NCBI RefSeq assembly: GCF_900101395.1
Contig: NZ_FMZO01000013.1
Coordinates: 1 to 64,000 of the forward strand
Direction of reading: 5' to 3'
Length of the DNA: 64,000 bases
Source of the DNA: Niabella drilacis
GTDB lineage: Bacteria; Bacteroidota; Bacteroidia; Chitinophagales; Chitinophagaceae
The notes under the pieces were generated by a model. That model did not search any database and was not told where the DNA came from. It was given only the letters and a program-made list of their open reading frames with translations. Below are positions 1 through 64,000 of this stretch, piece after piece (positions within the stretch are counted from its first letter, which is position 1; each line of letters opens with the position of its first letter). A program made the position numbers and the translations under genes.

Positions 1-204
1 TTGCGTACATTGCGGTTTCTTTTACCGCTAAGAGCGCGAGGGATACGCGAAGAACGCTAAGAAAATACAACAGTCAGCCTCTATTGCGAACCTTGCGGGT
101 GCATTGCGTACATTGCGGTTTCCTTTTACCGCTAAGAGCGCGAGGGATACGCGAAGAGATTACGACAGTCAGCCTCCATTACGAACCTTGCGTACATTGC
201 GGTT
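1..204. repeat. tandem ~100-bp repeat, left cluster
   Basis: Two nearly identical units (1-103 and 104-187) and the start of a third (188-204). Each unit begins TTGCGTACATTGCGGTTTC, continues through a CGCTAAGAGCGCGAGGGATACGCGAAG core, and ends in CAGTCAGCCTC..TTGCGAACCTTGCG. The core itself is made of short CGCTAAG/GCGCGA/ACGCGAAG sub-repeats. Related units lie on the other side of the GxxExxY gene. No open reading frame of interest crosses it. The window edge may cut off further copies. Confidence 0.85.
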
Positions 205-238
205 AAAGAAGAACCAAGATAAGCTGACGAGTTCTGCG

Positions 239-616
239 TCATAAATGATTTGCAATTCTTTTTATTCCGTTCTTAATAAGGGTTACATTAAAGTTGATCA
301 ACATTCCGAGCTTACAACCCGAAAGTTTTAAATACGTTAATACCTGCGCCAAATGAATATCATTTAGTGACTCTACAGCTTTTACTTCCACAATCAGTTT
401 ATTTTCGATCAGTAGATCCACGCGATATCCTGCATCCAGTTTTATTTCTTCATAAATGAGCGGCAACGCATCTTGTTTCCGGATAAAAAGCCCGCTTTTG
501 CATAACTCATAAAACAAACATGCCTCATAGGCACTTTCCAGTAATCCCGGACCTAAATGTTGATGAACTTTTAGCGCAGCGTTAAATACGATTCTGGATA
601 GTTCATTTTCTGTCAT
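239..616 (-). CDS. GxxExxY family protein (PD-(D/E)xK-like)
   Basis: A 125-residue protein with the family signature GLLESAY near residue 25 (G-x-x-E-x-x-Y). A PD-(D/E)xK-like core follows: VDLL, then IVEVKA around residues 67-80, then a Q-x-x-x-Y helix. This is the normal length for the family, which Pfam places in the PD-(D/E)xK nuclease superfamily. Activity and biological role are not established. The gene stands alone and is bracketed on both sides by copies of a ~100-bp repeat in the same orientation, which suggests the gene and repeats travel or evolve together. The start is the first ATG before the conserved N-terminal helix. Confidence 0.85.
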   Translation of the reverse strand: MTENELSRIVFNAALKVHQHLGPGLLESAYEACLFYELCKSGLFIRKQDALPLIYEEIKLDAGYRVDLLIENKLIVEVKAVESLNDIHLAQVLTYLKLSGCKLGMLINFNVTLIKNGIKRIANHL

Positions 617-937
617 AGGTAGCTATTTTGATGTTTAACAATAGGTGTGCGCTTATACAATAGCGCATTTCGATAGCATGGTAAATATAAATTAAAAAAA
701 GTAAAAGGTAGGTGGGTGCATTTACTTACCATGGCGGCCTTACATTGCGGTTTCTTTTTAACGCAAGGGGCGCGAGGATTACGCGAAAGGGAGCTAAGAA
801 CTACAACGATCCGGCCATCGTGCGAACTTTGCGGGTGCATTGCGGTTTCTTTTACCGCTAAGAGCGCGAAGAAATTACAACGACCCGGTTGCTCCCGTTA
901 CCGCGTTCTGTTGGCAGAAATCCAATCTCAAAAAGAC
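617..937. repeat. AT-rich spacer plus right repeat cluster
   Basis: The first ~120 bases are AT-rich spacer upstream of the GxxExxY gene. Two further repeat units follow. Unit 741-839 is diverged: its core reads ACGCAAGGGGCGCGAGG. Unit 840 to about 900 has the same TTGCGGTTTCTTTTACCGCTAAGAGCGCGA start as the left cluster. All units point the same way. Short peptides translated across them are repeat artefacts. I see no gene here. Confidence 0.75.
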
Positions 938-3337
938 CTACGCCTCTTTTGTGGCACCGGTAAGTGCATCGGGAACAACCTCATCTGTTTTCTCAACATT
1001 TATACTCACCCGCAATGCGCGGAGCCCTGTTACGCCCTGTAACTCTTCCAGCTCTACGGCTTCCAGGTCGTTCAGCAGCAGTCCTTCTTCCTGCAGATAG
1101 GCAATATAATCCCTGTACTCGCGGACCTCGCTTTCATTCAGGTATACCAACGCGATCTTGCCAGGCTGCGTAAGCCGCTCTTCTGAACCCAGGATCCGTA
1201 CTTTGTCGATCCTTTTTTTAATGACCTGGTAGCGGATGTTGTAACTCCCTTCAACATCAAACTTGTGCTCATCCTGCCTGAAAACGATATCAATGGGCGC
1301 CGACCGGATGTAGATCAGCTGTGTTGTTTGCAAGGGAATTTCCAGTTTTGGTAAAAGCGCATGGGTTTCCCGGGCAATTTCTGCCATCACCTGCAATTGC
1401 CGCAGGCGAAGGTTTTGCAGGTAGTACCGGCTGAACGGTCTCTGCGGGGCAATATCCTGGCCTACGTAAATGTCAAACTCAAAGCCATCCGTTCTGAATT
1501 TTTCAAAATAATACGGGTAAAAGGTCTGCAACTCGTTGTTAAACTGTTCCAGGGAGCTGTTGATCGTATTATTGAGTATTTTTAAGGCATTGTCAAATAC
1601 CCTTATGTTGTTGAGCGCTTTTCCGGTGCTGGCTTCTGTTTCTTCGAGGTAAGGCCGGATGAGGGGTTGAAGGGTGCTGTCTTTTTCATTCAGATCCTGT
1701 AGGAACGGGGCAATTTTGTTGTCGAGGAACTCATTCAGTTTCCCGTATTCAGAATCCCGGATGTCTCCGTGGATTCCGGACAGCCATTTATTGCATTTTA
1801 CGATCATATCGTCTACCAGCACCAGCCCGGTCTGCTGCCGGATACGCTCCAGCAGCCGGATCAAAAGCTCCAGCTGAAAGGCTGCATCTGCCGCCATTGC
1901 TTTATTACGCGCTATGGTCGAGTTCCGTATATCAATGGCTCCATATAATGGGAAAACACTTTTAAAAGAGATCTTCTCAATGGGGCGCTTTTGGTTCGAC
2001 AGGCGGTTCTCCCGCAGGTAATTCCAGGCAGCCTCATTAAACTTCCACTGTACCGCCGGCTGCAACGCTGTAAATTTATCTTTTACAATATTATCCAGGT
2101 GATTGTTGAATTCGTCAATAGAGTTTTTGAGTAGCTGTGCAATCACCGGTAGTGCGTCCTTTAATTTTACCAGGCTCTGCAAATTCAGTACTCCCTTTTT
2201 ATAGGAATAGATCTCCAGCACCCCGGCCACTTCATTGCTATGAAAAATAGGAAATAAAGCATAGGCCTGGATACCCGCCATATTCAGGAACTGTAATAAT
2301 TGCCGGGCATCTTCTCCCTGTGCCGTATCATCGATCAGTACCGGTTTGGGATGATTGAGATACTCTTCGGCAAGTTTCTGAAAACTCTTTCCATTGTCGA
2401 TACAATGATTGGGTTGCAGCAAAATACTGTTGTTACCACTTTCCAGGGTAAAAACCAGTTTATCATTTACCCGCAAATTGGGCAACAGCCCGAATTCTGT
2501 TTCAGGGCTGCCCATCAGTACTTTCAGGGAGTGGATCACCTGCTGTGTATCTTCTTTTAAAGCAAACCCATGCCGGCTAAGCGCTATTGCTTTAATATTG
2601 TCCACCGCTTGCTCCTGTGTAATATCCGTAACCGTAATAATGGCAAGCCCCCGGAATTTGAATAATGAAAGCGGTAGTTGTTTGATCCCCTGGCTCCAGT
2701 CGTAGTCCTCGCCTCTTATGTCCTTTGCCCATTCGATCAGGTTTAACGGCGGAAGCGGCCCCCGGGCCACCACTTCTATAAAACGGGTATCAATGTTTAT
2801 TCTAAAATAGCGGGGCAGCCCTTTTTCTAAAAAGGAAAGTGCATAACTGACATCATTGCCAATGGGGATCTTCTGGTTATACAGTTTTTCAAAGATCACA
2901 GAATAAACGAACTCCATGCGCGTTTGCACCACGGACTTATCCTGTGTTGGCTGGATCACTGACCGGTGCATCAGGTCATTGCCTCCCTGCATCATCTCAT
3001 AAAAAGCGTCTGTGCCACAGATCACCAGCGGATCCAATGGTACACTGATGGCCCAGATCGTTTTTTCCTCCTCGGCAAAAGCCGGCTCCACCAGGCAATA
3101 AACGAGTTCCAGCGCATCCTGGAAGTGCCCCATTTCGTCCACTGTCAGCTCTTCTTTAAGATGGGGATTTGCCAGTAATTTGTTGAGCACAAATTCGAAG
3201 AAGTGCTTCTTTATGGTTGTTTCCCGGCGAATCCTTTCTTTCAGGTATTGTATGAGCGGGTCAAATGAAAGTACGTTTTCAATGCCTTCCATCCGGACCG
3301 CCTGCCATTTTGTTAAATCAAGTAATTTGGTTTGCAT
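938..3337 (-). CDS. GAF domain-containing protein
   Basis: A 799-residue cytoplasmic protein with no signal peptide. The middle part (roughly residues 325-415, with PVLIDDTAQGEDARQLL and ALFPIFHSNEVAGVLEIYS) looks like a GAF sensor domain. The rest is mostly helical and ends in a conserved-looking C-terminal segment. No kinase, cyclase or HTH motif is visible, so the output is unknown. It is the last gene of the ppk1 operon: its ATG lies 6 nt after the stop of the phosphoesterase-barrel gene, so it is almost certainly co-transcribed. A role in sensing or scaffolding for that operon is inference. Its 3' end runs up to the repeat cluster. Confidence 0.7.
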   Translation of the reverse strand: MQTKLLDLTKWQAVRMEGIENVLSFDPLIQYLKERIRRETTIKKHFFEFVLNKLLANPHLKEELTVDEMGHFQDALELVYCLVEPAFAEEEKTIWAISVPLDPLVICGTDAFYEMMQGGNDLMHRSVIQPTQDKSVVQTRMEFVYSVIFEKLYNQKIPIGNDVSYALSFLEKGLPRYFRINIDTRFIEVVARGPLPPLNLIEWAKDIRGEDYDWSQGIKQLPLSLFKFRGLAIITVTDITQEQAVDNIKAIALSRHGFALKEDTQQVIHSLKVLMGSPETEFGLLPNLRVNDKLVFTLESGNNSILLQPNHCIDNGKSFQKLAEEYLNHPKPVLIDDTAQGEDARQLLQFLNMAGIQAYALFPIFHSNEVAGVLEIYSYKKGVLNLQSLVKLKDALPVIAQLLKNSIDEFNNHLDNIVKDKFTALQPAVQWKFNEAAWNYLRENRLSNQKRPIEKISFKSVFPLYGAIDIRNSTIARNKAMAADAAFQLELLIRLLERIRQQTGLVLVDDMIVKCNKWLSGIHGDIRDSEYGKLNEFLDNKIAPFLQDLNEKDSTLQPLIRPYLEETEASTGKALNNIRVFDNALKILNNTINSSLEQFNNELQTFYPYYFEKFRTDGFEFDIYVGQDIAPQRPFSRYYLQNLRLRQLQVMAEIARETHALLPKLEIPLQTTQLIYIRSAPIDIVFRQDEHKFDVEGSYNIRYQVIKKRIDKVRILGSEERLTQPGKIALVYLNESEVREYRDYIAYLQEEGLLLNDLEAVELEELQGVTGLRALRVSINVEKTDEVVPDALTGATKEA

Positions 3338-3343
3338 GGTAGT

Positions 3344-6300
3344 TTAAAATCTGAATCCGATGCTGAAATGAGGATACCAGCCTTCCCTTGAGTATCCGGC
3401 CAGGAGCTGTACCACGGCCATCTGTGCCGGTACAAAGTACAGGCCGCCCCCTACTCCTGTATGTATTTTATTACTGTTATCTCCTTCTGCCCAAACCTTT
3501 CCGGCATCAAAAAAGCCTGAAAAGCCCAGCTGTCCCGGCAGGATATAGCTCCCGATATCTGCTATCTTCACTCTCAGCTGCAGGTTATTATACAACAGCT
3601 GCTCCCCTGCAAACCGGAACTTGCGGTACCCGAGCAGGTTCTCCTGCCCGCCTAAAAACAGCGACTGGTAGAACGGCGCATTCCCCACGGTAGCACCGCC
3701 GCCGATCCGATCGGAGAAGACCACATTCCCCGTTGCGCCCAGTTTCCTGAAAAAGGATAGCTCCAGCAATAGCTGCGCAAAGTCCCGGGCGCTAACGTTC
3801 AGCCCCTTAAACCCCTGTACTCTCAGGTTCAAAAGTCCCCCGGAAGTGGGGAGCAACGGGTTATCCCTTGAGTCTGCCTCATAGTTTAAAACAAGTCCCG
3901 TGTAATTTTTGTTCTGATCTACAGTGTTACTGTCATACGTACCAACAAGTGCGGGTGTTGCAATCAGTTTTCCCTGGTTGTGATCTGCATCGTAACGGTA
4001 ATGCTGGAAAAAAGGCGACACAGACAGGGTCCTTGTATCTTTAAAGCGCCATCTCAGTCCCGGTGCAATATCAACAAGTGTGAACCGGGCACGGTAGTAT
4101 CCTATCCCCTTTGTTTTGTCGTATCCTGTTCCGTTACCCAACCCAAAGAAGTTCTGTACATTATCGGGAGCCATGACCCGGCCCGTGACCACCAGGTCTG
4201 CCTTCCCGATGGCATGCAGCCAGTCGCTTTTAAACCGGAAACTGTTCGCACCGGAAGAAAAGGAATGCAGGTACGATAACTGGTGCGCATTTGCGTACGG
4301 TTTTTTCCGGAAGCCCTGGTTCACAAACCGCACTCCCAATCCCAGCATGATCCCATCATCCCTGTTAAAACCAAGGTTGGGGCGTATAAAGTACCGGTTG
4401 TACAGATCGGTTGGCACATAGGCGGTGTTGCTGCTGTCATTCGACAGCCGCTTCCTGATGCTTTGATCTTCCCCCGTAAAATGAACCTGTTCTTTTTTCC
4501 CGTATATGCGGATATTCTTTCTTCCTTTGAGCACCTGGTATTGTTTTTCATCGTTGTTCCCGATGATCCGCAATCTTATTTTAGACCGGGCATTGATCAG
4601 CACACGGTCATTGCCGGAATGTATGTACAGGCGGACCTCTTTGGTAACAGCGGGGTCAAATACGCGCTCGAACAACTGATCCGAAACAGCATCTTCCTTA
4701 TTGATCTTATGAATGCTGATCTTAAGCCCCCCGTTGCCGGCATCGGTGATCTGTACCAGCTCTTTCTTATCGGAGGTTTGTATGTCTACCACCCGGTTGT
4801 AAAACCGGTAGTAGGTGGTCATTGCTTCCGGAAGGCGGTTGCGCCGTTCTTTCAGGATCGCCAGGAACCGGTCGTGATCCATAGCATAGGAAGATGCCGG
4901 CAACCGTTTCAGCGCCGCTTCCAGCACCGAATCGGTGACTGCCGCGGTAAAACCATGTACCAGCTGCATCCACTGGTCGTAATTGTACTGGTTAAAAAAG
5001 CGGCCATTCAATCCCCTGCCCGCCATAAAATAGGCATTTATTTTTTTGATCCGGCCCGTAAAATCATGAAACCGCGGCATGATCGAAGGACCGGAAGCAA
5101 TGGTAGGCAGGATGCCCTGCACCACGTGGAAAACCTGGTCGCGGTCCCGCGGCACCGGCACATACCGGCGATCTTTCTTCTTTTTATCATAGGCCCAGCG
5201 CCACTGGTCTTCATGCCGGTCCCAGTCTCCCACAAGCAGGTCTACCAGGCGGGCTTTGAAATAGGTGGCGGTATCTACGGTATTGTCATTATCCTTCAGC
5301 AGGTTCTTATACATTTTCTCGGTATTGTCCGATTTGCCGATCGGTTCCCGCTCTTCCAGCAAACAAACCTTGTTGAAAAAATTATCCGCATAGGGCAGCA
5401 GCGCCGTATCGGGTGCCACTACACCAATTACCGGGTTGGCATGGGGCACCCCCGCCGCTTCCGCAATCGGAGGCACAATAAGGGCCGAATAGGGATGTTG
5501 CCCGCTCAGGGCATCCGTAACGGCATCCTTTGCAAACGTATTCCGCAGAGCTTCCGGCAGCAGGATTTCCATATTCTTGTTCACGTTGCGCAGCACCCAT
5601 TCTTCCCCGGAAGGACTTACCAGCCGGAGCGATTTGGTTTGAAGGCCGCCGCCCTCTTTTACCGGCGTTAGCCCTCCGCTGATCTGTGAAATCCGCAGCA
5701 CCGGCAGTTTAGCGGGAGCTGCCCATTCCTTTCTGAAATTTTCCCCGAACCAGATACGGTGACCGGCGCCCGGCTTATCAAGCGCTTCATTGGTACGTAC
5801 CACCACACTATCCATTGCTGCCAGGGATGCATCGTTCACCGCCTTTAGCTGCTGCCCGGGTGTGATAAACGGCAGGCGGTATGTAAAGGCCTCTTGCATA
5901 TGCCCGCCTTCCATCATATAGTAGCGGATCTTCAACACGCCGCCGGTAAGAATATCTACGATTACAAAGCCGCTGTTCTTTTTGGCAAACAGGCTATGTG
6001 GCCCCTTTTTTACATAGGCATTTTTTGCCCCGGCGCCGCTTACGATCTGTACTTCCTGCCCTTTTATAAATTGCAGCCCATGCTCATGCCCCGCCACATG
6101 CACGAGGTTTTTATACCCGCTGAATACACTGTCAATAAGGGCCGTCATTTCTTTATAATCCGGATGCCCCTGGTCCTCGGGGTTGGGAATGCTGCTCCGG
6201 AGCAGGGGGTAAAGCGACCCGACCACCGGCAGGGGAATATAAAGGTTCTTATTCAGGTTGGTCAGCGGAAAGATATGGTCCTTCAGGTTATAACGGCCTC

Positions 6301-6943
6301 CATGCACGCCATAGCTCTGGAACGGGTGGTGGCAAACCAGGAAGATCATTTTACCTCGGTTACGGCTTACGATTTCGGACAGCTTTTCCAGGAACGCCTC
6401 CTTTGTGCTGCAGGCACATTCTTCGCTGTTCTTTTCATGCTGGAACAACCACCATTCGCTGTCGAAGGCGATCAATACCACATTTTCCGAAACCGGAACC
6501 TCTTCCGGGCCGGGGCAGCCTTTTCCGGGCAGCAGCTTTAAATTGGGATTGTTTTGTCCGTTCAAAAAAGCATCCTGGGCCAGGATCTTCCGGTATCCTT
6601 GTTTGCCCATACGGTCCCAATCGTGGTTGCCCGGTACAAACAGCACTTTTGCCCCCTTCTGAAGCATGGGTTCGTATTGTGCCGACAGTACCTTTTCTGC
6701 TGCGGAAATGGCTGCGGTATCTTTCAGCGGCATCCCGTTCGGATAAATATTATCCCCCAGGAACAATACCGTTGTTCTTTGATCCAATACGTTCTCCGCG
6801 GCTGTTTGAATCACCGCAGACTGATGGGGATTGATCTCCCCTGCATCCCCGATCAGTATCAGGCGGTTTTGAACAGAATCCTGCGCCTGTATCCCGGTAA
6901 GCGGAATGAATAATAAAAGATATCCGATCATTTTCTTCAGCAT
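3344..6943 (-). CDS. calcineurin-like phosphoesterase fused to outer-membrane barrel
   Basis: A 1199-residue exported protein with an N-terminal signal peptide (MLKKMIGYLLLFIPLTGIQAQ). Residues ~25-300 carry all the metallophosphoesterase metal motifs: ILIGDAG, FLGDNIY, VPGNHDW, VCHHPF and AGHEHG. A middle region of ~500 residues follows. The last ~320 residues resemble a BamA/surface-antigen-type beta-barrel and end in a terminal aromatic (SIGFRF), the usual outer-membrane insertion signal. The likely picture is a periplasmic or surface phosphatase tethered by its own barrel; the substrate is unknown. It lies 5 nt after the SdiA-regulated-like gene and 6 nt before the GAF gene in the ppk1 operon, so a phosphate or polyphosphate link is plausible but unproven. 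Confidence 0.85.
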   Translation of the reverse strand: MLKKMIGYLLLFIPLTGIQAQDSVQNRLILIGDAGEINPHQSAVIQTAAENVLDQRTTVLFLGDNIYPNGMPLKDTAAISAAEKVLSAQYEPMLQKGAKVLFVPGNHDWDRMGKQGYRKILAQDAFLNGQNNPNLKLLPGKGCPGPEEVPVSENVVLIAFDSEWWLFQHEKNSEECACSTKEAFLEKLSEIVSRNRGKMIFLVCHHPFQSYGVHGGRYNLKDHIFPLTNLNKNLYIPLPVVGSLYPLLRSSIPNPEDQGHPDYKEMTALIDSVFSGYKNLVHVAGHEHGLQFIKGQEVQIVSGAGAKNAYVKKGPHSLFAKKNSGFVIVDILTGGVLKIRYYMMEGGHMQEAFTYRLPFITPGQQLKAVNDASLAAMDSVVVRTNEALDKPGAGHRIWFGENFRKEWAAPAKLPVLRISQISGGLTPVKEGGGLQTKSLRLVSPSGEEWVLRNVNKNMEILLPEALRNTFAKDAVTDALSGQHPYSALIVPPIAEAAGVPHANPVIGVVAPDTALLPYADNFFNKVCLLEEREPIGKSDNTEKMYKNLLKDNDNTVDTATYFKARLVDLLVGDWDRHEDQWRWAYDKKKKDRRYVPVPRDRDQVFHVVQGILPTIASGPSIMPRFHDFTGRIKKINAYFMAGRGLNGRFFNQYNYDQWMQLVHGFTAAVTDSVLEAALKRLPASSYAMDHDRFLAILKERRNRLPEAMTTYYRFYNRVVDIQTSDKKELVQITDAGNGGLKISIHKINKEDAVSDQLFERVFDPAVTKEVRLYIHSGNDRVLINARSKIRLRIIGNNDEKQYQVLKGRKNIRIYGKKEQVHFTGEDQSIRKRLSNDSSNTAYVPTDLYNRYFIRPNLGFNRDDGIMLGLGVRFVNQGFRKKPYANAHQLSYLHSFSSGANSFRFKSDWLHAIGKADLVVTGRVMAPDNVQNFFGLGNGTGYDKTKGIGYYRARFTLVDIAPGLRWRFKDTRTLSVSPFFQHYRYDADHNQGKLIATPALVGTYDSNTVDQNKNYTGLVLNYEADSRDNPLLPTSGGLLNLRVQGFKGLNVSARDFAQLLLELSFFRKLGATGNVVFSDRIGGGATVGNAPFYQSLFLGGQENLLGYRKFRFAGEQLLYNNLQLRVKIADIGSYILPGQLGFSGFFDAGKVWAEGDNSNKIHTGVGGGLYFVPAQMAVVQLLAGYSREGWYPHFSIGFRF

Positions 6944-6948
6944 AGGGG

Positions 6949-7779
6949 CTATTGTTTAAGCGCAAACTTTAAAACGGTGCCATAAGCTGCCTGATCTTTT
7001 TCGTTGCTGATCCATAAATTCCCTGCTTTGTCAAAGGCAATTCCTTCGGGCTGCGGAAATAGGGAGGGTTTCAGGGTATGGGTTTCCTTTACATGCCACT
7101 CCCTGTCTGCTACCAACAGCAACTTATTCACAGAAGATAAGATATACCATTCACCAGTCTTCGGGTTCCGGGCAAGGGCACTGGGTTTTAAAGCCGCCTT
7201 TTTTGATTTGCCGTTCTGCAGGGTGGCCGCATCCAGTGTAAACGTCGTTTTTGTAACCAGCTCCCCACCGGTCCATTGTAAAATATACCCCGTAACCTGG
7301 CTGGTCTTTTTATCCGCTTCACATTGTTTACACAGCACATACACCTCATTATTCTGCGGGTCTGCATAAAGCGCTTCATATTCCCCCGCAGGCACGGCCT
7401 TTTTCCATTCCTTTACGGAAGCCGCTTCGGGTTGCGCCGTTTCATTCAACGGAAAAGCATACAAACTGCCATCGCTCCTCAATACAACGATATTGCCGTT
7501 GCTTACCGAAAGGTCTTCATAATCCCCTTTCCTGCCAAACTTTGTCGCTGCCAGCGCTTCGCTGCCCGGTTGAAAATGAAATACGGTTCCCTTTTCATCC
7601 TGAACAGCATAAAGCGTATCGCTGTTTGTAAAGGTGATCCCGGAGATCTCGTCGAGTATCACCGGCATTTTAAAGGTTTCGGGGCGGGACAGATCATAAC
7701 CGGCCGGGCTCGTATATTCCTTCTGCCCCATGCAGGAAACCGCCGCAAGGGAAAAAAGCAGGATACCGAATTTATTCAT
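6949..7779 (-). CDS. SdiA-regulated-like lipoprotein
   Basis: I take the ATG at 7779 (MNKFGILLFSLAAVSC), not the upstream one at 7848. It gives a lipoprotein signal with lipobox LAAVSC, and it overlaps the ppk1 stop as ATGA. The mature protein (~260 residues) has the beta-propeller-like pattern of the SdiA-regulated family: LDEISGITFTNSDTLYAVQDEKGTVF, GDYEDLSV, PEGIAFDKAGNLWISNE. These are envelope proteins whose function is poorly known, possibly binding or hydrolysing a small ligand. It is third in the ppk1 operon, translationally coupled to ppk1 and 5 nt from the next gene. Confidence 0.75.
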   Translation of the reverse strand: MNKFGILLFSLAAVSCMGQKEYTSPAGYDLSRPETFKMPVILDEISGITFTNSDTLYAVQDEKGTVFHFQPGSEALAATKFGRKGDYEDLSVSNGNIVVLRSDGSLYAFPLNETAQPEAASVKEWKKAVPAGEYEALYADPQNNEVYVLCKQCEADKKTSQVTGYILQWTGGELVTKTTFTLDAATLQNGKSKKAALKPSALARNPKTGEWYILSSVNKLLLVADREWHVKETHTLKPSLFPQPEGIAFDKAGNLWISNEKDQAAYGTVLKFALKQ

Positions 7780-9800
7780 CTTTCGTATTTTTCTTTTAAG
7801 TAAAGGTAAATACCCCGTTGCGATCTGAAGGCACTTTTGTTCCCCCACAATGGTACGTCCCGGGCCTCATCCCCCACCCGGACAGCCGCAGCCGTATCTT
7901 CCCACTGCATCTGCAGGATGGTTATCAGCTCCTTTTCAAGCTCCGGATCATTTACCGGGAAGCAAACCTCTATCCTCCGGTACAGGTTCCGGTTCATCCA
8001 ATCGGCCGAGCCCAGGTACACCTGGGGGTCGCCATTGTTCTCAAATAAAAAGATGCGCCCATGTTCCAGATAACGGTCTACGATCCTTTTTACTTTAATC
8101 CGGCTGCTTAAGTTTTCCACACCGGGTACCAGCCGGCAAATACCACGTACGATCAGGTTGATGGTTACTCCGGCGCAGCTGGCCTCATAGAGTTTGGAGA
8201 TCATGACCTCCTCTTCAAGATTATTGAGCTTTATGGTAATGCCGGCTTTTCGCCCAGCGCGCGCATGCCCGATTTCCGCGTCGATCCTTTTAAGGAACTC
8301 CTGCTGCAGGTTAAACTGTGCCACCAGTAGTGTGGTAAACAGGGCTTGTTCTTCCGGCAGCGGTTTGCGCCGCTTGGCCAGGAAGATAAAAAGGAGTTCG
8401 AGTTCCCGGAGCAGCTCCGGCCGGGCAGTGAACAGGATATGATCCGTATAGATCCGGGCAGAGGATTCATTAAAATTTCCGGTGGAGAAAAGACCAAAAT
8501 CTTTTAGCCGTCCCTCTTTGCGGATCCGGACCAGGGCTACTTTTGCGTGGACCTTCAGCCCCGGAATACTGTAAATGATCTTTACCCCTGCGGCCTTCAT
8601 CGTTTTAGCCCACCGGATATTGTTCTCTTCATCAAAACGGGCTTTCAGCTCAACGAAGGCCGTCACTTTTTTCCCATTCTTTGCTGCGGTGATCAGGGCG
8701 TTTGCGATCCTCGAATCCCGTGCCACCCGGTACATGGTGGTATATACTTCTGCCACATCCGGGTTGATGGCCGCCTCGTTAAAGAACCGTAATACCGCAT
8801 CATAAGAACAATAGGGTGTGTGCACGATAAAATCTTTGACGGCAATATGCTCAAACAGGGAGGGCGCTTCCGATACCAGCGAAAAGGCCGGTTCCGGAGG
8901 ATAAAGCAGGAAGCGCGGCTTTACCGGGAACGAAAAAAAATCTTTCAGGTTGTGATAATACCCCCCGGAAGTGGTATTAGCTCCCTGTAATCCATACGTT
9001 TCTATGAGCGAGTGCAACAACTCCGCCGGCAGATCGGGCGGGTATAAAAGGCGCGTAGCCAGCCCAAAATCCCGTTTCTGGATCTCCGCTTCTATTTTTA
9101 CGGCAATATCGCCGGCATATTCATCCTGCAGGCTCAGCTCCGCATCCCGGGTTATCTTAATATTATATGCGCCATTGATGACCGCGTCCTTAAAGATCAC
9201 ACCCAGGTGCATCCGGATGATATCATCTATAAAAAGCACATAGGTGATCCCCTCATAAACGGTGTGCAGAAAACGGGGCACTTTATCTGAAGGGATGCTT
9301 ACAATGCAGGAGCCCCGGCCGGATTCCTGCTCCAGCGCTACCAGCATATACAGCTTATTGTTTTCGAGAAATGCCGGTTTTTCGGCATTCAACGGTATCA
9401 ATACAATATAAGCCGCCAGTACATCAAAAAAATACGCCTTTACGATTGCATGGATGCCTTCCGGAATGGGCTCATTATATACCAGGTAAATTTGCTCCTG
9501 CCGGAGCGCAGGAATGATCTGCTCCCGCAGTATATAGCCAAATCGTTGCTGTTGCCGGTTGATCAGCTCTTTTACCACATCCGTTACCTGCAGGGTTGTA
9601 CCCGCCTCCAGTTTCCCGATCGCTTTTATCACCGGCATGCGCACCCGGTAAAATTCATCCAGGTTCGAAGAATAAATAGCAAGAAAGTTGACCCGTTCCA
9701 GCAATGGCACTTCCTGCCTTGCAGCCTCCTCCAGCACACGGCCGTTAAACTGTAACCAGCTGATGTCCCGGTCATTCCATTTTTGCAAAATCTCCATCAC
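7776..9800 (-). CDS. ppk1: polyphosphate kinase 1
   Basis: A 674-residue PPK1, full length for the family. It reversibly polymerises the gamma phosphate of ATP into inorganic polyphosphate. The N-terminal domain starts with the typical RDISWLQFNGRVLEEA and NFLAIYSSNLDEFYRVR. The phospho-acceptor His lies in GLKVHAK (about residue 418) and the second conserved His in YLEHGRIFLF (about residue 580). FSTGNFNESSARIYTD is also present. It starts 13 nt after the HD-PycTM gene and overlaps the next gene by 4 nt (ATGA). The start could be either of the first two Met codons. Confidence 0.95.
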   Translation of the reverse strand: MMEILQKWNDRDISWLQFNGRVLEEAARQEVPLLERVNFLAIYSSNLDEFYRVRMPVIKAIGKLEAGTTLQVTDVVKELINRQQQRFGYILREQIIPALRQEQIYLVYNEPIPEGIHAIVKAYFFDVLAAYIVLIPLNAEKPAFLENNKLYMLVALEQESGRGSCIVSIPSDKVPRFLHTVYEGITYVLFIDDIIRMHLGVIFKDAVINGAYNIKITRDAELSLQDEYAGDIAVKIEAEIQKRDFGLATRLLYPPDLPAELLHSLIETYGLQGANTTSGGYYHNLKDFFSFPVKPRFLLYPPEPAFSLVSEAPSLFEHIAVKDFIVHTPYCSYDAVLRFFNEAAINPDVAEVYTTMYRVARDSRIANALITAAKNGKKVTAFVELKARFDEENNIRWAKTMKAAGVKIIYSIPGLKVHAKVALVRIRKEGRLKDFGLFSTGNFNESSARIYTDHILFTARPELLRELELLFIFLAKRRKPLPEEQALFTTLLVAQFNLQQEFLKRIDAEIGHARAGRKAGITIKLNNLEEEVMISKLYEASCAGVTINLIVRGICRLVPGVENLSSRIKVKRIVDRYLEHGRIFLFENNGDPQVYLGSADWMNRNLYRRIEVCFPVNDPELEKELITILQMQWEDTAAAVRVGDEARDVPLWGNKSAFRSQRGIYLYLKEKYER

Positions 9801-9813
9801 CTATTATTGACCG

Positions 9814-11013
9814 TTAGTCATTCAGGATCATGGCAATTAAAAAACCGATCACCGAAAAAATGATCCCGAACATAAAAATATTATATGCCAGCCGCAATAA
9901 TTTGTATTTCCTTCCCAAAACCACTCCCTGCGAAAATACGTCTTTGATCAGGGTGTCATACAGGAAATCCTTGTCTCCCATGATCTTTCGCATACCCGAG
10001 GCATATTCATCGAGGTGCATCCGGTAAAAATTACCAAAGAACAGCAGGTTGATCTTTTTTGAATCGACGTCTTCTTTTGTAAATATACCATTGGGCAAAC
10101 TGGGGCGTGTGGCCAGTATCCCCACCACCATGGTAATGACCGCCGTGGAGAGGATCAGGAAGGTTGGGTATACCAGCGGGTCTTTTGCATCCAGCTTTCT
10201 TAGCAGCAAGGTGATGATGGCGGATAAAATGATCGAGTTCACGGTAATGAGGATCTGCGCTTTGTTATCGGCCATATCGCTCAGCCGCTGGTTATTGGTG
10301 GAAGTGATCCGGAACATCGTTTCTATACCCCGGCCGGGGTCCTTCGGGTTCTTTTTACCGGGCGTGGCCGGTTCGGTGCTGTGATCGCTTGCGGGTAATT
10401 GAGCCTCCGCTGCCTTTTCCTGTTGTTTGGCAAGCAGCTTTCCCAGGTTCTCCTGTTTTTTATCATTTAAAAGCAGCCGGCAGTAGTCCGTATGATACCG
10501 GTGCTGCTGCAAAAGCCGGATGGTACTGCTGCGCCAATCCTCTTTGGAGATCCTTTTCTGAAAAACGGCTTCCTCTTCTTTACGCATCAACTTATTAAAC
10601 GTGTCAAAATCGGCCGTACCCAGGTGAAAAAGATCGGCGTCGCAAACGATGGCTTCCAGCCGGTTGGCCGGCTGCTGGGGCATTTTTGTAGCCCTTATAC
10701 AACCGGAAACCGCCGTTATAAAAGCGGCGTCTGCGTTCTTTGTTGCAAGATACTCAGCTGCCAGGCGGGCGCCGGTTTCTTCATGACCCGTGCGTTCACC
10801 GGCGTAATATCCCAGGTCGTGAAACCAGGCGGCAATCACCACCGTTGCATATTCCGGTTCCGGAAGCTGGTAATGATCCGCAATTTGCTTTGCTGCAGCA
10901 ACTGCATGGGTAATATGCTCCAGGTTATGATAATGCAACCCGGGCCTGACATGATCAGCAATGTATTGCGCTACATAATACGCCGCATCCGGCAATAGGG
11001 CAGTGTACTCCAT
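9814..11013 (-). CDS. HD domain fused to Pycsar-effector (PycTM) membrane domain
   Basis: A 399-residue protein. Residues 1-200 are an HD-superfamily metal-dependent phosphohydrolase with intact ligands: HxNxxH at 29-33, HD at 65-66 (AWFHDLGYY), and CDADLFHLG. A charged linker (~200-235) leads to a C-terminal domain with the DUF5706/PycTM pattern, NNQRLSDMADNKAQILITVNSIILSAII. That domain has about three membrane helices and ends in a hydrophobic segment. In Pycsar defence, PycTM domains respond to cyclic nucleotides, but no cyclase gene is adjacent here. It is first in the ppk1 operon. The HD domain may hydrolyse the signal, which is inference. Confidence 0.8.
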   Translation of the reverse strand: MEYTALLPDAAYYVAQYIADHVRPGLHYHNLEHITHAVAAAKQIADHYQLPEPEYATVVIAAWFHDLGYYAGERTGHEETGARLAAEYLATKNADAAFITAVSGCIRATKMPQQPANRLEAIVCDADLFHLGTADFDTFNKLMRKEEEAVFQKRISKEDWRSSTIRLLQQHRYHTDYCRLLLNDKKQENLGKLLAKQQEKAAEAQLPASDHSTEPATPGKKNPKDPGRGIETMFRITSTNNQRLSDMADNKAQILITVNSIILSAIITLLLRKLDAKDPLVYPTFLILSTAVITMVVGILATRPSLPNGIFTKEDVDSKKINLLFFGNFYRMHLDEYASGMRKIMGDKDFLYDTLIKDVFSQGVVLGRKYKLLRLAYNIFMFGIIFSVIGFLIAMILND

Positions 11014-11044
11014 TGTATCTTTTTAAATATACCGCAGGCCTGTT

Positions 11045-11056
11045 ACCTGTTTACAG
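11045..11056. promoter_or_regulatory. ACCTGTTTACAG motif, copy 1
   Basis: Part of a 12-bp palindrome CCTGTTTACAGG, about 30 bp upstream of the first gene of the ppk1 operon. An identical ACCTGTTTACAG occurs exactly 120 bp away. The position suits an operator, but the factor is unknown. Confidence 0.35.
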
Positions 11057-11164
11057 GAAAAATAGCGGCTGTTAAAGATACGACGGGGAATTCAAAAAGC
11101 TCATTCCTGCAGGGAGCGGGTCCGGCGGCTTGTTTACCGCGGCTCCTCAGGGCGCTTATGAAAA

Positions 11165-11176
11165 ACCTGTTTACAG
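11165..11176. promoter_or_regulatory. ACCTGTTTACAG motif, copy 2
   Basis: Exact second copy of the 12-mer found at 11045. It lies in the gap between the HD-PycTM gene and the 3' end of the LuxR-type gene. Confidence 0.35.
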
Positions 11177-11217
11177 CGCTTTTATTATTTACCGGCCTTC
11201 CCGTGAAACAGTCTTTC

Positions 11218-11979
11218 TTAAAGAAACAACCCGAAGCGGACCAGCTCGCGAAAGCCGGAACAGTCCAGTTTACGCATAATATTCTTACGATGGGTTTTTA
11301 CGGTTTCGCAGGAGATAAACAGCTGTTCGGCGATTTCTCCATTATGCTGACCTTCTATGATCATAGAAAGGATCTTCCGTTCCCGTTTTGTGAGGCTTTG
11401 AAACAGGAGAAGGTTCTTTTTTAAAAAATCATGCTCATTTAAAAACCGTTTGAACCGCGCCATGTAATAGGGAAGATCCTGCGCATCCATTTCCAAGCGG
11501 ATCACGGCCTTGGCCTTCTCCTTATTCCAGTCTATCGCAATAGACGGTTTATGATCCGGTAACGGGGCAACGGGATCTTCTTTTTTTGCCAGCCACTCCA
11601 GGGCCTGTTCTTCATGTGAAAAAAATCCGGGGCGCAGGGGCGCCTTTCCCTGCTCAAAGATTTCGTAAACGGAAAGCATTGCCAGTACATCCTGGCTTAC
11701 CAGGATGCCCACTTTTTGGGTCACCCCCTTTTGCGAACCCGGATAATTCAGAAAAGAATCGGTCCACTTTTGTTCCTGGGGTGTAATAATATGGCGGAAC
11801 TTTGTATTGTCCCAAAACGTATACCGCGGAAGTACCCGCTCATAGACCTCCTTAAAAGCCCGGATGGCCCGCACATATTCTCCCGAGGTTTTACATTTCA
11901 GGAAGTCACCCTTCAATATATCCGCCGCGGGAATATATTCGATCGAGAACTCGTCCGTTTTGTAAAGGTTTTGAGACAT
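11218..11979 (-). CDS. LuxR-family transcriptional regulator
   Basis: I take the ATG at 11979 (MSQNLYKTDEFS), not the ATG at 12144. The Bacteroidota promoter at 11996-12023 sits just before it, so the upstream start would not be transcribed from that promoter. The 253-residue protein has an N-terminal ~170-residue region of unknown sensor type. Its C-terminal LuxR HTH reads LTKRERKILSMIIEGQHNGEIAEQLFISCETVKTHRKNIMRKL. The arrangement resembles Bacteroidota PAS-like/LuxR regulators. No receiver domain is visible. It is monocistronic, divergent from lysS. Its target is unknown, possibly the adjacent ppk1 operon. Confidence 0.8.
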   Translation of the reverse strand: MSQNLYKTDEFSIEYIPAADILKGDFLKCKTSGEYVRAIRAFKEVYERVLPRYTFWDNTKFRHIITPQEQKWTDSFLNYPGSQKGVTQKVGILVSQDVLAMLSVYEIFEQGKAPLRPGFFSHEEQALEWLAKKEDPVAPLPDHKPSIAIDWNKEKAKAVIRLEMDAQDLPYYMARFKRFLNEHDFLKKNLLLFQSLTKRERKILSMIIEGQHNGEIAEQLFISCETVKTHRKNIMRKLDCSGFRELVRFGLFL

Positions 11980-11995
11980 GGCTTTTATATTAGAA

Positions 11996-12023
11996 CAAAG
12001 GTACATATAATGAGGCTCCCCAA
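11996..12023 (-). promoter_or_regulatory. promoter of the LuxR-type gene
   Basis: On the minus strand, TTG (12021-12023), a 17-nt spacer, then TACCTTTG (11996-12003). This is a full match to the Bacteroidota -33/-7 consensus, 16 nt before the ATG. Confidence 0.7.
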
Positions 12024-12181
12024 GGTACAGATGTCCGGCTTTTTCGCAGCAGGTACAGCCCGGTAACCCGCCGGAAGGCGGATCCGGACGGAAACCGGCT
12101 TCATCTGCAGGAAAAGCCGCCGCTGAAGCATTCCGGAGGATCAATTAAGAGGTCTTTGCCCTGTTTTCCGGAATGATAAAG

Positions 12182-12189
12182 TATCTTTG
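12182..12189 (+). promoter_or_regulatory. -7 box of lysS
   Basis: TATCTTTG 26 nt before the lysS ATG. A TTTG lies 23 nt further upstream (12155-12158), a slightly long spacer. The 15-mer TATCTTTGCCGCTCA starting here is repeated exactly in front of asnS. Confidence 0.6.
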
Positions 12190-12215
12190 CCGCTCATAAA
12201 AATCTGGAGCAGTTC

Positions 12216-13739
12216 ATGAGTACACAATCCTTTTCCGAACAGGAAAAAATAAGAAGAGAGAAATTACAAAAATTAAAAGAGGCAGGCGTTGATCCCTATC
12301 CGGCGGCATTGTACCCGGTAAGTCATTTTTCTGCCGATATAAAAGACCAGTTTACCGAAGAAAACAAGGCGGCCTTTGCCCAGGTATGTGTTGCCGGTCG
12401 TATTATGAGTATCAATGACAAGGGCAAAGTTTTTTTCATCAAGATCCAGGACAAACAGGGACTGATCCAGCTCTACGTAAAACGGGATGAACTTTGCCCC
12501 GGCGAGGATAAATCATTTTGGGATAACGTGGTAAAACACGGGCTCGACCTGGGAGATTTCATCGGTGTTACCGGGTTTGTATTTATTACCAAGACCGGGG
12601 AAACCTCGATCCATACACAGACCCTTACCCTGCTGGCTAAATCATTAAAGCCTTTACCCGTAGTAAAGCGCGATGAGGAGGGGAACGTTTTTGATGAGGT
12701 TACCGATCCGGAATTCAAATACCGGCAGCGTTATGCAGACCTGATCATTAACCCCGCAGTGCGGGAAACCTTTCTCAAACGTACCCTCCTGGTGAACTCG
12801 ATCCGGGATTTTCTGAATAAAGAAGGCGCCCTGGAGGTAGATACGCCGGTATTGCAATCCATCCCCGGAGGCGCAGCGGCCCGCCCGTTTAAAACACATC
12901 ATAATGCGCTGGATGTGCCGTTTTATTTGCGCATTGCCAATGAGCTTTATTTAAAAAGACTGATCGTGGGCGGTTTTGACTGGGTGTATGAATTCAGCCG
13001 CAACTTCCGCAATGAAGGAATGGACCGTACCCATAATCCTGAATTTACCATCCTGGAGTTCTATGTGGCCTATAAAGACTATTACTGGATGATGGAAACG
13101 ACCGAACAATTGCTGGAAAAAGCGGCACAGGATGTTTGCGGCACCACCGATGTTCCGGTTAGCGATAAAACCATTTCTTTTAAGGCGCCTTTTCAACGGG
13201 TTTCTATTTATGATGCCATTAAGGAGCATACCGGTCATGACGTAAGCACGCTGGATGAAGAAGGGTTACGCGCCGTTTGTGCCGGACTGAATATTCATGT
13301 AGATAAAACAATGGGCAAGGGCAAACTTATCGACGAGATCTTTGGCGCAAAATGCGAAGCACATTATATACAGCCCACTTTTATTATTGACTACCCGGTG
13401 GAGATGAGTCCGCTTACCAAGAAGCATCGCAGCAAACCAGGGCTGGTAGAACGGTTTGAGCTGATGATTAACGGGAAGGAAATTGCCAATGCCTACTCTG
13501 AGCTCAATGACCCTATAGAGCAGCGGGAGCGGTTTGAAGAACAGGCTAAGCTGCTGGAGCGGGGTGATGAAGAAGCCATGTACATCGACTACGATTTTTT
13601 ACGGGCACTGGAATATGGCATGCCGCCTACCTCCGGTATCGGCTTTGGTGTAGACCGCCTGGTGATGTTGCTGACGAATCAGCCGTCGATACAGGATGTA
13701 TTGCTCTTCCCGCAAATGCGGCCGGAGAAGCTGTCCTGA
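12216..13739 (+). CDS. lysS: lysyl-tRNA synthetase, class II
   Basis: A 507-residue class II enzyme that charges tRNA-Lys. The N-terminal OB-fold (residues ~50-150, VAGRIMSINDKGKVFFIKIQDKQGLIQLYV) binds the anticodon. The catalytic core has motif 2 (RNFRNEGMDRTHNPEFT) and motif 3 (GIGFGVDRLVMLLTNQPSIQDVLLFP). Length and ends are normal. The promoter box lies 26 nt upstream. The stop codon is embedded in a hairpin that leads into a strong terminator. Confidence 0.97.
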   Translation: MSTQSFSEQEKIRREKLQKLKEAGVDPYPAALYPVSHFSADIKDQFTEENKAAFAQVCVAGRIMSINDKGKVFFIKIQDKQGLIQLYVKRDELCPGEDKSFWDNVVKHGLDLGDFIGVTGFVFITKTGETSIHTQTLTLLAKSLKPLPVVKRDEEGNVFDEVTDPEFKYRQRYADLIINPAVRETFLKRTLLVNSIRDFLNKEGALEVDTPVLQSIPGGAAARPFKTHHNALDVPFYLRIANELYLKRLIVGGFDWVYEFSRNFRNEGMDRTHNPEFTILEFYVAYKDYYWMMETTEQLLEKAAQDVCGTTDVPVSDKTISFKAPFQRVSIYDAIKEHTGHDVSTLDEEGLRAVCAGLNIHVDKTMGKGKLIDEIFGAKCEAHYIQPTFIIDYPVEMSPLTKKHRSKPGLVERFELMINGKEIANAYSELNDPIEQRERFEEQAKLLERGDEEAMYIDYDFLRALEYGMPPTSGIGFGVDRLVMLLTNQPSIQDVLLFPQMRPEKLS

Positions 13740-13801
13740 ACCTGTTAGGTTTAATAAACCTGGCAGGTTCAGGAGGAGGCGCCGGCAACGGCGCTTTTTT
13801 T
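13735..13801 (+). terminator. double hairpin and rho-independent terminator of lysS
   Basis: The first hairpin contains the lysS stop codon: CCTGAACCTG (13735-13744) pairs with CAGGTTCAGG (13764-13773), with an inner AGGTTT/AAACCT stem. The second is a classical terminator: GCGCCG (13779-13784), GCAA tetraloop, CGGCGC (13789-13794), then seven T. Confidence 0.8.
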
Positions 13802-13820
13802 ATCTTTATAAATAAAAGGA

Positions 13821-14906
13821 ATGCCTGCAACAAATAACAATACCTACCTCAATACGGCCGCCTGTGGTCTTATCTCGCCCTCCGTTCTAAAAGCCGGCAC
13901 CGGCCTGTATGATCATTTTGCGCAGAACAGTTCAGGGGCTGCTGAGCACTGGCGCGATGTGGAACGGTTGCAGATCAAAGAAAACATAGCGGGCTTTATA
14001 GGCGCCCCCGCTGCCGATATCGCCCTGATCCCGAATTTTTCCTTTGGGATGAATGCCGTGGTACAGGCACTGACCGGCCGGGAAAAAGTACTGCTGTATA
14101 AAAAAGATTTCCCGTCTGTGTATGCTCCCTTTGTTATTAACAAGTTTGACATCGTATGGCTCGATGATGAAAACGGGTTTACCATCGACCCCGATAAAAT
14201 TGAATCCATCATCCGGGAACAACACATAGACCTCGTAGCCATCAGCCACGTGCAGTGGCAAAGCGGTTTCAGGCTCAACATTAAAGCTCTTTGCCTCCTG
14301 TGCCGGCAGCACGGAGTGCGTACCATCATTGATGCCACACAAAGCCTGGGGGCTGTGGATCTTCAAATTCCTGATACAGATCCTGATGTTTTAATTTCCA
14401 GCAATTACAAATGGATGAATGCCGGTTTTGGCAATGGTATTTTATACATGAACCCCCGCTTTGCGGCACAGTACCCGGCAAAGATAACGGGGATGAACAG
14501 CAATACCTTTCATATTGCCGGTAACGGGTTCAGCTTCGACGGTGGCGTGGCCAACTATGAACCGGGCAGTCTGAATATGTTTGGATTTGCTGTTTTAAAC
14601 CAGGCCATCCTGGAAAAGAAAGCGTCTGGAATGCCTTTTATTGAACAGCACAACCGGGCACTTACCAAAATGCTGCTGGAGGAACTTGCATCATTGCCGG
14701 TATCCATCATTGGTCCTGCGGCTGTAGAACACAGAAGCTCTATTGTTGTGCTGGAAGACAAAAACGGGCTGCATGCGCATCTTTCCCAAAATAACGTGAT
14801 CACTACCGGGCGGAATGGCCTGGTACGTATCAGCATTCATTTGCACAACACAGAAGCGGATATCGACACGGTGGTCTGCTGCATTAAAGACTGGGCAAAA
14901 CTGTAA
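13821..14906 (+). CDS. class V aminotransferase-fold PLP enzyme
   Basis: A 361-residue fold-type I PLP enzyme of the cysteine desulfurase/class V group. Landmarks are YLNTAACGLISPSVL at the N-terminus, DLVAISHVQWQSGFRLNI, the cofactor Asp in IIDATQSLGAVDL, and the Schiff-base Lys in ISSNYKWMNAGFGNGILYM. The substrate cannot be read from sequence; it may be a desulfurase, a selenocysteine lyase-like enzyme or an isopenicillin-epimerase-like enzyme. No Fe-S assembly genes are nearby. It follows the lysS terminator. An AAAAGGA stretch just before the ATG may act as ribosome-binding site, and TATCTTTA lies 12 nt further upstream. Confidence 0.85.
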   Translation: MPATNNNTYLNTAACGLISPSVLKAGTGLYDHFAQNSSGAAEHWRDVERLQIKENIAGFIGAPAADIALIPNFSFGMNAVVQALTGREKVLLYKKDFPSVYAPFVINKFDIVWLDDENGFTIDPDKIESIIREQHIDLVAISHVQWQSGFRLNIKALCLLCRQHGVRTIIDATQSLGAVDLQIPDTDPDVLISSNYKWMNAGFGNGILYMNPRFAAQYPAKITGMNSNTFHIAGNGFSFDGGVANYEPGSLNMFGFAVLNQAILEKKASGMPFIEQHNRALTKMLLEELASLPVSIIGPAAVEHRSSIVVLEDKNGLHAHLSQNNVITTGRNGLVRISIHLHNTEADIDTVVCCIKDWAKL

Positions 14907-14990
14907 ATACCGGAATCCATAATTGCTACTTGATTTGCAGCCCACCAATACAGTCATTCATTTTTTACATCTGCAATCGATACTAATTGG

Positions 14991-15419
14991 CTATCTTATT
15001 TTTGCTGCAGCAACTTTCATTTCTTTCACAATCCTGGTGATGGTAGCTTTGGCGGTGTTAAACCCATTGGTGCCATTAGGATTGGCTTTATAGTGCCTGC
15101 TTTGCCAAACAGTTTGGTCTTCTTTATCGGTTACCCTGAGATAGGCCTTGGTAGTAATGCCGCCCCAGGACCAGGCCGTAACGCCACGATGTGTTTGCGC
15201 TTCAAGATGGAGTATAAGGTCTGCCTGTTTGCGCCCGGCCGTTATCTGCCAGTAGCCCCATTCTTTTAGCTGCTTGATCAGTTCAGAACGTACAGCCGCC
15301 TCATGCGCATCGCCTGTTGCAGCCACAACAAAAGCCTTTTTACCCTGCTGAAGGTTCGGTGTCTGAGCACTGCAAACACTAACGGCCAGCAAAAGAAAAA
15401 CCGTGAGTACCTGTTTCAT
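14991..15419 (-). CDS. secreted protein of unknown function
   Basis: A 142-residue protein with a clear signal peptide (MKQVLTVFLLLAVSVCSAQ). The mature part has an alternating alpha/beta pattern: AFVVAATGDAHEAAVRSELIKQLKEWGYWQI, DLILHLEAQTHRG, and TVWQSRHYKANPNGTNGFNTAKATITRIVKEM. This resembles small periplasmic proteins of the DUF4136 kind, but I cannot place it. It appears monocistronic. Confidence 0.6.
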   Translation of the reverse strand: MKQVLTVFLLLAVSVCSAQTPNLQQGKKAFVVAATGDAHEAAVRSELIKQLKEWGYWQITAGRKQADLILHLEAQTHRGVTAWSWGGITTKAYLRVTDKEDQTVWQSRHYKANPNGTNGFNTAKATITRIVKEMKVAAAKIR

Positions 15420-15493
15420 TTGTATGATTTTTTTCTGCGTATTAAACCCTGTTTCGAAAATCCGGAAGAAGGCGACCCTTTGTTATATACTTT

Positions 15494-15844
15494 TTACAAA
15501 AAGATCGTAAAGCCCAATGTTGGGGAAAACTGGTTGGTTTTAAACTTATCGTTTTTATCTTCCTTACTGGTTAAAGACTCATGCGAATAGCTCAACTGAA
15601 GATCTACCGAGCTCTTTTTATTTACAAAGCAGGACACCCCTAATCCCCCGCCAATAAGCAACCCGGAAAACTTGTTTTTGTCTTCACCGGTTCCGGTCAT
15701 TTCATACCCTCCGGCCACCACTACATAGGGTTTAAGCGATGCTTTGATGCAGATAGCGGTTTGCATTCTGCTCAAAACGTTGCTGTAAAGTTGGTATGCA
15801 TTGCTTTTAAAAACAATCCTCGGAAACCCTGATTTTTTTCTCAT
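15494..15844 (-). pseudogene. truncated outer-membrane beta-barrel protein
   Basis: 116 residues with no signal peptide. The second half has alternating amphipathic strands (YVVVAGGYEMTG, FSGLLIGGGLGVSCFV, SSVDLQLSYSHESL) and the aromatic C-terminal strand FSPTLGFTIFL of a small porin-like barrel. A complete protein of this kind needs an export signal and several more strands, so this looks like the C-terminal half of a decayed gene. A functional short protein cannot be excluded. Confidence 0.5.
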
Positions 15845-16102
15845 GGTTTTCCCTGAGATGCCGTTTAGAAAAAGTCAGCCCCTTTTTTAAGCATTGTCTG
15901 CTCATTAACCATAATCACTTCATTAACGTTGTTGCGCTCTTTTGTCCTGGACATATAAGTGGTGTACTCCCGAAGCTTCGCATGCCTTTTAGGGCAAAGA
16001 AAAAGGGTCAGAAAGAGCATTGGTGTACGGATCGTGTAATTTGACCGATTGCTGCATGAATCAGCAAGCCCTCATAGGGTTTAACAACGGAAAGGTATCA
16101 AC
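15845..16102. other. gene-poor gap
   Basis: About 260 bases between the barrel remnant and the glpF terminator. A 51-codon minus-strand frame (15865-16020) runs through it, but it has no recognisable features. It may be further debris of the truncated gene. I see no RNA gene or promoter of the standard form. Confidence 0.4.
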
Positions 16103-16136
16103 AAAAAGCCTGCACGGCTCCCGGAACCGTACAGGC
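16103..16136 (-). terminator. terminator of the glp operon
   Basis: On the minus strand, GCCTGTACGG (16127-16136) pairs with CCGTGCAGGC (16108-16117) with one G-U pair, followed by TTTTT. It starts 23 nt after the glpF stop. Confidence 0.8.
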
Positions 16137-16158
16137 AAAATCTTAAACCCTTACCAGG

Positions 16159-16866
16159 TTAACTCAGTTGTTGAAAAACAATGGCCGCCAGCAGCGCGCC
16201 GATCAGGGGGCCTACAACGGGGATCCAGCTATAACTCCAGTCGCTGCTGCCTTTTTTGCCAATCGGCAACAGCGCATGCATAATGCGCGGGCCCAGGTCC
16301 CTGGCGGGATTGATGGCGTACCCGGTGGGGCCGCCAAGGCTTAAGCCGATGGCCAGCACGATAAACGCAACAGGCAATGCATCCAGCGCACCCAAACTAT
16401 TGAAAGGCGCAATAATAAACAATACGGAAAGGATCAGGATAAAAGTACCGATAGCCTCCGTTACCAGGTTATGGCCTGCATTGCGGATAGCAGGTACCGT
16501 ACTGAACACGGCCAGCTTTGCCACAGTATCGTCTGTTTCAATAAAATGCTGCCGGTAAGCCGCCCATACACCCAGCTGCCCCAGCATAGCGCCCAGCAAT
16601 TGGCCGCCCAGGTATTGCGGGATCGTTGCCGTTTCTATTTTGCCAAGATAGGCCAGTGCTGCCGTAACGGCGGGATTCAGGTGCGCCCCGCTTGCTTTTG
16701 ATGAAACAAAGACCCCTACAAAAACGGCCATAGCCCAACCGAATGTAATAACGATCCAGCCGCTATTGTTGCCTTTTGTTTTATTTAATACCACGTTGGC
16801 CACCACTCCGTTCCCCAAAATAATAAGAAAGAATGTACCAATTAATTCACTTGTAAAAATATTCAT
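16159..16866 (-). CDS. glpF: aquaglyceroporin / glycerol facilitator
   Basis: A 235-residue MIP-family channel with six membrane helices and both half-helix signatures: GAHLNPAVTAAL (first NPA box) and GYAINPARDLGPR (second). The Asp after the second NPA box (NPARD) is the mark of glycerol facilitators rather than water-only channels. It lets glycerol diffuse across the inner membrane for phosphorylation by GlpK, encoded 73 nt upstream. It is the last gene of the operon, directly before a strong terminator. Confidence 0.93.
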   Translation of the reverse strand: MNIFTSELIGTFFLIILGNGVVANVVLNKTKGNNSGWIVITFGWAMAVFVGVFVSSKASGAHLNPAVTAALAYLGKIETATIPQYLGGQLLGAMLGQLGVWAAYRQHFIETDDTVAKLAVFSTVPAIRNAGHNLVTEAIGTFILILSVLFIIAPFNSLGALDALPVAFIVLAIGLSLGGPTGYAINPARDLGPRIMHALLPIGKKGSSDWSYSWIPVVGPLIGALLAAIVFQQLS

Positions 16867-16939
16867 ATGGTTTTGTTTGTCGTTTGAAGTTTCTTGTTTG
16901 AGGTCTCACGCCGCACCGGTTTTATTCACATATTTCAAA

Positions 16940-18436
16940 TTAAATTTCCTCCGCCCATACCTGTGCCGCACGCACTGCGCGTTTCCACCCTTTGCTCAGC
17001 TGCTCCCGCACTTCCTCACTCATATAGGGTTCAAACCGCTCATCTTCCTGCCAGTACTGTTTGATCTCATCAAGGTCTTTCCAAAAGCCAACCGCCAGTC
17101 CGCTCAGATAGGCGGCGCCCAGGGCTGTTGTTTCTGTGATCTTCGGACGTACTACGGCGGTATCCAGCAGGTTGGCCTGGAACTGCATCAGGTAATTATT
17201 TACCGTAGCACCACCGTCTACCCGTACTTCTTTGATCTGGAGGCCGGCATCCGCCTCCATGGCTTTTAATACATCCATGGTCTGGTACGCAATGCTTTCT
17301 ACCGCTGCACGCGCTATATGCCCGTCGGTACTGCCGCGGGTAAGCCCGGTAATAATACCCCGGGCATGCTGGTTCCAGTACGGCGCACCCAGCCCGGTAA
17401 ACGCCGGTACCATGTATACGCCGCCATTGTCGGCGGCCGTTGCGGTCAGTGCTTCTATGTCCCCTGAGTTCTGGATCAGTTTCAGCCCGTCACGCAGCCA
17501 CTGCACCACGGCACCCGCAATAAATACGCTGCCCTCCAATGCATAGCTTACTTCGTTATTGATCTTCCAGGCAATAGTGGTGAGCAGGTTATTCCTGGAG
17601 GGCACGGGCTGGTTTCCGGTATGCATCAGCATAAAGCATCCCGTTCCATACGTGTTCTTTACCATCCCGGACTGGGTGCACATTTGCCCAAACAATGCCG
17701 ATTGCTGATCACCGGCAATACCGCTCACCGGTATCTGCGCAGCAGTAAGGAGCTGCTGGGTATGGCCATACACTTCGCTGCTGGAGCGTACTTCCGGCAT
17801 CATGCTTTGCGGAATGCCAAACAACTGCAGCAACTCCTCATCCCATTGCAGGGTATGAATATTAAAGGCCATGGTACGGGAGGCATTGCTGACATCCGTG
17901 GCATGCACGGCTCCGTTGGTCAGCTTCCACAGCAGCCAGGAGTCGATGGTTCCAAAACAGAGCTCCCCGTTTTGCGCTTTGGTCCTTGCGCCCTCTACAT
18001 GATCCAGGATCCACTTTATCTTGGTTGCCGAAAAATAGGCATCGGTTACCAGCCCTGTTTTTTGTTTTATCTTTTCCGCCGAGCCATCCTTTTTCAACGC
18101 ATCGCAATAATCAGAGGTCCGGCGATCCTGCCACACTATGGCGTTGTAAACAGGCTGGGAAGTCTTCCGGTCCCACACAACCGTTGTCTCCCGCTGGTTC
18201 GTGATCCCGATGGAGGCAATATCCTGCGTGGTAAGCCCGGCCTTTACGATGGCTTCAGTGGCCACTCCGAGCTGGGTAGACCATATTTCATTGGCATCAT
18301 GCTCTACCCAACCAGGTTGGGGAAAGAGCTGCGTAAACTCTTTTTGCGCAACAGCAACAATGGTACCGGCCTTATCAAAAACGATGGCCCGGGAGCTTGT
18401 GGTTCCCTGATCAAGGGATAGAACATATTTTGGCAT
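16940..18436 (-). CDS. glpK: glycerol kinase
   Basis: A 498-residue FGGY-family kinase of normal length that makes glycerol-3-phosphate from glycerol and ATP. Signatures are the N-terminal [32 protein letters not shown] with [10 protein letters not shown], and the C-terminal [43 protein letters not shown]. It is preceded by a 196-nt gap after the GDPD gene. A secondary promoter could lie there, but I found no clear TAnnTTTG box. Its product feeds GlpD, the first gene of the same locus. Confidence 0.96.
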
Positions 18437-18632
18437 GCAATAAATTTTTTGCTTTTACCCTGGCGGGGTTTAAAAGGTTATTCGTAATTGTTATCTCTTT
18501 TTTATTCCTTCGATGCTCCTGCGTTAACGTTCCGGCTGTTCCTGCCGGGATCAACAGCACAACCGCGTCTTCTTCCTTAAAACCATCTCCATTTCAATAC
18601 AGCAGATCATTATCTGCCCCTAAAATAAAAAA

Positions 18633-19544
18633 TTATTTCAACAGGTAAAATAAATCCGGATAATCGGTAATTAATCCGTCTGCCCCCATATCGGCCAGCT
18701 TTTTGATGTTTTCGATATCATCTACCGTCCAGGGAACGATCTTCATCTTGTGCAGATGACAGGCTTTTACCAGCTCTGGGGTTACAATAGAATAGTGCGG
18801 GCTGTAATACTCGGGGGTGTAGCCCAGGCTCTTTAATTGCTCATCCAGGCTGCGCTTTTCCTTGTCGCCAATCAGAAGGGAGGTTTGCACCTGCGGGTAT
18901 TTTTCATGCATGATCTTTAAGGCCCGTTCATCAAAACACTGGATGATCATACGTTTGCCGATCTTAAACGGCAATATGGTTTTCATCGCGAGATCCGTAA
19001 ACTCCGCCACCGGCGGACAATATACCCCTTCGCCTTTTGGATTGGATTTTATTTCAATATTGTACTGGATCTTTACCCCTTTCTTTTTCGCATAGGCCTC
19101 CGTGGCCTTCAGCAGGTCTTTTAACAGCGGCTTTACCACCGCCATTTTTTGCTGGCGGGGCACTGCTGCATAAAATTTTTTTCCTACATCATATTTCTTT
19201 ATGGAATCATAGGTCATGGTGTAAAGGATGCGTTTTTTCGACGCTTCGGGTGTAAGGGTGTCCCCCGCGGGCGTTGTGGTAAACCCATAGTTGAAGGTTG
19301 CATCATGCGATACAACGATCTGCCCGTCCCTGGTTACCTGCATATCCATTTCCAGGGTGGTAACGCCCATGTCGATGGCATGCAGCATGGCAGGTATGGT
19401 ATTCTCCGGCATCAATCCCTTGCCGCCCCGGTGCGCTTCCATGTCGAAGTGCCTGTATTTTACCGGAAGTTCAATTTTCTTTTGTGCGCCGGACGCCATA
19501 GCCGCCAACACCCATACTGCTGTACCTAATAGTTTTAATTTCAT
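18633..19544 (-). CDS. glycerophosphodiester phosphodiesterase, exported
   Basis: A 303-residue GDPD-family enzyme with a signal peptide (MKLKLLGTAVWVLAAMASGAQ), so it acts in the periplasm. The active-site set is present: MEAHRGGKGLMPENT, LEMDMQVTRDGQIVVSHD, and later IEIKSNPKG and DGLITDYPDLF. It splits glycerophosphodiesters such as glycerophosphocholine into an alcohol and glycerol-3-phosphate. Its ATG follows the SGNH hydrolase stop after 1 nt, so the two are made together. The glycerol-3-phosphate would be imported by GlpT from the same operon. Confidence 0.92.
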   Translation of the reverse strand: MKLKLLGTAVWVLAAMASGAQKKIELPVKYRHFDMEAHRGGKGLMPENTIPAMLHAIDMGVTTLEMDMQVTRDGQIVVSHDATFNYGFTTTPAGDTLTPEASKKRILYTMTYDSIKKYDVGKKFYAAVPRQQKMAVVKPLLKDLLKATEAYAKKKGVKIQYNIEIKSNPKGEGVYCPPVAEFTDLAMKTILPFKIGKRMIIQCFDERALKIMHEKYPQVQTSLLIGDKEKRSLDEQLKSLGYTPEYYSPHYSIVTPELVKACHLHKMKIVPWTVDDIENIKKLADMGADGLITDYPDLFYLLK

Positions 19545-19545
19545 A

Positions 19546-20223
19546 TTACAAGTATTTTCCGTCTTTTAAAATTGTGGCCCAAAGCTTATAGCCGTTTATA
19601 TTCAGGTGCAGCCCGTCATAGGTAAGGGTTTTATCCAGCTTTCCTTCCTTCAGGAAATGCGGGTGGAGGTCAATGATCGTAATGGCCTCTTCCCTGCCCA
19701 GTTTTTTTAACCCCTCGTTTACTGCTGCGATATGCGCATCTTTTCCATAATGATTTTTCTTTGGTGGCACCTCGCTGTTTACCGGTAGTACGGTTTGAAA
19801 ATAAATTTTAGTGGCGGGACTTTCCTTTTTGATCTGCCGGATGATGCGCTTATAGTTGCCAAGGATTACGGCGTCCGGGATATTACGGGCGATATCATTG
19901 GTGCCGATCAGGATAAAGACCTTCCGTGGCTTGCCTTCTGTTACTTCGTGAAGGCGCTCCAGCACGCCAAACGTGATATCGCCGCTGATGCCCCGGTTTT
20001 TGGCCGCCGGGTTTTGCAACAACTCTTCCCAATCAATGCCGGCGGTAATACTGTTGCCCAGGAAAATAATATCCCTGGAAGAATTGGGAAAGGCGTTGAA
20101 CTGGTCCACCCGCAGCTGATAACTGCCGGGGCGGTAAGTACTGTCCCACGCGGAGGTTTGGGCCTGTGTAAAAAGGCTCACCCCGCAAAAAAGCAGGGCG
20201 CCTGTAATCTTGTTTTTCAACAT
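19546..20223 (-). CDS. SGNH/GDSL hydrolase, exported
   Basis: 225 residues with a signal peptide (MLKNKITGALLFCGVSLFTQAQ). The SGNH blocks are all visible: nucleophile block IIFLGNSITAGIDW, the block II Gly in NRGISGDITFGVL, IGTNDIARN (block III), and DGLHLNINGYKLW with the Asp-x-x-His pair (block V). These enzymes hydrolyse acyl or acetyl esters. Placed directly before the phosphodiesterase, it may deacylate lysophospholipids or similar esters to give the diester substrate. That role is inferred from context. Confidence 0.88.
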   Translation of the reverse strand: MLKNKITGALLFCGVSLFTQAQTSAWDSTYRPGSYQLRVDQFNAFPNSSRDIIFLGNSITAGIDWEELLQNPAAKNRGISGDITFGVLERLHEVTEGKPRKVFILIGTNDIARNIPDAVILGNYKRIIRQIKKESPATKIYFQTVLPVNSEVPPKKNHYGKDAHIAAVNEGLKKLGREEAITIIDLHPHFLKEGKLDKTLTYDGLHLNINGYKLWATILKDGKYL

Positions 20224-20264
20224 AACGATACCGGTTTTTTGTTTAAAAAAAATCTTTCCAGCAT

Positions 20265-21530
20265 TTAATAGGCCTTATAAATAGCAAAGTCATCCAGGCC
20301 CAGCCGGCCGTTTGATATGGTATTATCACTGGTGCCCAAACCCAATTTATTAATCCGGAACCTTACAGGACCCTGAATATCCATTAGAAAAACGGCCTGC
20401 TTCGCGGTGAGGCTTACTGCCGTAGAATGCGCGTCTGAAATATCGTTCCCTGTTTTGTGCCAGGTAACACCCTGGTCGGTCGAATACTCAAGCCGGAATG
20501 TACAGGACCGGTCTGTATAGTAAGAGCCATACCAAACGGTAACTTTAGAGGCGCCATCCGGCACATCAAAATTCATTTGCAGCAGTGCAGAAGAGGACAG
20601 GTTTTGCTGAAAGCGCACGGCCTGCTTACCGGATACGATACGATCCCTTCCTGCTGTATTGCCCTGGATGCATTGCAGCATATACCAAATACCTGTAGGC
20701 ATTGTTACCAGGTTATTAATGGCCGTCATATTATAGCTGGTTTTGGTCTGATACGGATCTTCAAAGGTTTCAGGCCAGCCCTGATAAAGCTTGCCGGAAG
20801 GGTACATCATGTCATCATAAGACTGCATGCGCAGCGACAACTTATGATCTCTCTGTAATAGTACTCCCTGAAAGGAGGCACTGGGCGCTATTTTCTCATC
20901 TGCAAAGACAGCCCCGTCTTCTGTATACACTTCTATTGTTTTGCCTTCACCATCCAGAATTGCTTTGGTCCCTTTAAAAGGCTCACCGGTAACAGGATCC
21001 GGGCTCACATCTGCAGTAACGCTTATCAACGTGCTTTCATAGGCGTCGGGGTCTTTTTCAATAGTGCCTATAGATACCGGGCGGTGTACTTTGGCAATGC
21101 TGACCCCGGGAACCTTTTCTATCCGGTTATCGGAAATATTGTTAACCTCCAGTCCATATTCCTTCTGTTCCATTTTAGCCCCGCTTACATCAATCCGGAG
21201 CGAATCCCCAAATTGGTATTTCGCTGCATCCGGAACGGCTATTAAGATCCCCCGCACCTGGTTTCTCCAAACGCTTTCAAGAGCGATATATCCCTGGGGA
21301 AAGTTTTTATTCCCGCTTCTTGAAATCACCACCCCCGCCACAATATGCGCTCCGGCCAGGTTGTCGGCCGACAGCGTAACCGGGCTGCCTTTAAACGCTT
21401 TTCGCAATACATAAATGGACGCTTCTTCATTTACGGTTCCAAGTGCATAATTGGTGTCTTTCTTAAAACAGGACGTCAAAGAAATAACGAACAACACTAT
21501 AAAAATGTGTTTGAAGTATTTTAGTTTCAT
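20265..21530 (-). CDS. DUF5689 surface lipoprotein
   Basis: 421 residues with a lipoprotein signal (IVLFVISLTSCFKKD). The N-terminal ~200 residues match the DUF5689 pattern (SIYVLRKAFKGSPVTLSADNLAGAHIVAGVVISRSGNKNFPQGYIALES). The C-terminal ~200 residues look like a beta-sandwich binding module: VTVWYGSYYTDRSCTFRLEYSTDQGVTW and a final GRLGLDDFAIYKAY. Such proteins commonly follow susCD pairs and are thought to be surface glycan- or ligand-binding accessories. It lies 10 nt after susD. Confidence 0.8.
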   Translation of the reverse strand: MKLKYFKHIFIVLFVISLTSCFKKDTNYALGTVNEEASIYVLRKAFKGSPVTLSADNLAGAHIVAGVVISRSGNKNFPQGYIALESVWRNQVRGILIAVPDAAKYQFGDSLRIDVSGAKMEQKEYGLEVNNISDNRIEKVPGVSIAKVHRPVSIGTIEKDPDAYESTLISVTADVSPDPVTGEPFKGTKAILDGEGKTIEVYTEDGAVFADEKIAPSASFQGVLLQRDHKLSLRMQSYDDMMYPSGKLYQGWPETFEDPYQTKTSYNMTAINNLVTMPTGIWYMLQCIQGNTAGRDRIVSGKQAVRFQQNLSSSALLQMNFDVPDGASKVTVWYGSYYTDRSCTFRLEYSTDQGVTWHKTGNDISDAHSTAVSLTAKQAVFLMDIQGPVRFRINKLGLGTSDNTISNGRLGLDDFAIYKAY

Positions 21531-21540
21531 AATTTACTTT

Positions 21541-23013
21541 TTATTGTTGCCACCAAACTTTTTGATTAATGCCGTTGCCGCCCATCGCCGCTACCGCTTT
21601 ATCATAATTTGCCCGGTTCAATGTTTGCACCAGCGTTGGATACACCATTCTTGAAGGCATTTTGCTTCCGTTCTGCAGCCCCGGGCCAATATACAGATCC
21701 AGCGCCCCTGTACGACGATATTCATACCACTGCTGAAAATCGGTAAACATCATGGCAAAATATTTTTGCAAATGGATCCGCTTTAACTTGTCCGTATCTG
21801 TTGCGGCGCTGTCTATGGACGCCAGCGGGGTTTTAAAATAAGTAGCGGTATCAATTGTTTTTCCCCATAACTCAACAGAGGCTTTTACCCCGTTCTGATA
21901 GTACGGGCGGTAGGGTTTTGAAATATAGCCCTTCAAAGCCGCTTCTGCCAGGAGAAACTGCACCTCGGCATAGTTCATAATATTGCCCAGCAGCGGCTCC
22001 GTTTTTAAGGCCAATTGTAGCGTAGATTGCCGGTCGGGAATATTCCCCTGTACATAACCGCTTTGCATACCTCCATACACACCCAGAGAAGCCTCTGTGG
22101 CCCAAACCGGCAACCGGGGGTCTTTCAGAGTGACCAGGTTATTGATAAAAAACTCTGAATACCCTTTATCTCCGTTAAAATCAAAATCGCGGGTAGTGGC
22201 AAAAGGAGACTGAAAGGGAGTTACTCCTGTAAACTTCAAAATTGCGGAACCGCTGTTGTCTGTCATTAACGGGTAGTTAGCGGCCTGTTCTTCCACTATT
22301 TTATAAATACGCTCCCGGGCGTCAATATCTGTTTTATGAGCCACCCTCATTAACAATCTCAGGTAGAGCGAATTTCCAAACCGCCGCCATAAATCCGGTG
22401 AACACTTAAATATGGGATCCGCATATTCAAACTCCGAGGGGACCGCAGCATTTAGCTTAAGCAGCGTATCGGCTGCTTCCAGTTTATTAAAAATCAACTC
22501 ATAGATGCTCTTCTGGCTGTCAAAAACAGGGGTCAGGTTCTGTTCTTCATACCCCAGGTTGGATTCTGAATAAGGGACGTCACCATACATATCCGTTAAC
22601 AATGATCCAACCCAGGCATCCAGGATCAAAGAAATGCCCTGAAAGGTTTTATACCCGGCCTGCTGTGTTTTTTCCGCGTTCCTGTAAATATCCCTGATAT
22701 TTGTCAACTGCAAATACCACAATCGCCACTGGGCATCAGATTCCGACGGCTTTACTTCGTAACGATGAAACTCCCTGCTGTCTGCGGTTGTAACCGTTAC
22801 CTGCATAAATTCATTATTGATGCGCACATTCCTGCCAAGGTTTCCACTTACGAGGTTCATTAATGTGGGCGCCAGTAAACTCTGGGGGCTTGCAGCGGTA
22901 CTCGCATTGGGGTTCGTGTTTATATCCACATATTTTTTTGTGCAGCTTACCAATGCAGCAACCGCCATTAATATAAAAAATGAAAAAAATATTTTATCTC
23001 TGTTCGTTTTCAT
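21541..23013 (-). CDS. SusD/RagB-like surface lipoprotein
   Basis: I choose the ATG at 23013 because MKTNRDKIFFSFFILMAVAALVSC is a proper lipoprotein signal. The upstream ATG at 23052 would overlap the end of susC and add 13 unsupported residues. The mature ~465-residue protein has the YVDINTNPNAS start and TPR-rich helical body of the SusD-like_2 group. It forms the lid of a SusC transporter and captures substrate at the cell surface. It is paired with susC 10 nt upstream. The ligand is probably a glycerol-phosphate compound, judging from the operon. Confidence 0.92.
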   Translation of the reverse strand: MKTNRDKIFFSFFILMAVAALVSCTKKYVDINTNPNASTAASPQSLLAPTLMNLVSGNLGRNVRINNEFMQVTVTTADSREFHRYEVKPSESDAQWRLWYLQLTNIRDIYRNAEKTQQAGYKTFQGISLILDAWVGSLLTDMYGDVPYSESNLGYEEQNLTPVFDSQKSIYELIFNKLEAADTLLKLNAAVPSEFEYADPIFKCSPDLWRRFGNSLYLRLLMRVAHKTDIDARERIYKIVEEQAANYPLMTDNSGSAILKFTGVTPFQSPFATTRDFDFNGDKGYSEFFINNLVTLKDPRLPVWATEASLGVYGGMQSGYVQGNIPDRQSTLQLALKTEPLLGNIMNYAEVQFLLAEAALKGYISKPYRPYYQNGVKASVELWGKTIDTATYFKTPLASIDSAATDTDKLKRIHLQKYFAMMFTDFQQWYEYRRTGALDLYIGPGLQNGSKMPSRMVYPTLVQTLNRANYDKAVAAMGGNGINQKVWWQQ

Positions 23014-23023
23014 GTTCTGAAAA

Positions 23024-26000
23024 TTAGAAATTAACGGATAAATTAAAACCAAGGGTCCTCAGGGAAGGGAACTGTGCTACCTCGGCTCCTTTCTGAATGC
23101 CATCGCCATTTAAAGAACCGAATTCGGGATCAAATGCCGGCCAGTTGGAGAACACCAGCAGGTCGCGTCCATACAGGCCAATAAGCGCTTTTTGCACCCC
23201 TAATCTTTTTATAATGCGGGGCGGTATGGAGTAGTCCAGCCTAACTTCTCTTAACTTAATAAAATCAGTGGAGAACGTATTGGACTCAAGATTATCCCGG
23301 TTAAAATGTGCATAGTAATACGGTTGCGCACTTACAACAACGGTATTGGGGCTATAGGTTCCATCACTGTTTTCAACAACACCATCCCCCACGATACCAT
23401 TATACCGGCCCGGTAATGTCTTTTTTAGTTTGCCCTCTTCCATCAGCACGGCATGGGTAAGCGAATAGCCCATTCCTCCCCACTGGCCGTCGAACAATAC
23501 ATTCAAACGGAATCCTTTGTAGGTAAACTCATTGCCCCAGGCGGCCTTTGTGGTGGCCGTAGCGTTGCCTAAGTAGATCAAATCCTCAGAAACCTGCGGG
23601 AGTCCGTCTTTATAAACAATCTGACCTTCCGGATTTCGCTTATAGCCATATCCATACATCGCTGTAAACTCCTGCCCTACCCGGGCTTCAATGGTACCGC
23701 GTGAACCAAATATCGTCGAAATGACCACCCGCCCGTCTTCATTGGGCAGGGTCAGTATTTTACTGTCGTTCTTACTGGCATTTCCATATGTTCTCCAGTT
23801 CAGCTTATCCGGGGCTGAAAGTATTTTTGCGCTCACATTTGCTTCAATACCCCTGTTTCTTACATTGCCCGCATTAATAACCTGGAAGGCATACCCGCTG
23901 GACGGATCAATCGGCACGGTAAGGATCTGGTCAAACGAATTTTCATTATAAAGGGTAAGATCTAATGTGTAACGCCCCTTAAACATCCTGAAGTCTGTTC
24001 CTACTTCGTAGGCTAATGTTCTTTCATATTTCAGGTCCTCGTTCGGGATAACCGTCGGATTTACCAGTCCGGCGGTATAATTCTCTGCCCGCGGGTATGT
24101 ATAAGCATTTAAGTAAGGGGTAGTGCCGCCGCCGCCCACACTGGCAACCGAGGCCCTGAATTTCCAAAAGCTGATCTCCCGGGGCAATTTAAAGGCATCG
24201 CTTATTACAAGGCTACCATTTAAGGAGGGATAGAAAAAAGGTTTAACCTCATTCCGCAGCGGCGAAGCCAGGGTACTTGCCCAATCCACACGCATGCTTC
24301 CGTCAAGGAACAGATAATCCTTAAAGGACCCGTTTATCAATGAATACAGGCTTGTTGTTGCGTAGCTTCTTCTGAACGGGCTTTGCTTTATGGCCTCGGC
24401 GCTGTTTGCCAGATTAAAAATTCCGGGGTAAACCAGCTTTTCTGTGTAGAGATCCTCTTTGTTGTACCTGTTCTCCATTATTGCCCCGCCAATATTGGCC
24501 CCATAGTTAAAAAGCTTTGTTTTTTTACTGGTGTACTGAAGTAAAAAATCGCTGTTGGCTTCCTGTGTATAAATATTGGTTTCCCGATAATAGCCGTACG
24601 AATATCTATAGGTATCGAACGGGCGCTTCTGCTGGCGCCGGTCATACTGAAGATCAATTCCTGAACGGACCATTAAATTCAATTGCTGGCTAAACGCATA
24701 GTTCGCCTGCACGGTTCCGGTGAAGCCGTTCTTATCCTGGCTGTTGATGATTTCATAAGCCTGGAAATAGGGATTATCCAACAGGTTCGAGAAGGGGGTT
24801 GTCTGCTCTATATTTTCTTTTCCCGGGCGCCAGTATTGTTTGAACCAATCCAGGTTCATGCTGGGCGTAATCCCTCTCATAAAATACATGATCGTTTGGT
24901 TATTATACCCGGTATTGGGGAGGTTATCACTTTTGCGGTTACTGTACGTGATATTGGTGGAAACGGACAGCTTCTCTGTTATTTTATGCTTCAACGCCAG
25001 CGCAATATTATTTCTGCCGTAACCGGTGTTGGGCACTATCCATTTATTGCTGGTATTGGTATAAGACAACCGTACACTGGTCGATTGATTACCTCCGGAA
25101 ACAGTAAGGCTGTTTGTAAGTGTAACCGCGGGCCGGAAGAAATCTTTCCGGTTATTTTTATAGGGCTGCCATAAGGTCCTTTCCGGAGGCTTCGCGCGAT
25201 AATAGGCCGGATCGTCCGGATTGTACTGGTAATACATTTGTCCATCGAATTTCGGGCCCCAGGCGGAGCTGCTGCTATATGTGCTGGGTCCATCCTCGCT
25301 TTGCCCGTAAGAATAGTAGAGGTCTTCTCCCGCAGCGCCCTGGCCATATTCATATTGATAATCCGGCCACCGGTTAATTGTGCCAACAGATGTGTTGGAG
25401 TTAAGCGTGACGCCAATTCCCTTCTTGTTGGTTTTGCCTGCTTTGGTGGTAATAATAATTGCCCCGTTCGCACCCCTGGATCCGTAAAGCGCGGCAGCAC
25501 CCGGTCCTTTCAGCACAGAAACACTTTCAATATCATTGGGGTTAATATCCGCCAGCCCGGTTCCGAAGTCTACAGGAGCATCCGCACTCTGATAATTACT
25601 GCTGCCGGTACCGGTCATCGTACCTGAAGCACCACTTACAATTACACCATCCACAACAATAAGCGCCGAGTTATCGCCGGTCAGCGACCGTTCACCCCTC
25701 AAAATGATCTGATTGGTTCCCGCTGGTCCGCCACCTGATTTTAACAGGTTTAAGCCTGCAACCTTCCCGGAAAGCGCATCTGTCCAGTTATTGGATAAGG
25801 CATCGGTAAGCTCTTCACCGGAAACCGTTTTTACGGAATAGCCCAGCGCCTTTTCTTCCCGTTTGATCCCAAGCGCCGTTACCACTACTTCCTCTTCCTG
25901 CTTGCCGGCATTTTCGAGTAACACATTTATTTCCCTTTGCGTTCCTACCGCCCTGTCTGCTTCTTTAAATCCAATCGCAGAGAACGTCAGCGTTTCCCCC

Positions 26001-26224
26001 GCACTTACAGTAATCGAATAGCGCCCATCGGCCTTGGTAGTAACCCCCCGGGATGTACCCTTTACAATTACAGAGGCATTGGCAACAGGCTCCGTTGTTT
26101 CCTGCGAGGTAACCAGTCCGCTTACCGTTTGCTGCTGGGCCTGTACAAGCAGCGGCAAGAGCAGCATAACACACCAGATCAGGTGTGCTTTAAGCCCGGT
26201 CTTCAGTTTGCTGTTTTCTGTCAT
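23024..26224 (-). CDS. SusC/RagA TonB-linked outer-membrane transporter
   Basis: 1066 residues, the usual SusC length. After a signal peptide there is a carboxypeptidase-regulatory-like domain (VSGLVTSQETTEPVANASVIVKGTSRGVTTKADGRYSI). A TonB box-like stretch EEEVVVTALGI and the plug with IILRGERSLTGDNSALIVVDGV follow, then a 22-strand-type barrel ending in FNLSVNF. It imports oligomeric or bulky ligands using TonB energy, together with the SusD encoded next. It sits 46 nt after glpT, in the same orientation as all the glp genes. Confidence 0.94.
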   Translation of the reverse strand: MTENSKLKTGLKAHLIWCVMLLLPLLVQAQQQTVSGLVTSQETTEPVANASVIVKGTSRGVTTKADGRYSITVSAGETLTFSAIGFKEADRAVGTQREINVLLENAGKQEEEVVVTALGIKREEKALGYSVKTVSGEELTDALSNNWTDALSGKVAGLNLLKSGGGPAGTNQIILRGERSLTGDNSALIVVDGVIVSGASGTMTGTGSSNYQSADAPVDFGTGLADINPNDIESVSVLKGPGAAALYGSRGANGAIIITTKAGKTNKKGIGVTLNSNTSVGTINRWPDYQYEYGQGAAGEDLYYSYGQSEDGPSTYSSSSAWGPKFDGQMYYQYNPDDPAYYRAKPPERTLWQPYKNNRKDFFRPAVTLTNSLTVSGGNQSTSVRLSYTNTSNKWIVPNTGYGRNNIALALKHKITEKLSVSTNITYSNRKSDNLPNTGYNNQTIMYFMRGITPSMNLDWFKQYWRPGKENIEQTTPFSNLLDNPYFQAYEIINSQDKNGFTGTVQANYAFSQQLNLMVRSGIDLQYDRRQQKRPFDTYRYSYGYYRETNIYTQEANSDFLLQYTSKKTKLFNYGANIGGAIMENRYNKEDLYTEKLVYPGIFNLANSAEAIKQSPFRRSYATTSLYSLINGSFKDYLFLDGSMRVDWASTLASPLRNEVKPFFYPSLNGSLVISDAFKLPREISFWKFRASVASVGGGGTTPYLNAYTYPRAENYTAGLVNPTVIPNEDLKYERTLAYEVGTDFRMFKGRYTLDLTLYNENSFDQILTVPIDPSSGYAFQVINAGNVRNRGIEANVSAKILSAPDKLNWRTYGNASKNDSKILTLPNEDGRVVISTIFGSRGTIEARVGQEFTAMYGYGYKRNPEGQIVYKDGLPQVSEDLIYLGNATATTKAAWGNEFTYKGFRLNVLFDGQWGGMGYSLTHAVLMEEGKLKKTLPGRYNGIVGDGVVENSDGTYSPNTVVVSAQPYYYAHFNRDNLESNTFSTDFIKLREVRLDYSIPPRIIKRLGVQKALIGLYGRDLLVFSNWPAFDPEFGSLNGDGIQKGAEVAQFPSLRTLGFNLSVNF

Positions 26225-26270
26225 ATCGTTTTGAAGTTTTACTAATTAATCGTAAGCCCTGTTCAATCAC

Positions 26271-27608
26271 TCAGGACAGGTTTGTCTTTTCTTTGCGCCA
26301 GGTCATGGCGGTGAACAGGATCGCAAGTAAGCAGCTGGCCACGAGCACGAGGAATCCCCCATCCCAGCCCCAGTGATCCACCACATACCCCATTGCGGCG
26401 TTTGCAAAAAGCGCACCGCCAAGATATCCGAAAAGCCCCGTTAGGCCCGCCGCAGTTCCGGCGGCCTTTTTAGGAACCAGGTCCAGTGCCTGAACCCCAA
26501 TAAGCATAACCGGTCCGTATATCAGGAAGCCTATTGCAATAAGTGCAATATTGTCTACCACCGGGTTCCCGGGAGGATTTTTCCAGTACACCACTACAGC
26601 CACCGCTACCAGGATCATGTAAATGACCGTAGCGGGAGCCCGGCGGCCTTTAAACACCTTATCGCTGAGCCAGCCGCATAAGAGCGTTCCGGGAATTCCG
26701 GCCCACTCATAAAGAAAATAGGCCCACCCGGTTTCTTTTAAAGAAAAGTCCTTGGCCTCTTTGAGGTAGGTAGGCGCCCAGTCCAGTACACCATAACGCA
26801 CCAAATATATAAAGGCATTGGCCAGGGCAATATACCAGATGAGTTTATTAACCAAAACATAATCCATAAGGATCTGCCGCGTGCTCAGCTCCTTTTCGTG
26901 GGATTGATCATATTCCCGGGATTGGGTACCACTGTAGGATTCAATAGAGGGCAACCCGCAGGATTGAGGAGTATCCCGCACCAGCATATAGGTAATGAAA
27001 GCAACGAAAAGCGCTGCGATAGCAGGAAAATACAGTTTGCCCTGCCATACCCCGAAAACGGAAAAGCCGAAAATGGCAAGCGGAGCCATTATACCCCCGC
27101 CCACATTGTGGGCAACATTCCATATGGACATTTTAGTGCCTCTTTCCTTTACAGAAAACCAATGCACCATTACTCTTCCACAGGGCGGCCAGCCCATGCC
27201 CTGGAACCATCCGTTGATAAATAAGAACACGAACATCATGCCTATGGAGGCCGTGGCAAAAGGAAGCAGTCCCATCAGGATCAGGGTCAGTGCAGAACCA
27301 ACCAGTCCCAATGTCAGAAAGACCCTTGCATTACTCCGGTCAGAGATGGTGGCCATTACAAACTTGCTCAATCCGTAGGCGATCGAAATGGCGGAAAGTG
27401 CCAGCCCAAGCTGGCCCTTGCTAAATCCCCTTTCCTCCAGGTCGGGCATGATCAGTGAAAAATTTTTCCGGACCAGGTAATAGCCCGCATACCCGATAAA
27501 AATACCCAGGAATACCTGTAGCCTTAATTTCCTGTAGGCAGGGCCGGCAGCCTTTTCCGGCAATAATTCTTTATGAGGCGCAGGCCTTAAAAATCTCATT
27601 TTTTTCAT
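26271..27608 (-). CDS. glpT: glycerol-3-phosphate transporter, MFS
   Basis: A 445-residue major-facilitator protein with about 12 membrane helices. The organophosphate:phosphate antiporter pattern is visible in [56 protein letters not shown] and [14 protein letters not shown]. It exchanges external glycerol-3-phosphate for phosphate at the inner membrane. It lies 24 nt after glpD. A related hexose-phosphate specificity cannot be excluded from sequence alone, but the operon argues for glycerol-3-phosphate. Confidence 0.92.
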
Positions 27609-27632
27609 AGCACATCAATCGTTCAATGATAC

Positions 27633-29198
27633 TCAGGTTAAAATATATTGCCGTGCAAGCTCCTCAAATCGTTTTGTTTCTTCTTTTATCCAATGCTCAT
27701 CCCGGTTCAGGATCCCGGCCATTACAGTGGCTACTTTGGAGGCGATCCTTATACTTTCCCGGGCATCCAGTAACAATGCCCTGGTTCTGCGGGCCAGTAC
27801 GTCCTCCACTGTACGGGCCATTTCATGGGTAACGGCCCATTCTACCTGGGCCTCATTGATCTTCAGCCGCTCGCTGATCCACCGGCCATTGCCCCTGGCT
27901 TTTATATGTTGCGCATCGCTGCCATAGAAATAAAGGGGATCTGCCCAGTCCGTACCCCTGGCAAAACCATGGATCTTCAGATGGGGGGTCTTTGAGTCTC
28001 TTTTTGCCCAACCCTGCCTGTTCTCCACACAGTCGATCATGTCTTCTCCCATCTTCCGGTAGGTGGTCCATTTTCCTCCGATAATGGTAAATAATCCATT
28101 GGCTGAAACCATGATCTTATGGCTGCGGGATATTTCCTTTGTTTTCTGCGCTCCTTCTTTAGGGGCGGCAAGCGGGCGTAAGCCGGCAAACACACTTAAC
28201 ACATCTGCTCTCACCGGCTTTTTTACCAGGTAGGTCCCTGCTGTTTCCAATATAAATTCGATTTCTTTTTCCAGCGGACGGGGCTCTACAGAAGGCGCTC
28301 CCACCAGTGTATCCGTGGTACCAACCACTACCTCATTGTGCCAGGGTACAGCAAACAGCACACGCCCGTCGTTGGTTTTGGGGATCATCAGCGCATGGGA
28401 AGACGAAAAGAATTCCCTGTTTAAAACAAGGTGAATACCCTGGCTGGCCACTACGCTTTTTGAAGCAACAGGGTCATCCATCCGGAGCACATCATCAACA
28501 AACACACCGGTAGCATTAATAACCGTTTTTGCTTTGATCTTATAGGATATTGACAGCTCCGTATCCTCCACCTCCACCCCGGAAGGTTTATTTCCGGGAT
28601 CTTTTTCCAGCCCTGTAACCTTCATATAATTTACCGCCACACCTCCCTGCTCAATGATCGTTTGCGCCAGGTTCAGCGCCAGCCTTGAGTCATCAAACTG
28701 CCCGTCATGATATAAAACCCCGCCAACCAGTCCTTTTGATTTTACATCCGGTATGGCGGCCATCGTCTCCTTTCGTGAAATAAAAACGGATGCTCCCAGC
28801 GACAGCCGGCCGGCGATCCAGTCATAGGCTTTTAACCCGATCGTATATTTAATCCGATCCCAGAACGAATAAACCGGCACAATAAAGGTCTGGTTCTTTA
28901 CCAGGTGCGGTGCGTTCTGCTGCAGCAGGCCCCGTTCAATGCTTGCCTCCCGCACAAGGGCAATATCCCCCTGGGCAAGGTACCGCACCCCGCCATGTAC
29001 GAGCTTTGTGCTGCGGCTGGATGTACCCTTTGCAAAATCATACTGCTCCAGCAGCAAGGTCTTATACCCGCGGGTAACCGCCTCTAACGCAATGCCAAGG
29101 CCCGAAGCACCACCTCCGATCACCAGTACATCCCAAAGTGTGCCGGCCTCTGTGGCTTTTTTTACCAATTGTTCCCTATCAATAATTCCACTCCTCAT
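27633..29198 (-). CDS. glpD: aerobic glycerol-3-phosphate dehydrogenase
   Basis: A 521-residue FAD enzyme that oxidises glycerol-3-phosphate to dihydroxyacetone phosphate and passes electrons to quinone. The FAD-binding motif is DVLVIGGGASGLGIALEAVTRGYKTLLLEQYDF. The family block GTSSRSTKLVHGGVRYL follows, with IIGGKWTTYRKMGEDMID toward the C-terminus. It is the first gene of the glp-sus locus, transcribed away from the DeoR/GlpR-type regulator. The 180-nt gap between them holds two TTTCGAAA palindromes that may be its operators. Confidence 0.95.
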   Translation of the reverse strand: MRSGIIDREQLVKKATEAGTLWDVLVIGGGASGLGIALEAVTRGYKTLLLEQYDFAKGTSSRSTKLVHGGVRYLAQGDIALVREASIERGLLQQNAPHLVKNQTFIVPVYSFWDRIKYTIGLKAYDWIAGRLSLGASVFISRKETMAAIPDVKSKGLVGGVLYHDGQFDDSRLALNLAQTIIEQGGVAVNYMKVTGLEKDPGNKPSGVEVEDTELSISYKIKAKTVINATGVFVDDVLRMDDPVASKSVVASQGIHLVLNREFFSSSHALMIPKTNDGRVLFAVPWHNEVVVGTTDTLVGAPSVEPRPLEKEIEFILETAGTYLVKKPVRADVLSVFAGLRPLAAPKEGAQKTKEISRSHKIMVSANGLFTIIGGKWTTYRKMGEDMIDCVENRQGWAKRDSKTPHLKIHGFARGTDWADPLYFYGSDAQHIKARGNGRWISERLKINEAQVEWAVTHEMARTVEDVLARRTRALLLDARESIRIASKVATVMAGILNRDEHWIKEETKRFEELARQYILT

Positions 29199-29222
29199 AT
29201 TGTACTTTCCTGTTGTCTTTGT

Positions 29223-29265
29223 TTTCGAAATCCCACATATTTATCAAAAGCAAAAGATTTCGAAA
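29223..29265. promoter_or_regulatory. candidate GlpR operators (two TTTCGAAA sites)
   Basis: Two perfect 8-bp palindromes TTTCGAAA (29223-29230 and 29258-29265), 35 bp centre to centre, in the glpD/glpR divergent gap. Known GlpR/DeoR-family operators contain TTCG/CGAA half-sites, which these match. Binding by the adjacent regulator is inference. Confidence 0.45.
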
Positions 29266-29343
29266 GCAATAATAACATTTTATTTGTAAAATGAAAAAAT
29301 TAATAACAACTCAATCGTTCCTTATGGCTTTCTTTTTATTTCT

Positions 29344-29373
29344 TTTGAAAATAAAAGAGATTCGTTATTTTTG
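29344..29373 (+). promoter_or_regulatory. promoter of the glpR-like gene
   Basis: TTTG (29344-29347), 18-nt spacer, TATTTTTG (29366-29373): a perfect Bacteroidota promoter. The box ends 5 nt before the ATG, so the transcript would start at or within a few bases of the start codon. Confidence 0.7.
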
Positions 29374-29378
29374 GTTAT

Positions 29379-30149
29379 ATGAGTAGTTTAGTTGAACGCC
29401 ACCAACATATAATAGATTCCCTGAAAAAAAAGGGCATTGTACAGGTGTTGGATCTTTGCCGGGAACTGGATGTTTCATCTGTAACAATCCGAAAGGACCT
29501 TCAGTTCTTAGAAGATAAAAACCAGCTTTTCCGTACACACGGAGGTGCTACATTAAGCAATCCCTATATCGGGGATCGGCCGGTTATTGAAAAAGTAAGC
29601 ATACAATCGACAGAAAAAGAAAAAATCGGCCAGTATGCTGCGGGGCTTATCGAACCTAACGATTGTATCCTGATAGCCTCAGGAACTACCGTATTTTATT
29701 TTGCCAAACACATTCACCCGAAAGGAAATGTAACCGTGATCACTGCGGCATTAAATGTGGCTATGGAAATTGCCCACCACCCGGGTATTGAAGTGATCCA
29801 GCTGGGGGGCATTATGCGTAAAACGTCTTCATCCGTTACCGGCATCTATGCAGAAAAGATACTGGAAGACTTCTCCTGCAGTAAACTATTTCTTGGCGTA
29901 GACGGTATCGACCTGGAATTTGGATTAACGACCACCAATATGATGGAAGCACAACTAAACCGCAAAATGATCGCCGCCTCCCGCAAAACAATCGTACTGG
30001 CAGATTCCAGCAAATTCGGGAAACGGGGATTCGGAAAGATCTGCGGGCTGGAGGATATAGAACAGATCATCACCGACAGCAATATTTCCCAGCATATTGT
30101 GGATGAGCTAAGGGCGGGCGGAATAGAAGTAACCGTATTACCGGTTTGA
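29379..30149 (+). CDS. glpR: DeoR/GlpR-family transcriptional regulator
   Basis: 256 residues. The N-terminal DeoR winged helix has ERHQHIIDSLKKKGIVQVLDLCRELDVSSVTIRKDLQFLEDKNQLFRTHGGATL. The C-terminal sugar-phosphate-sensing domain has LIASGTTVFYFAKHI, NVAMEIAHHPGIEVIQLGGIMRKTSSSVTG and IVLADSSKFGKRGFGKIC. GlpR proteins repress glp genes and are released by glycerol-3-phosphate. The divergent position beside glpD supports this assignment over other DeoR types. The start cannot lie downstream without cutting the HTH, although the promoter box is only 5 nt away. Confidence 0.85.
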   Translation: MSSLVERHQHIIDSLKKKGIVQVLDLCRELDVSSVTIRKDLQFLEDKNQLFRTHGGATLSNPYIGDRPVIEKVSIQSTEKEKIGQYAAGLIEPNDCILIASGTTVFYFAKHIHPKGNVTVITAALNVAMEIAHHPGIEVIQLGGIMRKTSSSVTGIYAEKILEDFSCSKLFLGVDGIDLEFGLTTTNMMEAQLNRKMIAASRKTIVLADSSKFGKRGFGKICGLEDIEQIITDSNISQHIVDELRAGGIEVTVLPV

Positions 30150-30161
30150 AAACAACCCGGG

Positions 30162-32456
30162 CTATTTCGCCGGCCGCGCCGCCATAATGAACTGTATTAT
30201 GCCGCCTTTTAAAATATCGCTGTGTTTCAGCGTCCGTTTGTTGACCGGTTGCCCGTTTAACAGCACTTTTGATACATATACATTTCTGGCTCCCTGATTT
30301 TTTACATCAATGGTAAACGTTTTCCCGTTCTCCAATGTAAGTACGGCTTTCTTTATTGCGGGGCTTCCTAACTGATAGTCTTCTGAGCCGGGGGCAAAAG
30401 GGTAAAACCCAAGCGTACTGAAAATATACCAGGCGCTCATCTGTCCGCAGTCATCATTCCCGCCCAGGCCGTCAACGGCCGGCTGGTACTGTTTTTTCAG
30501 GATCATGCGCACCCGCTCCTGTGTTTTCCAGGGCTGACCCGTAAAATTATACAGGTAGGCTACGTGGTGTGACGGTTCGTTTCCATGCACATAGTTACCG
30601 ATGATCCCATCACGGGTAATGTCCTCCGTTTCTTCAAAAAACAGATCCGGAAGGTGCATCGTGAACAGGGAATCCAGGTGTGATACAAATCGCTTTTCGC
30701 CTCCCATTGCCCTGATCATTCCTTCCGGATCCTGGGGAACAAATAAACTGAAGTTCCAGGCATTTCCTTCAATAAAACCCTGTCCGTGTGTAGAGAGCAG
30801 GTCAAACGCCTTACGGAATGTTCCATCGCTGAGCCGCGGACGCATATATCCAATGGATGCATCAAAGACATTCTTCCAGTTTTGCGATCGCTTCATAAAT
30901 GTTTCATATACATCCATCCGGCCCAGTTTTTTAGCAGCCTGCGCCAGGCTCCAGTCGTCGAAGGCATATTCCATGGTTGTGGAAACCGAATTGGGCCGCA
31001 CATCATCCGGCACATATCCCTTTTGCAGGTAGGCTTCCAGCCCGTCATAATAACCCACATTGGCGGTTTGGATACAGGCATCCAGCGCCTGGTTTGCATC
31101 AAACCCGGTAAGTCCTTTCACGATGGCATCGGCAATAACCGGTACACTATGATACCCGCTCATGCACCAGTTCTCATTGGCATAATGGCTCCACACGGGC
31201 AGCATCTTATGTACACTTTGCTGCTGATGCGCCAGCATACTGCGGATCATATCACTGTTCCGCCGGGGCTGCACCAGGCTAAAAAGCGGGTGCAGCGCCC
31301 GGTAAGTATCCCAAAGTGAAAACGTTGTATAGTTGGTAAATCCGGATGCTTTATGAACATTCTGATCCAGGCCTTTATACTCCCCGTTCCCATCCATATA
31401 CACCGTCGGACTCAAAAAAGCATGGTACAATGCGGTATAAAAATTTACGAGCGATTCCCGGTCCTGCGCTTCTATCCTGATCCGGCCCAGTTCTTTATTC
31501 CACTGATCCTGCCCTTTCTTCCGGATCATTTCAAAATCCTGGCCCGAGGTTTCGGCCAATAGATTTTCAAGCGCATTACCGGTGCTCACCGGGGAAAGCG
31601 CAAAGCGGATACCGATCTGTTCACCGGCATTGGTTTTAAAATCAAAATGCGCACGGATCTGTTCCCCGGCCATTTCAGGAAAGTTCTTTGTTTGATCAAA
31701 CCGTTTGTAAAATCCTTTGTAGGGGTAGTTTTTAAAATTGGTAAATCCATAGGAGCGAAAAGGCCTGGAGAACACCATTGCAAAATACACAGTACGCGTA
31801 CGTGCCCAGCCATTCGTTTGTTTAAACCCGGTAATCAACGTATCATTTTCCACCCGCACAAAAGTCCATACATTCTTATCGGCATAATTGTAGATGCCAT
31901 GCATCAGGTCGAGGATAATATGTGCGTCGTCTGATTGCGGAAAGGTATACCGGTGTACGCCTACCCGGGTGGTGGTGGTCAGCTCTGCAAGGATGTTGTT
32001 ATCATCCAGCCTTACTTTGTAATAATTGGGCTCCGCCGTTTCGGTAGCATGCCGGAACCGGCTGCGATAGCCCGATCCCGGATCGGCGGCTGTTCCCGGG
32101 TTGAGCTGGAGCGCCCCGGTAGTGGGCATGATCAGGAAATCGCCGAGATCCGAATGACCGGTACCGCTGAAATGGGTATGACTGAATCCCACGATCGTGG
32201 GATCGTCGTACTGGTAGCCCGCACAGTACTTATACACCCCGGCATTATATGTTCCGTTGACATCGTAAGGAAGCGTATCTGTATCCGGGCTAAGCTGCAC
32301 CGCGCCAAAAGGAACGGTGGCACCCGGAAAGGTATGCCCCATCTTCCGGGTGCCGATCAGCGGGTTTACATATTGGATCCACTGATCCTGGGCAACTCCG
32401 GCCTGTGCCAGCAAAATGACCAGCGAACAAAGGTAAAATCGATTTTTCATCTTCAT
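30162..32456 (-). CDS. GH92 alpha-mannosidase, exported
   Basis: About 764 residues. I take the Met at 32456 (MKMKNRFYLCSLVILLAQAGVAQ) because it gives a clean signal peptide; 32450 is equally possible and 32480 less likely. GH92 hallmarks are WIQYVNPLIGTRKMGHTFPGATVPFGAVQLSPD near the N-terminus, the catalytic-acid region HGNEPSHHVAYLYNFTGQPW, and GLGGNDDCGQMSAWYIFSTLGFYPF near the C-terminus. The family releases alpha-linked mannose from N-glycans or mannans and depends on calcium. It converges on glpR with 12 nt between, and no other mannan genes are beside it. Confidence 0.93.
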   Translation of the reverse strand: MKMKNRFYLCSLVILLAQAGVAQDQWIQYVNPLIGTRKMGHTFPGATVPFGAVQLSPDTDTLPYDVNGTYNAGVYKYCAGYQYDDPTIVGFSHTHFSGTGHSDLGDFLIMPTTGALQLNPGTAADPGSGYRSRFRHATETAEPNYYKVRLDDNNILAELTTTTRVGVHRYTFPQSDDAHIILDLMHGIYNYADKNVWTFVRVENDTLITGFKQTNGWARTRTVYFAMVFSRPFRSYGFTNFKNYPYKGFYKRFDQTKNFPEMAGEQIRAHFDFKTNAGEQIGIRFALSPVSTGNALENLLAETSGQDFEMIRKKGQDQWNKELGRIRIEAQDRESLVNFYTALYHAFLSPTVYMDGNGEYKGLDQNVHKASGFTNYTTFSLWDTYRALHPLFSLVQPRRNSDMIRSMLAHQQQSVHKMLPVWSHYANENWCMSGYHSVPVIADAIVKGLTGFDANQALDACIQTANVGYYDGLEAYLQKGYVPDDVRPNSVSTTMEYAFDDWSLAQAAKKLGRMDVYETFMKRSQNWKNVFDASIGYMRPRLSDGTFRKAFDLLSTHGQGFIEGNAWNFSLFVPQDPEGMIRAMGGEKRFVSHLDSLFTMHLPDLFFEETEDITRDGIIGNYVHGNEPSHHVAYLYNFTGQPWKTQERVRMILKKQYQPAVDGLGGNDDCGQMSAWYIFSTLGFYPFAPGSEDYQLGSPAIKKAVLTLENGKTFTIDVKNQGARNVYVSKVLLNGQPVNKRTLKHSDILKGGIIQFIMAARPAK

Positions 32457-32717
32457 AAAATTACGCCCTGTTGAGATCATTTGAAAACAAACGGGCCGGA
32501 ACTCTTTTTATTTTTATGGCCCAGGGGAAGGAAGACATCTTCCGGGAGCAAGAGGGCAGATAGGTAAAAAACGGCCACTGCAGGAAACCCTGCTATATAA
32601 AAGCCCTCTTTTTAAGGGCATTTATTTTAGAAAACTTCAAAATTTTATCGTGCCGGTCTTCGTAAAAGAAGCGCCCGGTTCTTTTTTCTTACTTTGTGAT
32701 TATATTGCAAGTTCCAA

Positions 32718-34253
32718 ATGCCCCTGTTAAGTCCGGCGATATCATCTCTTGCCCGCATGCGTCAATGGCGCATCGATGGCTGGCGCAGTCACCCCCTGGA
32801 TGCGCAACGGGAGGTATTGCAGAACCTGGTTACTTCTGCACAATACACGGAATTTGGAAGGAAATACAACTTTGGCAGCCTGTACAATATCCGCGACTTC
32901 AAAAAAGCCATCCCGATTCAGGAATACAATGATCTGAAGCCCTATATTGAACGCTGCATGAACGGTGAGCAGAACCTGCTCTGGAACTCCCCGATCGTAT
33001 GGTTTGCGAAAAGCAGCGGCACCAGCGGCGACAAAAGCAAGTTTATCCCAATCAGCGAAGAAAGCCTGGTAGATTGTCATTATAAGGCAGCAAAGGACGT
33101 GTTAACAATGTACTACCAGTTTAAACCGGACAGCACCATGCTTACCGGCAAGGGGCTGGTACTTGGCGGAAGCCATAATATCAATGCGTTAAATGAAGAT
33201 GCCCAGTTTGGCGACCTGAGTGCGGTGCTGTTACAGAACAGCCCTTTTTGGGGGCACTGGCTCCGGACGCCCGAGTTAAGCATTGCTTTAATGGACGATT
33301 GGGAAACCAAGCTCGAAAAAATAGCAGAACAGGCCCTTAATGAAAATGTAACCTCGGTAAGTGGTGTTCCTACCTGGACGCTCGTCTTATTTAAACGGGT
33401 CCTCGAAATTACCGGGAAATCATCTATTGCAGATGTATGGCCGGGGCTTGAGCTGTATATGCACGGAGGCGTTTCTTTTACGCCTTACCGCGATCAGTTT
33501 AAGAAGATCATCGGCAAAGACATTCATTACCTCGAAACCTATAATGCCAGTGAAGGTTTTTTTGCCGCTCAGCAGGTACCGGGTGAAGAGGGAATGCTGT
33601 TATTTACCGATCATGGTATTTTTATGGAATTTATGCCGGTAAGCGAGTATGGCAGCCCCCATCCCCAAACCATCGGGTTAAAGGATGTGGACCTGCATAC
33701 CAACTACGCCCCTGTGATCAGTACCAACGGCGGGCTTTGGCGTTACCTGCTGGGCGATACGATCCGGTTCATATCAAAAAATCCCTTCAGGATCGTTGTG
33801 TCCGGGAGAGTGCGGCATTTTATCAACGCCTTTGGCGAAGAAGTGATCATTGATAATACGGATAAAGCAATACAGATCGCCAGCCAGCAAACCGGCGCCA
33901 TCGTTAATGACTATACCGCTGCCCCTGTTTATTTTTCCGATGAAGGAAACGGAGGCCACGAGTGGCTGATCGAGTTTGAGAAGCCGCCCGAAAATTTAGA
34001 CAGGTTCATACAGCACCTCGACGCTGCGCTCAAGTCCATCAACAGCGATTATGAGGCCAAGCGCCATAAAGATATTGCATTAAAGATGCCCGTGGTTCAT
34101 CCTTTACCCAAAAGCTTTTTTATAGACTGGCTGCATTACAAAGGAAAGCTGGGAGGTCAGCACAAAGTACCGCGTTTAAGCAATGACCGTACGCTGCTCG
34201 AAGAGATCCTTTCTTTTTACAGAAGCAGGAAAGAACAACACCTGGTGTTTTAG
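32718..34253 (+). CDS. GH3 auxin-responsive-family acyl amido synthetase
   Basis: 511 residues of the GH3 adenylate-forming family, known in plants for joining amino acids to jasmonate and auxin. The ATP loop is WFAKSSGTSGDKSKFIPIS. The core has YLETYNASEGFFAAQ and WRYLLGDTIRF. The C-terminal domain ends in DWLHYKGKLGGQHKVPRLSNDRTLLEEIL. Bacteroidota commonly carry such proteins, but their substrates are unknown, so no reaction is assigned. TTACTTTG about 30 nt upstream may be the promoter. It stands alone. Confidence 0.85.
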   Translation: MPLLSPAISSLARMRQWRIDGWRSHPLDAQREVLQNLVTSAQYTEFGRKYNFGSLYNIRDFKKAIPIQEYNDLKPYIERCMNGEQNLLWNSPIVWFAKSSGTSGDKSKFIPISEESLVDCHYKAAKDVLTMYYQFKPDSTMLTGKGLVLGGSHNINALNEDAQFGDLSAVLLQNSPFWGHWLRTPELSIALMDDWETKLEKIAEQALNENVTSVSGVPTWTLVLFKRVLEITGKSSIADVWPGLELYMHGGVSFTPYRDQFKKIIGKDIHYLETYNASEGFFAAQQVPGEEGMLLFTDHGIFMEFMPVSEYGSPHPQTIGLKDVDLHTNYAPVISTNGGLWRYLLGDTIRFISKNPFRIVVSGRVRHFINAFGEEVIIDNTDKAIQIASQQTGAIVNDYTAAPVYFSDEGNGGHEWLIEFEKPPENLDRFIQHLDAALKSINSDYEAKRHKDIALKMPVVHPLPKSFFIDWLHYKGKLGGQHKVPRLSNDRTLLEEILSFYRSRKEQHLVF

Positions 34254-34263
34254 CGTTTCTTTT

Positions 34264-34434
34264 TCCCTGTTGCGCTTTTTTTACAACTTCCCAATACCCG
34301 CCCTTTGCAGGGCCTATGCGTTTAATGATCTGCTGCCTGCGCAGGATGCTCACATTTCTGTAAATGCTGCCCTCGCTTATTTGCAGGAGGGTAGATAATT
34401 CTTTAAAAGTAATCCGGTTGTTGACAATAACAGG
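34264..34434 (-). pseudogene. winged-helix C-terminal fragment of a lost regulator
   Basis: The minus-strand reading frame after a stop at 34435-34437 encodes NNRITFKELSTLLQISEGS, then IYRNVSILRRQQIIKRIGPA and KGGYWEVVKK. That is a typical winged helix as found at the C-terminus of RecG-like/AlbA-type ATP-binding regulators and some Fic proteins. It has no ATG, and the partner domain is absent upstream, so it is a gene remnant. The frame then runs into the antisense of the neighbouring GH3-family gene, which is not meaningful. Confidence 0.55.
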
Positions 34435-34437
34435 TTA

Positions 34438-34623
34438 CCATCAACCCGGGAAAGCTCGCATACGCGTGAAGCTAACTTTAACGGGATTCAAAGAACCGGT
34501 TTAAGATTGAAGAAGCAAACCCGGTATATAAGGATCTGGTGTCACAGGCGCCACGTGTTGTGTTTATAGAACCGAAATCATAGAGCAACCGGCGTATTTT
34601 TAAAGCCGTTTTCAGGTTTAATT
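34438..34623. other. gap without a gene
   Basis: Together with the winged-helix fragment this makes a 370-base gap. I see no RNA, repeat or clear terminator in this part. A CGCATACGCG stretch near 34460 is the only notable local sequence. Confidence 0.4.
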
Positions 34624-34950
34624 TTATTTCCTGTTCTTTGCCACCAGGTTATAGGAATCAGTTATCCATTCCTTTAACAACCGGGCCGGTACCGATCCAT
34701 CTACTACAACAGTATTCCAGTGTTTTTTATTCATATGGTACCCGGGTAATACGGATGTATATTGCTCCCGCAACGTCTCCGCCTTTTCCGGATCACACTT
34801 TACGTTGAACTGCAGCGGGTCATTATCCAGGCCGGTGAGCAGGAATATTTTTCCGTTTACTTTAAACACCAGGGTTTCGGGTCCAAACGGAAACCCTTCC
34901 TCTACAAACGGATGCTGCAGGCAGTATTCCCGGAGATCTTCAATGTTCAT
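34624..34950 (-). CDS. MmcQ/YjbR family protein
   Basis: 108 residues, full length for the YjbR fold: MNIEDLREYCLQHPFVEEGFPFGPETLVFKVNGKIFLL, NVKCDPEKAETLREQYTSVLPGYHMNKKHWNTV, and SVPARLLKEWITDSYNLV. The fold resembles double-wing DNA-binding domains, but most members have no proven function. It is the last gene of the kdsD-manC-exonuclease operon, 8 nt after the exonuclease gene. Confidence 0.88.
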   Translation of the reverse strand: MNIEDLREYCLQHPFVEEGFPFGPETLVFKVNGKIFLLTGLDNDPLQFNVKCDPEKAETLREQYTSVLPGYHMNKKHWNTVVVDGSVPARLLKEWITDSYNLVAKNRK

Positions 34951-34958
34951 ACAGAACG

Positions 34959-35681
34959 CTATTTGTATTCAATATTTTGTTCACTGATCAATGGCTCTCC
35001 ATTCATCCTCAGAAAGATCTGTGCAACAGTAACCACATCTTTCTGACAGTAGGTTACAATCCGTTCAACCTGCTGCTCTTTATAAAAAACATCCGCCACC
35101 ATGCTTCCGTCAATATCATCTTTCGGAGTGGGCACCCCCAGTGCATGGGCCAGCAGGTTCAGCGTGGTATAACTTTTAAAATCTCCAAATTTCCAAAGCT
35201 CCATCGTATCCAGGTGGTTTACTTCCCAGGGCTTCTTTCCTGCTGTATTTAAAAGCAGGGGGATCGGAACTTCGTTGATCAGCATCCTCCTGCACAAATA
35301 GGGGAAGTCAAACTCTTTTCCATTATGTGCGCACAGGTATTTCTGTTCGTTTGCTGAAAATTTCTGCAACATTTCAGAAAAGGCCTGCAGCAACTGTCTT
35401 TCATCACTTCCGTAAAAGGACTTCATGATCATTTTTCGCTGACCGGCGCTCCCCTGAACAATCCCGCAGCTGATGCAAACAATCTTGCCAAACTCGGCAT
35501 AGATCCCCGCACGTTCATAAATACTTTCCGGCGTTTCATCCTCTCTGTTACGCAAGAGGGACCCGGCTTTCCGTTCCCATAAATGTTTCCAGGCCTCCGG
35601 AACTTCGTTAAAAGAAGCATACTGCGGCACCGTTTCAATATCGAGGAAAAGAATGGAATGAATTGAATATTGGGAAAGCAT
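34959..35681 (-). CDS. DnaQ-like 3'-5' exonuclease related to PolB
   Basis: 240 residues of the predicted PolB-type exonuclease family (DNA_pol_B_exo2). The DEDDy residues are visible: FLDIETVPQ (Asp/Glu), CAHNGKEFDFPYLCRR (Asp), and YCQKDVVTVAQ (Tyr-x3-Asp). It would degrade DNA or RNA from the 3' end. No polymerase domain is present. It starts 2 nt after the manC-like gene, an odd partner for sugar-nucleotide genes. Confidence 0.9.
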   Translation of the reverse strand: MLSQYSIHSILFLDIETVPQYASFNEVPEAWKHLWERKAGSLLRNREDETPESIYERAGIYAEFGKIVCISCGIVQGSAGQRKMIMKSFYGSDERQLLQAFSEMLQKFSANEQKYLCAHNGKEFDFPYLCRRMLINEVPIPLLLNTAGKKPWEVNHLDTMELWKFGDFKSYTTLNLLAHALGVPTPKDDIDGSMVADVFYKEQQVERIVTYCQKDVVTVAQIFLRMNGEPLISEQNIEYK

Positions 35682-35683
35682 AT

Positions 35684-36763
35684 TTAAAGATATTTTTCGT
35701 CCTTATTCCGCTTCACGTCTGCAACATAATTCTTGATCTCCTGCTCCTGGTCTTTTCTGCAGATCAGCAGCACATCATCTGTATCCACCACGATGAAGTC
35801 TTCAAGCCCCTGCAGCACCACCAGTTTTCCTTCGGGTACATGTACCATGCAGTTATGCGTATCATATACCATTACATCCTGTCCTACAACGGCATTATCA
35901 AAATAGTCCTTACTCATATTTTCGTAAGCACTCTTCCAGGTTCCCAGGTCGCTCCAGGTAAATGAGGCCGGTATCACATAAACATTTGATGCTTTTTCCA
36001 TGATCCCGAAGTCGATCGAGATATTGGAACACTGTGCATAGATATCTCCGATCACTTTTGCTTCTTCCGGGGTATTGAACTGGCCCTGGTAAGCGGCAAA
36101 TACTTCGTGGATCTCCGGAAGATACTTTTCAAAAGCAGCAATGATGTTTTTTACCTTCCAGGTAAAAATGCCGGAATTCCATAAAAAATCCCCGCTTTTC
36201 ACAAATACTTTGGCCAGCTCCAGATTCGGTTTTTCCGTAAACGTTTTCACTTTGAAAACACCCGGCGCTGCTTCAATGGGATCATGCTGTATATAGCCAT
36301 AACCGGTATTGGGATTACGGGGCTTTATCCCCAGGGTTACCAGCGCATTCACGGATTCTACGAATTTCAATGCATTTTCAACCGTTTCATTAAACGCGAT
36401 ATCCTCCAGTATTAAATTATCCGAAGGAGCAGCGATCATAATGGCCTCCGGATCTTTTTTCTGGATCTTGAATGCGATATAGGCAATACAGGGCGCCGTA
36501 TTTTTCCGGAAGGGTTCCGTTACGATATTTTCAGCGGGCAGATCCGGAAGCTGCTGTGCTACAATGTTCCGGTATTCTTCGGAAGTGACCACGAAAATAT
36601 TTTCAGCCGGAACAATCTGGTTATACCGCACAAAAGTAGACTGGATCAGTGTTTTGCCCGTATTTAAAATATCTAAAAACTGTTTCGGATAGTCCGTCCG
36701 GCTTTTAGGCCAGAACCGGCTTCCGATGCCACCTGCCATTATTGCCACATAGCGGTTACTCAT
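35684..36763 (-). CDS. manC: mannose-1-phosphate guanylyltransferase
   Basis: A 359-residue nucleotidyltransferase. The activation loop is MAGGIGSRFWPKSRTDYPKQFLDI. Further blocks are TEPFRKNTAPCIAYIAFKIQ, LGIKPRNPNTGYGYIQ, KVKTFTEKPNLELAK and SGDFLWNSGIFTWK. It makes GDP-mannose from mannose-1-phosphate and GTP for surface polysaccharides or glycoproteins. It lacks the C-terminal phosphomannose isomerase domain of bifunctional enzymes. It lies 10 nt after kdsD. Confidence 0.92.
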   Translation of the reverse strand: MSNRYVAIMAGGIGSRFWPKSRTDYPKQFLDILNTGKTLIQSTFVRYNQIVPAENIFVVTSEEYRNIVAQQLPDLPAENIVTEPFRKNTAPCIAYIAFKIQKKDPEAIMIAAPSDNLILEDIAFNETVENALKFVESVNALVTLGIKPRNPNTGYGYIQHDPIEAAPGVFKVKTFTEKPNLELAKVFVKSGDFLWNSGIFTWKVKNIIAAFEKYLPEIHEVFAAYQGQFNTPEEAKVIGDIYAQCSNISIDFGIMEKASNVYVIPASFTWSDLGTWKSAYENMSKDYFDNAVVGQDVMVYDTHNCMVHVPEGKLVVLQGLEDFIVVDTDDVLLICRKDQEQEIKNYVADVKRNKDEKYL

Positions 36764-36773
36764 ACCTTCTTTT

Positions 36774-37736
36774 TTAAATCAATCCTTCCTTTAACAGATC
36801 ATGAATGTGAATAATTCCCAAATAATTCTTTCCTTCAACTACTGCCAGTTGGGTTATTGCATTTTTCCGCATAATATCAAGTGCTGAAACAGCCAGTTCA
36901 CCCGCTTCTATCGTCTTTGGGCTCCGTGTCATAATATCGCGGGCCACCGTGCCCTCAATATCGGTATTCTTCTCCAGCATCCGCCGCAGATCCCCATCAG
37001 TAATAATTCCTTCAAGCTCTTTTTGTTCATTTACAACAGCCGTTACTCCCAGTCTTTTTTGTGTAATTTCAACAATGACCTCTTTTAACGATTGGTTTTC
37101 ATAAACCAGGGGGCGGTCATTTCCCGGAAAAACATCTGCAACAGTCAGGTACAGCTTTTTTCCCAATGTTCCCCCCGGATGAAATTTTGCAAAATCATCA
37201 TCCCTGAACCCTTTCAGGTCCATCAGGCAGGCGGCCAATGCATCGCCCATTACCATCTGGGCTGTGGTACTGGAAGTGGGCGCAAGATTATTAGGGCAGG
37301 CTTCCTGGCTCACCGTCGTATTTAAAATAAGATCGGCCTGCTGGGCCAGGTAAGAGTTTGTATTGCCCACTATCGCGATCAGCTTGTTCCCAAAATTTTT
37401 CACCAGGGGCACCAGCGCCTTTATCTCCGGGCTATACCCACTTTTACTGAGAATGATTACCACATCCGCTTCCTGTACCATTCCAAGATCACCATGCAAT
37501 GCATCAGCTGCATGCATAAAAATAGAAGGCGTTCCGGTAGAGTTAAACGTAGCCACAATCTTTTGCGCCACCAGGGCACTTTTGCCAATTCCGCTAAATA
37601 CCACACGTCCCGTGCCATTCTGAATGAGCAAAACCGCTTGTTTAAAATCATCATTCAACAACAGCTGTACTTCGCTAAGCGCATCGGCCTCTAGCTGGAA
37701 TGTCTTTCTGGCGCGTTGTAAAATATTGTCACTCAT
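36774..37736 (-). CDS. kdsD: arabinose-5-phosphate isomerase (KpsF/GutQ family)
   Basis: 320 residues. An N-terminal SIS domain (VVFSGIGKSALVAQKIVATFNSTGTPSIFMHAADALHGDLGMVQEADVVIILSKSG) is followed by two CBS domains (about 200-320, ending in AVVEGKNYLGIIHIHDLLKEGLI). The enzyme converts ribulose-5-phosphate to arabinose-5-phosphate for Kdo and lipopolysaccharide. It heads a four-gene operon with manC, the exonuclease and YjbR. A promoter-like element lies 27 nt upstream. Confidence 0.92.
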   Translation of the reverse strand: MSDNILQRARKTFQLEADALSEVQLLLNDDFKQAVLLIQNGTGRVVFSGIGKSALVAQKIVATFNSTGTPSIFMHAADALHGDLGMVQEADVVIILSKSGYSPEIKALVPLVKNFGNKLIAIVGNTNSYLAQQADLILNTTVSQEACPNNLAPTSSTTAQMVMGDALAACLMDLKGFRDDDFAKFHPGGTLGKKLYLTVADVFPGNDRPLVYENQSLKEVIVEITQKRLGVTAVVNEQKELEGIITDGDLRRMLEKNTDIEGTVARDIMTRSPKTIEAGELAVSALDIMRKNAITQLAVVEGKNYLGIIHIHDLLKEGLI

Positions 37737-37763
37737 TTATATATCAGCCTCGTTAAGAAAACA

Positions 37764-37790
37764 CAAATGTATTATTTATATAGGCACAAA
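37764..37790 (-). promoter_or_regulatory. candidate promoter of the kdsD operon
   Basis: Minus strand TTTG (37787-37790) and TACATTTG (37764-37771). The 15-nt spacer is shorter than usual. The box is 27 nt from the kdsD start. Confidence 0.45.
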
Positions 37791-37922
37791 AAACTTTAAC
37801 CATTAATATTTTAAAAGCAGGCCAACCTTAGCTAAATTCGCTACCCGAAAATTTTTTTTTTCTGAATATCCGGCGTATCTTTTAAGGATATTGAACGACA
37901 ATTAAATCTTTATATTACAGAA

Positions 37923-40190
37923 ATGGCAGTGAAAAGCGAAAAGAAGGCCACCAAAAAAAAGGAACCTGCGGTCAGCCGCTCAAAGAAGACAGAAACAAAG
38001 ACAGATCTACATGGAGAATTACTGAAGAATTTTGGGTTTCAAAAATTCAAGGGAAAGCAGGAAGCCATCATCCAATCGCTTTTGTCAGGAAAAGATACTT
38101 TTGTTATTATGCCAACCGGTGGTGGTAAAAGCCTCTGTTACCAGCTACCTGCCGTTATCATGGACGGTGTTGCCATTATTGTTTCTCCGCTGATCGCTTT
38201 GATGAAAAACCAGGTAGACCTGGTGCGGGGTTATAACAGCAATGATGAGATCGCGCACTTTTTAAATTCTACATTAAATAAAAAGGAAATAAAGGAGGTT
38301 CATGACGATTTGTTATCCGGCAAAACAAAGCTGTTATACGTAGCGCCGGAAACACTTACCAAACAGGAGAACCTTGCTTTTTTCAGCGACCTGGATATTT
38401 CCTTTTTTGCGGTGGACGAAGCGCATTGTATCTCTGAATGGGGACACGATTTCCGGCCGGAATACCGCCGCCTCCGGGAAATGATGAACCAGATCAATCC
38501 CCATGCAGCCGTTATTGCACTAACAGCTACCGCTACTCCAAAAGTACAGAGCGATATCATTAAGAACCTGGTACTTAAAGATGCAAATATCTTTATATCT
38601 TCTTTTAACCGGGACAATCTCTACTATGAGATCGTACCCAAGGTGAATAAGAAGCAAACCAACGAAAGTATTGTCCGCTTTATCAAAAGCATGAAGAACA
38701 AAAGCGGTATTATCTATACCTTGAATCGTAAAACAACAGAAGAACTGGCTGATATCCTGATGGCCAATGGTATCAAGGCAGTGGCATATCATGCAGGTCT
38801 CGACAGTAAGCTGCGGGCAGAGCGGCAGGACCAGTTTTTGAATGAAGACGTGCAGGTGATTGTGGCCACTATTGCATTCGGAATGGGGATCGATAAACCG
38901 GATATCCGCTTTGTGATCCATTACAATATTTCCAAATCGATCGAGAACTACTACCAGGAAACAGGGCGCGCCGGCCGCGACGGGCTGGAAGGAAAATGCC
39001 TGCTCTACTATTCGCATAAAGATGTAAGCAAGCTGGAACATTTGATGCGCGACAAACCGCTTAGCGAACGCGAAGTAGGTGCCCAGCTGATCAACGAAAC
39101 GGTGGCCTATGCCGAAAGCGGCGTTTGCCGCCGGAAAGTGATCCTGAGTTATTTCGGAGAACAATATGAGGTGGAAAACTGCGGGCAGTGCGACAACTGC
39201 AAGCATCCGAAGGAACGTATGGAAGCAAAGACCCAGGCCGTGCTGGTGTTGAAAACCATTAAAGAACTGGACGAACGTTTTGCAACAGATTATACTGTAA
39301 ACATCCTTATTGGCAAACTAACACCCCAGGTCAAGATGTTCCGTCATGAGGGATTGTCTTCTTTTGGTATAGGAAAAGACCAGGATACATTGTTCTGGAA
39401 CTCCCTGATACGCCAGATGCTGCTGGAAGGGTTGCTAAAAAAAGATATTGAGGAATATGGTGTAATCAAAATAACGCCGGCTGGAACAGCCTTTTTGAAG
39501 AAGCCCAAACCACTCTCTATCGTACTCAATAATAAATTTGAGGAAGCCTGGGACGATGACGAAGCCGCCGCCGCTGAAGACGGTGACGGGGCGGCTACCG
39601 ACCAGCAGTTGTTTGAAATGCTGAAAGAACTGCGTCAGAAAGAAGCCAAACGAAAGAGCCTGCCGCCTTTTGTTATTTTTCTGGAGAACTCATTAATGGA
39701 TATGGCCACCCTGTACCCAACCACCGTGGCTGAACTGGAAAAATGCCAGGGAGTGAGCAAGGGAAAAGCCATCCGGTATGGGAAACCTTTTGTAGAGCTG
39801 GTTGCCCGGTATGTAGAGGACAACAATATCCAGAAGCCGGACGACTTTGTCATGAAAAGTGTAGTGAATAAAAGCGGGAATAAGGTTTATATCATTCAGC
39901 AAACCGACAAAAAGATCCCCCTGGAAACCATTGCCAAAAACAAGGGCTGGCAAATGAACGAGCTCCTGGAGGAAATGGAAACCATTGCCGCCAGCGGCAC
40001 CAAGCTGAACCTGGGCTATGCCATCGATGAAATGCTGGATGAGGAGGAACAGGACGAGATCATTGATTATTTCAAAAGCTGTGAAACCTCGTCCCTGCAG
40101 CTGGCGCAGGAAGAACTGGCCGAATTCGATTTCAACTGGGAACAGCTCAAGATCATGCGGATCAAATTTTTAAGCGAATACGGTATGTGA
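37923..40190 (+). CDS. recQ: RecQ family ATP-dependent DNA helicase
   Basis: 755 residues. A Lys-rich N-terminal ~30 residues precede the helicase core: Walker A MPTGGGKSLCYQLPA, DEAH box AVDEAHCISEWGHDFRPEY, and motif VI QETGRAGRDG. The zinc-binding Cys cluster lies in CRRKVILSYFG..CGQCDNC. An RQC winged helix, then an HRDC domain (about 585-650, LPPFVIFLENSLMDMATLYPTT), and a helical C-terminal extension of ~100 residues follow. It is longer than E. coli RecQ (about 610 residues). It unwinds 3'-tailed duplexes in recombination and repair. Confidence 0.95.
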   Translation: MAVKSEKKATKKKEPAVSRSKKTETKTDLHGELLKNFGFQKFKGKQEAIIQSLLSGKDTFVIMPTGGGKSLCYQLPAVIMDGVAIIVSPLIALMKNQVDLVRGYNSNDEIAHFLNSTLNKKEIKEVHDDLLSGKTKLLYVAPETLTKQENLAFFSDLDISFFAVDEAHCISEWGHDFRPEYRRLREMMNQINPHAAVIALTATATPKVQSDIIKNLVLKDANIFISSFNRDNLYYEIVPKVNKKQTNESIVRFIKSMKNKSGIIYTLNRKTTEELADILMANGIKAVAYHAGLDSKLRAERQDQFLNEDVQVIVATIAFGMGIDKPDIRFVIHYNISKSIENYYQETGRAGRDGLEGKCLLYYSHKDVSKLEHLMRDKPLSEREVGAQLINETVAYAESGVCRRKVILSYFGEQYEVENCGQCDNCKHPKERMEAKTQAVLVLKTIKELDERFATDYTVNILIGKLTPQVKMFRHEGLSSFGIGKDQDTLFWNSLIRQMLLEGLLKKDIEEYGVIKITPAGTAFLKKPKPLSIVLNNKFEEAWDDDEAAAAEDGDGAATDQQLFEMLKELRQKEAKRKSLPPFVIFLENSLMDMATLYPTTVAELEKCQGVSKGKAIRYGKPFVELVARYVEDNNIQKPDDFVMKSVVNKSGNKVYIIQQTDKKIPLETIAKNKGWQMNELLEEMETIAASGTKLNLGYAIDEMLDEEEQDEIIDYFKSCETSSLQLAQEELAEFDFNWEQLKIMRIKFLSEYGM

Positions 40191-40230
40191 TGATCCGGTT
40201 TAAAGCTTTTTAGAAGTTTTTCCACATATT

Positions 40231-40262
40231 TTTGACAATATACTGTATATACGCTATATTTG
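40231..40262 (+). promoter_or_regulatory. promoter of tRNA-Phe
   Basis: TTTG (40231-40234), 20-nt spacer, TATATTTG (40255-40262), ending 23 nt before the mature tRNA. Confidence 0.7.
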
Positions 40263-40285
40263 CACCCCGCTAAGGCGGAAAGGAT

Positions 40286-40358
40286 GGTGCGGTAGCTCAG
40301 TCGGTAGAGCAAAGGACTGAAAATCCTTGTGTCGCCGGTTCGATCCCGGCCCACACCA
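40286..40358 (+). tRNA. tRNA-Phe (GAA)
   Basis: A 73-nt cloverleaf. Acceptor GGTGCGG/CCACACC, D arm GCTC..GAGC, anticodon stem AAGGA/TCCTT with loop CTGAAAA (anticodon GAA), variable GTGTC, T arm GCCGG TTCGATC CCGGC, discriminator A. CCA is not encoded. The acceptor stem has a C5-A68 mismatch, which is unusual. A promoter lies upstream and a terminator starts 3 nt after the tRNA. Confidence 0.93.
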
Positions 40359-40360
40359 CA

Positions 40361-40392
40361 AAAGATCCCGGAGTAATTCGGGATCTTTGCTT
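40361..40392 (+). terminator. terminator of tRNA-Phe
   Basis: AAAGATCCCG (40361-40370), 8-nt loop, CGGGATCTTT (40379-40388), followed by GCTTTT. A perfect 10-bp stem. Confidence 0.8.
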
Positions 40393-40471
40393 TTATGCAC
40401 TTTCCGGAAATCCGGAAAATAGCATTTCAAAAAGCAATCAGGTTATCCGGAAATCCAACGCTTGTGATACT

Positions 40472-41521
40472 TTAGTTTGCGAATATTGCTTCCAGTTTGC
40501 GAGACAATGATTTATTGTCTCTTTCCATCAAATTAATAGCGATAATTACGCCGTTTTCATCAATCAGGTAGTTCTGGGGAACAGCCCATACACCCATAGC
40601 ATAAAGCAGAGGATGATCATATCCATCTCCAATACTCACATTGTACCAGTCGATGTTTGACGTTTTAATAGCCTCCTCCATTTTTTCCCTGGAGTCCAGC
40701 GCAACACCAAAAATTTCAAACCCTTTATCCTTGAAAGACGCATATACCGGTTTTAAAACCTTTTGCTCGAAAATACAGGGAGCGCACCAGCTTCCCCAAA
40801 AATCAATCAGCATATACCGGGTTGAGGGATTTTTTAACGCCCCATTTTTGCGGTGCTCATTTAGGAAACTTAAAAATTGGGGTGGAATTTTATCACCGGG
40901 CTTTAATCCATCTTTATGAGCAGCCAAAAATTCCGCCAGCAGCTCCCCAAAATGCGATGTTTTTATTTGAGTACTGAATGTGGCATACAGTGTTTTTACC
41001 TTAGTGAATGGTAACATCTGACGATACAGATATAACTCCACTACACTCTTATAGGATGCGGGGTATTGTTCAATGTAGGACAGCACGCGATGCATTTTAA
41101 TCGTGTCGTTATATTTTTCAAATTCTTTATCCTTAAGAATATTCTTATACTGTATATAATCCTTATTTGTTCTGGTTTGCGTAACACGGGCATTGGGTAA
41201 ATCCGATGCTATAGCATCCATTTTTATAAGCGTATCCTCAAGCCAAAAAATGCATCGTTTCTGCTTGTTTGAAAAATTAGTCAAATCATCCACAAATATT
41301 GCTGCTTCAACGGGCTGGTTAATACTTCCCTTGAAACTAAATTGACCATTTCGAACAATTGTGGAATCTATCTGCCGATCAAATGCCCTTGCTAAATAAA
41401 CTTTACTGTTTTCCGGAAGTTCCTTTATATGGCCGTTCACAATGTAATTTTGACCTATTGAGTTTGTGCCATAAAAAGCCAGAAGGATGAAAAAGAACAG
41501 TATTTTTCTTACAACAGTCAT
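40472..41521 (-). CDS. TlpA-like thioredoxin with DUF4369 domain, exported
   Basis: 349 residues with a signal peptide (MTVVRKILFFFILLAFYGTNSIGQ). The N-terminal ~100 residues match DUF4369 (YIVNGHIKELPENSKVYLARAFDRQIDSTIVRNGQFSFKGSI). The C-terminal ~130 residues are a TlpA-type thioredoxin with the active site FWGSWCAPCIFE, followed by GFEIFGVALDS and VPQNYLIDENG. It likely reduces or isomerises disulfides in the periplasm; the partner is unknown. A TAAACG/CGTTTA palindrome sits 26 nt upstream. It appears monocistronic. Confidence 0.9.
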   Translation of the reverse strand: MTVVRKILFFFILLAFYGTNSIGQNYIVNGHIKELPENSKVYLARAFDRQIDSTIVRNGQFSFKGSINQPVEAAIFVDDLTNFSNKQKRCIFWLEDTLIKMDAIASDLPNARVTQTRTNKDYIQYKNILKDKEFEKYNDTIKMHRVLSYIEQYPASYKSVVELYLYRQMLPFTKVKTLYATFSTQIKTSHFGELLAEFLAAHKDGLKPGDKIPPQFLSFLNEHRKNGALKNPSTRYMLIDFWGSWCAPCIFEQKVLKPVYASFKDKGFEIFGVALDSREKMEEAIKTSNIDWYNVSIGDGYDHPLLYAMGVWAVPQNYLIDENGVIIAINLMERDNKSLSRKLEAIFAN

Positions 41522-41547
41522 ATAGTTTATTATTTTGGTATTGTAGA

Positions 41548-41563
41548 TAAACGATCACGTTTA
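41548..41563. promoter_or_regulatory. 16-bp palindrome, candidate operator
   Basis: TAAACG-ATCA-CGTTTA, a perfect 6-bp inverted repeat, 26 nt before the TlpA-like gene. The shape and size resemble LacI-family operators, but no such regulator is encoded in the window. Confidence 0.35.
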
Positions 41564-41737
41564 CATAAATATACCATTTATGCCCTCATTACCAACTTAT
41601 ACTAATGATACAGGCTCCTTTAGCAATTAGCATCTGCAGAATGCAGCTACTTCAGGTGAGCAATCCCTTTTAAGCCCCGCATGTTTCCAAACATTATAGC
41701 TCATATAGCCAGCGCAACAAACGTAAAGCCAAACAGT

Positions 41738-42859
41738 CTACCGGCGACCGTTCAAATAATGATACAATTGAGTACCCGCCAGCAGGAAGGCCCCTACCCC
41801 GTAAACCTCTGTGCTTTCCGCATTCACCTTGTCTGGTGCAGCACCAATCCGTTGTACGTAACCCAACATTCCCTCTGCATTCACTGAAGACACCATAACA
41901 GCCCAGGCGCGCTGTGCTGCCGGCCAGTAAGCAGCTTTATCCAGCAGGCCATGGTTCAATCCCCATAATATTGCATAGCAAAAGAAACCGGTGCCACTCA
42001 TTTCCTTTACCGGGAAACTTTCCGGATCCAGGAGTGATGCATGCCAGCTGCCATCTGGTTGCTGAAGGGAAACCACCTTTGCAATCATGTCCTTATAAAG
42101 CTTCTCAAATCTTGCTTTGTCGGGATAATTTGCAGGCATATTCTCCAGCATACGTACCAGCCCTCCTAATACCCAACCGTTTCCCCGGGACCAAAATGTT
42201 TTTTGTCCGTTCTTTTCCTTTTTATTAAAATAATTCTCATCTCTGAAATAAAGTTGCTCAGAGGGGTCATAAAGAAAATCTGTAGTCTTCCACCAGAGCT
42301 TCGCTGCCATATCCAGGTACCGGCTGTCTTTTGTTGCACTGGTAAGATAAGCCAGGGATGGTGGTCCCATAAACAATGCATCGCACCAGGCCCATTCCCT
42401 CATGTGCACATTATTTTTCCAGTTCAGCGGCTCATCATGCGGCATTGCCAGGATGCTATCTGCCAGCAGCACAAAAGGCGCTATCATCTTTTTATCTCCA
42501 TATTTCATTGAAAGCTGCGCATAAGTCTGGCCAACGCAGTAGTCATCTGCAAAAAACCGCCGGCGACCAGTGTTCCATCCCAGGTCATTTCCTATACGAA
42601 CCAGTGCCTGCAGGTATTTCTTTCCTCCTTTGAGTGTACCTGCACTGTACAACCCGGTATAGCAGGCACCGTTTGTCCAGTCTGATTTGGAATATTTAAA
42701 CCCCTTTGTTTCCCAGTTATTCAACTGCCAGTCGGCCACGCGATGCATGATCTTTAAAACTTCTTTGGGTTTTGGATCCGCTGCCGATGAACGGGTCGTC
42801 ATTGTAAAAAAAGCTGCTGCTAAAAAAATAAACAGGGTCTTAAAGGAAGAAGTCGTCAT
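41738..42859 (-). CDS. GH105 unsaturated rhamnogalacturonyl hydrolase-like, exported
   Basis: 373 residues with a signal peptide (FIFLAAAFFTMTTRSSAA). The alpha/alpha-barrel pattern of GH88/GH105 is visible: WTNGACYTGLYSAG, FFADDYCVGQTYAQL, the catalytic-Asp region MREWAWCDALFMGPPSLAYL, FWSRGNGWVLGGLVRML and MSGTGFFCYAILWGLN. The family removes the terminal unsaturated uronic acid from oligosaccharides left by pectin lyases. No pectin lyase is nearby. It appears monocistronic. Confidence 0.92.
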   Translation of the reverse strand: MTTSSFKTLFIFLAAAFFTMTTRSSAADPKPKEVLKIMHRVADWQLNNWETKGFKYSKSDWTNGACYTGLYSAGTLKGGKKYLQALVRIGNDLGWNTGRRRFFADDYCVGQTYAQLSMKYGDKKMIAPFVLLADSILAMPHDEPLNWKNNVHMREWAWCDALFMGPPSLAYLTSATKDSRYLDMAAKLWWKTTDFLYDPSEQLYFRDENYFNKKEKNGQKTFWSRGNGWVLGGLVRMLENMPANYPDKARFEKLYKDMIAKVVSLQQPDGSWHASLLDPESFPVKEMSGTGFFCYAILWGLNHGLLDKAAYWPAAQRAWAVMVSSVNAEGMLGYVQRIGAAPDKVNAESTEVYGVGAFLLAGTQLYHYLNGRR

Positions 42860-43042
42860 ACTGCATTTTTGTTATGTATTCAATAATCGTTATTAGACAT
42901 GAAAGTAAGAAAAGTGCCGGAGAAATCAAGATAGAAACAACCTTGGTTTGGTTTTGCAAAACCAGTAACAACCCCATTGATACAGCTATAGCAATTGAAG
43001 TGCGGCAAAATCGACGAAATAATTCGTATATGTTTTTTCTTT

Positions 43043-43792
43043 CTAATCTGCCACCGGCACATCTATGTGGTGGCCTTCGTCACTTTTCTTATTCAATAAA
43101 AAGTTTAGCGCCAGGTAAATAAAATGCAGGTTCCGGTTACCGCCAGGCGCCAGCTCCCGCTGCCACATATAGCCGGTAGAGACCCCTACTGTATTTGTAA
43201 ACTGGTAACCAAGGCCTGTAAAGAGGCGGTTTCGTTTCAACAGATCGGCCCTGGGTCCAAAAAACAGCTCCTCAAAACCATTGACGAAAAAGGTTTGCGC
43301 TTCAACTTTTTTCTTGTTAATAGGCAGGGTTGCGCTCAGGCGGTAGCGAAAACGCTGATCGGTTTTATTATCCGCTGTTTGCGGGTAATGAAAAAAGCGT
43401 TGTTCAGCACGGCCACGATGATCCAGTTTCAGTTTACCGATATTGTTGGTAAAGGTATATTGCAGCCACAACCGCAGCTCTCTTTGATAGAGGTCATGCT
43501 CCCTGAATGTAGTATACCTTCCAAAACCAATGAATGGCTGATTTCTGCTGTTAATACTATACCCGATCCCTCCTTTTGTTTCATAATAATCCAGGGGAGT
43601 AAATTTTTCTATGGATCGTGCCTGCAGCTCGGTATATGCCGTCCATTTGGGGTTAAACTTATAAGTAATTGACGTCATCAGGAAACCTGAAAGATGTTCT
43701 TTGTTTTCGGTTTGGGCAATTACTGTATAACTGGTCAGGAAAATAAATACAAGTACTATGGTGGTGCTGCGAAACATAATTTTATTGCTCAT
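43043..43792 (-). CDS. DUF2490 outer-membrane protein
   Basis: 249 residues with a signal peptide (MFRSTTIVLVFIFLTSYTVIAQ). A chain of amphipathic strands follows, typical of the DUF2490 barrel: FKPKW-like YKFNPKWTAYTELQAR, GIGYSINSRNQPFIGFGRYTTF, HRGRAEQRFFHY, RFRYRLSATLPIN and FTGLGYQFTNTVGVSTGYMWQRE. The function is unknown. It is 34 nt upstream of mnmG in the convergent-free minus-strand run, but read after mnmG. Confidence 0.85.
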   Translation of the reverse strand: MSNKIMFRSTTIVLVFIFLTSYTVIAQTENKEHLSGFLMTSITYKFNPKWTAYTELQARSIEKFTPLDYYETKGGIGYSINSRNQPFIGFGRYTTFREHDLYQRELRLWLQYTFTNNIGKLKLDHRGRAEQRFFHYPQTADNKTDQRFRYRLSATLPINKKKVEAQTFFVNGFEELFFGPRADLLKRNRLFTGLGYQFTNTVGVSTGYMWQRELAPGGNRNLHFIYLALNFLLNKKSDEGHHIDVPVAD

Positions 43793-43826
43793 TGATTGTT
43801 TTAATATACCATAGGGTCTTTTGGAA

Positions 43827-45695
43827 CTACCGGCCCATATATACCATAAGGATCTGGATATCGCTGGGTTTGATTCCTGAGATCCGGCTGGCCTGCCCCA
43901 GGGTCTGAGGACGGATCCTGTTTAATTTTTCCCGGGCCTCGTTTCCAAGGGAACTTAAACGGGAATAGTCGAACCCGGCGGGTATTGAAAGACTTTCCAT
44001 TTCAGACATCCGGTTTACGAGCTCCCGCTCTTTTTCAATATAGGTTTCATACTTTGTAAGAATAGAAGCCTGCTCCAGTTCTTCCTTTGTATAGTTCTTT
44101 ACCTGTTCTTTTAGAAAAGGAACAGCATTCACCAGGTTATCCAACTCAATATCCGGACGCAATAAGATCTTTTCTATCTTTTGTTTTTCCTGGATCGGCG
44201 ATGAGTCATGTTCAGAAAGAAACCCGTTGATATCTTCAGGACGCAGGGCCAGGCTTTTTAATATCTCCCGTATATTGGCAATATTTTCATTTTTTTGCCT
44301 TATTTTATTCATTCTATCTTCAGATGCGAGTCCCAGGTTATAGCTGATAGGTGTTAACCGCGCATCCGCATTGTCCTGGCGCAGCAGGGTACGATACTCT
44401 GCACGGGATGTAAACATGCGGTAAGGCTCCTCCGTTCCCTTATTGATAAGATCATCGATCAGTACACCAATGTAAGCATCGCTTCTCCCGAGTGTGAACG
44501 GATCTTTTTCCCGTACTTTGAGGTGGGCATTGATTCCAGCCATAATCCCCTGACAAGCGGCCTCCTCATAACCTGTAGTTCCATTGATCTGACCGGCAAA
44601 ATACAAATTATGTATTAATTTTGTTTCTAATGTGTTTTTAAGCTGAGTTGGAGGAAAGTAATCGTATTCGATAGCATAACCAGGTCGGAACAAACGGGCA
44701 TTCTCAAAGCCGGGAACCATTTGCAAAGCAGCATATTGTACTTCCTCCGGCAAGGAAGTAGAAAAGCCATTTACATAGATCTCAACGGTATTCCATCCCT
44801 CTGGTTCCACAAAAAGCTGATGCCGCTCCTTGTCTGCAAAGCGGTTAATCTTATCTTCAATACTGGGGCAATACCGTGGTCCTACCCCATCAATTCTTCC
44901 GGCATACATGGGGCTTCGGTCAAAACCGGTTCTCAGCATATCATGAACTTTCTGATCGGTATAAGTGATCCAGCAGCAACGCTGCTTTTTAGGGTCGATC
45001 TTTGGTGTATCAGAAAACGAGAATCCCACAATTTCCTCATCTCCATCCTGGATCTCCATTTTTGAATAATCAAGACTTCTTCCATCAACCCTTGGCGGGG
45101 TACCTGTCTTCAACCGGTCACTTTCAAAACCAAGGCTTACCAGTTGTTCCGTAATACCGCTGGCTGCTTTTTCTGCAACCCTTCCTCCTCCAAACTGCTT
45201 TTCGCCAATATGGATAATTCCATTTAAGAAAGTACCATTGGTTAATACAACTGCTTTGCTATGAATTTCATGGCCAAGACCTGTGACCACACCAGCTGCT
45301 CTTCCATTTTTAACGAGCAATCCCTTCACCATATCCTGGTAAAAATCAAGATTGGGAGTCTGCTCCAGCATCTCCCGCCATTTAGCTGCAAACAACATCC
45401 TGTCGCTCTGGGCTCTTGGACTCCACATAGCCGGTCCTTTTGACCGGTTAAGCATGCGAAACTGGATCATAGACAGATCTGTAACGATACCCGAATACCC
45501 ACCCAATGCATCGATTTCCCGCACAATCTGTCCTTTGGCAATCCCACCCATAGCAGGGTTACAGCTCATTTGTGCTATAGTCTGCATATTCATCGTCACC
45601 AACAGGGTTTTAGAGCCCATATTGGCAGCAGCGGCAGCAGCCTCACAGCCTGCATGTCCTGCACCCACTACAATTACATCATATTCTGGAAACAT
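43827..45695 (-). CDS. mnmG: tRNA uridine-5-carboxymethylaminomethyl modification enzyme MnmG
   Basis: A 622-residue FAD protein (GidA), normal length. The FAD motif is DVIVVGAGHAGCEAAAAAANMG. Conserved blocks include CNPAMGGIAKGQIVREIDALGG, LKTGTPPRVDGRSLDYSKME, and ICRM-like YCPSIEDKINRF. The C-terminal domain ends in GIKPSDIQILMVYMGR. With MnmE it modifies the wobble uridine of several tRNAs. mnmG is often close to the replication origin in bacteria; here four parS sites lie directly upstream. A TAATTTTG box ends 5 nt before the ATG. Confidence 0.97.
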   Translation of the reverse strand: MFPEYDVIVVGAGHAGCEAAAAAANMGSKTLLVTMNMQTIAQMSCNPAMGGIAKGQIVREIDALGGYSGIVTDLSMIQFRMLNRSKGPAMWSPRAQSDRMLFAAKWREMLEQTPNLDFYQDMVKGLLVKNGRAAGVVTGLGHEIHSKAVVLTNGTFLNGIIHIGEKQFGGGRVAEKAASGITEQLVSLGFESDRLKTGTPPRVDGRSLDYSKMEIQDGDEEIVGFSFSDTPKIDPKKQRCCWITYTDQKVHDMLRTGFDRSPMYAGRIDGVGPRYCPSIEDKINRFADKERHQLFVEPEGWNTVEIYVNGFSTSLPEEVQYAALQMVPGFENARLFRPGYAIEYDYFPPTQLKNTLETKLIHNLYFAGQINGTTGYEEAACQGIMAGINAHLKVREKDPFTLGRSDAYIGVLIDDLINKGTEEPYRMFTSRAEYRTLLRQDNADARLTPISYNLGLASEDRMNKIRQKNENIANIREILKSLALRPEDINGFLSEHDSSPIQEKQKIEKILLRPDIELDNLVNAVPFLKEQVKNYTKEELEQASILTKYETYIEKERELVNRMSEMESLSIPAGFDYSRLSSLGNEAREKLNRIRPQTLGQASRISGIKPSDIQILMVYMGR

Positions 45696-45700
45696 GGGTG

Positions 45701-45708
45701 CAAAATTA
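45701..45708 (-). promoter_or_regulatory. -7 box of mnmG
   Basis: TAATTTTG on the minus strand, 5 nt before the ATG. No TTTG is seen at the expected distance. If used, the mRNA would be leaderless. Confidence 0.4.
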
Positions 45709-45804
45709 CACCATTCCCTTGTTTTACTCTACTTCCCCGAATGATTCTGTAAAGAAACGCCTTACTAAATAAGCCCTATTCATTTTATTGTCCTTACTAT
45801 CTGT

Positions 45805-45820
45805 TGTTCCACGTGAAACA
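45805..45820. other. parS site 1
   Basis: TGTTCCACGTGAAACA, a one-base variant of the ParB-binding consensus TGTTTCACGTGAAACA. Confidence 0.88.
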
Positions 45821-46165
45821 ACAGCCCTCTAAAAGCGCAAAATATTATCCCTTCATCTTTCCGCACCAGGGGATCCAAATCAGTTCATCCCAACCGAAAG
45901 CCAGGACTCCTATCAAATTGAGATCCGTTATATTCCGGATTTACAAGGAATGACGCCTATTTCTATCTGTAAAAAGATCCGAATCAGGGTCCGTTGTCTA
46001 AGCAATAATGAAACCAGCCGCCGCAAAAGAAACAGTCAGCAGGAATCCCCATATCCGGTTCTCCGGGAGATGCTAAAAAACAATGAGAAAAAAGCAGCGA
46101 CTCCGGGGAAGTCCGCTCTCAGATTCGCCCGGAAATAAAACTAATAGCAATTAAATCAACCTCAA

Positions 46166-46181
46166 TGTTCCACGTGGAACA
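46166..46181. other. parS site 2
   Basis: TGTTCCACGTGGAACA, a perfect 16-bp palindrome and a known parS form. Confidence 0.9.
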
Positions 46182-46433
46182 GGCTAAAATTGCTTAGGCT
46201 CCCGGTTAAAAACCAGGCACCGGCCATGGTTGAAGGAAATTTTAGAACCAATTAAACGATAGTTATAGCTTCCGTAGATAAATTTTAATAACTGGCTTTC
46301 TAAATTATAAGATCTCTGATTGAAACAACACTGTATAAATACCAAATATCCCTTTACACAAGGTGTAGTCAGCAACTCAACATAAATGAAACAAAGTCAT
46401 TCCCAAAGAAATCATCCTGTCGGAACCCGTCTA

Positions 46434-46449
46434 TGTTCCACGTGGAACA
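46434..46449. other. parS site 3
   Basis: TGTTCCACGTGGAACA, identical to site 2. Confidence 0.9.
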
Positions 46450-46741
46450 AACATCCAGCAATCCGAATCACCCCCGGAGCACCCCTTTATGCAAAAGTTC
46501 AAAATAAATAATGCCAGGGCTATTTAAAAAAGTCTATTAACACCATACTAAGAGCAATTAAATGCCCGCTACTTCTAACAGAGAAATACTTTCAAGTCAT
46601 AAGCGGAAATTTGGTCCTACATAAGTTTCCAGCATTCCTGAACAACCGATCAGACTTTCCCAACCCCATCATCCATACCCCGATCATCTATAAAACACCG
46701 GTAGTTGTCCCAAAAATAGCTCCCATTATAGGTACTTCGCC

Positions 46742-46757
46742 TGTTCCACGTGAAACA
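46742..46757. other. parS site 4
   Basis: TGTTCCACGTGAAACA, identical to site 1. It lies 4 nt past the 3' end of ybeY. Confidence 0.88.
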
Positions 46758-46760
46758 ATA

Positions 46761-47201
46761 TCACAATCCATACCTCAAAAGACACTGATCCTCCATATTC
46801 CGCATAACCGCTTGTTCCCGGGGTGTTTTATCATTATACCCACACAAATGAAGAGCTCCATGGAAAATAACTCTATGTAATTCCCGGTTAAAAGGCTCCT
46901 TTTGAACCAGGGCATTCGAACGCACAGTATCAACACTGATAAAAATATCAGCTACCATTGGCTCCGATGGTTTTTCGCGCACATCAAAGGTTATAATATC
47001 TGTATAATAGTCATGCTTCAGGTACTGCCGGTTGATTCCCAGTATTTTCTCGTCATCACAAAATATATAGTGCAACCTATCCAGCTCCTGTTTGTTTTCT
47101 TTAAACAGGATCGCCAGAAAATGTTTCAGCCTTTTCCGCTCTCTGAGTGTAACTTTTTTATGAAAAGAAAAAATAACCGGGGGTAGATGAATGGATGTCA
47201 T
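46761..47201 (-). CDS. ybeY: rRNA maturation RNase YbeY
   Basis: I take the ATG at 47201 (MTSIHLPPVIFSFHKK). The longer frame from 47264 adds residues not typical of the family and overlaps the feoA start. The 146-residue protein has the YbeY blocks LHYIFCDDEKILGINRQYLKHDYYTDIITFD and the metal motif HGALHLCGYNDKTPREQAVMR. The third zinc His of the E. coli motif (HGxLHLxGYDH) is replaced here (YNDK). It trims 16S rRNA and helps ribosome quality control. It is divergent from feoA, and its 3' end abuts parS site 4. Confidence 0.92.
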   Translation of the reverse strand: MTSIHLPPVIFSFHKKVTLRERKRLKHFLAILFKENKQELDRLHYIFCDDEKILGINRQYLKHDYYTDIITFDVREKPSEPMVADIFISVDTVRSNALVQKEPFNRELHRVIFHGALHLCGYNDKTPREQAVMRNMEDQCLLRYGL

Positions 47202-47240
47202 ATTTTCAAAATTCGTAAATAAAACACAACCTACAATAGT

Positions 47241-47248
47241 TAGATTTG
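47241..47248 (+). promoter_or_regulatory. -7 box of feoA
   Basis: TAGATTTG, 4 nt before the feoA ATG. No clear TTTG at the normal distance. It predicts a leaderless transcript. Confidence 0.4.
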
Positions 47249-47252
47249 CAAC

Positions 47253-47495
47253 ATGGAACAACAAAAAGAACTCTTATTGTCCGACCTAAAGCCCGGGCAA
47301 CGTGCGCGCATTCAAAAGTTTACAACGGAAGAGATCTTTCTGAAACTGATGGAAATGGGTTGCCTGCCCGGTGAAGAGATAGAGATCATAAAAGTAGCAC
47401 CTCTTAATGATCCCATTTCCATATCTGTTGCAGGTTATACCCTCAGTCTCCGGCTTGATGAAGCCCGGTTTATCGTTGTTGATACTATAATCTAA
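47253..47495 (+). CDS. feoA: FeoA-family ferrous iron transport protein
   Basis: 80 residues, an SH3-like small protein: LLSDLKPGQRARIQKFTTEEIFLKLMEMGCLPGEEIEIIKVAPLNDPISISVAGYTLSLRLDEARFIVVD. FeoA normally assists the FeoB iron permease, but no feoB is adjacent. It is followed after 6 nt by nadD, so the two probably share a transcript. Confidence 0.88.
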   Translation: MEQQKELLLSDLKPGQRARIQKFTTEEIFLKLMEMGCLPGEEIEIIKVAPLNDPISISVAGYTLSLRLDEARFIVVDTII

Positions 47496-47501
47496 CCCTA
47501 T

Positions 47502-48074
47502 ATGAAAATCGGACTTTTCTTTGGCTCCTTCAATCCCATTCATCATGCACATCTTATCATAGCCAATCATATCCTCAACCAGGAGCTGGTTAATAAAGTA
47601 TGGCTTGTAGTATCCCCCCATAATCCGCTAAAGGAAACAGCATCTCTTCTTAACGAGAACCAGCGCCTGCATCTGACAAGACTCGCCATCGATAATGATA
47701 CCCGTATGCAGGCCACAGATATAGAGTTCACCCTACCCCGCCCTTCATACACCGCCGTAACCCTGGCCCATCTAAGCGAAAAATATCCCCAGCATGACTT
47801 TTCATTGATCATGGGAGGCGACAGTTTTCAAAATATTGAGAAGTGGAAGAACTATAAATATATATTAGAAAATTTTAATATATTAATTTATAACAGACCC
47901 GGCTTTGAAACAGACACCCGTTTAAGTAATAGAATTACACTACTGGACGCTCCCCTGCTGGAACTATCAGCCACGCATATACGTCAGCTGATCAAAGCAA
48001 AAAAATCGATCCGGTATTTACTTCCGGAAGCTGTTATTGAAGAAATAGAAAAAGCCGGCTATTTTAGAAAATAA
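47502..48074 (+). CDS. nadD: nicotinate-nucleotide adenylyltransferase
   Basis: A 190-residue nucleotidyltransferase: [22 protein letters not shown] with the H-x-x-H signature, [17 protein letters not shown], and [24 protein letters not shown] (the ISSTxIR-type motif). It adenylates nicotinate mononucleotide in NAD synthesis. nadA lies about 3.4 kb away. Its last 16 bases overlap the 3' end of the convergent chrA gene. Confidence 0.94.
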
Positions 48075-49294
48075 CCCAGCAATAAACAAAAGCCAACCAA
48101 TACCGGTGCCGGTATTTTTGTAAAGATCAATACAGCAGAAGTACCCAGCAAAACCCCCAGGTTTGCCAGGGCTATAGACTGAAAATTAAATATGGAAAGA
48201 TCTTTCATAATATACACCGTAGACCCCATCATAATCCCCATTACCGCAGCATTGATACCCTCCAGCGACCGGTAGATCACTGAATATTTTTTTAGCATAT
48301 TCCATATTGGAAAGAAGAATAACACCAGTAAAGCACTGGGCAAAAAGATACCTACCATGCCTATAATGGCACCCAGCACCTGTATAGAAGGACCCATATC
48401 CTTTAATGCCAGCCCACCCGTATAAGATGCAATCGAGAAAACCGGCCCCGGCATCGCCCGAACCATACCTATACCGGTAAGCATTTCCCCCTTATCAATC
48501 TTGATAGCGTTCGGATTCTTCTCCTTTACTTCATCCGGACGAACACTATACTGCTCATACATAATAGGCATCAGTACATTTCCGCCACCAAAAACCAGGC
48601 TACCCATCCGGTAGGTATTTTCAAAAAGGTTAACAGGCTTCCGGTATTGCCACTCATTCTTCCGCGCCAGCTCACTAAAAATACCGGCGAAAATAAAAAT
48701 GATCGCAAAAAGCCAGATATTCCACCACTGGATCTTACCCGGTCTTACCGCAACCTGCGGTATCCGTTTCCTACTAAGATTCGTAACGACCCCCCCGGCA
48801 ACGATCAATGCAGGAACAATAAAGGGTCTGCCAAAGAAGAAAAAAGTAACCAGGCCCGCTATAAAAGCGATAACCAAAGTAATCGTATTATTCACCGAAT
48901 ACGGAAAAGCCGAAACACAGGCATAAATTAAAAACCCGGCCGCCATAGGAACAATAAAGCGAAAAATATTCAGGCTCTCACCATTCAGATAATTCACCAA
49001 AAAAGAAAGTCCGCCCATAATGGCGCAGGCCGGCAGGATCCATACCAGCAAGGTCAGTATCGCCAACGGCACCCCACCTCTTTTAAACCCGATCAGCGTT
49101 AGCGTTTGTGTAGAGGAAGCACCCGGAAGCAACTGGCAAAATGCATTGTACTCCATCAACTCCTTCTCCGTTATATAAGGCGTTTGCTTCACAAAGGTCT
49201 TCATCATCATGGCCAGATGCGCCTGCGGACCGCCAAAAGCCGTTAAGCCATGCAGCAAAACTAATCTCAAAAAATGCAAATGCCTTAGCAACAT
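48059..49294 (-). CDS. chrA: chromate transporter, two-domain
   Basis: A 411-residue inner-membrane protein with two CHR domains. The N-terminal half has [21 protein letters not shown] and [26 protein letters not shown]. The C-terminal half has [20 protein letters not shown] and [23 protein letters not shown]. The family expels chromate, but many members have unknown ions. It overlaps nadD tail to tail by 16 bp. It is probably monocistronic. Confidence 0.92.
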
Positions 49295-49463
49295 CTCTAA
49301 TGATTCAAAATATCCAGTCCTTTAATTTTCCTTATAAAACAGAAAAACCGGAACTACAACAAAATTTCCTCAAAAGTTACTACTTTCAACCACATACGCC
49401 ATAAACCAAAAACCCCGCCCCATCTTTATCTTAAAAGATGCGTAGGACCTAAGCTTGCTGTTA

Positions 49464-50219
49464 TCAAATATTCAATCCACCACAAACGCTGATCGTTTGC
49501 CCGGTTATATAAGATCCCATATCAGAAGCAAGAAATAAAGCGGTATTCGCGATATCTGCGGCACTTGCAAATTTGCCCAGGGGAATATCTGCAAGATATT
49601 TGGAAGACGCATCACCATCGTGCAGATAACTGGTCATGTCTGTTTCCACAAATCCCGGTGCAATAGCATTACAACGTATGTTACGGCTTCCCAGTTCCTT
49701 TGCCACGCTTTTTGTAAAACCAATAATACCTGCCTTGCTGGCTGCATAGCTTGCCTGTCCTGCATTTCCCATTACACCAATCACTGAACTCATATTAATG
49801 ATGCTGCCGCTCTTTGCCTTCATCATGGGTCTGATCACCTGCTTTGTCATATAAAAAACACTATTCAGGTTTATCTGCAAAACAGACTCCCATTGTTCAG
49901 GAGTCATTCTCAGCAACAAATTATCTTTCGAAATTCCGGCGTTATTCACACAGATATCAATCGCTCCAAACTCTTTCAGTACTTCACCTACAAATGTTTC
50001 ACAGGCTGCAAAATCACCGGCATTACTTTGCCAGGCTTTAATATGTACGCCCTTACTGGTCCATTTATTTACCAATGCATTTGCTTTTTCCGCACTACTA
50101 TCACTTACATAAGAAAAAGCGATAGCAGCACCCTGCGCTGCAAAAGTTTCGACAATTGCTTCCCCTATCCCGCGCGCCGCACCGGTAACAATGGCAATTT
50201 TATTCTCCAGTAATTTCAT
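49464..50219 (-). CDS. fabG: 3-oxoacyl-ACP reductase
   Basis: A 251-residue short-chain dehydrogenase. The NADPH motif is TGAARGIGEAIVETF. CVNNAG, NMSSVIGVMGNAGQASYAASKAGIIGFTKSVAKELG (catalytic Ser-Tyr-Lys) and the C-terminal YITGQTISVCGGLNI follow. The C-terminal form and VIGVMGNAGQ are typical of FabG, which reduces 3-oxoacyl-ACP in fatty-acid synthesis. No other fab gene is adjacent. Confidence 0.92.
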   Translation of the reverse strand: MKLLENKIAIVTGAARGIGEAIVETFAAQGAAIAFSYVSDSSAEKANALVNKWTSKGVHIKAWQSNAGDFAACETFVGEVLKEFGAIDICVNNAGISKDNLLLRMTPEQWESVLQINLNSVFYMTKQVIRPMMKAKSGSIINMSSVIGVMGNAGQASYAASKAGIIGFTKSVAKELGSRNIRCNAIAPGFVETDMTSYLHDGDASSKYLADIPLGKFASAADIANTALFLASDMGSYITGQTISVCGGLNI

Positions 50220-50301
50220 AAAACAAATGGTTTATTAACAGCTTGCAAATAAAGTTAATTATTTTGTTACAATAAAGTTTAATAAAGAATCAGGCACAGC
50301 A

Positions 50302-51489
50302 TTAACCCTTCGTAAAAAAGTAGATCACTCCTCTCTTATCATCACTGATAAAAAAAGAGTTCGTATCCCATTGAATAATATCACATGGGCGTCCATATCT
50401 TTTGTCTTCCGTTTTACCCTGAAGAAATCCTTTGATGATTTCCCTGTATCCGCCACCCGGAAGCAGCTGCACCACTGCATTTCCACGCTGCCGCCATACA
50501 CTGGTACTTCCATGTAATGCCACCAGGAAAGACCTGTTCAGAAGCGGATCTTCAAAGTCACTTACATATTCAAAACCCAAAGGCGCTGCATGTGCCTTAA
50601 AGCTGTAGGGCGCCACCACAGGTTTTCTCACAAAACCCGGACGGCTGCTTTTTACAAACTGTGTATCGGCAACAATCGTCTTCCTATATTGATAATAATA
50701 AGGCCATCCGTAAAATCCATTTTCCACCACCGGGTGAAATAATTCCTCCGGTTTATCAGGTCCCCTGTTATCCCTCCCCATATGCGTTACCCAAAGCACG
50801 TCCTTTACCCACTTTATACCTACTGCATTCCGGATGCCTCTTGCAAAGATCCTTTTATTACCGCCATCAGGATCCATTTCCATCACCGTAGCCCGAACAT
50901 CCTCCTTCTCGATGCAGGCATCGCAGCTGCTTCCCACACTCACATAAATCTTTCCTTTATTAAAAGCAATGCTCCGGGTAAGATGCCACCCCCCATATTT
51001 ATAGCTCAAACCATAGTCCGGAAAAGTGCCAATCACCACAGGTGCTCCCGCGGCAATTGAATCGCCCGGGGTGTACCTGTAGTAACTCAGTTTACCCGTT
51101 TCTGCAATATAGAGATATACCTGACCGCCTGCCGTATAAAACGCTACCTGGTTAGGGTTATGCAGGTTCTCCAAAAAAGTAGTTACTTTTCCAAATGTTT
51201 TTCTCTGATGGTCCCAGTTTTCAAGGATCAGCACCCTTCCCTTATGATTGTCGCCCCTGTTATGCATATCCGTAACAAACAACCGTCCATCCGGGCTCTT
51301 ACAAAAAAAGCGCGGGCGCTCCAGGCCCTGCGCAGCAACATTAATACGATACCCCCGAGGAACATTTAACTGAAACGGGGATCCCTTTTTTAATGTGATG
51401 GTTTGCTGATCCCATTGAAATTTCTCCTGTGAAAGGGAAACTAACGGTAAAATAAAAATACTACTGATTATCGCAAAACATTTCCACAT
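50302..51489 (-). CDS. sorbosone/glucose dehydrogenase-like beta-propeller, exported
   Basis: 395 residues with a signal peptide (MWKCFAIISSIFILPLVSLSQ). The propeller repeats of the soluble quinoprotein dehydrogenase group are visible: GYRINVAAQGLERPRFFCKSPDGRLFVTDMHNRG, NPNQVAFYTAGGQVYLYIAETGKL, KIYVSVGSSCDACIEKEDVRATVMEMDPDGGNKRIFARGIRNAVGIKW, and GRPCDIIQWDTNSFFISDDKRGVIYFF. Cofactor (PQQ) and substrate are not certain. It starts 9 nt after nadA, so it is probably in the same transcript. Confidence 0.85.
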   Translation of the reverse strand: MWKCFAIISSIFILPLVSLSQEKFQWDQQTITLKKGSPFQLNVPRGYRINVAAQGLERPRFFCKSPDGRLFVTDMHNRGDNHKGRVLILENWDHQRKTFGKVTTFLENLHNPNQVAFYTAGGQVYLYIAETGKLSYYRYTPGDSIAAGAPVVIGTFPDYGLSYKYGGWHLTRSIAFNKGKIYVSVGSSCDACIEKEDVRATVMEMDPDGGNKRIFARGIRNAVGIKWVKDVLWVTHMGRDNRGPDKPEELFHPVVENGFYGWPYYYQYRKTIVADTQFVKSSRPGFVRKPVVAPYSFKAHAAPLGFEYVSDFEDPLLNRSFLVALHGSTSVWRQRGNAVVQLLPGGGYREIIKGFLQGKTEDKRYGRPCDIIQWDTNSFFISDDKRGVIYFFTKG

Positions 51490-51498
51490 GTTACAAAC

Positions 51499-52509
51499 TT
51501 ACAAGCCTGCAGCAGCACTGATCTCAAGCATCCTGTCTATCGGCTTCCTGGCAGCCAGCCTTAATGACTCATCCATAATAATATCCGGCAATCCATACTT
51601 CATACATAGATACAGCTTCTCCAGGGTGTTTCGTTTCATATGCGGACAATCATTGCAGGCACAGCTATTATCCGGCGGTGCCGGAATGAACAGCTTATCG
51701 GGGCTTGCCTTTTCCATCTGATGCAGGATACCTGTTTCTGTTGCTACAATATATTCCTTTGCATCATCCTGTTTGGTGTATTTCAATAAACCTGTGGTTG
51801 AACCAATATAATCAGCCAGTCTTAACAAGGGCTCCTCGCATTCCGGATGCGCAATCAGTTTGGCATTTGGATGCTGATGTTTCAGCCGGGTAATTTTCTC
51901 AAGACTGAATATTTCATGTACCATACAGGCACCATTCCACAACAACATATTCCTTCCCGTAACCTTGTTGATATAGGCGCCCAGGTTCTTATCGGGCGCA
52001 AAAATAATTTTCTGATCTTTCGGAAAGCTTTCCACAATGATCCGGGCATTACTGCTCGTAACGATCACATCACTCAGTGCCTTGATCCCCGCACTGCAGT
52101 TGATATAGCTCACCACCACATGATCCGGGTGCTGCTCTTTAAACTTTTGGAACAAGGGAGGAGGACAACTGTCACTTAACGAACAGCCCGCCTTAAAATC
52201 GGGGATCACTACTTTTTTTGTCGGATTCAGGATCTTGGCAGTTTCAGCCATAAAATGCACCCCTGCAAAAACGATCATATCGGCATCGGTTTTCTGCGCC
52301 TCCTGTGCCAGTCCCAGACTATCGCCGATGTAATCGGCAATGTCCTGGATGTCCGGTTCCTGGTAGTAATGTGCCAGGACAACAGCATTCTTCTCCCGCT
52401 TCAATTTTTCAATCTCAACAAACAGATCCAATTTCGGATCAACGGTCACATCCAGAAAACCGTTTTCTTCCAAGCCACTCTTTGCTGCTTCCAAAATACC
52501 TGAATTCAT
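51499..52509 (-). CDS. nadA: quinolinate synthase
   Basis: 336 residues. NadA condenses iminoaspartate with dihydroxyacetone phosphate to quinolinate and carries one 4Fe-4S cluster. Typical blocks are [39 protein letters not shown] (Cys ligand), [24 protein letters not shown] (Cys ligand) and the C-terminal [18 protein letters not shown]. It reads away from the candidate origin. No nadB or nadC is in the window, but nadD is. Confidence 0.95.
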
Positions 52510-52539
52510 ACTTGAAAAATTTTATCCCTGCAATGATAC

Positions 52540-52960
52540 GACCAAGCTAAACAAAAAATCAAACTTTTTTCAAATCCTGTTTTTTCCTTTTAATAATATT
52601 TATATTAATTATTTATTTAAAATAAGCTATTATTATTACGGCTGTGGATTAGTGGATAACTCTGTTTTTCCCAATTTCCGTTTTTTCCCGCTTTTCGTTT
52701 ACCCACATTAAATGTACAGATATCCACATAATGAAGGTACGGATCTTATGGCTTATGCGTGGTTATTAACAAAAATGTGAATTGATAGATGTTTACAAAA
52801 AACTAAAGACATATTAAATTTACACTATGTTAATATTGTTGGTATAAAATGACGGCTGTTAACCGAAAATAAAAAATGAGGACATCCTGTCCAATCTTTC
52901 AGCCAGTAATACATTTCACATACACGTTTCACGCAGGGTTATACACATTATCTTATGGTA
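52540..52960. other. candidate chromosomal origin (oriC)
   Basis: Part of a 573-bp gene-free gap. 52540-52640 is extremely AT-rich, like an unwinding element. Five DnaA-box-like sites follow: TGTGGATTA (52643-52651) and AGTGGATAA (52651-52659) on the minus sense, TTACCCACA (52699-52707), ATATCCACA (52720-52728) and TTATACACA (52939-52947) on the plus sense. The last fits TTATNCACA exactly; the others differ by one base. The gap separates minus-strand nadA from the plus-strand S46 peptidase. The parS cluster lies about 6 kb away. Confidence 0.65.
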
Positions 52961-53082
52961 ATTAACAGGGTGTTGGGGACAAAAAGACGCTGTAAAAGAA
53001 AAAAAGCACGAGGTATTTTTTAAAAACGAATGTAAGTAAGTAATAAAATTTACTTTATCTTGCCCCATCTATAATTCTTAAA
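52961..53082. other. rest of the nadA-S46 gap
   Basis: AT-rich sequence leading into the S46 peptidase gene. A TATCTTG near 53056 may be the -7 element of that gene. Nothing else is recognised. Confidence 0.4.
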
Positions 53083-55254
53083 ATGATGAATTTTTTTAAA
53101 AAATTTTTCGGCCTGACGGCCGGATTACTGTGCATGGGCCTGGCAAAAGCCGATGAAGGAATGTGGTTGCCCCAGCTGCTGGAAAACCTGAATGAGAAGC
53201 GGATGCAACAACTGGGTATGAAGATCAATGCAAAAGATATTTATGATATTAATAAAGGAAGTTTAAAGGATGCAATTGTAAGCTTTGGGGGCTTTTGCAC
53301 GGGTGAGGTCGTTTCTGAAAAAGGGCTGGTACTTACGAACCATCATTGTGGGTTTGAGGCTGTTCAAAAACATTCCACACTTGACCGGAATTATATCCGG
53401 GATGGTTTTTGGGCGCGCAACCAGGCGGAGGAATTACCTAATGAAGGTCTTTTTGTGACTTTTATTGTACGGATCGATGATGTATCGGACCAGGTATTAA
53501 AAGGTGTACGCAGTGATATGAAGGAAAACGAGCGCCAGAGCATGGTTGACCGGAATACCAATATGCTTAAGAAAGCAACAAAGCTCAGCAAATTTGAAAA
53601 TGCTTTTGTAAGTCCTTTTTTTGAGGGTAATAAATATTATCTTTTTATAACAGAGACATTTAAGGATGTACGTTTAGTAGGTGCTCCTCCTTCCAGTATC
53701 GGCAATTTCGGGCAGGACTCAGATAACTGGATGTGGCCCCGGCATACCGGCGATTTCAGTGTTTTCAGGATCTATGCGGGAAGGGATAATAGCCCGGCTG
53801 AATACGCACCGGATAATATTCCTTATGTGCCTAAGAAAGCCCTGTCAATTTCTCTCAGGGGAATGAAACAGGACGATTTTACCATGATCTTCGGTTTTCC
53901 CGGCCGTACATCTGAGTACCTTCCCAGTGAAGCAGTACGCCAGATCGTAGAAGTGAATGATCCGGCAAAAATTATGATCAGGGATAAGACCCTTGGCATT
54001 ATGAAAAAATATATGCAGGCAGATGAGGAATTGAAAATAAAGTATGCTTCCAAATATGCCGGTATCGCCAACGCATGGAAGAAATGGCAGGGAGAAATAC
54101 TGGGGCTCACCCGTACAAACGGAGTACAAAAGAAGCTGAACTATGAAGCTGATTTTCAAAAGCGGGTGGAATCCGGTAACCTGGAAAAGTACCGTACAGT
54201 TTTAGGAGAACTGAACAGGGTATATAAGGCAATAGAACCGTATGCGCTTACCCGTGATTATTATCTTGAAATTACCGGGAAAATTGAATTATTTGGTATC
54301 ATCAACCGCCTGAGAGCTTTGAAGGATGCTACAAATAAGCCCGATTATGCCAAAGAGCGTGCTGCACAATTGGAAAAGCTGACGGCTCTGTATAAGAACC
54401 TGAGTATTGATGTGGATAAAGACATTTTTGCAGCATTACTGCCGGTTTATATGGAAAAACAGCAGGCGCAATATATAGCACCGGTTGCAAAACAGCAATT
54501 TGAACAGTATGGGAGGAACTATCAGCAATGGGCAGCGGCATTGTATGCAAACAGTATTTTTCTGGATCCTTCAAAGGTGCTGGAGGGGGTAAGATCTGAT
54601 CCTTCGGTGCTTTATGAGTCATTTGAAAAAGACGCCGCGGCAAAATTGATCCTTGGAATGGCGGATCTGTATAATAATACAGTAACTCCGAAATTAAATG
54701 AGCTGCAGGCGGGGATCAACCGTTTGCAACGAAGATATATGCAGGCACAAACAGAGGTGTTTGCCGATAAAACTTTTTACCCCGATGCCAATAGCACACT
54801 CCGTGTGGGATTTGGCAAGGTTGATGGATATAACCCGGCAGATGGTGTCACATACAGCTATTATACCTATCTCGATGGAGTAATAGAAAAATACATTCCG
54901 GGAGATTATGAATTTGATGTTCCGGAAAGACTGCGCCGGCTGTACCGGGAAAAAGATTATGGGCGTTATGGTGTAAGGGACAGCCTGGGAAGCTACAGGA
55001 TGCCTGTATGTTTCATTGCCTCGAATCATACTACGGGAGGCAATAGCGGCAGCCCCGCCCTGGATGCAAATGGTAACCTGACTGGCATCAATTTTGACCG
55101 GGTATGGGAAGGAACAATGAGCGACATCAGTTACGATGCCTCTATTTGCCGTAACATCATGGTAGATATCCGGTATGTGTTGTTCATAATAGAAAAGTAT
55201 GCCGGAGCCGGTCACCTGATCCGGGAAATGAAGCTTGTGGATGCCGGAAAGTAA
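53083..55254 (+). CDS. S46 family dipeptidyl-peptidase (DPP7/DPP11 type)
   Basis: 723 residues with a signal peptide (MMNFFKKFFGLTAGLLCMGLAKA); periplasmic. The serine-protease residues are visible: His in VLTNHHCGFEAVQ and Ser in TTGGNSGSPALDANGNLTGINFD. The next residues, DRVWEGTMSD, place Arg where DPP11 has its acidic-P1 determinant and DPP7 has Gly, which suggests cleavage after Asp/Glu. The family releases dipeptides from extracellular proteins for nutrition. It is probably followed in one transcript by the YtxH-like gene (56 nt). Confidence 0.93.
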   Translation: MMNFFKKFFGLTAGLLCMGLAKADEGMWLPQLLENLNEKRMQQLGMKINAKDIYDINKGSLKDAIVSFGGFCTGEVVSEKGLVLTNHHCGFEAVQKHSTLDRNYIRDGFWARNQAEELPNEGLFVTFIVRIDDVSDQVLKGVRSDMKENERQSMVDRNTNMLKKATKLSKFENAFVSPFFEGNKYYLFITETFKDVRLVGAPPSSIGNFGQDSDNWMWPRHTGDFSVFRIYAGRDNSPAEYAPDNIPYVPKKALSISLRGMKQDDFTMIFGFPGRTSEYLPSEAVRQIVEVNDPAKIMIRDKTLGIMKKYMQADEELKIKYASKYAGIANAWKKWQGEILGLTRTNGVQKKLNYEADFQKRVESGNLEKYRTVLGELNRVYKAIEPYALTRDYYLEITGKIELFGIINRLRALKDATNKPDYAKERAAQLEKLTALYKNLSIDVDKDIFAALLPVYMEKQQAQYIAPVAKQQFEQYGRNYQQWAAALYANSIFLDPSKVLEGVRSDPSVLYESFEKDAAAKLILGMADLYNNTVTPKLNELQAGINRLQRRYMQAQTEVFADKTFYPDANSTLRVGFGKVDGYNPADGVTYSYYTYLDGVIEKYIPGDYEFDVPERLRRLYREKDYGRYGVRDSLGSYRMPVCFIASNHTTGGNSGSPALDANGNLTGINFDRVWEGTMSDISYDASICRNIMVDIRYVLFIIEKYAGAGHLIREMKLVDAGK

Positions 55255-55310
55255 ACCGGCATTATTTTGTATATTTAAGTATCTATTGATTCACTTAAAA
55301 TTGATTCTTC

Positions 55311-55637
55311 ATGGTAAATAACAAACACATTGCCACCTTTATATTGGGGGCGCTGGCTGGGCTGGCCGCCGGAAAATATACCAGTATGAGCGAAGAGGAA
55401 AAGGAGCAGATGATGAATAACCTGAAAGAGAAAGCGAATAAATTAAAAGAAGACGCTTCAAAATCTGCGGAACAGGCAAAGGACTATTTTTCGGAGCTGG
55501 CAACAAAAGGAATGGATTCATTAAAAGAACATTTTCCCGGTGCTGAAAAATGGATGAGCGATCTCTTTGGAAATAAGAGTGCCGATAGTCATACAGCGGC
55601 TTCAGATACCGGGAGCACAGAGGCATCCCCTTCTTAA
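55311..55637 (+). CDS. YtxH-like membrane-anchored helical protein
   Basis: 108 residues. A short hydrophobic segment near the N-terminus (IATFILGALAGLAAGKY) is followed by a highly charged amphipathic helix region (EEEKEQMMNNLKEKANKLKEDASKSAEQAKDYF). The C-terminal tail is disordered and Ser/Thr-rich. This is the layout of YtxH-domain and similar stress-associated small proteins. The function is unknown. Confidence 0.7.
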   Translation: MVNNKHIATFILGALAGLAAGKYTSMSEEEKEQMMNNLKEKANKLKEDASKSAEQAKDYFSELATKGMDSLKEHFPGAEKWMSDLFGNKSADSHTAASDTGSTEASPS

Positions 55638-55684
55638 TTTATACAAAGAACATCCTCCCGTTAAAAGTGAGGGACAAAAGCGGG

Positions 55685-56392
55685 CTATAAAATACTATTA
55701 GGATTAGGCACCAGCTTCAGGATCTTATGCAGGTTCTGCTGGTAATTTTTGCGGTCCAGCTTGTAGAAATAGGCACCCTTCTTTGATCCGGTTTTGTCTT
55801 TGTCGCGTTGTTTCAGCAATAGTCCTGTGGAAAGCATTTTCCTGCTGAAGTTACCTTTATCAAAACTGGATTCGTACACATCTTCAAAAAGGCTTTGCAG
55901 GAGAGGAAGGGTAAACTTATCCGGAAGCAATTCAAAAAGGATGGCATGTGATGTTGCTTTATACTGCAGCCGTTTCTTTGCTGTTTTTACCATCTCTTCG
56001 TGATCAAATATCAGGTTTGGAAAGTCTTTTATAGAGAACCATTCGGCATGGTAGGCATCACTTATAAATTCTTTATATTTTTTAATATCGATCAGCGAAA
56101 AATATGCAATGGAAATGGTCCGCTCCTGGGAGTCTCTTCCCGGATCAGTAAAGGTATAAAACTGCTCCTGGTATACGTCTTTTAAACCGGTTAAGGAAGC
56201 AAGGATACGGCTGGCTGCCTGGTCGGCACTCTCGTTCTTTGCAACAAATCCTCCCATCAGGCTCCACCTTCCTTTTAGTGGAGTAAGCGCGCGCTTTACG
56301 AGCAGGATCTTTAGGTTTTGCCCATCGTAGCCAAAAACGATACAATCCACCGCAACAGTATAACGCGATTGATTACTATATTTTGCCGCCAT
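55685..56392 (-). CDS. NrtR-like Nudix-type transcriptional regulator
   Basis: 235 residues. The N-terminal Nudix fold (RYTVAVDCIVFGYDGQNLKILLVKRALTPLKGRWSLMGGFV) has a degenerate Nudix box: the catalytic RExxEE positions read RILASL, so hydrolysis is unlikely. The C-terminal ~80 residues form a winged helix (LPDKFTLPLLQSLFEDVYESSFDKGNFSRKMLSTGLL) typical of NrtR. NrtR-type proteins bind ADP-ribose or related metabolites and control NAD or sugar genes. The target here is unknown; nadA and nadD are in the same region. It is probably monocistronic. Confidence 0.85.
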   Translation of the reverse strand: MAAKYSNQSRYTVAVDCIVFGYDGQNLKILLVKRALTPLKGRWSLMGGFVAKNESADQAASRILASLTGLKDVYQEQFYTFTDPGRDSQERTISIAYFSLIDIKKYKEFISDAYHAEWFSIKDFPNLIFDHEEMVKTAKKRLQYKATSHAILFELLPDKFTLPLLQSLFEDVYESSFDKGNFSRKMLSTGLLLKQRDKDKTGSKKGAYFYKLDRKNYQQNLHKILKLVPNPNSIL

Positions 56393-56514
56393 AAATGTGC
56401 CGGGTTGGAATTTTCAAAATGACAATTAATGTTATGTAACGGCAAATGTAATGGTTCTGCAGATGAATTTAAGAGGGGATGAAGTATTTTATTTTTGAAG
56501 ATCTGTCGCTTTTT

Positions 56515-56547
56515 AAAAGAAAATGCGAGACGCTGAGGCCTCGCATT
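56515..56547 (-). terminator. terminator of rho
   Basis: On the minus strand, AATGCGAG (56540-56547) pairs with CTCGCATT (56522-56529), followed by a TTTTCTTTT tract. It lies 28 nt after the rho stop. Confidence 0.7.
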
Positions 56548-56575
56548 GCTTTTGAAAAATTCAGAAAATAGTATA

Positions 56576-58267
56576 TTAAGAATTCATGCTTGCCAGGAAT
56601 TCTTCGTTGCTTTTTGTGCCTTTCATACGACGGAGCAATTCTGTCATTGCCTCTTCCGTCTTCATATCGGCCAGGTACACCCGCAATAGATTCATCCGCT
56701 GCAGAACATCTTTGTCCAGCAACAGGTCATCCCTTCTTGTAGAAGATGCGGTAAGATCAATGGCCGGGTAGATCCTTTTATTGGAAAGTCTTCTATCCAG
56801 CTGCAGTTCCATATTACCGGTTCCTTTGAACTCTTCAAAGATCACTTCATCCATTTTACTTCCGGTATCAATCAATGCGGTGGCCAGGATCGTTAAGGAT
56901 CCGCCATTTTCTATTTTACGTGCGGCACCAAAGAACTGCTTTGGTTTTTGCATGGCATTTGCTTCAACACCACCACTCAACACCTTACCGGAGGCGGGCG
57001 ATACCGTATTGTGTGCACGTGCCAGGCGGGTAATGGAATCCAGGAGGATCACTACATCATGGCCGCATTCTACAAGCCGTTTTGCTTTTTGCAAAGCAAC
57101 GGTAGAAACCTTTACGTGCTTTTCTGCTGGTTCATCAAAGGTAGAGGCGATCACTTCTGCCCGTACGCTGCGCTCCATATCCGTAACCTCTTCCGGGCGT
57201 TCATCCACCAGTACCACCATTAAATAGCACTCCGGATGGTTTTCAGCAATAGCATTGGCCACTGCTTTTAGCAACATGGTCTTACCGGTTTTTGGCTGGG
57301 CCACGATCAACCCGCGCTGTCCCTTACCAATAGGAGTAAAGAGATCAATGATCCTTGTAGAGAGGTCCGAAGGACGGGTGAACAGATTGAGTTTTTCGTA
57401 GGGAAACAGCGGAGTCAGGTAATCGAACGGAACCCGGTCTCTTACTTCATCCGGTTTTTTACCATTGATCGTATCCACCTTCAGAAGAGCAAAATATTTT
57501 TCGCCTTCTTTGGGAGGACGTACGGCTCCATGAATGGTATCGCCGGTCTTTAAACCAAATAATTTTATCTGAGAAGGAGAAACATAAACATCATCCGGGC
57601 TGGAGAGATAGTTATAGTCAGAGGACCGCAGGAAACCATATCCATCCGGCATCATTTCCAGGACCCCTTCACTCAGCACCATCCCATCAAATTCTACATT
57701 GAAAGAAGGATTCGGATCTTTTTTTGAGGCATATACCTTGTTCTCTACAGGAAAATCATTGTCCTCTACAATTGCCGGTGCCGGTGCATCATATTTCTCT
57801 GTTGCCTTCAAAGCCTGTAGTATAAAGGCCTCCGTAGCTGCATCTGTTTTAAACACCGTTTCTTCTTCTGTTGCTTCTTCATTGTTACTGGTGGCAGGAG
57901 CTTCCTTTGCTGAAGGAGTTTCCTCTTTCTTTACCGGTGCTTTAGCTGCTTTCTTTTTAGGAGCTGCCTTTTTAGCTGCCACTTTTTTAGCTGGTGCTTT
58001 TGCTGTTTTTTCAGCAGGTTCTTCTTCCTTACCTTCTTCTTCAACAAAGGCTTCTTCCGTACCAATAGAAGTAGTAGCTTTTACAATGCGTTTTCTTTTG
58101 GGGCGTTCTTCGGCGGAAGCTTTGGACCCTGTTACAGCCTGACTGTCCAGGATTTTGTAAACCAGGTCCTGTTTGTTCAATTTTTTGGCATTAGGAATCT
58201 TTAACTGTTCGGCAATGTCTAACAGTTCAGGAACGAGCATATCGTTCAATTGTAAAATGTCATACAT
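56576..58267 (-). CDS. rho: transcription termination factor Rho with long linker
   Basis: 563 residues; E. coli Rho has 419. The N-terminal helical domain ([33 protein letters not shown]) is followed by a ~110-residue Lys/Ala/Glu-rich insert (about 50-170). The RNA-binding cold-shock-like domain ([34 protein letters not shown]) and the ATPase come next, with Walker [13 protein letters not shown] and Walker [17 protein letters not shown]. It releases RNA from RNA polymerase. Such low-complexity inserts are common in Bacteroidota Rho. It is monocistronic and followed by a hairpin terminator. Confidence 0.96.
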
Positions 58268-58433
58268 AAATGTGCGGGATTAATCAAAAGATTAAATCTT
58301 AAATATGGTAATAATTTGGTAAAGAATTCAAGTTTTTTGGATTGACAAATGATAATTGATATTATCATTCAGCAGAGATGATCATATGTTATAGGGTCAT
58401 TTCTCCAACAAAATTAATGTCTTTTCAGTAAAA

Positions 58434-59525
58434 TCAAAAATTTTTAATAATTATCTCCCCTTTTTGGGTAATTCTTAACGGGCTGTGCGGAAAATCCATC
58501 CGGCTCAGTTCCTGCATCCGGATTGCCACGGTTTTTGCCGGGTCCAGGTGCGGGGTCCGGTCATTTGCGGGTAACTGAATAGTTGAAATGATCCTTCCGC
58601 CGGCAAAGTCTCCATTTTTATTCAGCTGTATTTTGAGTATAGGAGCAACGCCCATGGGCCCTTTAAGGCTTATAGATCCATAGGTGGCATAGTTTCCAAG
58701 GCTATAAGCGATCAGCTTATTCCGGTACAGTTCAATACCCCGGGCAACATGGGGACCGCTTCCCAGAACCAGGTCTGCCCCGGCGTCTATACAGGCCCGC
58801 GCAAAAGCGTGAACATCTCCCCTGTCCTCCCCGTGAAAAAGCTCCTTACGCTTCAGTACATGATCCATGCCATCGCCTTCTGCGCCGCCATGGAAGTAGA
58901 TGATCACCAGGTCAGTACTGTCTTTGATCCTGCTGATATGCTGCGTTACCTGCTGTGGGTTGCTTATGTGTAAGTGCCGCCAGCCAAAGCCAGCTGTTAT
59001 GATACCATAGCGGATACCGTTTTTGTGAATGATCTGGTGTGCCTGGTGGTGCTTAACCCCGGCAAACCCGATCCCCGTTTTTTTCAGCAGGGACATGGTC
59101 TGGTTTAGCCCGGGGTTGCCAAAGTCGCCGGAATGGTTGTTGGCCAGGCTCAGAAAATCAAAGCCAGCGTCTTTAAAATATTTTTCAGTGCCCGGCGGCA
59201 TCCGGAAGGCATAACAGTTCTTTGGATTGCTGCATTTTTTTTCGGGAACAGCGGCACCGGTGATCACTCCTTCCAGGTTGCCGATAAGGAAATCGCCGGA
59301 TCTTAAGGAATCAGCCAGGGGTAGCAGGATATTCCTTTTGGGCATTCGTAAAGTATTGGGATAATCGGAGCCCAGCATCATATCACCTACGGCGGTAATG
59401 GTTACCAGCTCTTTTTTTGCGGGCAACTCCTTTTGAGCGGTAACAGGTGCAGCGGGCGTAGGCCGCGGATCATTGCACCCAATGATCAAAAGGTTAGCGG
59501 TAATAACAAAAAGCAGTCGCATCAT
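58434..59525 (-). CDS. CapA-family poly-gamma-glutamate-type lipoprotein
   Basis: I take the Met at 59525 (or 59522): MMRLLFVITANLLIIGC is a lipoprotein signal, and a strong promoter box lies 5 nt before it. The upstream ATG (59579) lies before the promoter box. The ~360-residue PGA_cap domain has ITAVGDMMLGSDYP, GDFLIGNLEGVITG, FDFLSLANNHSGDFG, VIIYFHGGAEG and GADLVLGSGPHVARGIELYRNKLIAYSLGNY. These belong to the metallophosphatase-like CapA fold, whose role in capsule or peptide polymer handling is poorly known. No capBC genes are nearby. Confidence 0.88.
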   Translation of the reverse strand: MMRLLFVITANLLIIGCNDPRPTPAAPVTAQKELPAKKELVTITAVGDMMLGSDYPNTLRMPKRNILLPLADSLRSGDFLIGNLEGVITGAAVPEKKCSNPKNCYAFRMPPGTEKYFKDAGFDFLSLANNHSGDFGNPGLNQTMSLLKKTGIGFAGVKHHQAHQIIHKNGIRYGIITAGFGWRHLHISNPQQVTQHISRIKDSTDLVIIYFHGGAEGDGMDHVLKRKELFHGEDRGDVHAFARACIDAGADLVLGSGPHVARGIELYRNKLIAYSLGNYATYGSISLKGPMGVAPILKIQLNKNGDFAGGRIISTIQLPANDRTPHLDPAKTVAIRMQELSRMDFPHSPLRITQKGEIIIKNF

Positions 59526-59530
59526 TGATA

Positions 59531-59563
59531 CAAAGATAGCGAGAATAGATTGCGTAATGCAAA
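59531..59563 (-). promoter_or_regulatory. promoter of the CapA-like gene
   Basis: Minus strand TTTG (59560-59563), 21-nt spacer, TATCTTTG (59531-59538). The box ends 5 nt before the ATG, so the mRNA would be leaderless. Confidence 0.65.
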
Positions 59564-59796
59564 GGCACCGGGGCAGCACATCTTAATGGATCTTTTAAGA
59601 ATTGCCTTTTCTGCGGAAGCCCTTTATCGGAGCGCCAGGGGATCCGGCTCAGCAGCTGAACAACAATTCCGGCAAAAGAAATATATAGGATTAAAAAACG
59701 GCTTTTACATATACCAGTTTTTAGATAACTGAAATTTTCAGATATGCCTCTCCGGTGCACCCGGCCTCTAACTGCGGAGAAAACACATCTTGTGAT

Positions 59797-59804
59797 TATC
59801 TTTG
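59797..59804 (+). promoter_or_regulatory. -7 box of asnS
   Basis: TATCTTTG, 19 nt before the asnS ATG. The following bases match the lysS leader (TATCTTTGCCGCTCA in both). No clear TTTG at the usual distance. Confidence 0.5.
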
Positions 59805-59823
59805 CCGCTCAAGAAATAGTAAT

Positions 59824-61263
59824 ATGTTTAACAAAAGGATCAAAATCAAAGAACTCCTGCAGCAGGAGCCGGCAGCACAGCAAGTAACCGTAATGGGATG
59901 GGTACGTACGTTCAGAAATAACCAGTTTATCGCGTTGAATGACGGATCTACCAATACCAATTTGCAGGTGGTGGCCACTTTGGGGATGTTCGAAGAATCC
60001 TTATTGAAACGGATCACTACATCGGCATCGCTGAAAATAACCGGTACAGTTGTTCCTTCTGTGGGAAAGGGTCAGAAGCTGGAGGTAAAGGCAGAAACAA
60101 TAGAGATCCTGGGCGATTCCGATGCGGAAGCATATCCATTGCAACCCAAGAAACACTCCCTGGAATTTCTGAGAGAAAAGGCGCACCTGCGTTTCCGGAC
60201 CAATACATTCGGGTCTGTTTTTCGTGTACGACATGCCCTGGCGTTTGCTGTACACAAATTTTTTAACGAGAAGGGTTTTGTGTATTTACATACCCCTATT
60301 ATTACAGCCAGTGACGCTGAAGGCGCCGGTGAAATGTTCCGGGTAACCACGCTCCCGTTTGAAGATACACCCAGAAACGACGATGGATCGATCAATTTTA
60401 AAGAAGATTTCTTTGGAAAATCGACTAATTTAACCGTAAGCGGCCAATTAGAGGGGGAACTTGGGGCTACCGCATTTGGTGAGATCTATACCTTTGGACC
60501 CACATTCCGTGCGGAAAACAGCAATACCGCCCGGCACCTGGCTGAATTCTGGATGATCGAGCCGGAGATGGCCTTTTATGACCTGGAAGATAATGCCAAT
60601 CTTGCTGAAGCATTTATTAAGTATATTATCCGGTATGTGCTGGAAAACAACCGTGAGGATCTTGATTTCCTGGCCCAGCGCCTGGCCGATGAAGAAAAGC
60701 AACTGCCCCAGGATAAGCGCAGTGAGATGGGACTGATCGAAAAGCTGGAGTTTGTATTGAACAACGATTTCCAGCGCCTGTCTTACACAGAGGCCATCGA
60801 TATTCTGCGGGAGAGCAATTATAACAAGAAAAAGAAATTCCAGTATCCCGTTACCGGATGGGGTATGGATCTGCAAAGCGAACATGAGCGCTACCTGGTG
60901 GAAAAACATTTTAAAAAACCGGTCATCCTGATGAACTATCCCGCTTCTATTAAAGCGTTTTATATGCGCATTAATGAGGATGGGAAAACGGTGGCTGCTA
61001 TGGACATCCTGGCTCCGGGCATTGGCGAGATCGTGGGTGGCTCTCAGCGGGAAGAACGGCTGGATGTGTTGCTGGAGAAAATGGAAAAGATGGGGATACC
61101 CGAGGAAGAACTTTGGTGGTACCTGGATACCCGGCGTTTCGGAACCGTTCCGCATGCAGGGTTTGGACTTGGGTTTGAGCGGATGATCCAGTTTGTGACC
61201 GGTATGAGCAATATCCGGGATGTGATCGCTTTTCCGCGGACACCCAAGAGTGCAGAGTTTTAA
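59824..61263 (+). CDS. asnS: asparaginyl-tRNA synthetase
   Basis: I take the ATG at 59824 ([13 protein letters not shown]). The ATG at 59755 precedes the promoter box and adds a Cys-rich stretch not found in the family. The 479-residue class II enzyme has an N-terminal OB-fold ([23 protein letters not shown]), motif 2 ([24 protein letters not shown]) and motif 3 ([29 protein letters not shown]). The AsnRS-type EFWMIEPE separates it from AspRS. It charges tRNA-Asn. It is monocistronic with a bidirectional terminator. Confidence 0.96.
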
Positions 61264-61281
61264 TTATTTTATATCCGATAT

Positions 61282-61316
61282 AAAAAAGGCAAGTTTATCT
61301 ATAACTTGCCTTTTTT
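61282..61316. terminator. bidirectional terminator between asnS and the GHL10-type gene
   Basis: AAAAAAGGCAAGTT (61282-61295), 7-nt loop, AACTTGCCTTTTTT (61303-61316). The A and T tracts let it serve both convergent genes. Confidence 0.88.
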
Positions 61317-61319
61317 AAT

Positions 61320-62540
61320 TTAATTACCTGGTTTTTGGGGAAGCCAGGGCATCGGTGGGATTTTTGCCGGAAGCCGGTAATAATTATTACGCAGCGAATC
61401 ATTCCATCCTGCAGGATTCCTGTCAAAGCTTTTACTGCTGAAATAAACGCTGCCCTGGATCTTCGGATCCTTCCGCAATATCCGTATCTGTTCCGGGATC
61501 TGGGAAGGTTTTTTCCAGTTGGTATTGGTTTCATAATACCGGTAAATGCCATGCCCGATGTATACGTGACGTCCATAACTGTGTTTACCCCACCAGTCCA
61601 CCAGCGTTTCATAAGGGATCAGGTGGTCGCCGATCTCCCGGTATAGTTGCGGGGTCACATAGTCGATCCATCCCATTTTCAGCCACAGCAGGATGTCGGC
61701 ATACAGATCATCGTAGTTGGTCATTCCCGCTTTGGAATTGCTGCCCATCGGATCCTGTGATGCATTTCTCCAAACGGCAAAAGGACTGATGCCAAACTTG
61801 CACCAGGGTTTCAGGCCTTTTATGGCAATATTCAGATTCCGGATCATAGAATCCACATTGCTTCTCCTCCAATCTGCCTTGCTAAGGGTGGTTCCTGATT
61901 TTTTATAGGCATAGTCATCCGGAAATGGTTTGGAGCCTATGGGATAAGGGTAAAAGTAATCATCCATGTGGATGCCGTCGATATCGTAGCGGCGTACAAT
62001 ATCCCTTACCACGTCGATCACAAACTGCTGTACCTGCTTATTGGACGGATTAAAATAACGGGTGGTGCCGTAGGTAACAAACCAATCCGGCCGTTTGCGG
62101 ATCATATTATCTGAAGCAACAGAGGACTTTCCGATCGTAAACTCTGCACGATAAGGATTCAGCCATGCATGGAACTCCATTCCGCGTTTATGTGTTTCCT
62201 GTATCATAAAGGCCAGGGGATCATAAAACGGCACCGGTGCTCTGCCTTGCACGCCGGTCAGCCACTGGCTCCAGGGCTCGTAGGGGGATGGGTAAAAAGC
62301 ATCGCCGCTGGGCCGCACCTGGGCAATAATGGCGTTCATTCCATTGCGCTTATGGAGGTCCAGCTGCCGGATGAATTCAGCCTTTTGTTGTTCCACACTG
62401 GCATTCTGCGGAGGCCAGTCAATACCCAGTACCGTAGCGATCCACACACCACGGAATTCATATTGGGGTTGCTGGGCAATGCCGGTACCACCCAGGAAGA
62501 AAAGGCAAAGAGCAAAGAGGAAAAAACGGATCGATTTCAT
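61320..62540 (-). CDS. GHL10-type glycoside hydrolase-like protein, exported
   Basis: I take the Met at 62540 (MKSIRFFLFALCLFFLGGTGIAQ), a clean signal peptide. The ATG at 62549 lies inside the promoter box. The ~406-residue protein has the GHL10/YngK pattern: YEFRGVWIATVLGIDWPPQ, HKRNGMNAIIAQVRPSGDAFYPSPYEPWSQWLTG, GMEFHAWLNPYRA, RRYDIDGIHMDDYFYPYP and WIDYVTPQLYREIG. The fold is a TIM barrel. Relatives act on peptidoglycan-like or other glycans, but the substrate here is unknown. Confidence 0.88.
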   Translation of the reverse strand: MKSIRFFLFALCLFFLGGTGIAQQPQYEFRGVWIATVLGIDWPPQNASVEQQKAEFIRQLDLHKRNGMNAIIAQVRPSGDAFYPSPYEPWSQWLTGVQGRAPVPFYDPLAFMIQETHKRGMEFHAWLNPYRAEFTIGKSSVASDNMIRKRPDWFVTYGTTRYFNPSNKQVQQFVIDVVRDIVRRYDIDGIHMDDYFYPYPIGSKPFPDDYAYKKSGTTLSKADWRRSNVDSMIRNLNIAIKGLKPWCKFGISPFAVWRNASQDPMGSNSKAGMTNYDDLYADILLWLKMGWIDYVTPQLYREIGDHLIPYETLVDWWGKHSYGRHVYIGHGIYRYYETNTNWKKPSQIPEQIRILRKDPKIQGSVYFSSKSFDRNPAGWNDSLRNNYYRLPAKIPPMPWLPQKPGN

Positions 62541-62546
62541 AGCCTG

Positions 62547-62554
62547 CAAATGTA
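62547..62554 (-). promoter_or_regulatory. -7 box of the GHL10-type gene
   Basis: TACATTTG on the minus strand, 6 nt before the chosen ATG. No clear -33 element. Confidence 0.4.
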
Positions 62555-62585
62555 GCCCAACAGGGTGTAATAAAAAACCGGGGTA

Positions 62586-63044
62586 TCAGGGATGTAGTTT
62601 ATCCAGCATGAGGCTGATGTTTTCCGCTTCCTCTGTAGTAACCTGGCTAAAAAACTCTGCAATACGGTCTTCGGTTTTGTCCAGCAGGGCCAGTTTTTCT
62701 AGTCCCTGGGGGGTAATAATGATATCCACCAGCCGGTTGTCAACACTGTTGGTACATTTGGTAACCAGGCTCTTCAATACCAGGCGGTCTACAATGCGAC
62801 TGGTATCGCTCATTTTATCCATCATTCTTGTTCTTATCTGCAGTGTGGAGAGTGGATCAGGGTAGTTTCCTCTTAAGATCCTCAGGATATTGTATTGTTG
62901 TACGGTCAGGTCTTCCTTTTTAAATCCTGCCTTTAAAAAAGCCTGCAGGTTGCTGGCAGTATAGATCAGGTTTAATGCAAGCTTATGATAGCTACTCCTA
63001 AATTGTCGTTGGTTTATTTTTTCTTCAATGGACATAGATTCCAT
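62586..63044 (-). CDS. MarR-family transcriptional regulator
   Basis: I take the ATG at 63044 (MESMSIEEKINQRQFRSSYHKL), because a GGGAGG ribosome-binding site lies about 11 nt before it. The longer frame to 63185 adds a hydrophobic stretch foreign to the family. The 152-residue protein has a winged helix: LTVQQYNILRILRGNYPDPLSTLQIRTRMMDKMSDTSRIVDRLVLKSLVTKCTNSVDNRLVDIIITPQGLEKL. It would bind DNA as a dimer and respond to small aromatic ligands or stress. It is divergent from an aldo/keto reductase gene, its likely target. Confidence 0.88.
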   Translation of the reverse strand: MESMSIEEKINQRQFRSSYHKLALNLIYTASNLQAFLKAGFKKEDLTVQQYNILRILRGNYPDPLSTLQIRTRMMDKMSDTSRIVDRLVLKSLVTKCTNSVDNRLVDIIITPQGLEKLALLDKTEDRIAEFFSQVTTEEAENISLMLDKLHP

Positions 63045-63080
63045 GTTTAGTTTGTTTCCTCCCGGGAGAGGCATTGTCGG

Positions 63081-63114
63081 GTTAAGCAGGTACAGCAATA
63101 GTTTCCTGCTTAAC
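63081..63114. promoter_or_regulatory. inverted repeat between marR and the aldo/keto reductase
   Basis: GTTAAGCAGG (63081-63090) and CCTGCTTAAC (63105-63114), a perfect 10-bp inverted repeat with a 14-nt spacer. It lies 37 nt before the marR start. It may be an operator or an mRNA hairpin. Confidence 0.5.
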
Positions 63115-63236
63115 TTTACCATGGAAATTATAGAAAAAAAGGATACAAACAAGCACACGTAGCGCATTTTAAGGAAACTTTGCATTGTTCCTGTTTCCAG
63201 GCAGCAGCTGTATCCTGATCTTTTAAAATTATTGTT

Positions 63237-64000
63237 ATGGAGTATCGTATTTTAGGGGGTACCGGCCTGTCGGTATCGGCGCTTGGTTTTGGTTGTATGT
63301 CGTTAGCCGGCAGCGCAAAAGAGGAAAGCGTGAGACTGATACAGGAAGCAATAGCCGGGGGCATTAATTTTTTTGATACAGCTGACCTGTATGAAAAGGG
63401 GGAGAACGAAAAACTGGTGGGACAGGCATTAAAGCCTAACCGTAAGAATGTTTTCCTGGCTACCAAGGCGGGCAATCAATGGCGGGCAGATGGCTCCGGC
63501 TGGGACTGGAACCCACGCCGCGACTATATTTTAGCCTGTGCAGAACAGAGCCTGAAACGGCTGGGCACCGACTATATTGATCTGTACCAGCTGCATGGAG
63601 GCACTATTGAAGACAATATCGACGAAACCATAGAGGCATTTGAGCTGCTGAAACAGCAGGGAAAGATCCGGCACTATGGTATCAGCAGCATCCGTCCCAA
63701 TGTGATCCGGGAGTATGTAGACCGCTCTTCCATTGAATCCGTAATGCTGCAATACAGCCTGCTGGACCGGCGGCCGGAAGAAACGGTACTGCCCTTATTA
63801 AAAGAGTACAATAAAGGTGTTTTGGTGCGCGGGGCCCTGGCGCAGGGGTTGCTGATCAACAAACCGGCAAAAGAATATACAGGGCATACAACCGGGGAAG
63901 TTAAAGAAATACAGATGCTGATAAAAGAGCTGGCGGCAAACAACCATACGCCGGAACAACTGGCCTTACATTATGTATGGAGCAACCCGGCGGTAACTAC
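63237..64000 (+). CDS. aldo/keto reductase, cut by window end
   Basis: The first ~254 residues of an open frame that continues past the window. It begins MEYRILGGTGLSVSALGFGCMSLAGS. The catalytic set is visible: NFFDTADLYEKGENEKLVGQAL (Asp, Tyr), NVFLATKAG (Lys) and IDLYQLHGG (His). Further on are IRHYGISSIRP and the late helices. It is an NADPH-dependent oxidoreductase of the GAS69/YghZ-like group; the substrate is unknown. It is divergent from the MarR regulator, which may control it. Confidence 0.9.
   Translation, partial: MEYRILGGTGLSVSALGFGCMSLAGSAKEESVRLIQEAIAGGINFFDTADLYEKGENEKLVGQALKPNRKNVFLATKAGNQWRADGSGWDWNPRRDYILACAEQSLKRLGTDYIDLYQLHGGTIEDNIDETIEAFELLKQQGKIRHYGISSIRPNVIREYVDRSSIESVMLQYSLLDRRPEETVLPLLKEYNKGVLVRGALAQGLLINKPAKEYTGHTTGEVKEIQMLIKELAANNHTPEQLALHYVWSNPAVT

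Follow-up and report, generated by a model that had tools for sequence, protein, structure and literature searches.

The 64,000-nucleotide stretch of DNA analysed here (the window) carries four 16-bp palindromes between mnmG and ybeY, and these very probably constitute a chromosomal parS centromere served by ParB from a parA-parB pair located elsewhere on the chromosome. The sites themselves, their uniqueness, their place and the partner genes, taken together with the established biology of ParABS systems, led us to identify the cluster as the centromere of this chromosome.

The parS sites and the mnmG-ybeY gap

A re-scan of the window recovered all four palindromes exactly, with the coordinates and letters that had been given in an earlier sequence-only reading, and all within 953 bp. 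The palindromes have no strand of their own. Sites 1 (45805-45820) and 4 (46742-46757) have the sequence TGTTCCACGTGAAACA and sites 2 (46166-46181) and 3 (46434-46449) have the sequence TGTTCCACGTGGAACA, a perfect palindrome, and the start-to-start spacings are 361, 268 and 308 bp. The mnmG start and site 1 are separated by about 110 bp, with site 1 on the upstream side, and site 4 follows the ybeY stop codon after only a few bases, such that the four sites occupy the gap from one end to the other. All four are centred on CACGTG and match the 16-bp palindrome of the published parS consensus (TGTTTCAC-GTGAAACA, as given in the available part of PMC7383237), each half having either C or T at one of its positions, which agrees with their earlier assignment to known parS forms. 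The earlier view that four such sites by chance would not be credible also held: at up to three mismatches the window has six matches to the 16-mer, against a shuffle mean of 0.70, none of 100 shuffles reached six, and the two matches beyond the four sites carry three mismatches each.

The genome searched is a draft of 6,099,002 bases in 45 contigs, and the reversed pattern served as the control for motif counts in this genome and in the family genomes and named loci described below. Scattering of the 16-mer over the genome had been named as a finding that would count against a centromere. It was not scattered, as the 6.1-Mb draft contains four exact copies and all four are within 953 bp, in the mnmG-ybeY gap. 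At up to two mismatches the 16-mer had six sites and the reversed pattern seven, indicating that the inexact matches are at noise level. The 14-bp core of the motif, GTTYCACGTGRAAC, identified the same four exact sites and a single one-mismatch site on another contig (C21), and at up to two mismatches it gave 39 matches versus 48 for the reversed pattern. We therefore rejected inexact parS sites elsewhere in the genome, the counts for both the 16-mer and the core being below those of the reversed pattern.

The gap that holds the four sites is 1,065 bp long (45696-46760). It is flanked by mnmG (gidA; 43827-45695, minus strand; Pfam GIDA, 543.6 bits), the gene beside which parS lies in the relatives, and by ybeY (46761-47201 from its ATG, minus strand; Pfam YbeY, 95.1 bits). 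Three ORFs of 62, 63 and 89 residues overlap the gap, which had earlier been described as otherwise gene-free, and no Pfam family matched any of them. No Rfam family reached its gathering score in the region 43000-56000, the promoter-like and terminator-like patterns in the gap were not above shuffles, and its repeats were the parS copies and short two-copy matches. Comparison of such gaps in related Chitinophagaceae had been proposed as a check, and alignment of the window's gap with the same gap in three relatives (G119, G022 and G114) gave matches at E ≤0.004 that were confined to the palindromes and a few bases next to them. These data indicated that the sites persist and that the DNA between them has changed.

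The probable origin and the distant partner genes

The sequence-only reading had placed the cluster near the replication origin, and our analyses of base composition and DnaA boxes supported this. A 573-bp AT-rich gap at 52510-53082 (30% G+C, no strand assigned) separates nadA (51499-52509, minus strand) from a peptidase S46 gene (53083-55254, plus strand), both identified by Pfam family matches, and coincides with a GC-skew minimum. Near the sites skew stays negative until about 52.5 kb, is positive immediately beyond that point and falls slightly below zero again at 56-58 kb. When the window was extended by the following 20 kb of its contig, the cumulative minimum over 40-84 kb fell in the 1-kb bin that ends at 53 kb. 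The AT-richest 60 bp of the gap (52578-52637) are a candidate DNA unwinding element. Four DnaA-box-like 9-mers follow at 52643-52728 (starts 52643, 52651, 52699 and 52720), each one mismatch from TTATCCACA, and a fifth, TTATACACA, is at 52939-52947 on the plus strand. Five boxes at up to one mismatch from TTATCCACA compare with a shuffle mean of 0.29, none of 200 shuffles reached five, and the cluster is the densest among the 22 such boxes of the window. A second pattern, TTWTNCACA, had 11 matches in the whole window versus a mean of 6.75, a count reached by 6 of 100 shuffles, and with one match in the nadA-S46 gap it was not clearly enriched. The DnaA evidence is thus a matter of the clustering of near-consensus boxes and not of the TTWTNCACA count. 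The nadA-side stretch also had DnaA boxes in five relatives (5 in G119, 6 in G022, 12 in G018, 5 in G106 and 6 in G114, the stretch being a fixed 900 bp in the last three), numbers that were not reached by 200 shuffles in any of them. Based on the skew minimum, the box cluster, the AT-rich 60-mer and the boxes of the relatives, we took 52510-53082 to be the probable oriC, predicted to lie about 6 kb from the nearest parS site.

These five relatives are each assembled as a single contig, and their skew was sampled, with 16 to 20 segments of 20 kb for each genome, rather than computed along the whole chromosome. The distance from their sites to the skew minimum or the nadA-side origin is about 3-17 kb, and that to parB 0.7-1.8 Mb. 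In G022, which belongs to the same genus, skew was negative in the sample at 620 kb and had become positive in that at 640 kb, a single later sample (1.65 Mb) going against the trend. Its parS is at 631,393, its nadA-S46 gap at approximately 640.0-640.7 kb, and its parB at 3.24 Mb on a contig of 3.34 Mb, which puts parB about 0.74 Mb from parS round the circle. In G119, of the same genus and without an exact 16-mer, variant sites at 3,230,968 and 3,231,039 are about 8 kb from a local minimum at 3,223 kb and about 1.06 Mb from parB. In G018 parS (2,371,715) is separated from the nadA start by about 4 kb, from the local minimum (2,385 kb) by 13 kb and from parB by 1.84 Mb. In G114 parS (7,065,138) is about 10 kb from a local minimum that falls immediately upstream of nadA, at 7,075 kb, and 1.81 Mb from parB. 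Skew in G106 was weak and noisy, with a change between 5.45 and 5.70 Mb and one sample (4.4 Mb) against the trend. Its parS is at 5.562-5.564 Mb, with the nadA start 3-5 kb away, the lowest skew point of the 40 kb analysed 15-17 kb away and parB 1.72 Mb away.

In many model species parAB is next to parS, which is a common feature of such centromeres rather than a defining one. In the genome studied here the sites are on contig C23, parB is on C28 and dnaA is on a third contig. The earlier statements that parB is absent from the window and that the centromere stands alone were right in that parAB lies on another contig. Absence of any ParB homologue had been named as another finding that would count against the centromere, and one ParB was identified in the genome, as a match to TIGR00180 of 167.9 bits (cut-off 58.45). 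Its ORF is 307 residues long, contains the stretches GERRLRAS and ENLQRED and the Pfam domains ParB_N, HTH_ParB and ParB_C, and aligned with solved ParB and Spo0J structures at E values down to 4.3e-56. Directly upstream on C28 is an ORF of 266 residues with a KGGVGKTT motif, a ParA-type ATPase by Pfam (AAA_31, 230.5 bits; CbiA).

The work of Jalal et al. (2020), so far as covered by the available part of PMC7383237, distinguished ParB from the related protein Noc by R173 and G201 in the former and Q173 and R201 in the latter, and listed Q162, G170, K171, S172, N178 and R204 as contacts common to both. We anchored the residue numbering on the Caulobacter row of our alignment. The ParB of this genome has the CTP motif and keeps the parS-type DNA-binding residues R173, G201, Q162, G170, K171, N178 and R204, but it has an Asp at position 172, which counts against the centromere reading. 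This position, a Ser that contacts parS in Caulobacter, is Asp or Glu in all 34 ParB entries from family loci (two of which are the same protein of this genome), and the solved ParB 7bnk_A also has a Glu there. Across the same 34 entries R173, G201, Q162, K171, N178 and R204 were invariant and G170 was found in 19. Smc (1002.6 bits) and ScpA (107.3 bits) were both identified in the genome.

Expected mechanism and known ParABS systems

In ParABS systems, ParB loads at parS as a CTP clamp, ParA drives movement, and Smc-ScpAB is loaded. The cluster in the window is a normal chromosomal ParABS centromere with ordinary machinery, and by analogy we infer ParB binding, spreading, segregation and Smc loading at it. 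ParB produced from the distant parA-parB pair would load as a CTP-dependent clamp at the four sites and spread over the DNA flanking parS, ParA would move the ParB-coated region, and ParB would very probably help to load Smc-ScpAB at the sites. Since the sites are about 6 kb from the probable oriC, parS would be one of the earliest loci on the chromosome to be replicated and segregated. The general ParABS mechanism is described also in the available part of PMC10197239.

The system resembles the chromosomal ParABS systems of Bacillus subtilis, Caulobacter crescentus and Pseudomonas aeruginosa, as these are generally known and as described in parts of PMC7383237 and PMC10419367, in its 16-bp palindrome, its clustered origin-near copies, its one ParA-ParB pair, its parS-type ParB residues and its Smc and ScpA. 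It differs from them in that parA-parB is on another contig (at the megabase-scale distances given above in the five relatives) and dnaA on a third, and in that the sites are between mnmG and ybeY. The Noc-binding sites (NBS) of Firmicutes involve a related palindrome and protein family. However, the NBS centre is CCCGGG (PMC7383237, in part) and the sites here are centred on CACGTG, with a ParB that has R173 and G201 rather than Q173 and R201, and a Noc/NBS nucleoid occlusion system was rejected on these grounds.

A study of twelve mouse-gut bacteria, two of them Bacteroidetes, found parS to be mostly clustered and at the origin, and warned that the origin does not always accompany dnaA (PMC10197239, in the sections available). 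The closeness of parS and origin in that study was partly built in, as the skew shift nearer the parS cluster was picked as ori. In the same sections, no condensin homologue was reported for its two Bacteroidetes, whereas the genome studied here has Smc and ScpA. Origin-clustered parS in these bacteria and the warning on dnaA are already in print.

Linkage of parS to mnmG across Bacteroidota

Exact 16-mers were found in 72 of 147 family genomes (reversed pattern, 1 of 147) and the 14-bp core in 103 of 147 (reversed pattern, 2 of 147), and ParB was identified in 143 of 147. The reading that a genome without an exact 16-mer has no parS was thus partly rejected, since the 16-mer varies in its outermost T and A and the core raised the count from 72 to 103. 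In 29 of 30 site-bearing loci, one per genome, mnmG was within the 1.9- to 3-kb stretch, and in the thirtieth (L017, from G006) the mnmG start was 1.7 kb from the site. Among the matches listed, none of the 75 core sites in 28 family genomes was further than 2,258 bp from the mnmG start, and 68 of them were upstream of the gene and 7 inside it.

This linkage was also seen outside the family. A search with mnmG provided 80 named loci, the best 80 among at least 588 relatives, and their titles name, among others, Chitinophagaceae along with Cytophagales-type genera (Algoriphagus, Roseivirga), Flavobacteriales-type genera and Pedobacter. Of these best 80, 50 had an exact core no more than 2.5 kb from the mnmG start, and 64 had a core at up to one mismatch in the same range. 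The same loci had 117 exact cores in the 392 kb around mnmG versus 3 in the 1,181 kb further out, and no reversed cores. Where ybeY was found, it was directly upstream of mnmG in 52 of 53 named loci, with a gap of about 30 bp to about 1 kb.

The position of the sites raises the question of whether they are operator sites for a transcription regulator of mnmG or ybeY and not a centromere. Among the matches listed, 26 of the 28 genomes have a core site at most 200 bp upstream of mnmG, as site 1 is in the window, and a promoter-like hexamer pair overlaps site 4. We consider this reading very improbable. The motif is the published parS consensus, no exact copy is present at any other promoter in the genome, and the promoter-like matches in the gap numbered 2 versus a shuffle mean of 2.8. 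Sites inside the mnmG coding sequence (6 of the 28 genomes among the matches listed) and runs of nine sites over 1.4-1.8 kb, as in G015 and G114, are also unlike an operator. Even less credible is that the sites are relics of an ancestral gidA, gidB, parA and parB origin cluster, these genes being listed in the available part of PMC2099444 as possibly forming one, and that the present ParB works elsewhere, as its remoteness from the sites in the five relatives might suggest; four exact copies would be expected to erode in neutral intergenic DNA, palindromes were kept among same-genus gaps in which the intervening DNA changed, and the genome has no other exact parS for a ParB that retains R173 and G201.

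We favor, with some reservation, the view that across much of Bacteroidota the centromere is fixed to mnmG, whether in the upstream gap, just downstream or within the gene at one recurring codon, as part of an ancestral gidA-gidB-parA-parB origin cluster, and that it kept its place by the origin as parAB relocated to distances of up to megabases. If so, selection would hold the position of the centromere and not that of parAB. Wide linkage of parS to mnmG with a distant parAB might be the part of these findings that specialists do not know. No paper title on a parS-mnmG linkage was found among the literature matches listed, the main survey (Livny et al. 2007) being outside their scope, and neither gidA nor mnmG occurs in the main text of PMC10197239.

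Sequence analysis alone placed a centromere and a probable origin at most 8 kb apart, with dnaA and parAB both elsewhere. Should the linkage be as wide as the 80 named loci suggest, it would provide a practical origin marker for Bacteroidota draft genomes and metagenome bins, and a natural case of ParB acting on a centromere far from its own gene.

Some observations run against the centromere reading. Exact cores were absent from 44 of the 147 family genomes, although nearly all of the 147 have a ParB, as given above. We examined 20 of these, with positions approximate to some tens of bases, and 13 carried a one-mismatch core variant no more than about 800 bp upstream of mnmG. No such variant was found there in the other seven (G034, G040, G044, G057, G066, G086 and G091). 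Likewise, 2 of 17 named loci examined (L094 and L101) had a one-mismatch variant. For the 16-mer at up to two mismatches, 18 of the best 80 named loci of at least 588 had no match. Ten of these are all of the loci labelled Saprospiraceae, Saprospirales, Lewinellaceae, Lewinella or Neolewinella (L104, L106, L108, L110, L112, L118, L121, L124, L138 and L158), none of which had a site at this threshold. Four others are Chitinophagaceae or Bacteroidetes loci high in the match list (L091, L093, L094 and L101) and the remaining four are L105, L107, L119 and L127. In G086, G091, L091 and L093 a pair of inverted sequences such as GTTCCACGGGACAC and GTGTCCCGTGGAAC, separated by about 31 bp, was observed some 680-730 bp upstream of mnmG in place of a core parS, and is perhaps a diverged parS pair, or perhaps a hairpin.

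Within mnmG itself, a core parS at about base 381 was observed in L097, L098, L102, L111, L113, G017, G115, G005, G031, G125 and G032. The in-gene site occupies the same codons, reading V-S-R-G/E-T in the first five of these loci, and L113 and G032 have a second in-gene core site at about base 1596. The mnmG of the window has no in-gene core site. At the other extreme, nine core sites are upstream of mnmG in G114 (contig C1, 7063446-7065245) and in G015 (contig C5, 355311-356749), both of one genus. The mnmG-ybeY gap of G114 has grown to about 4.1 kb, and the nine sites together with this gap suggest that the centromere block expands.
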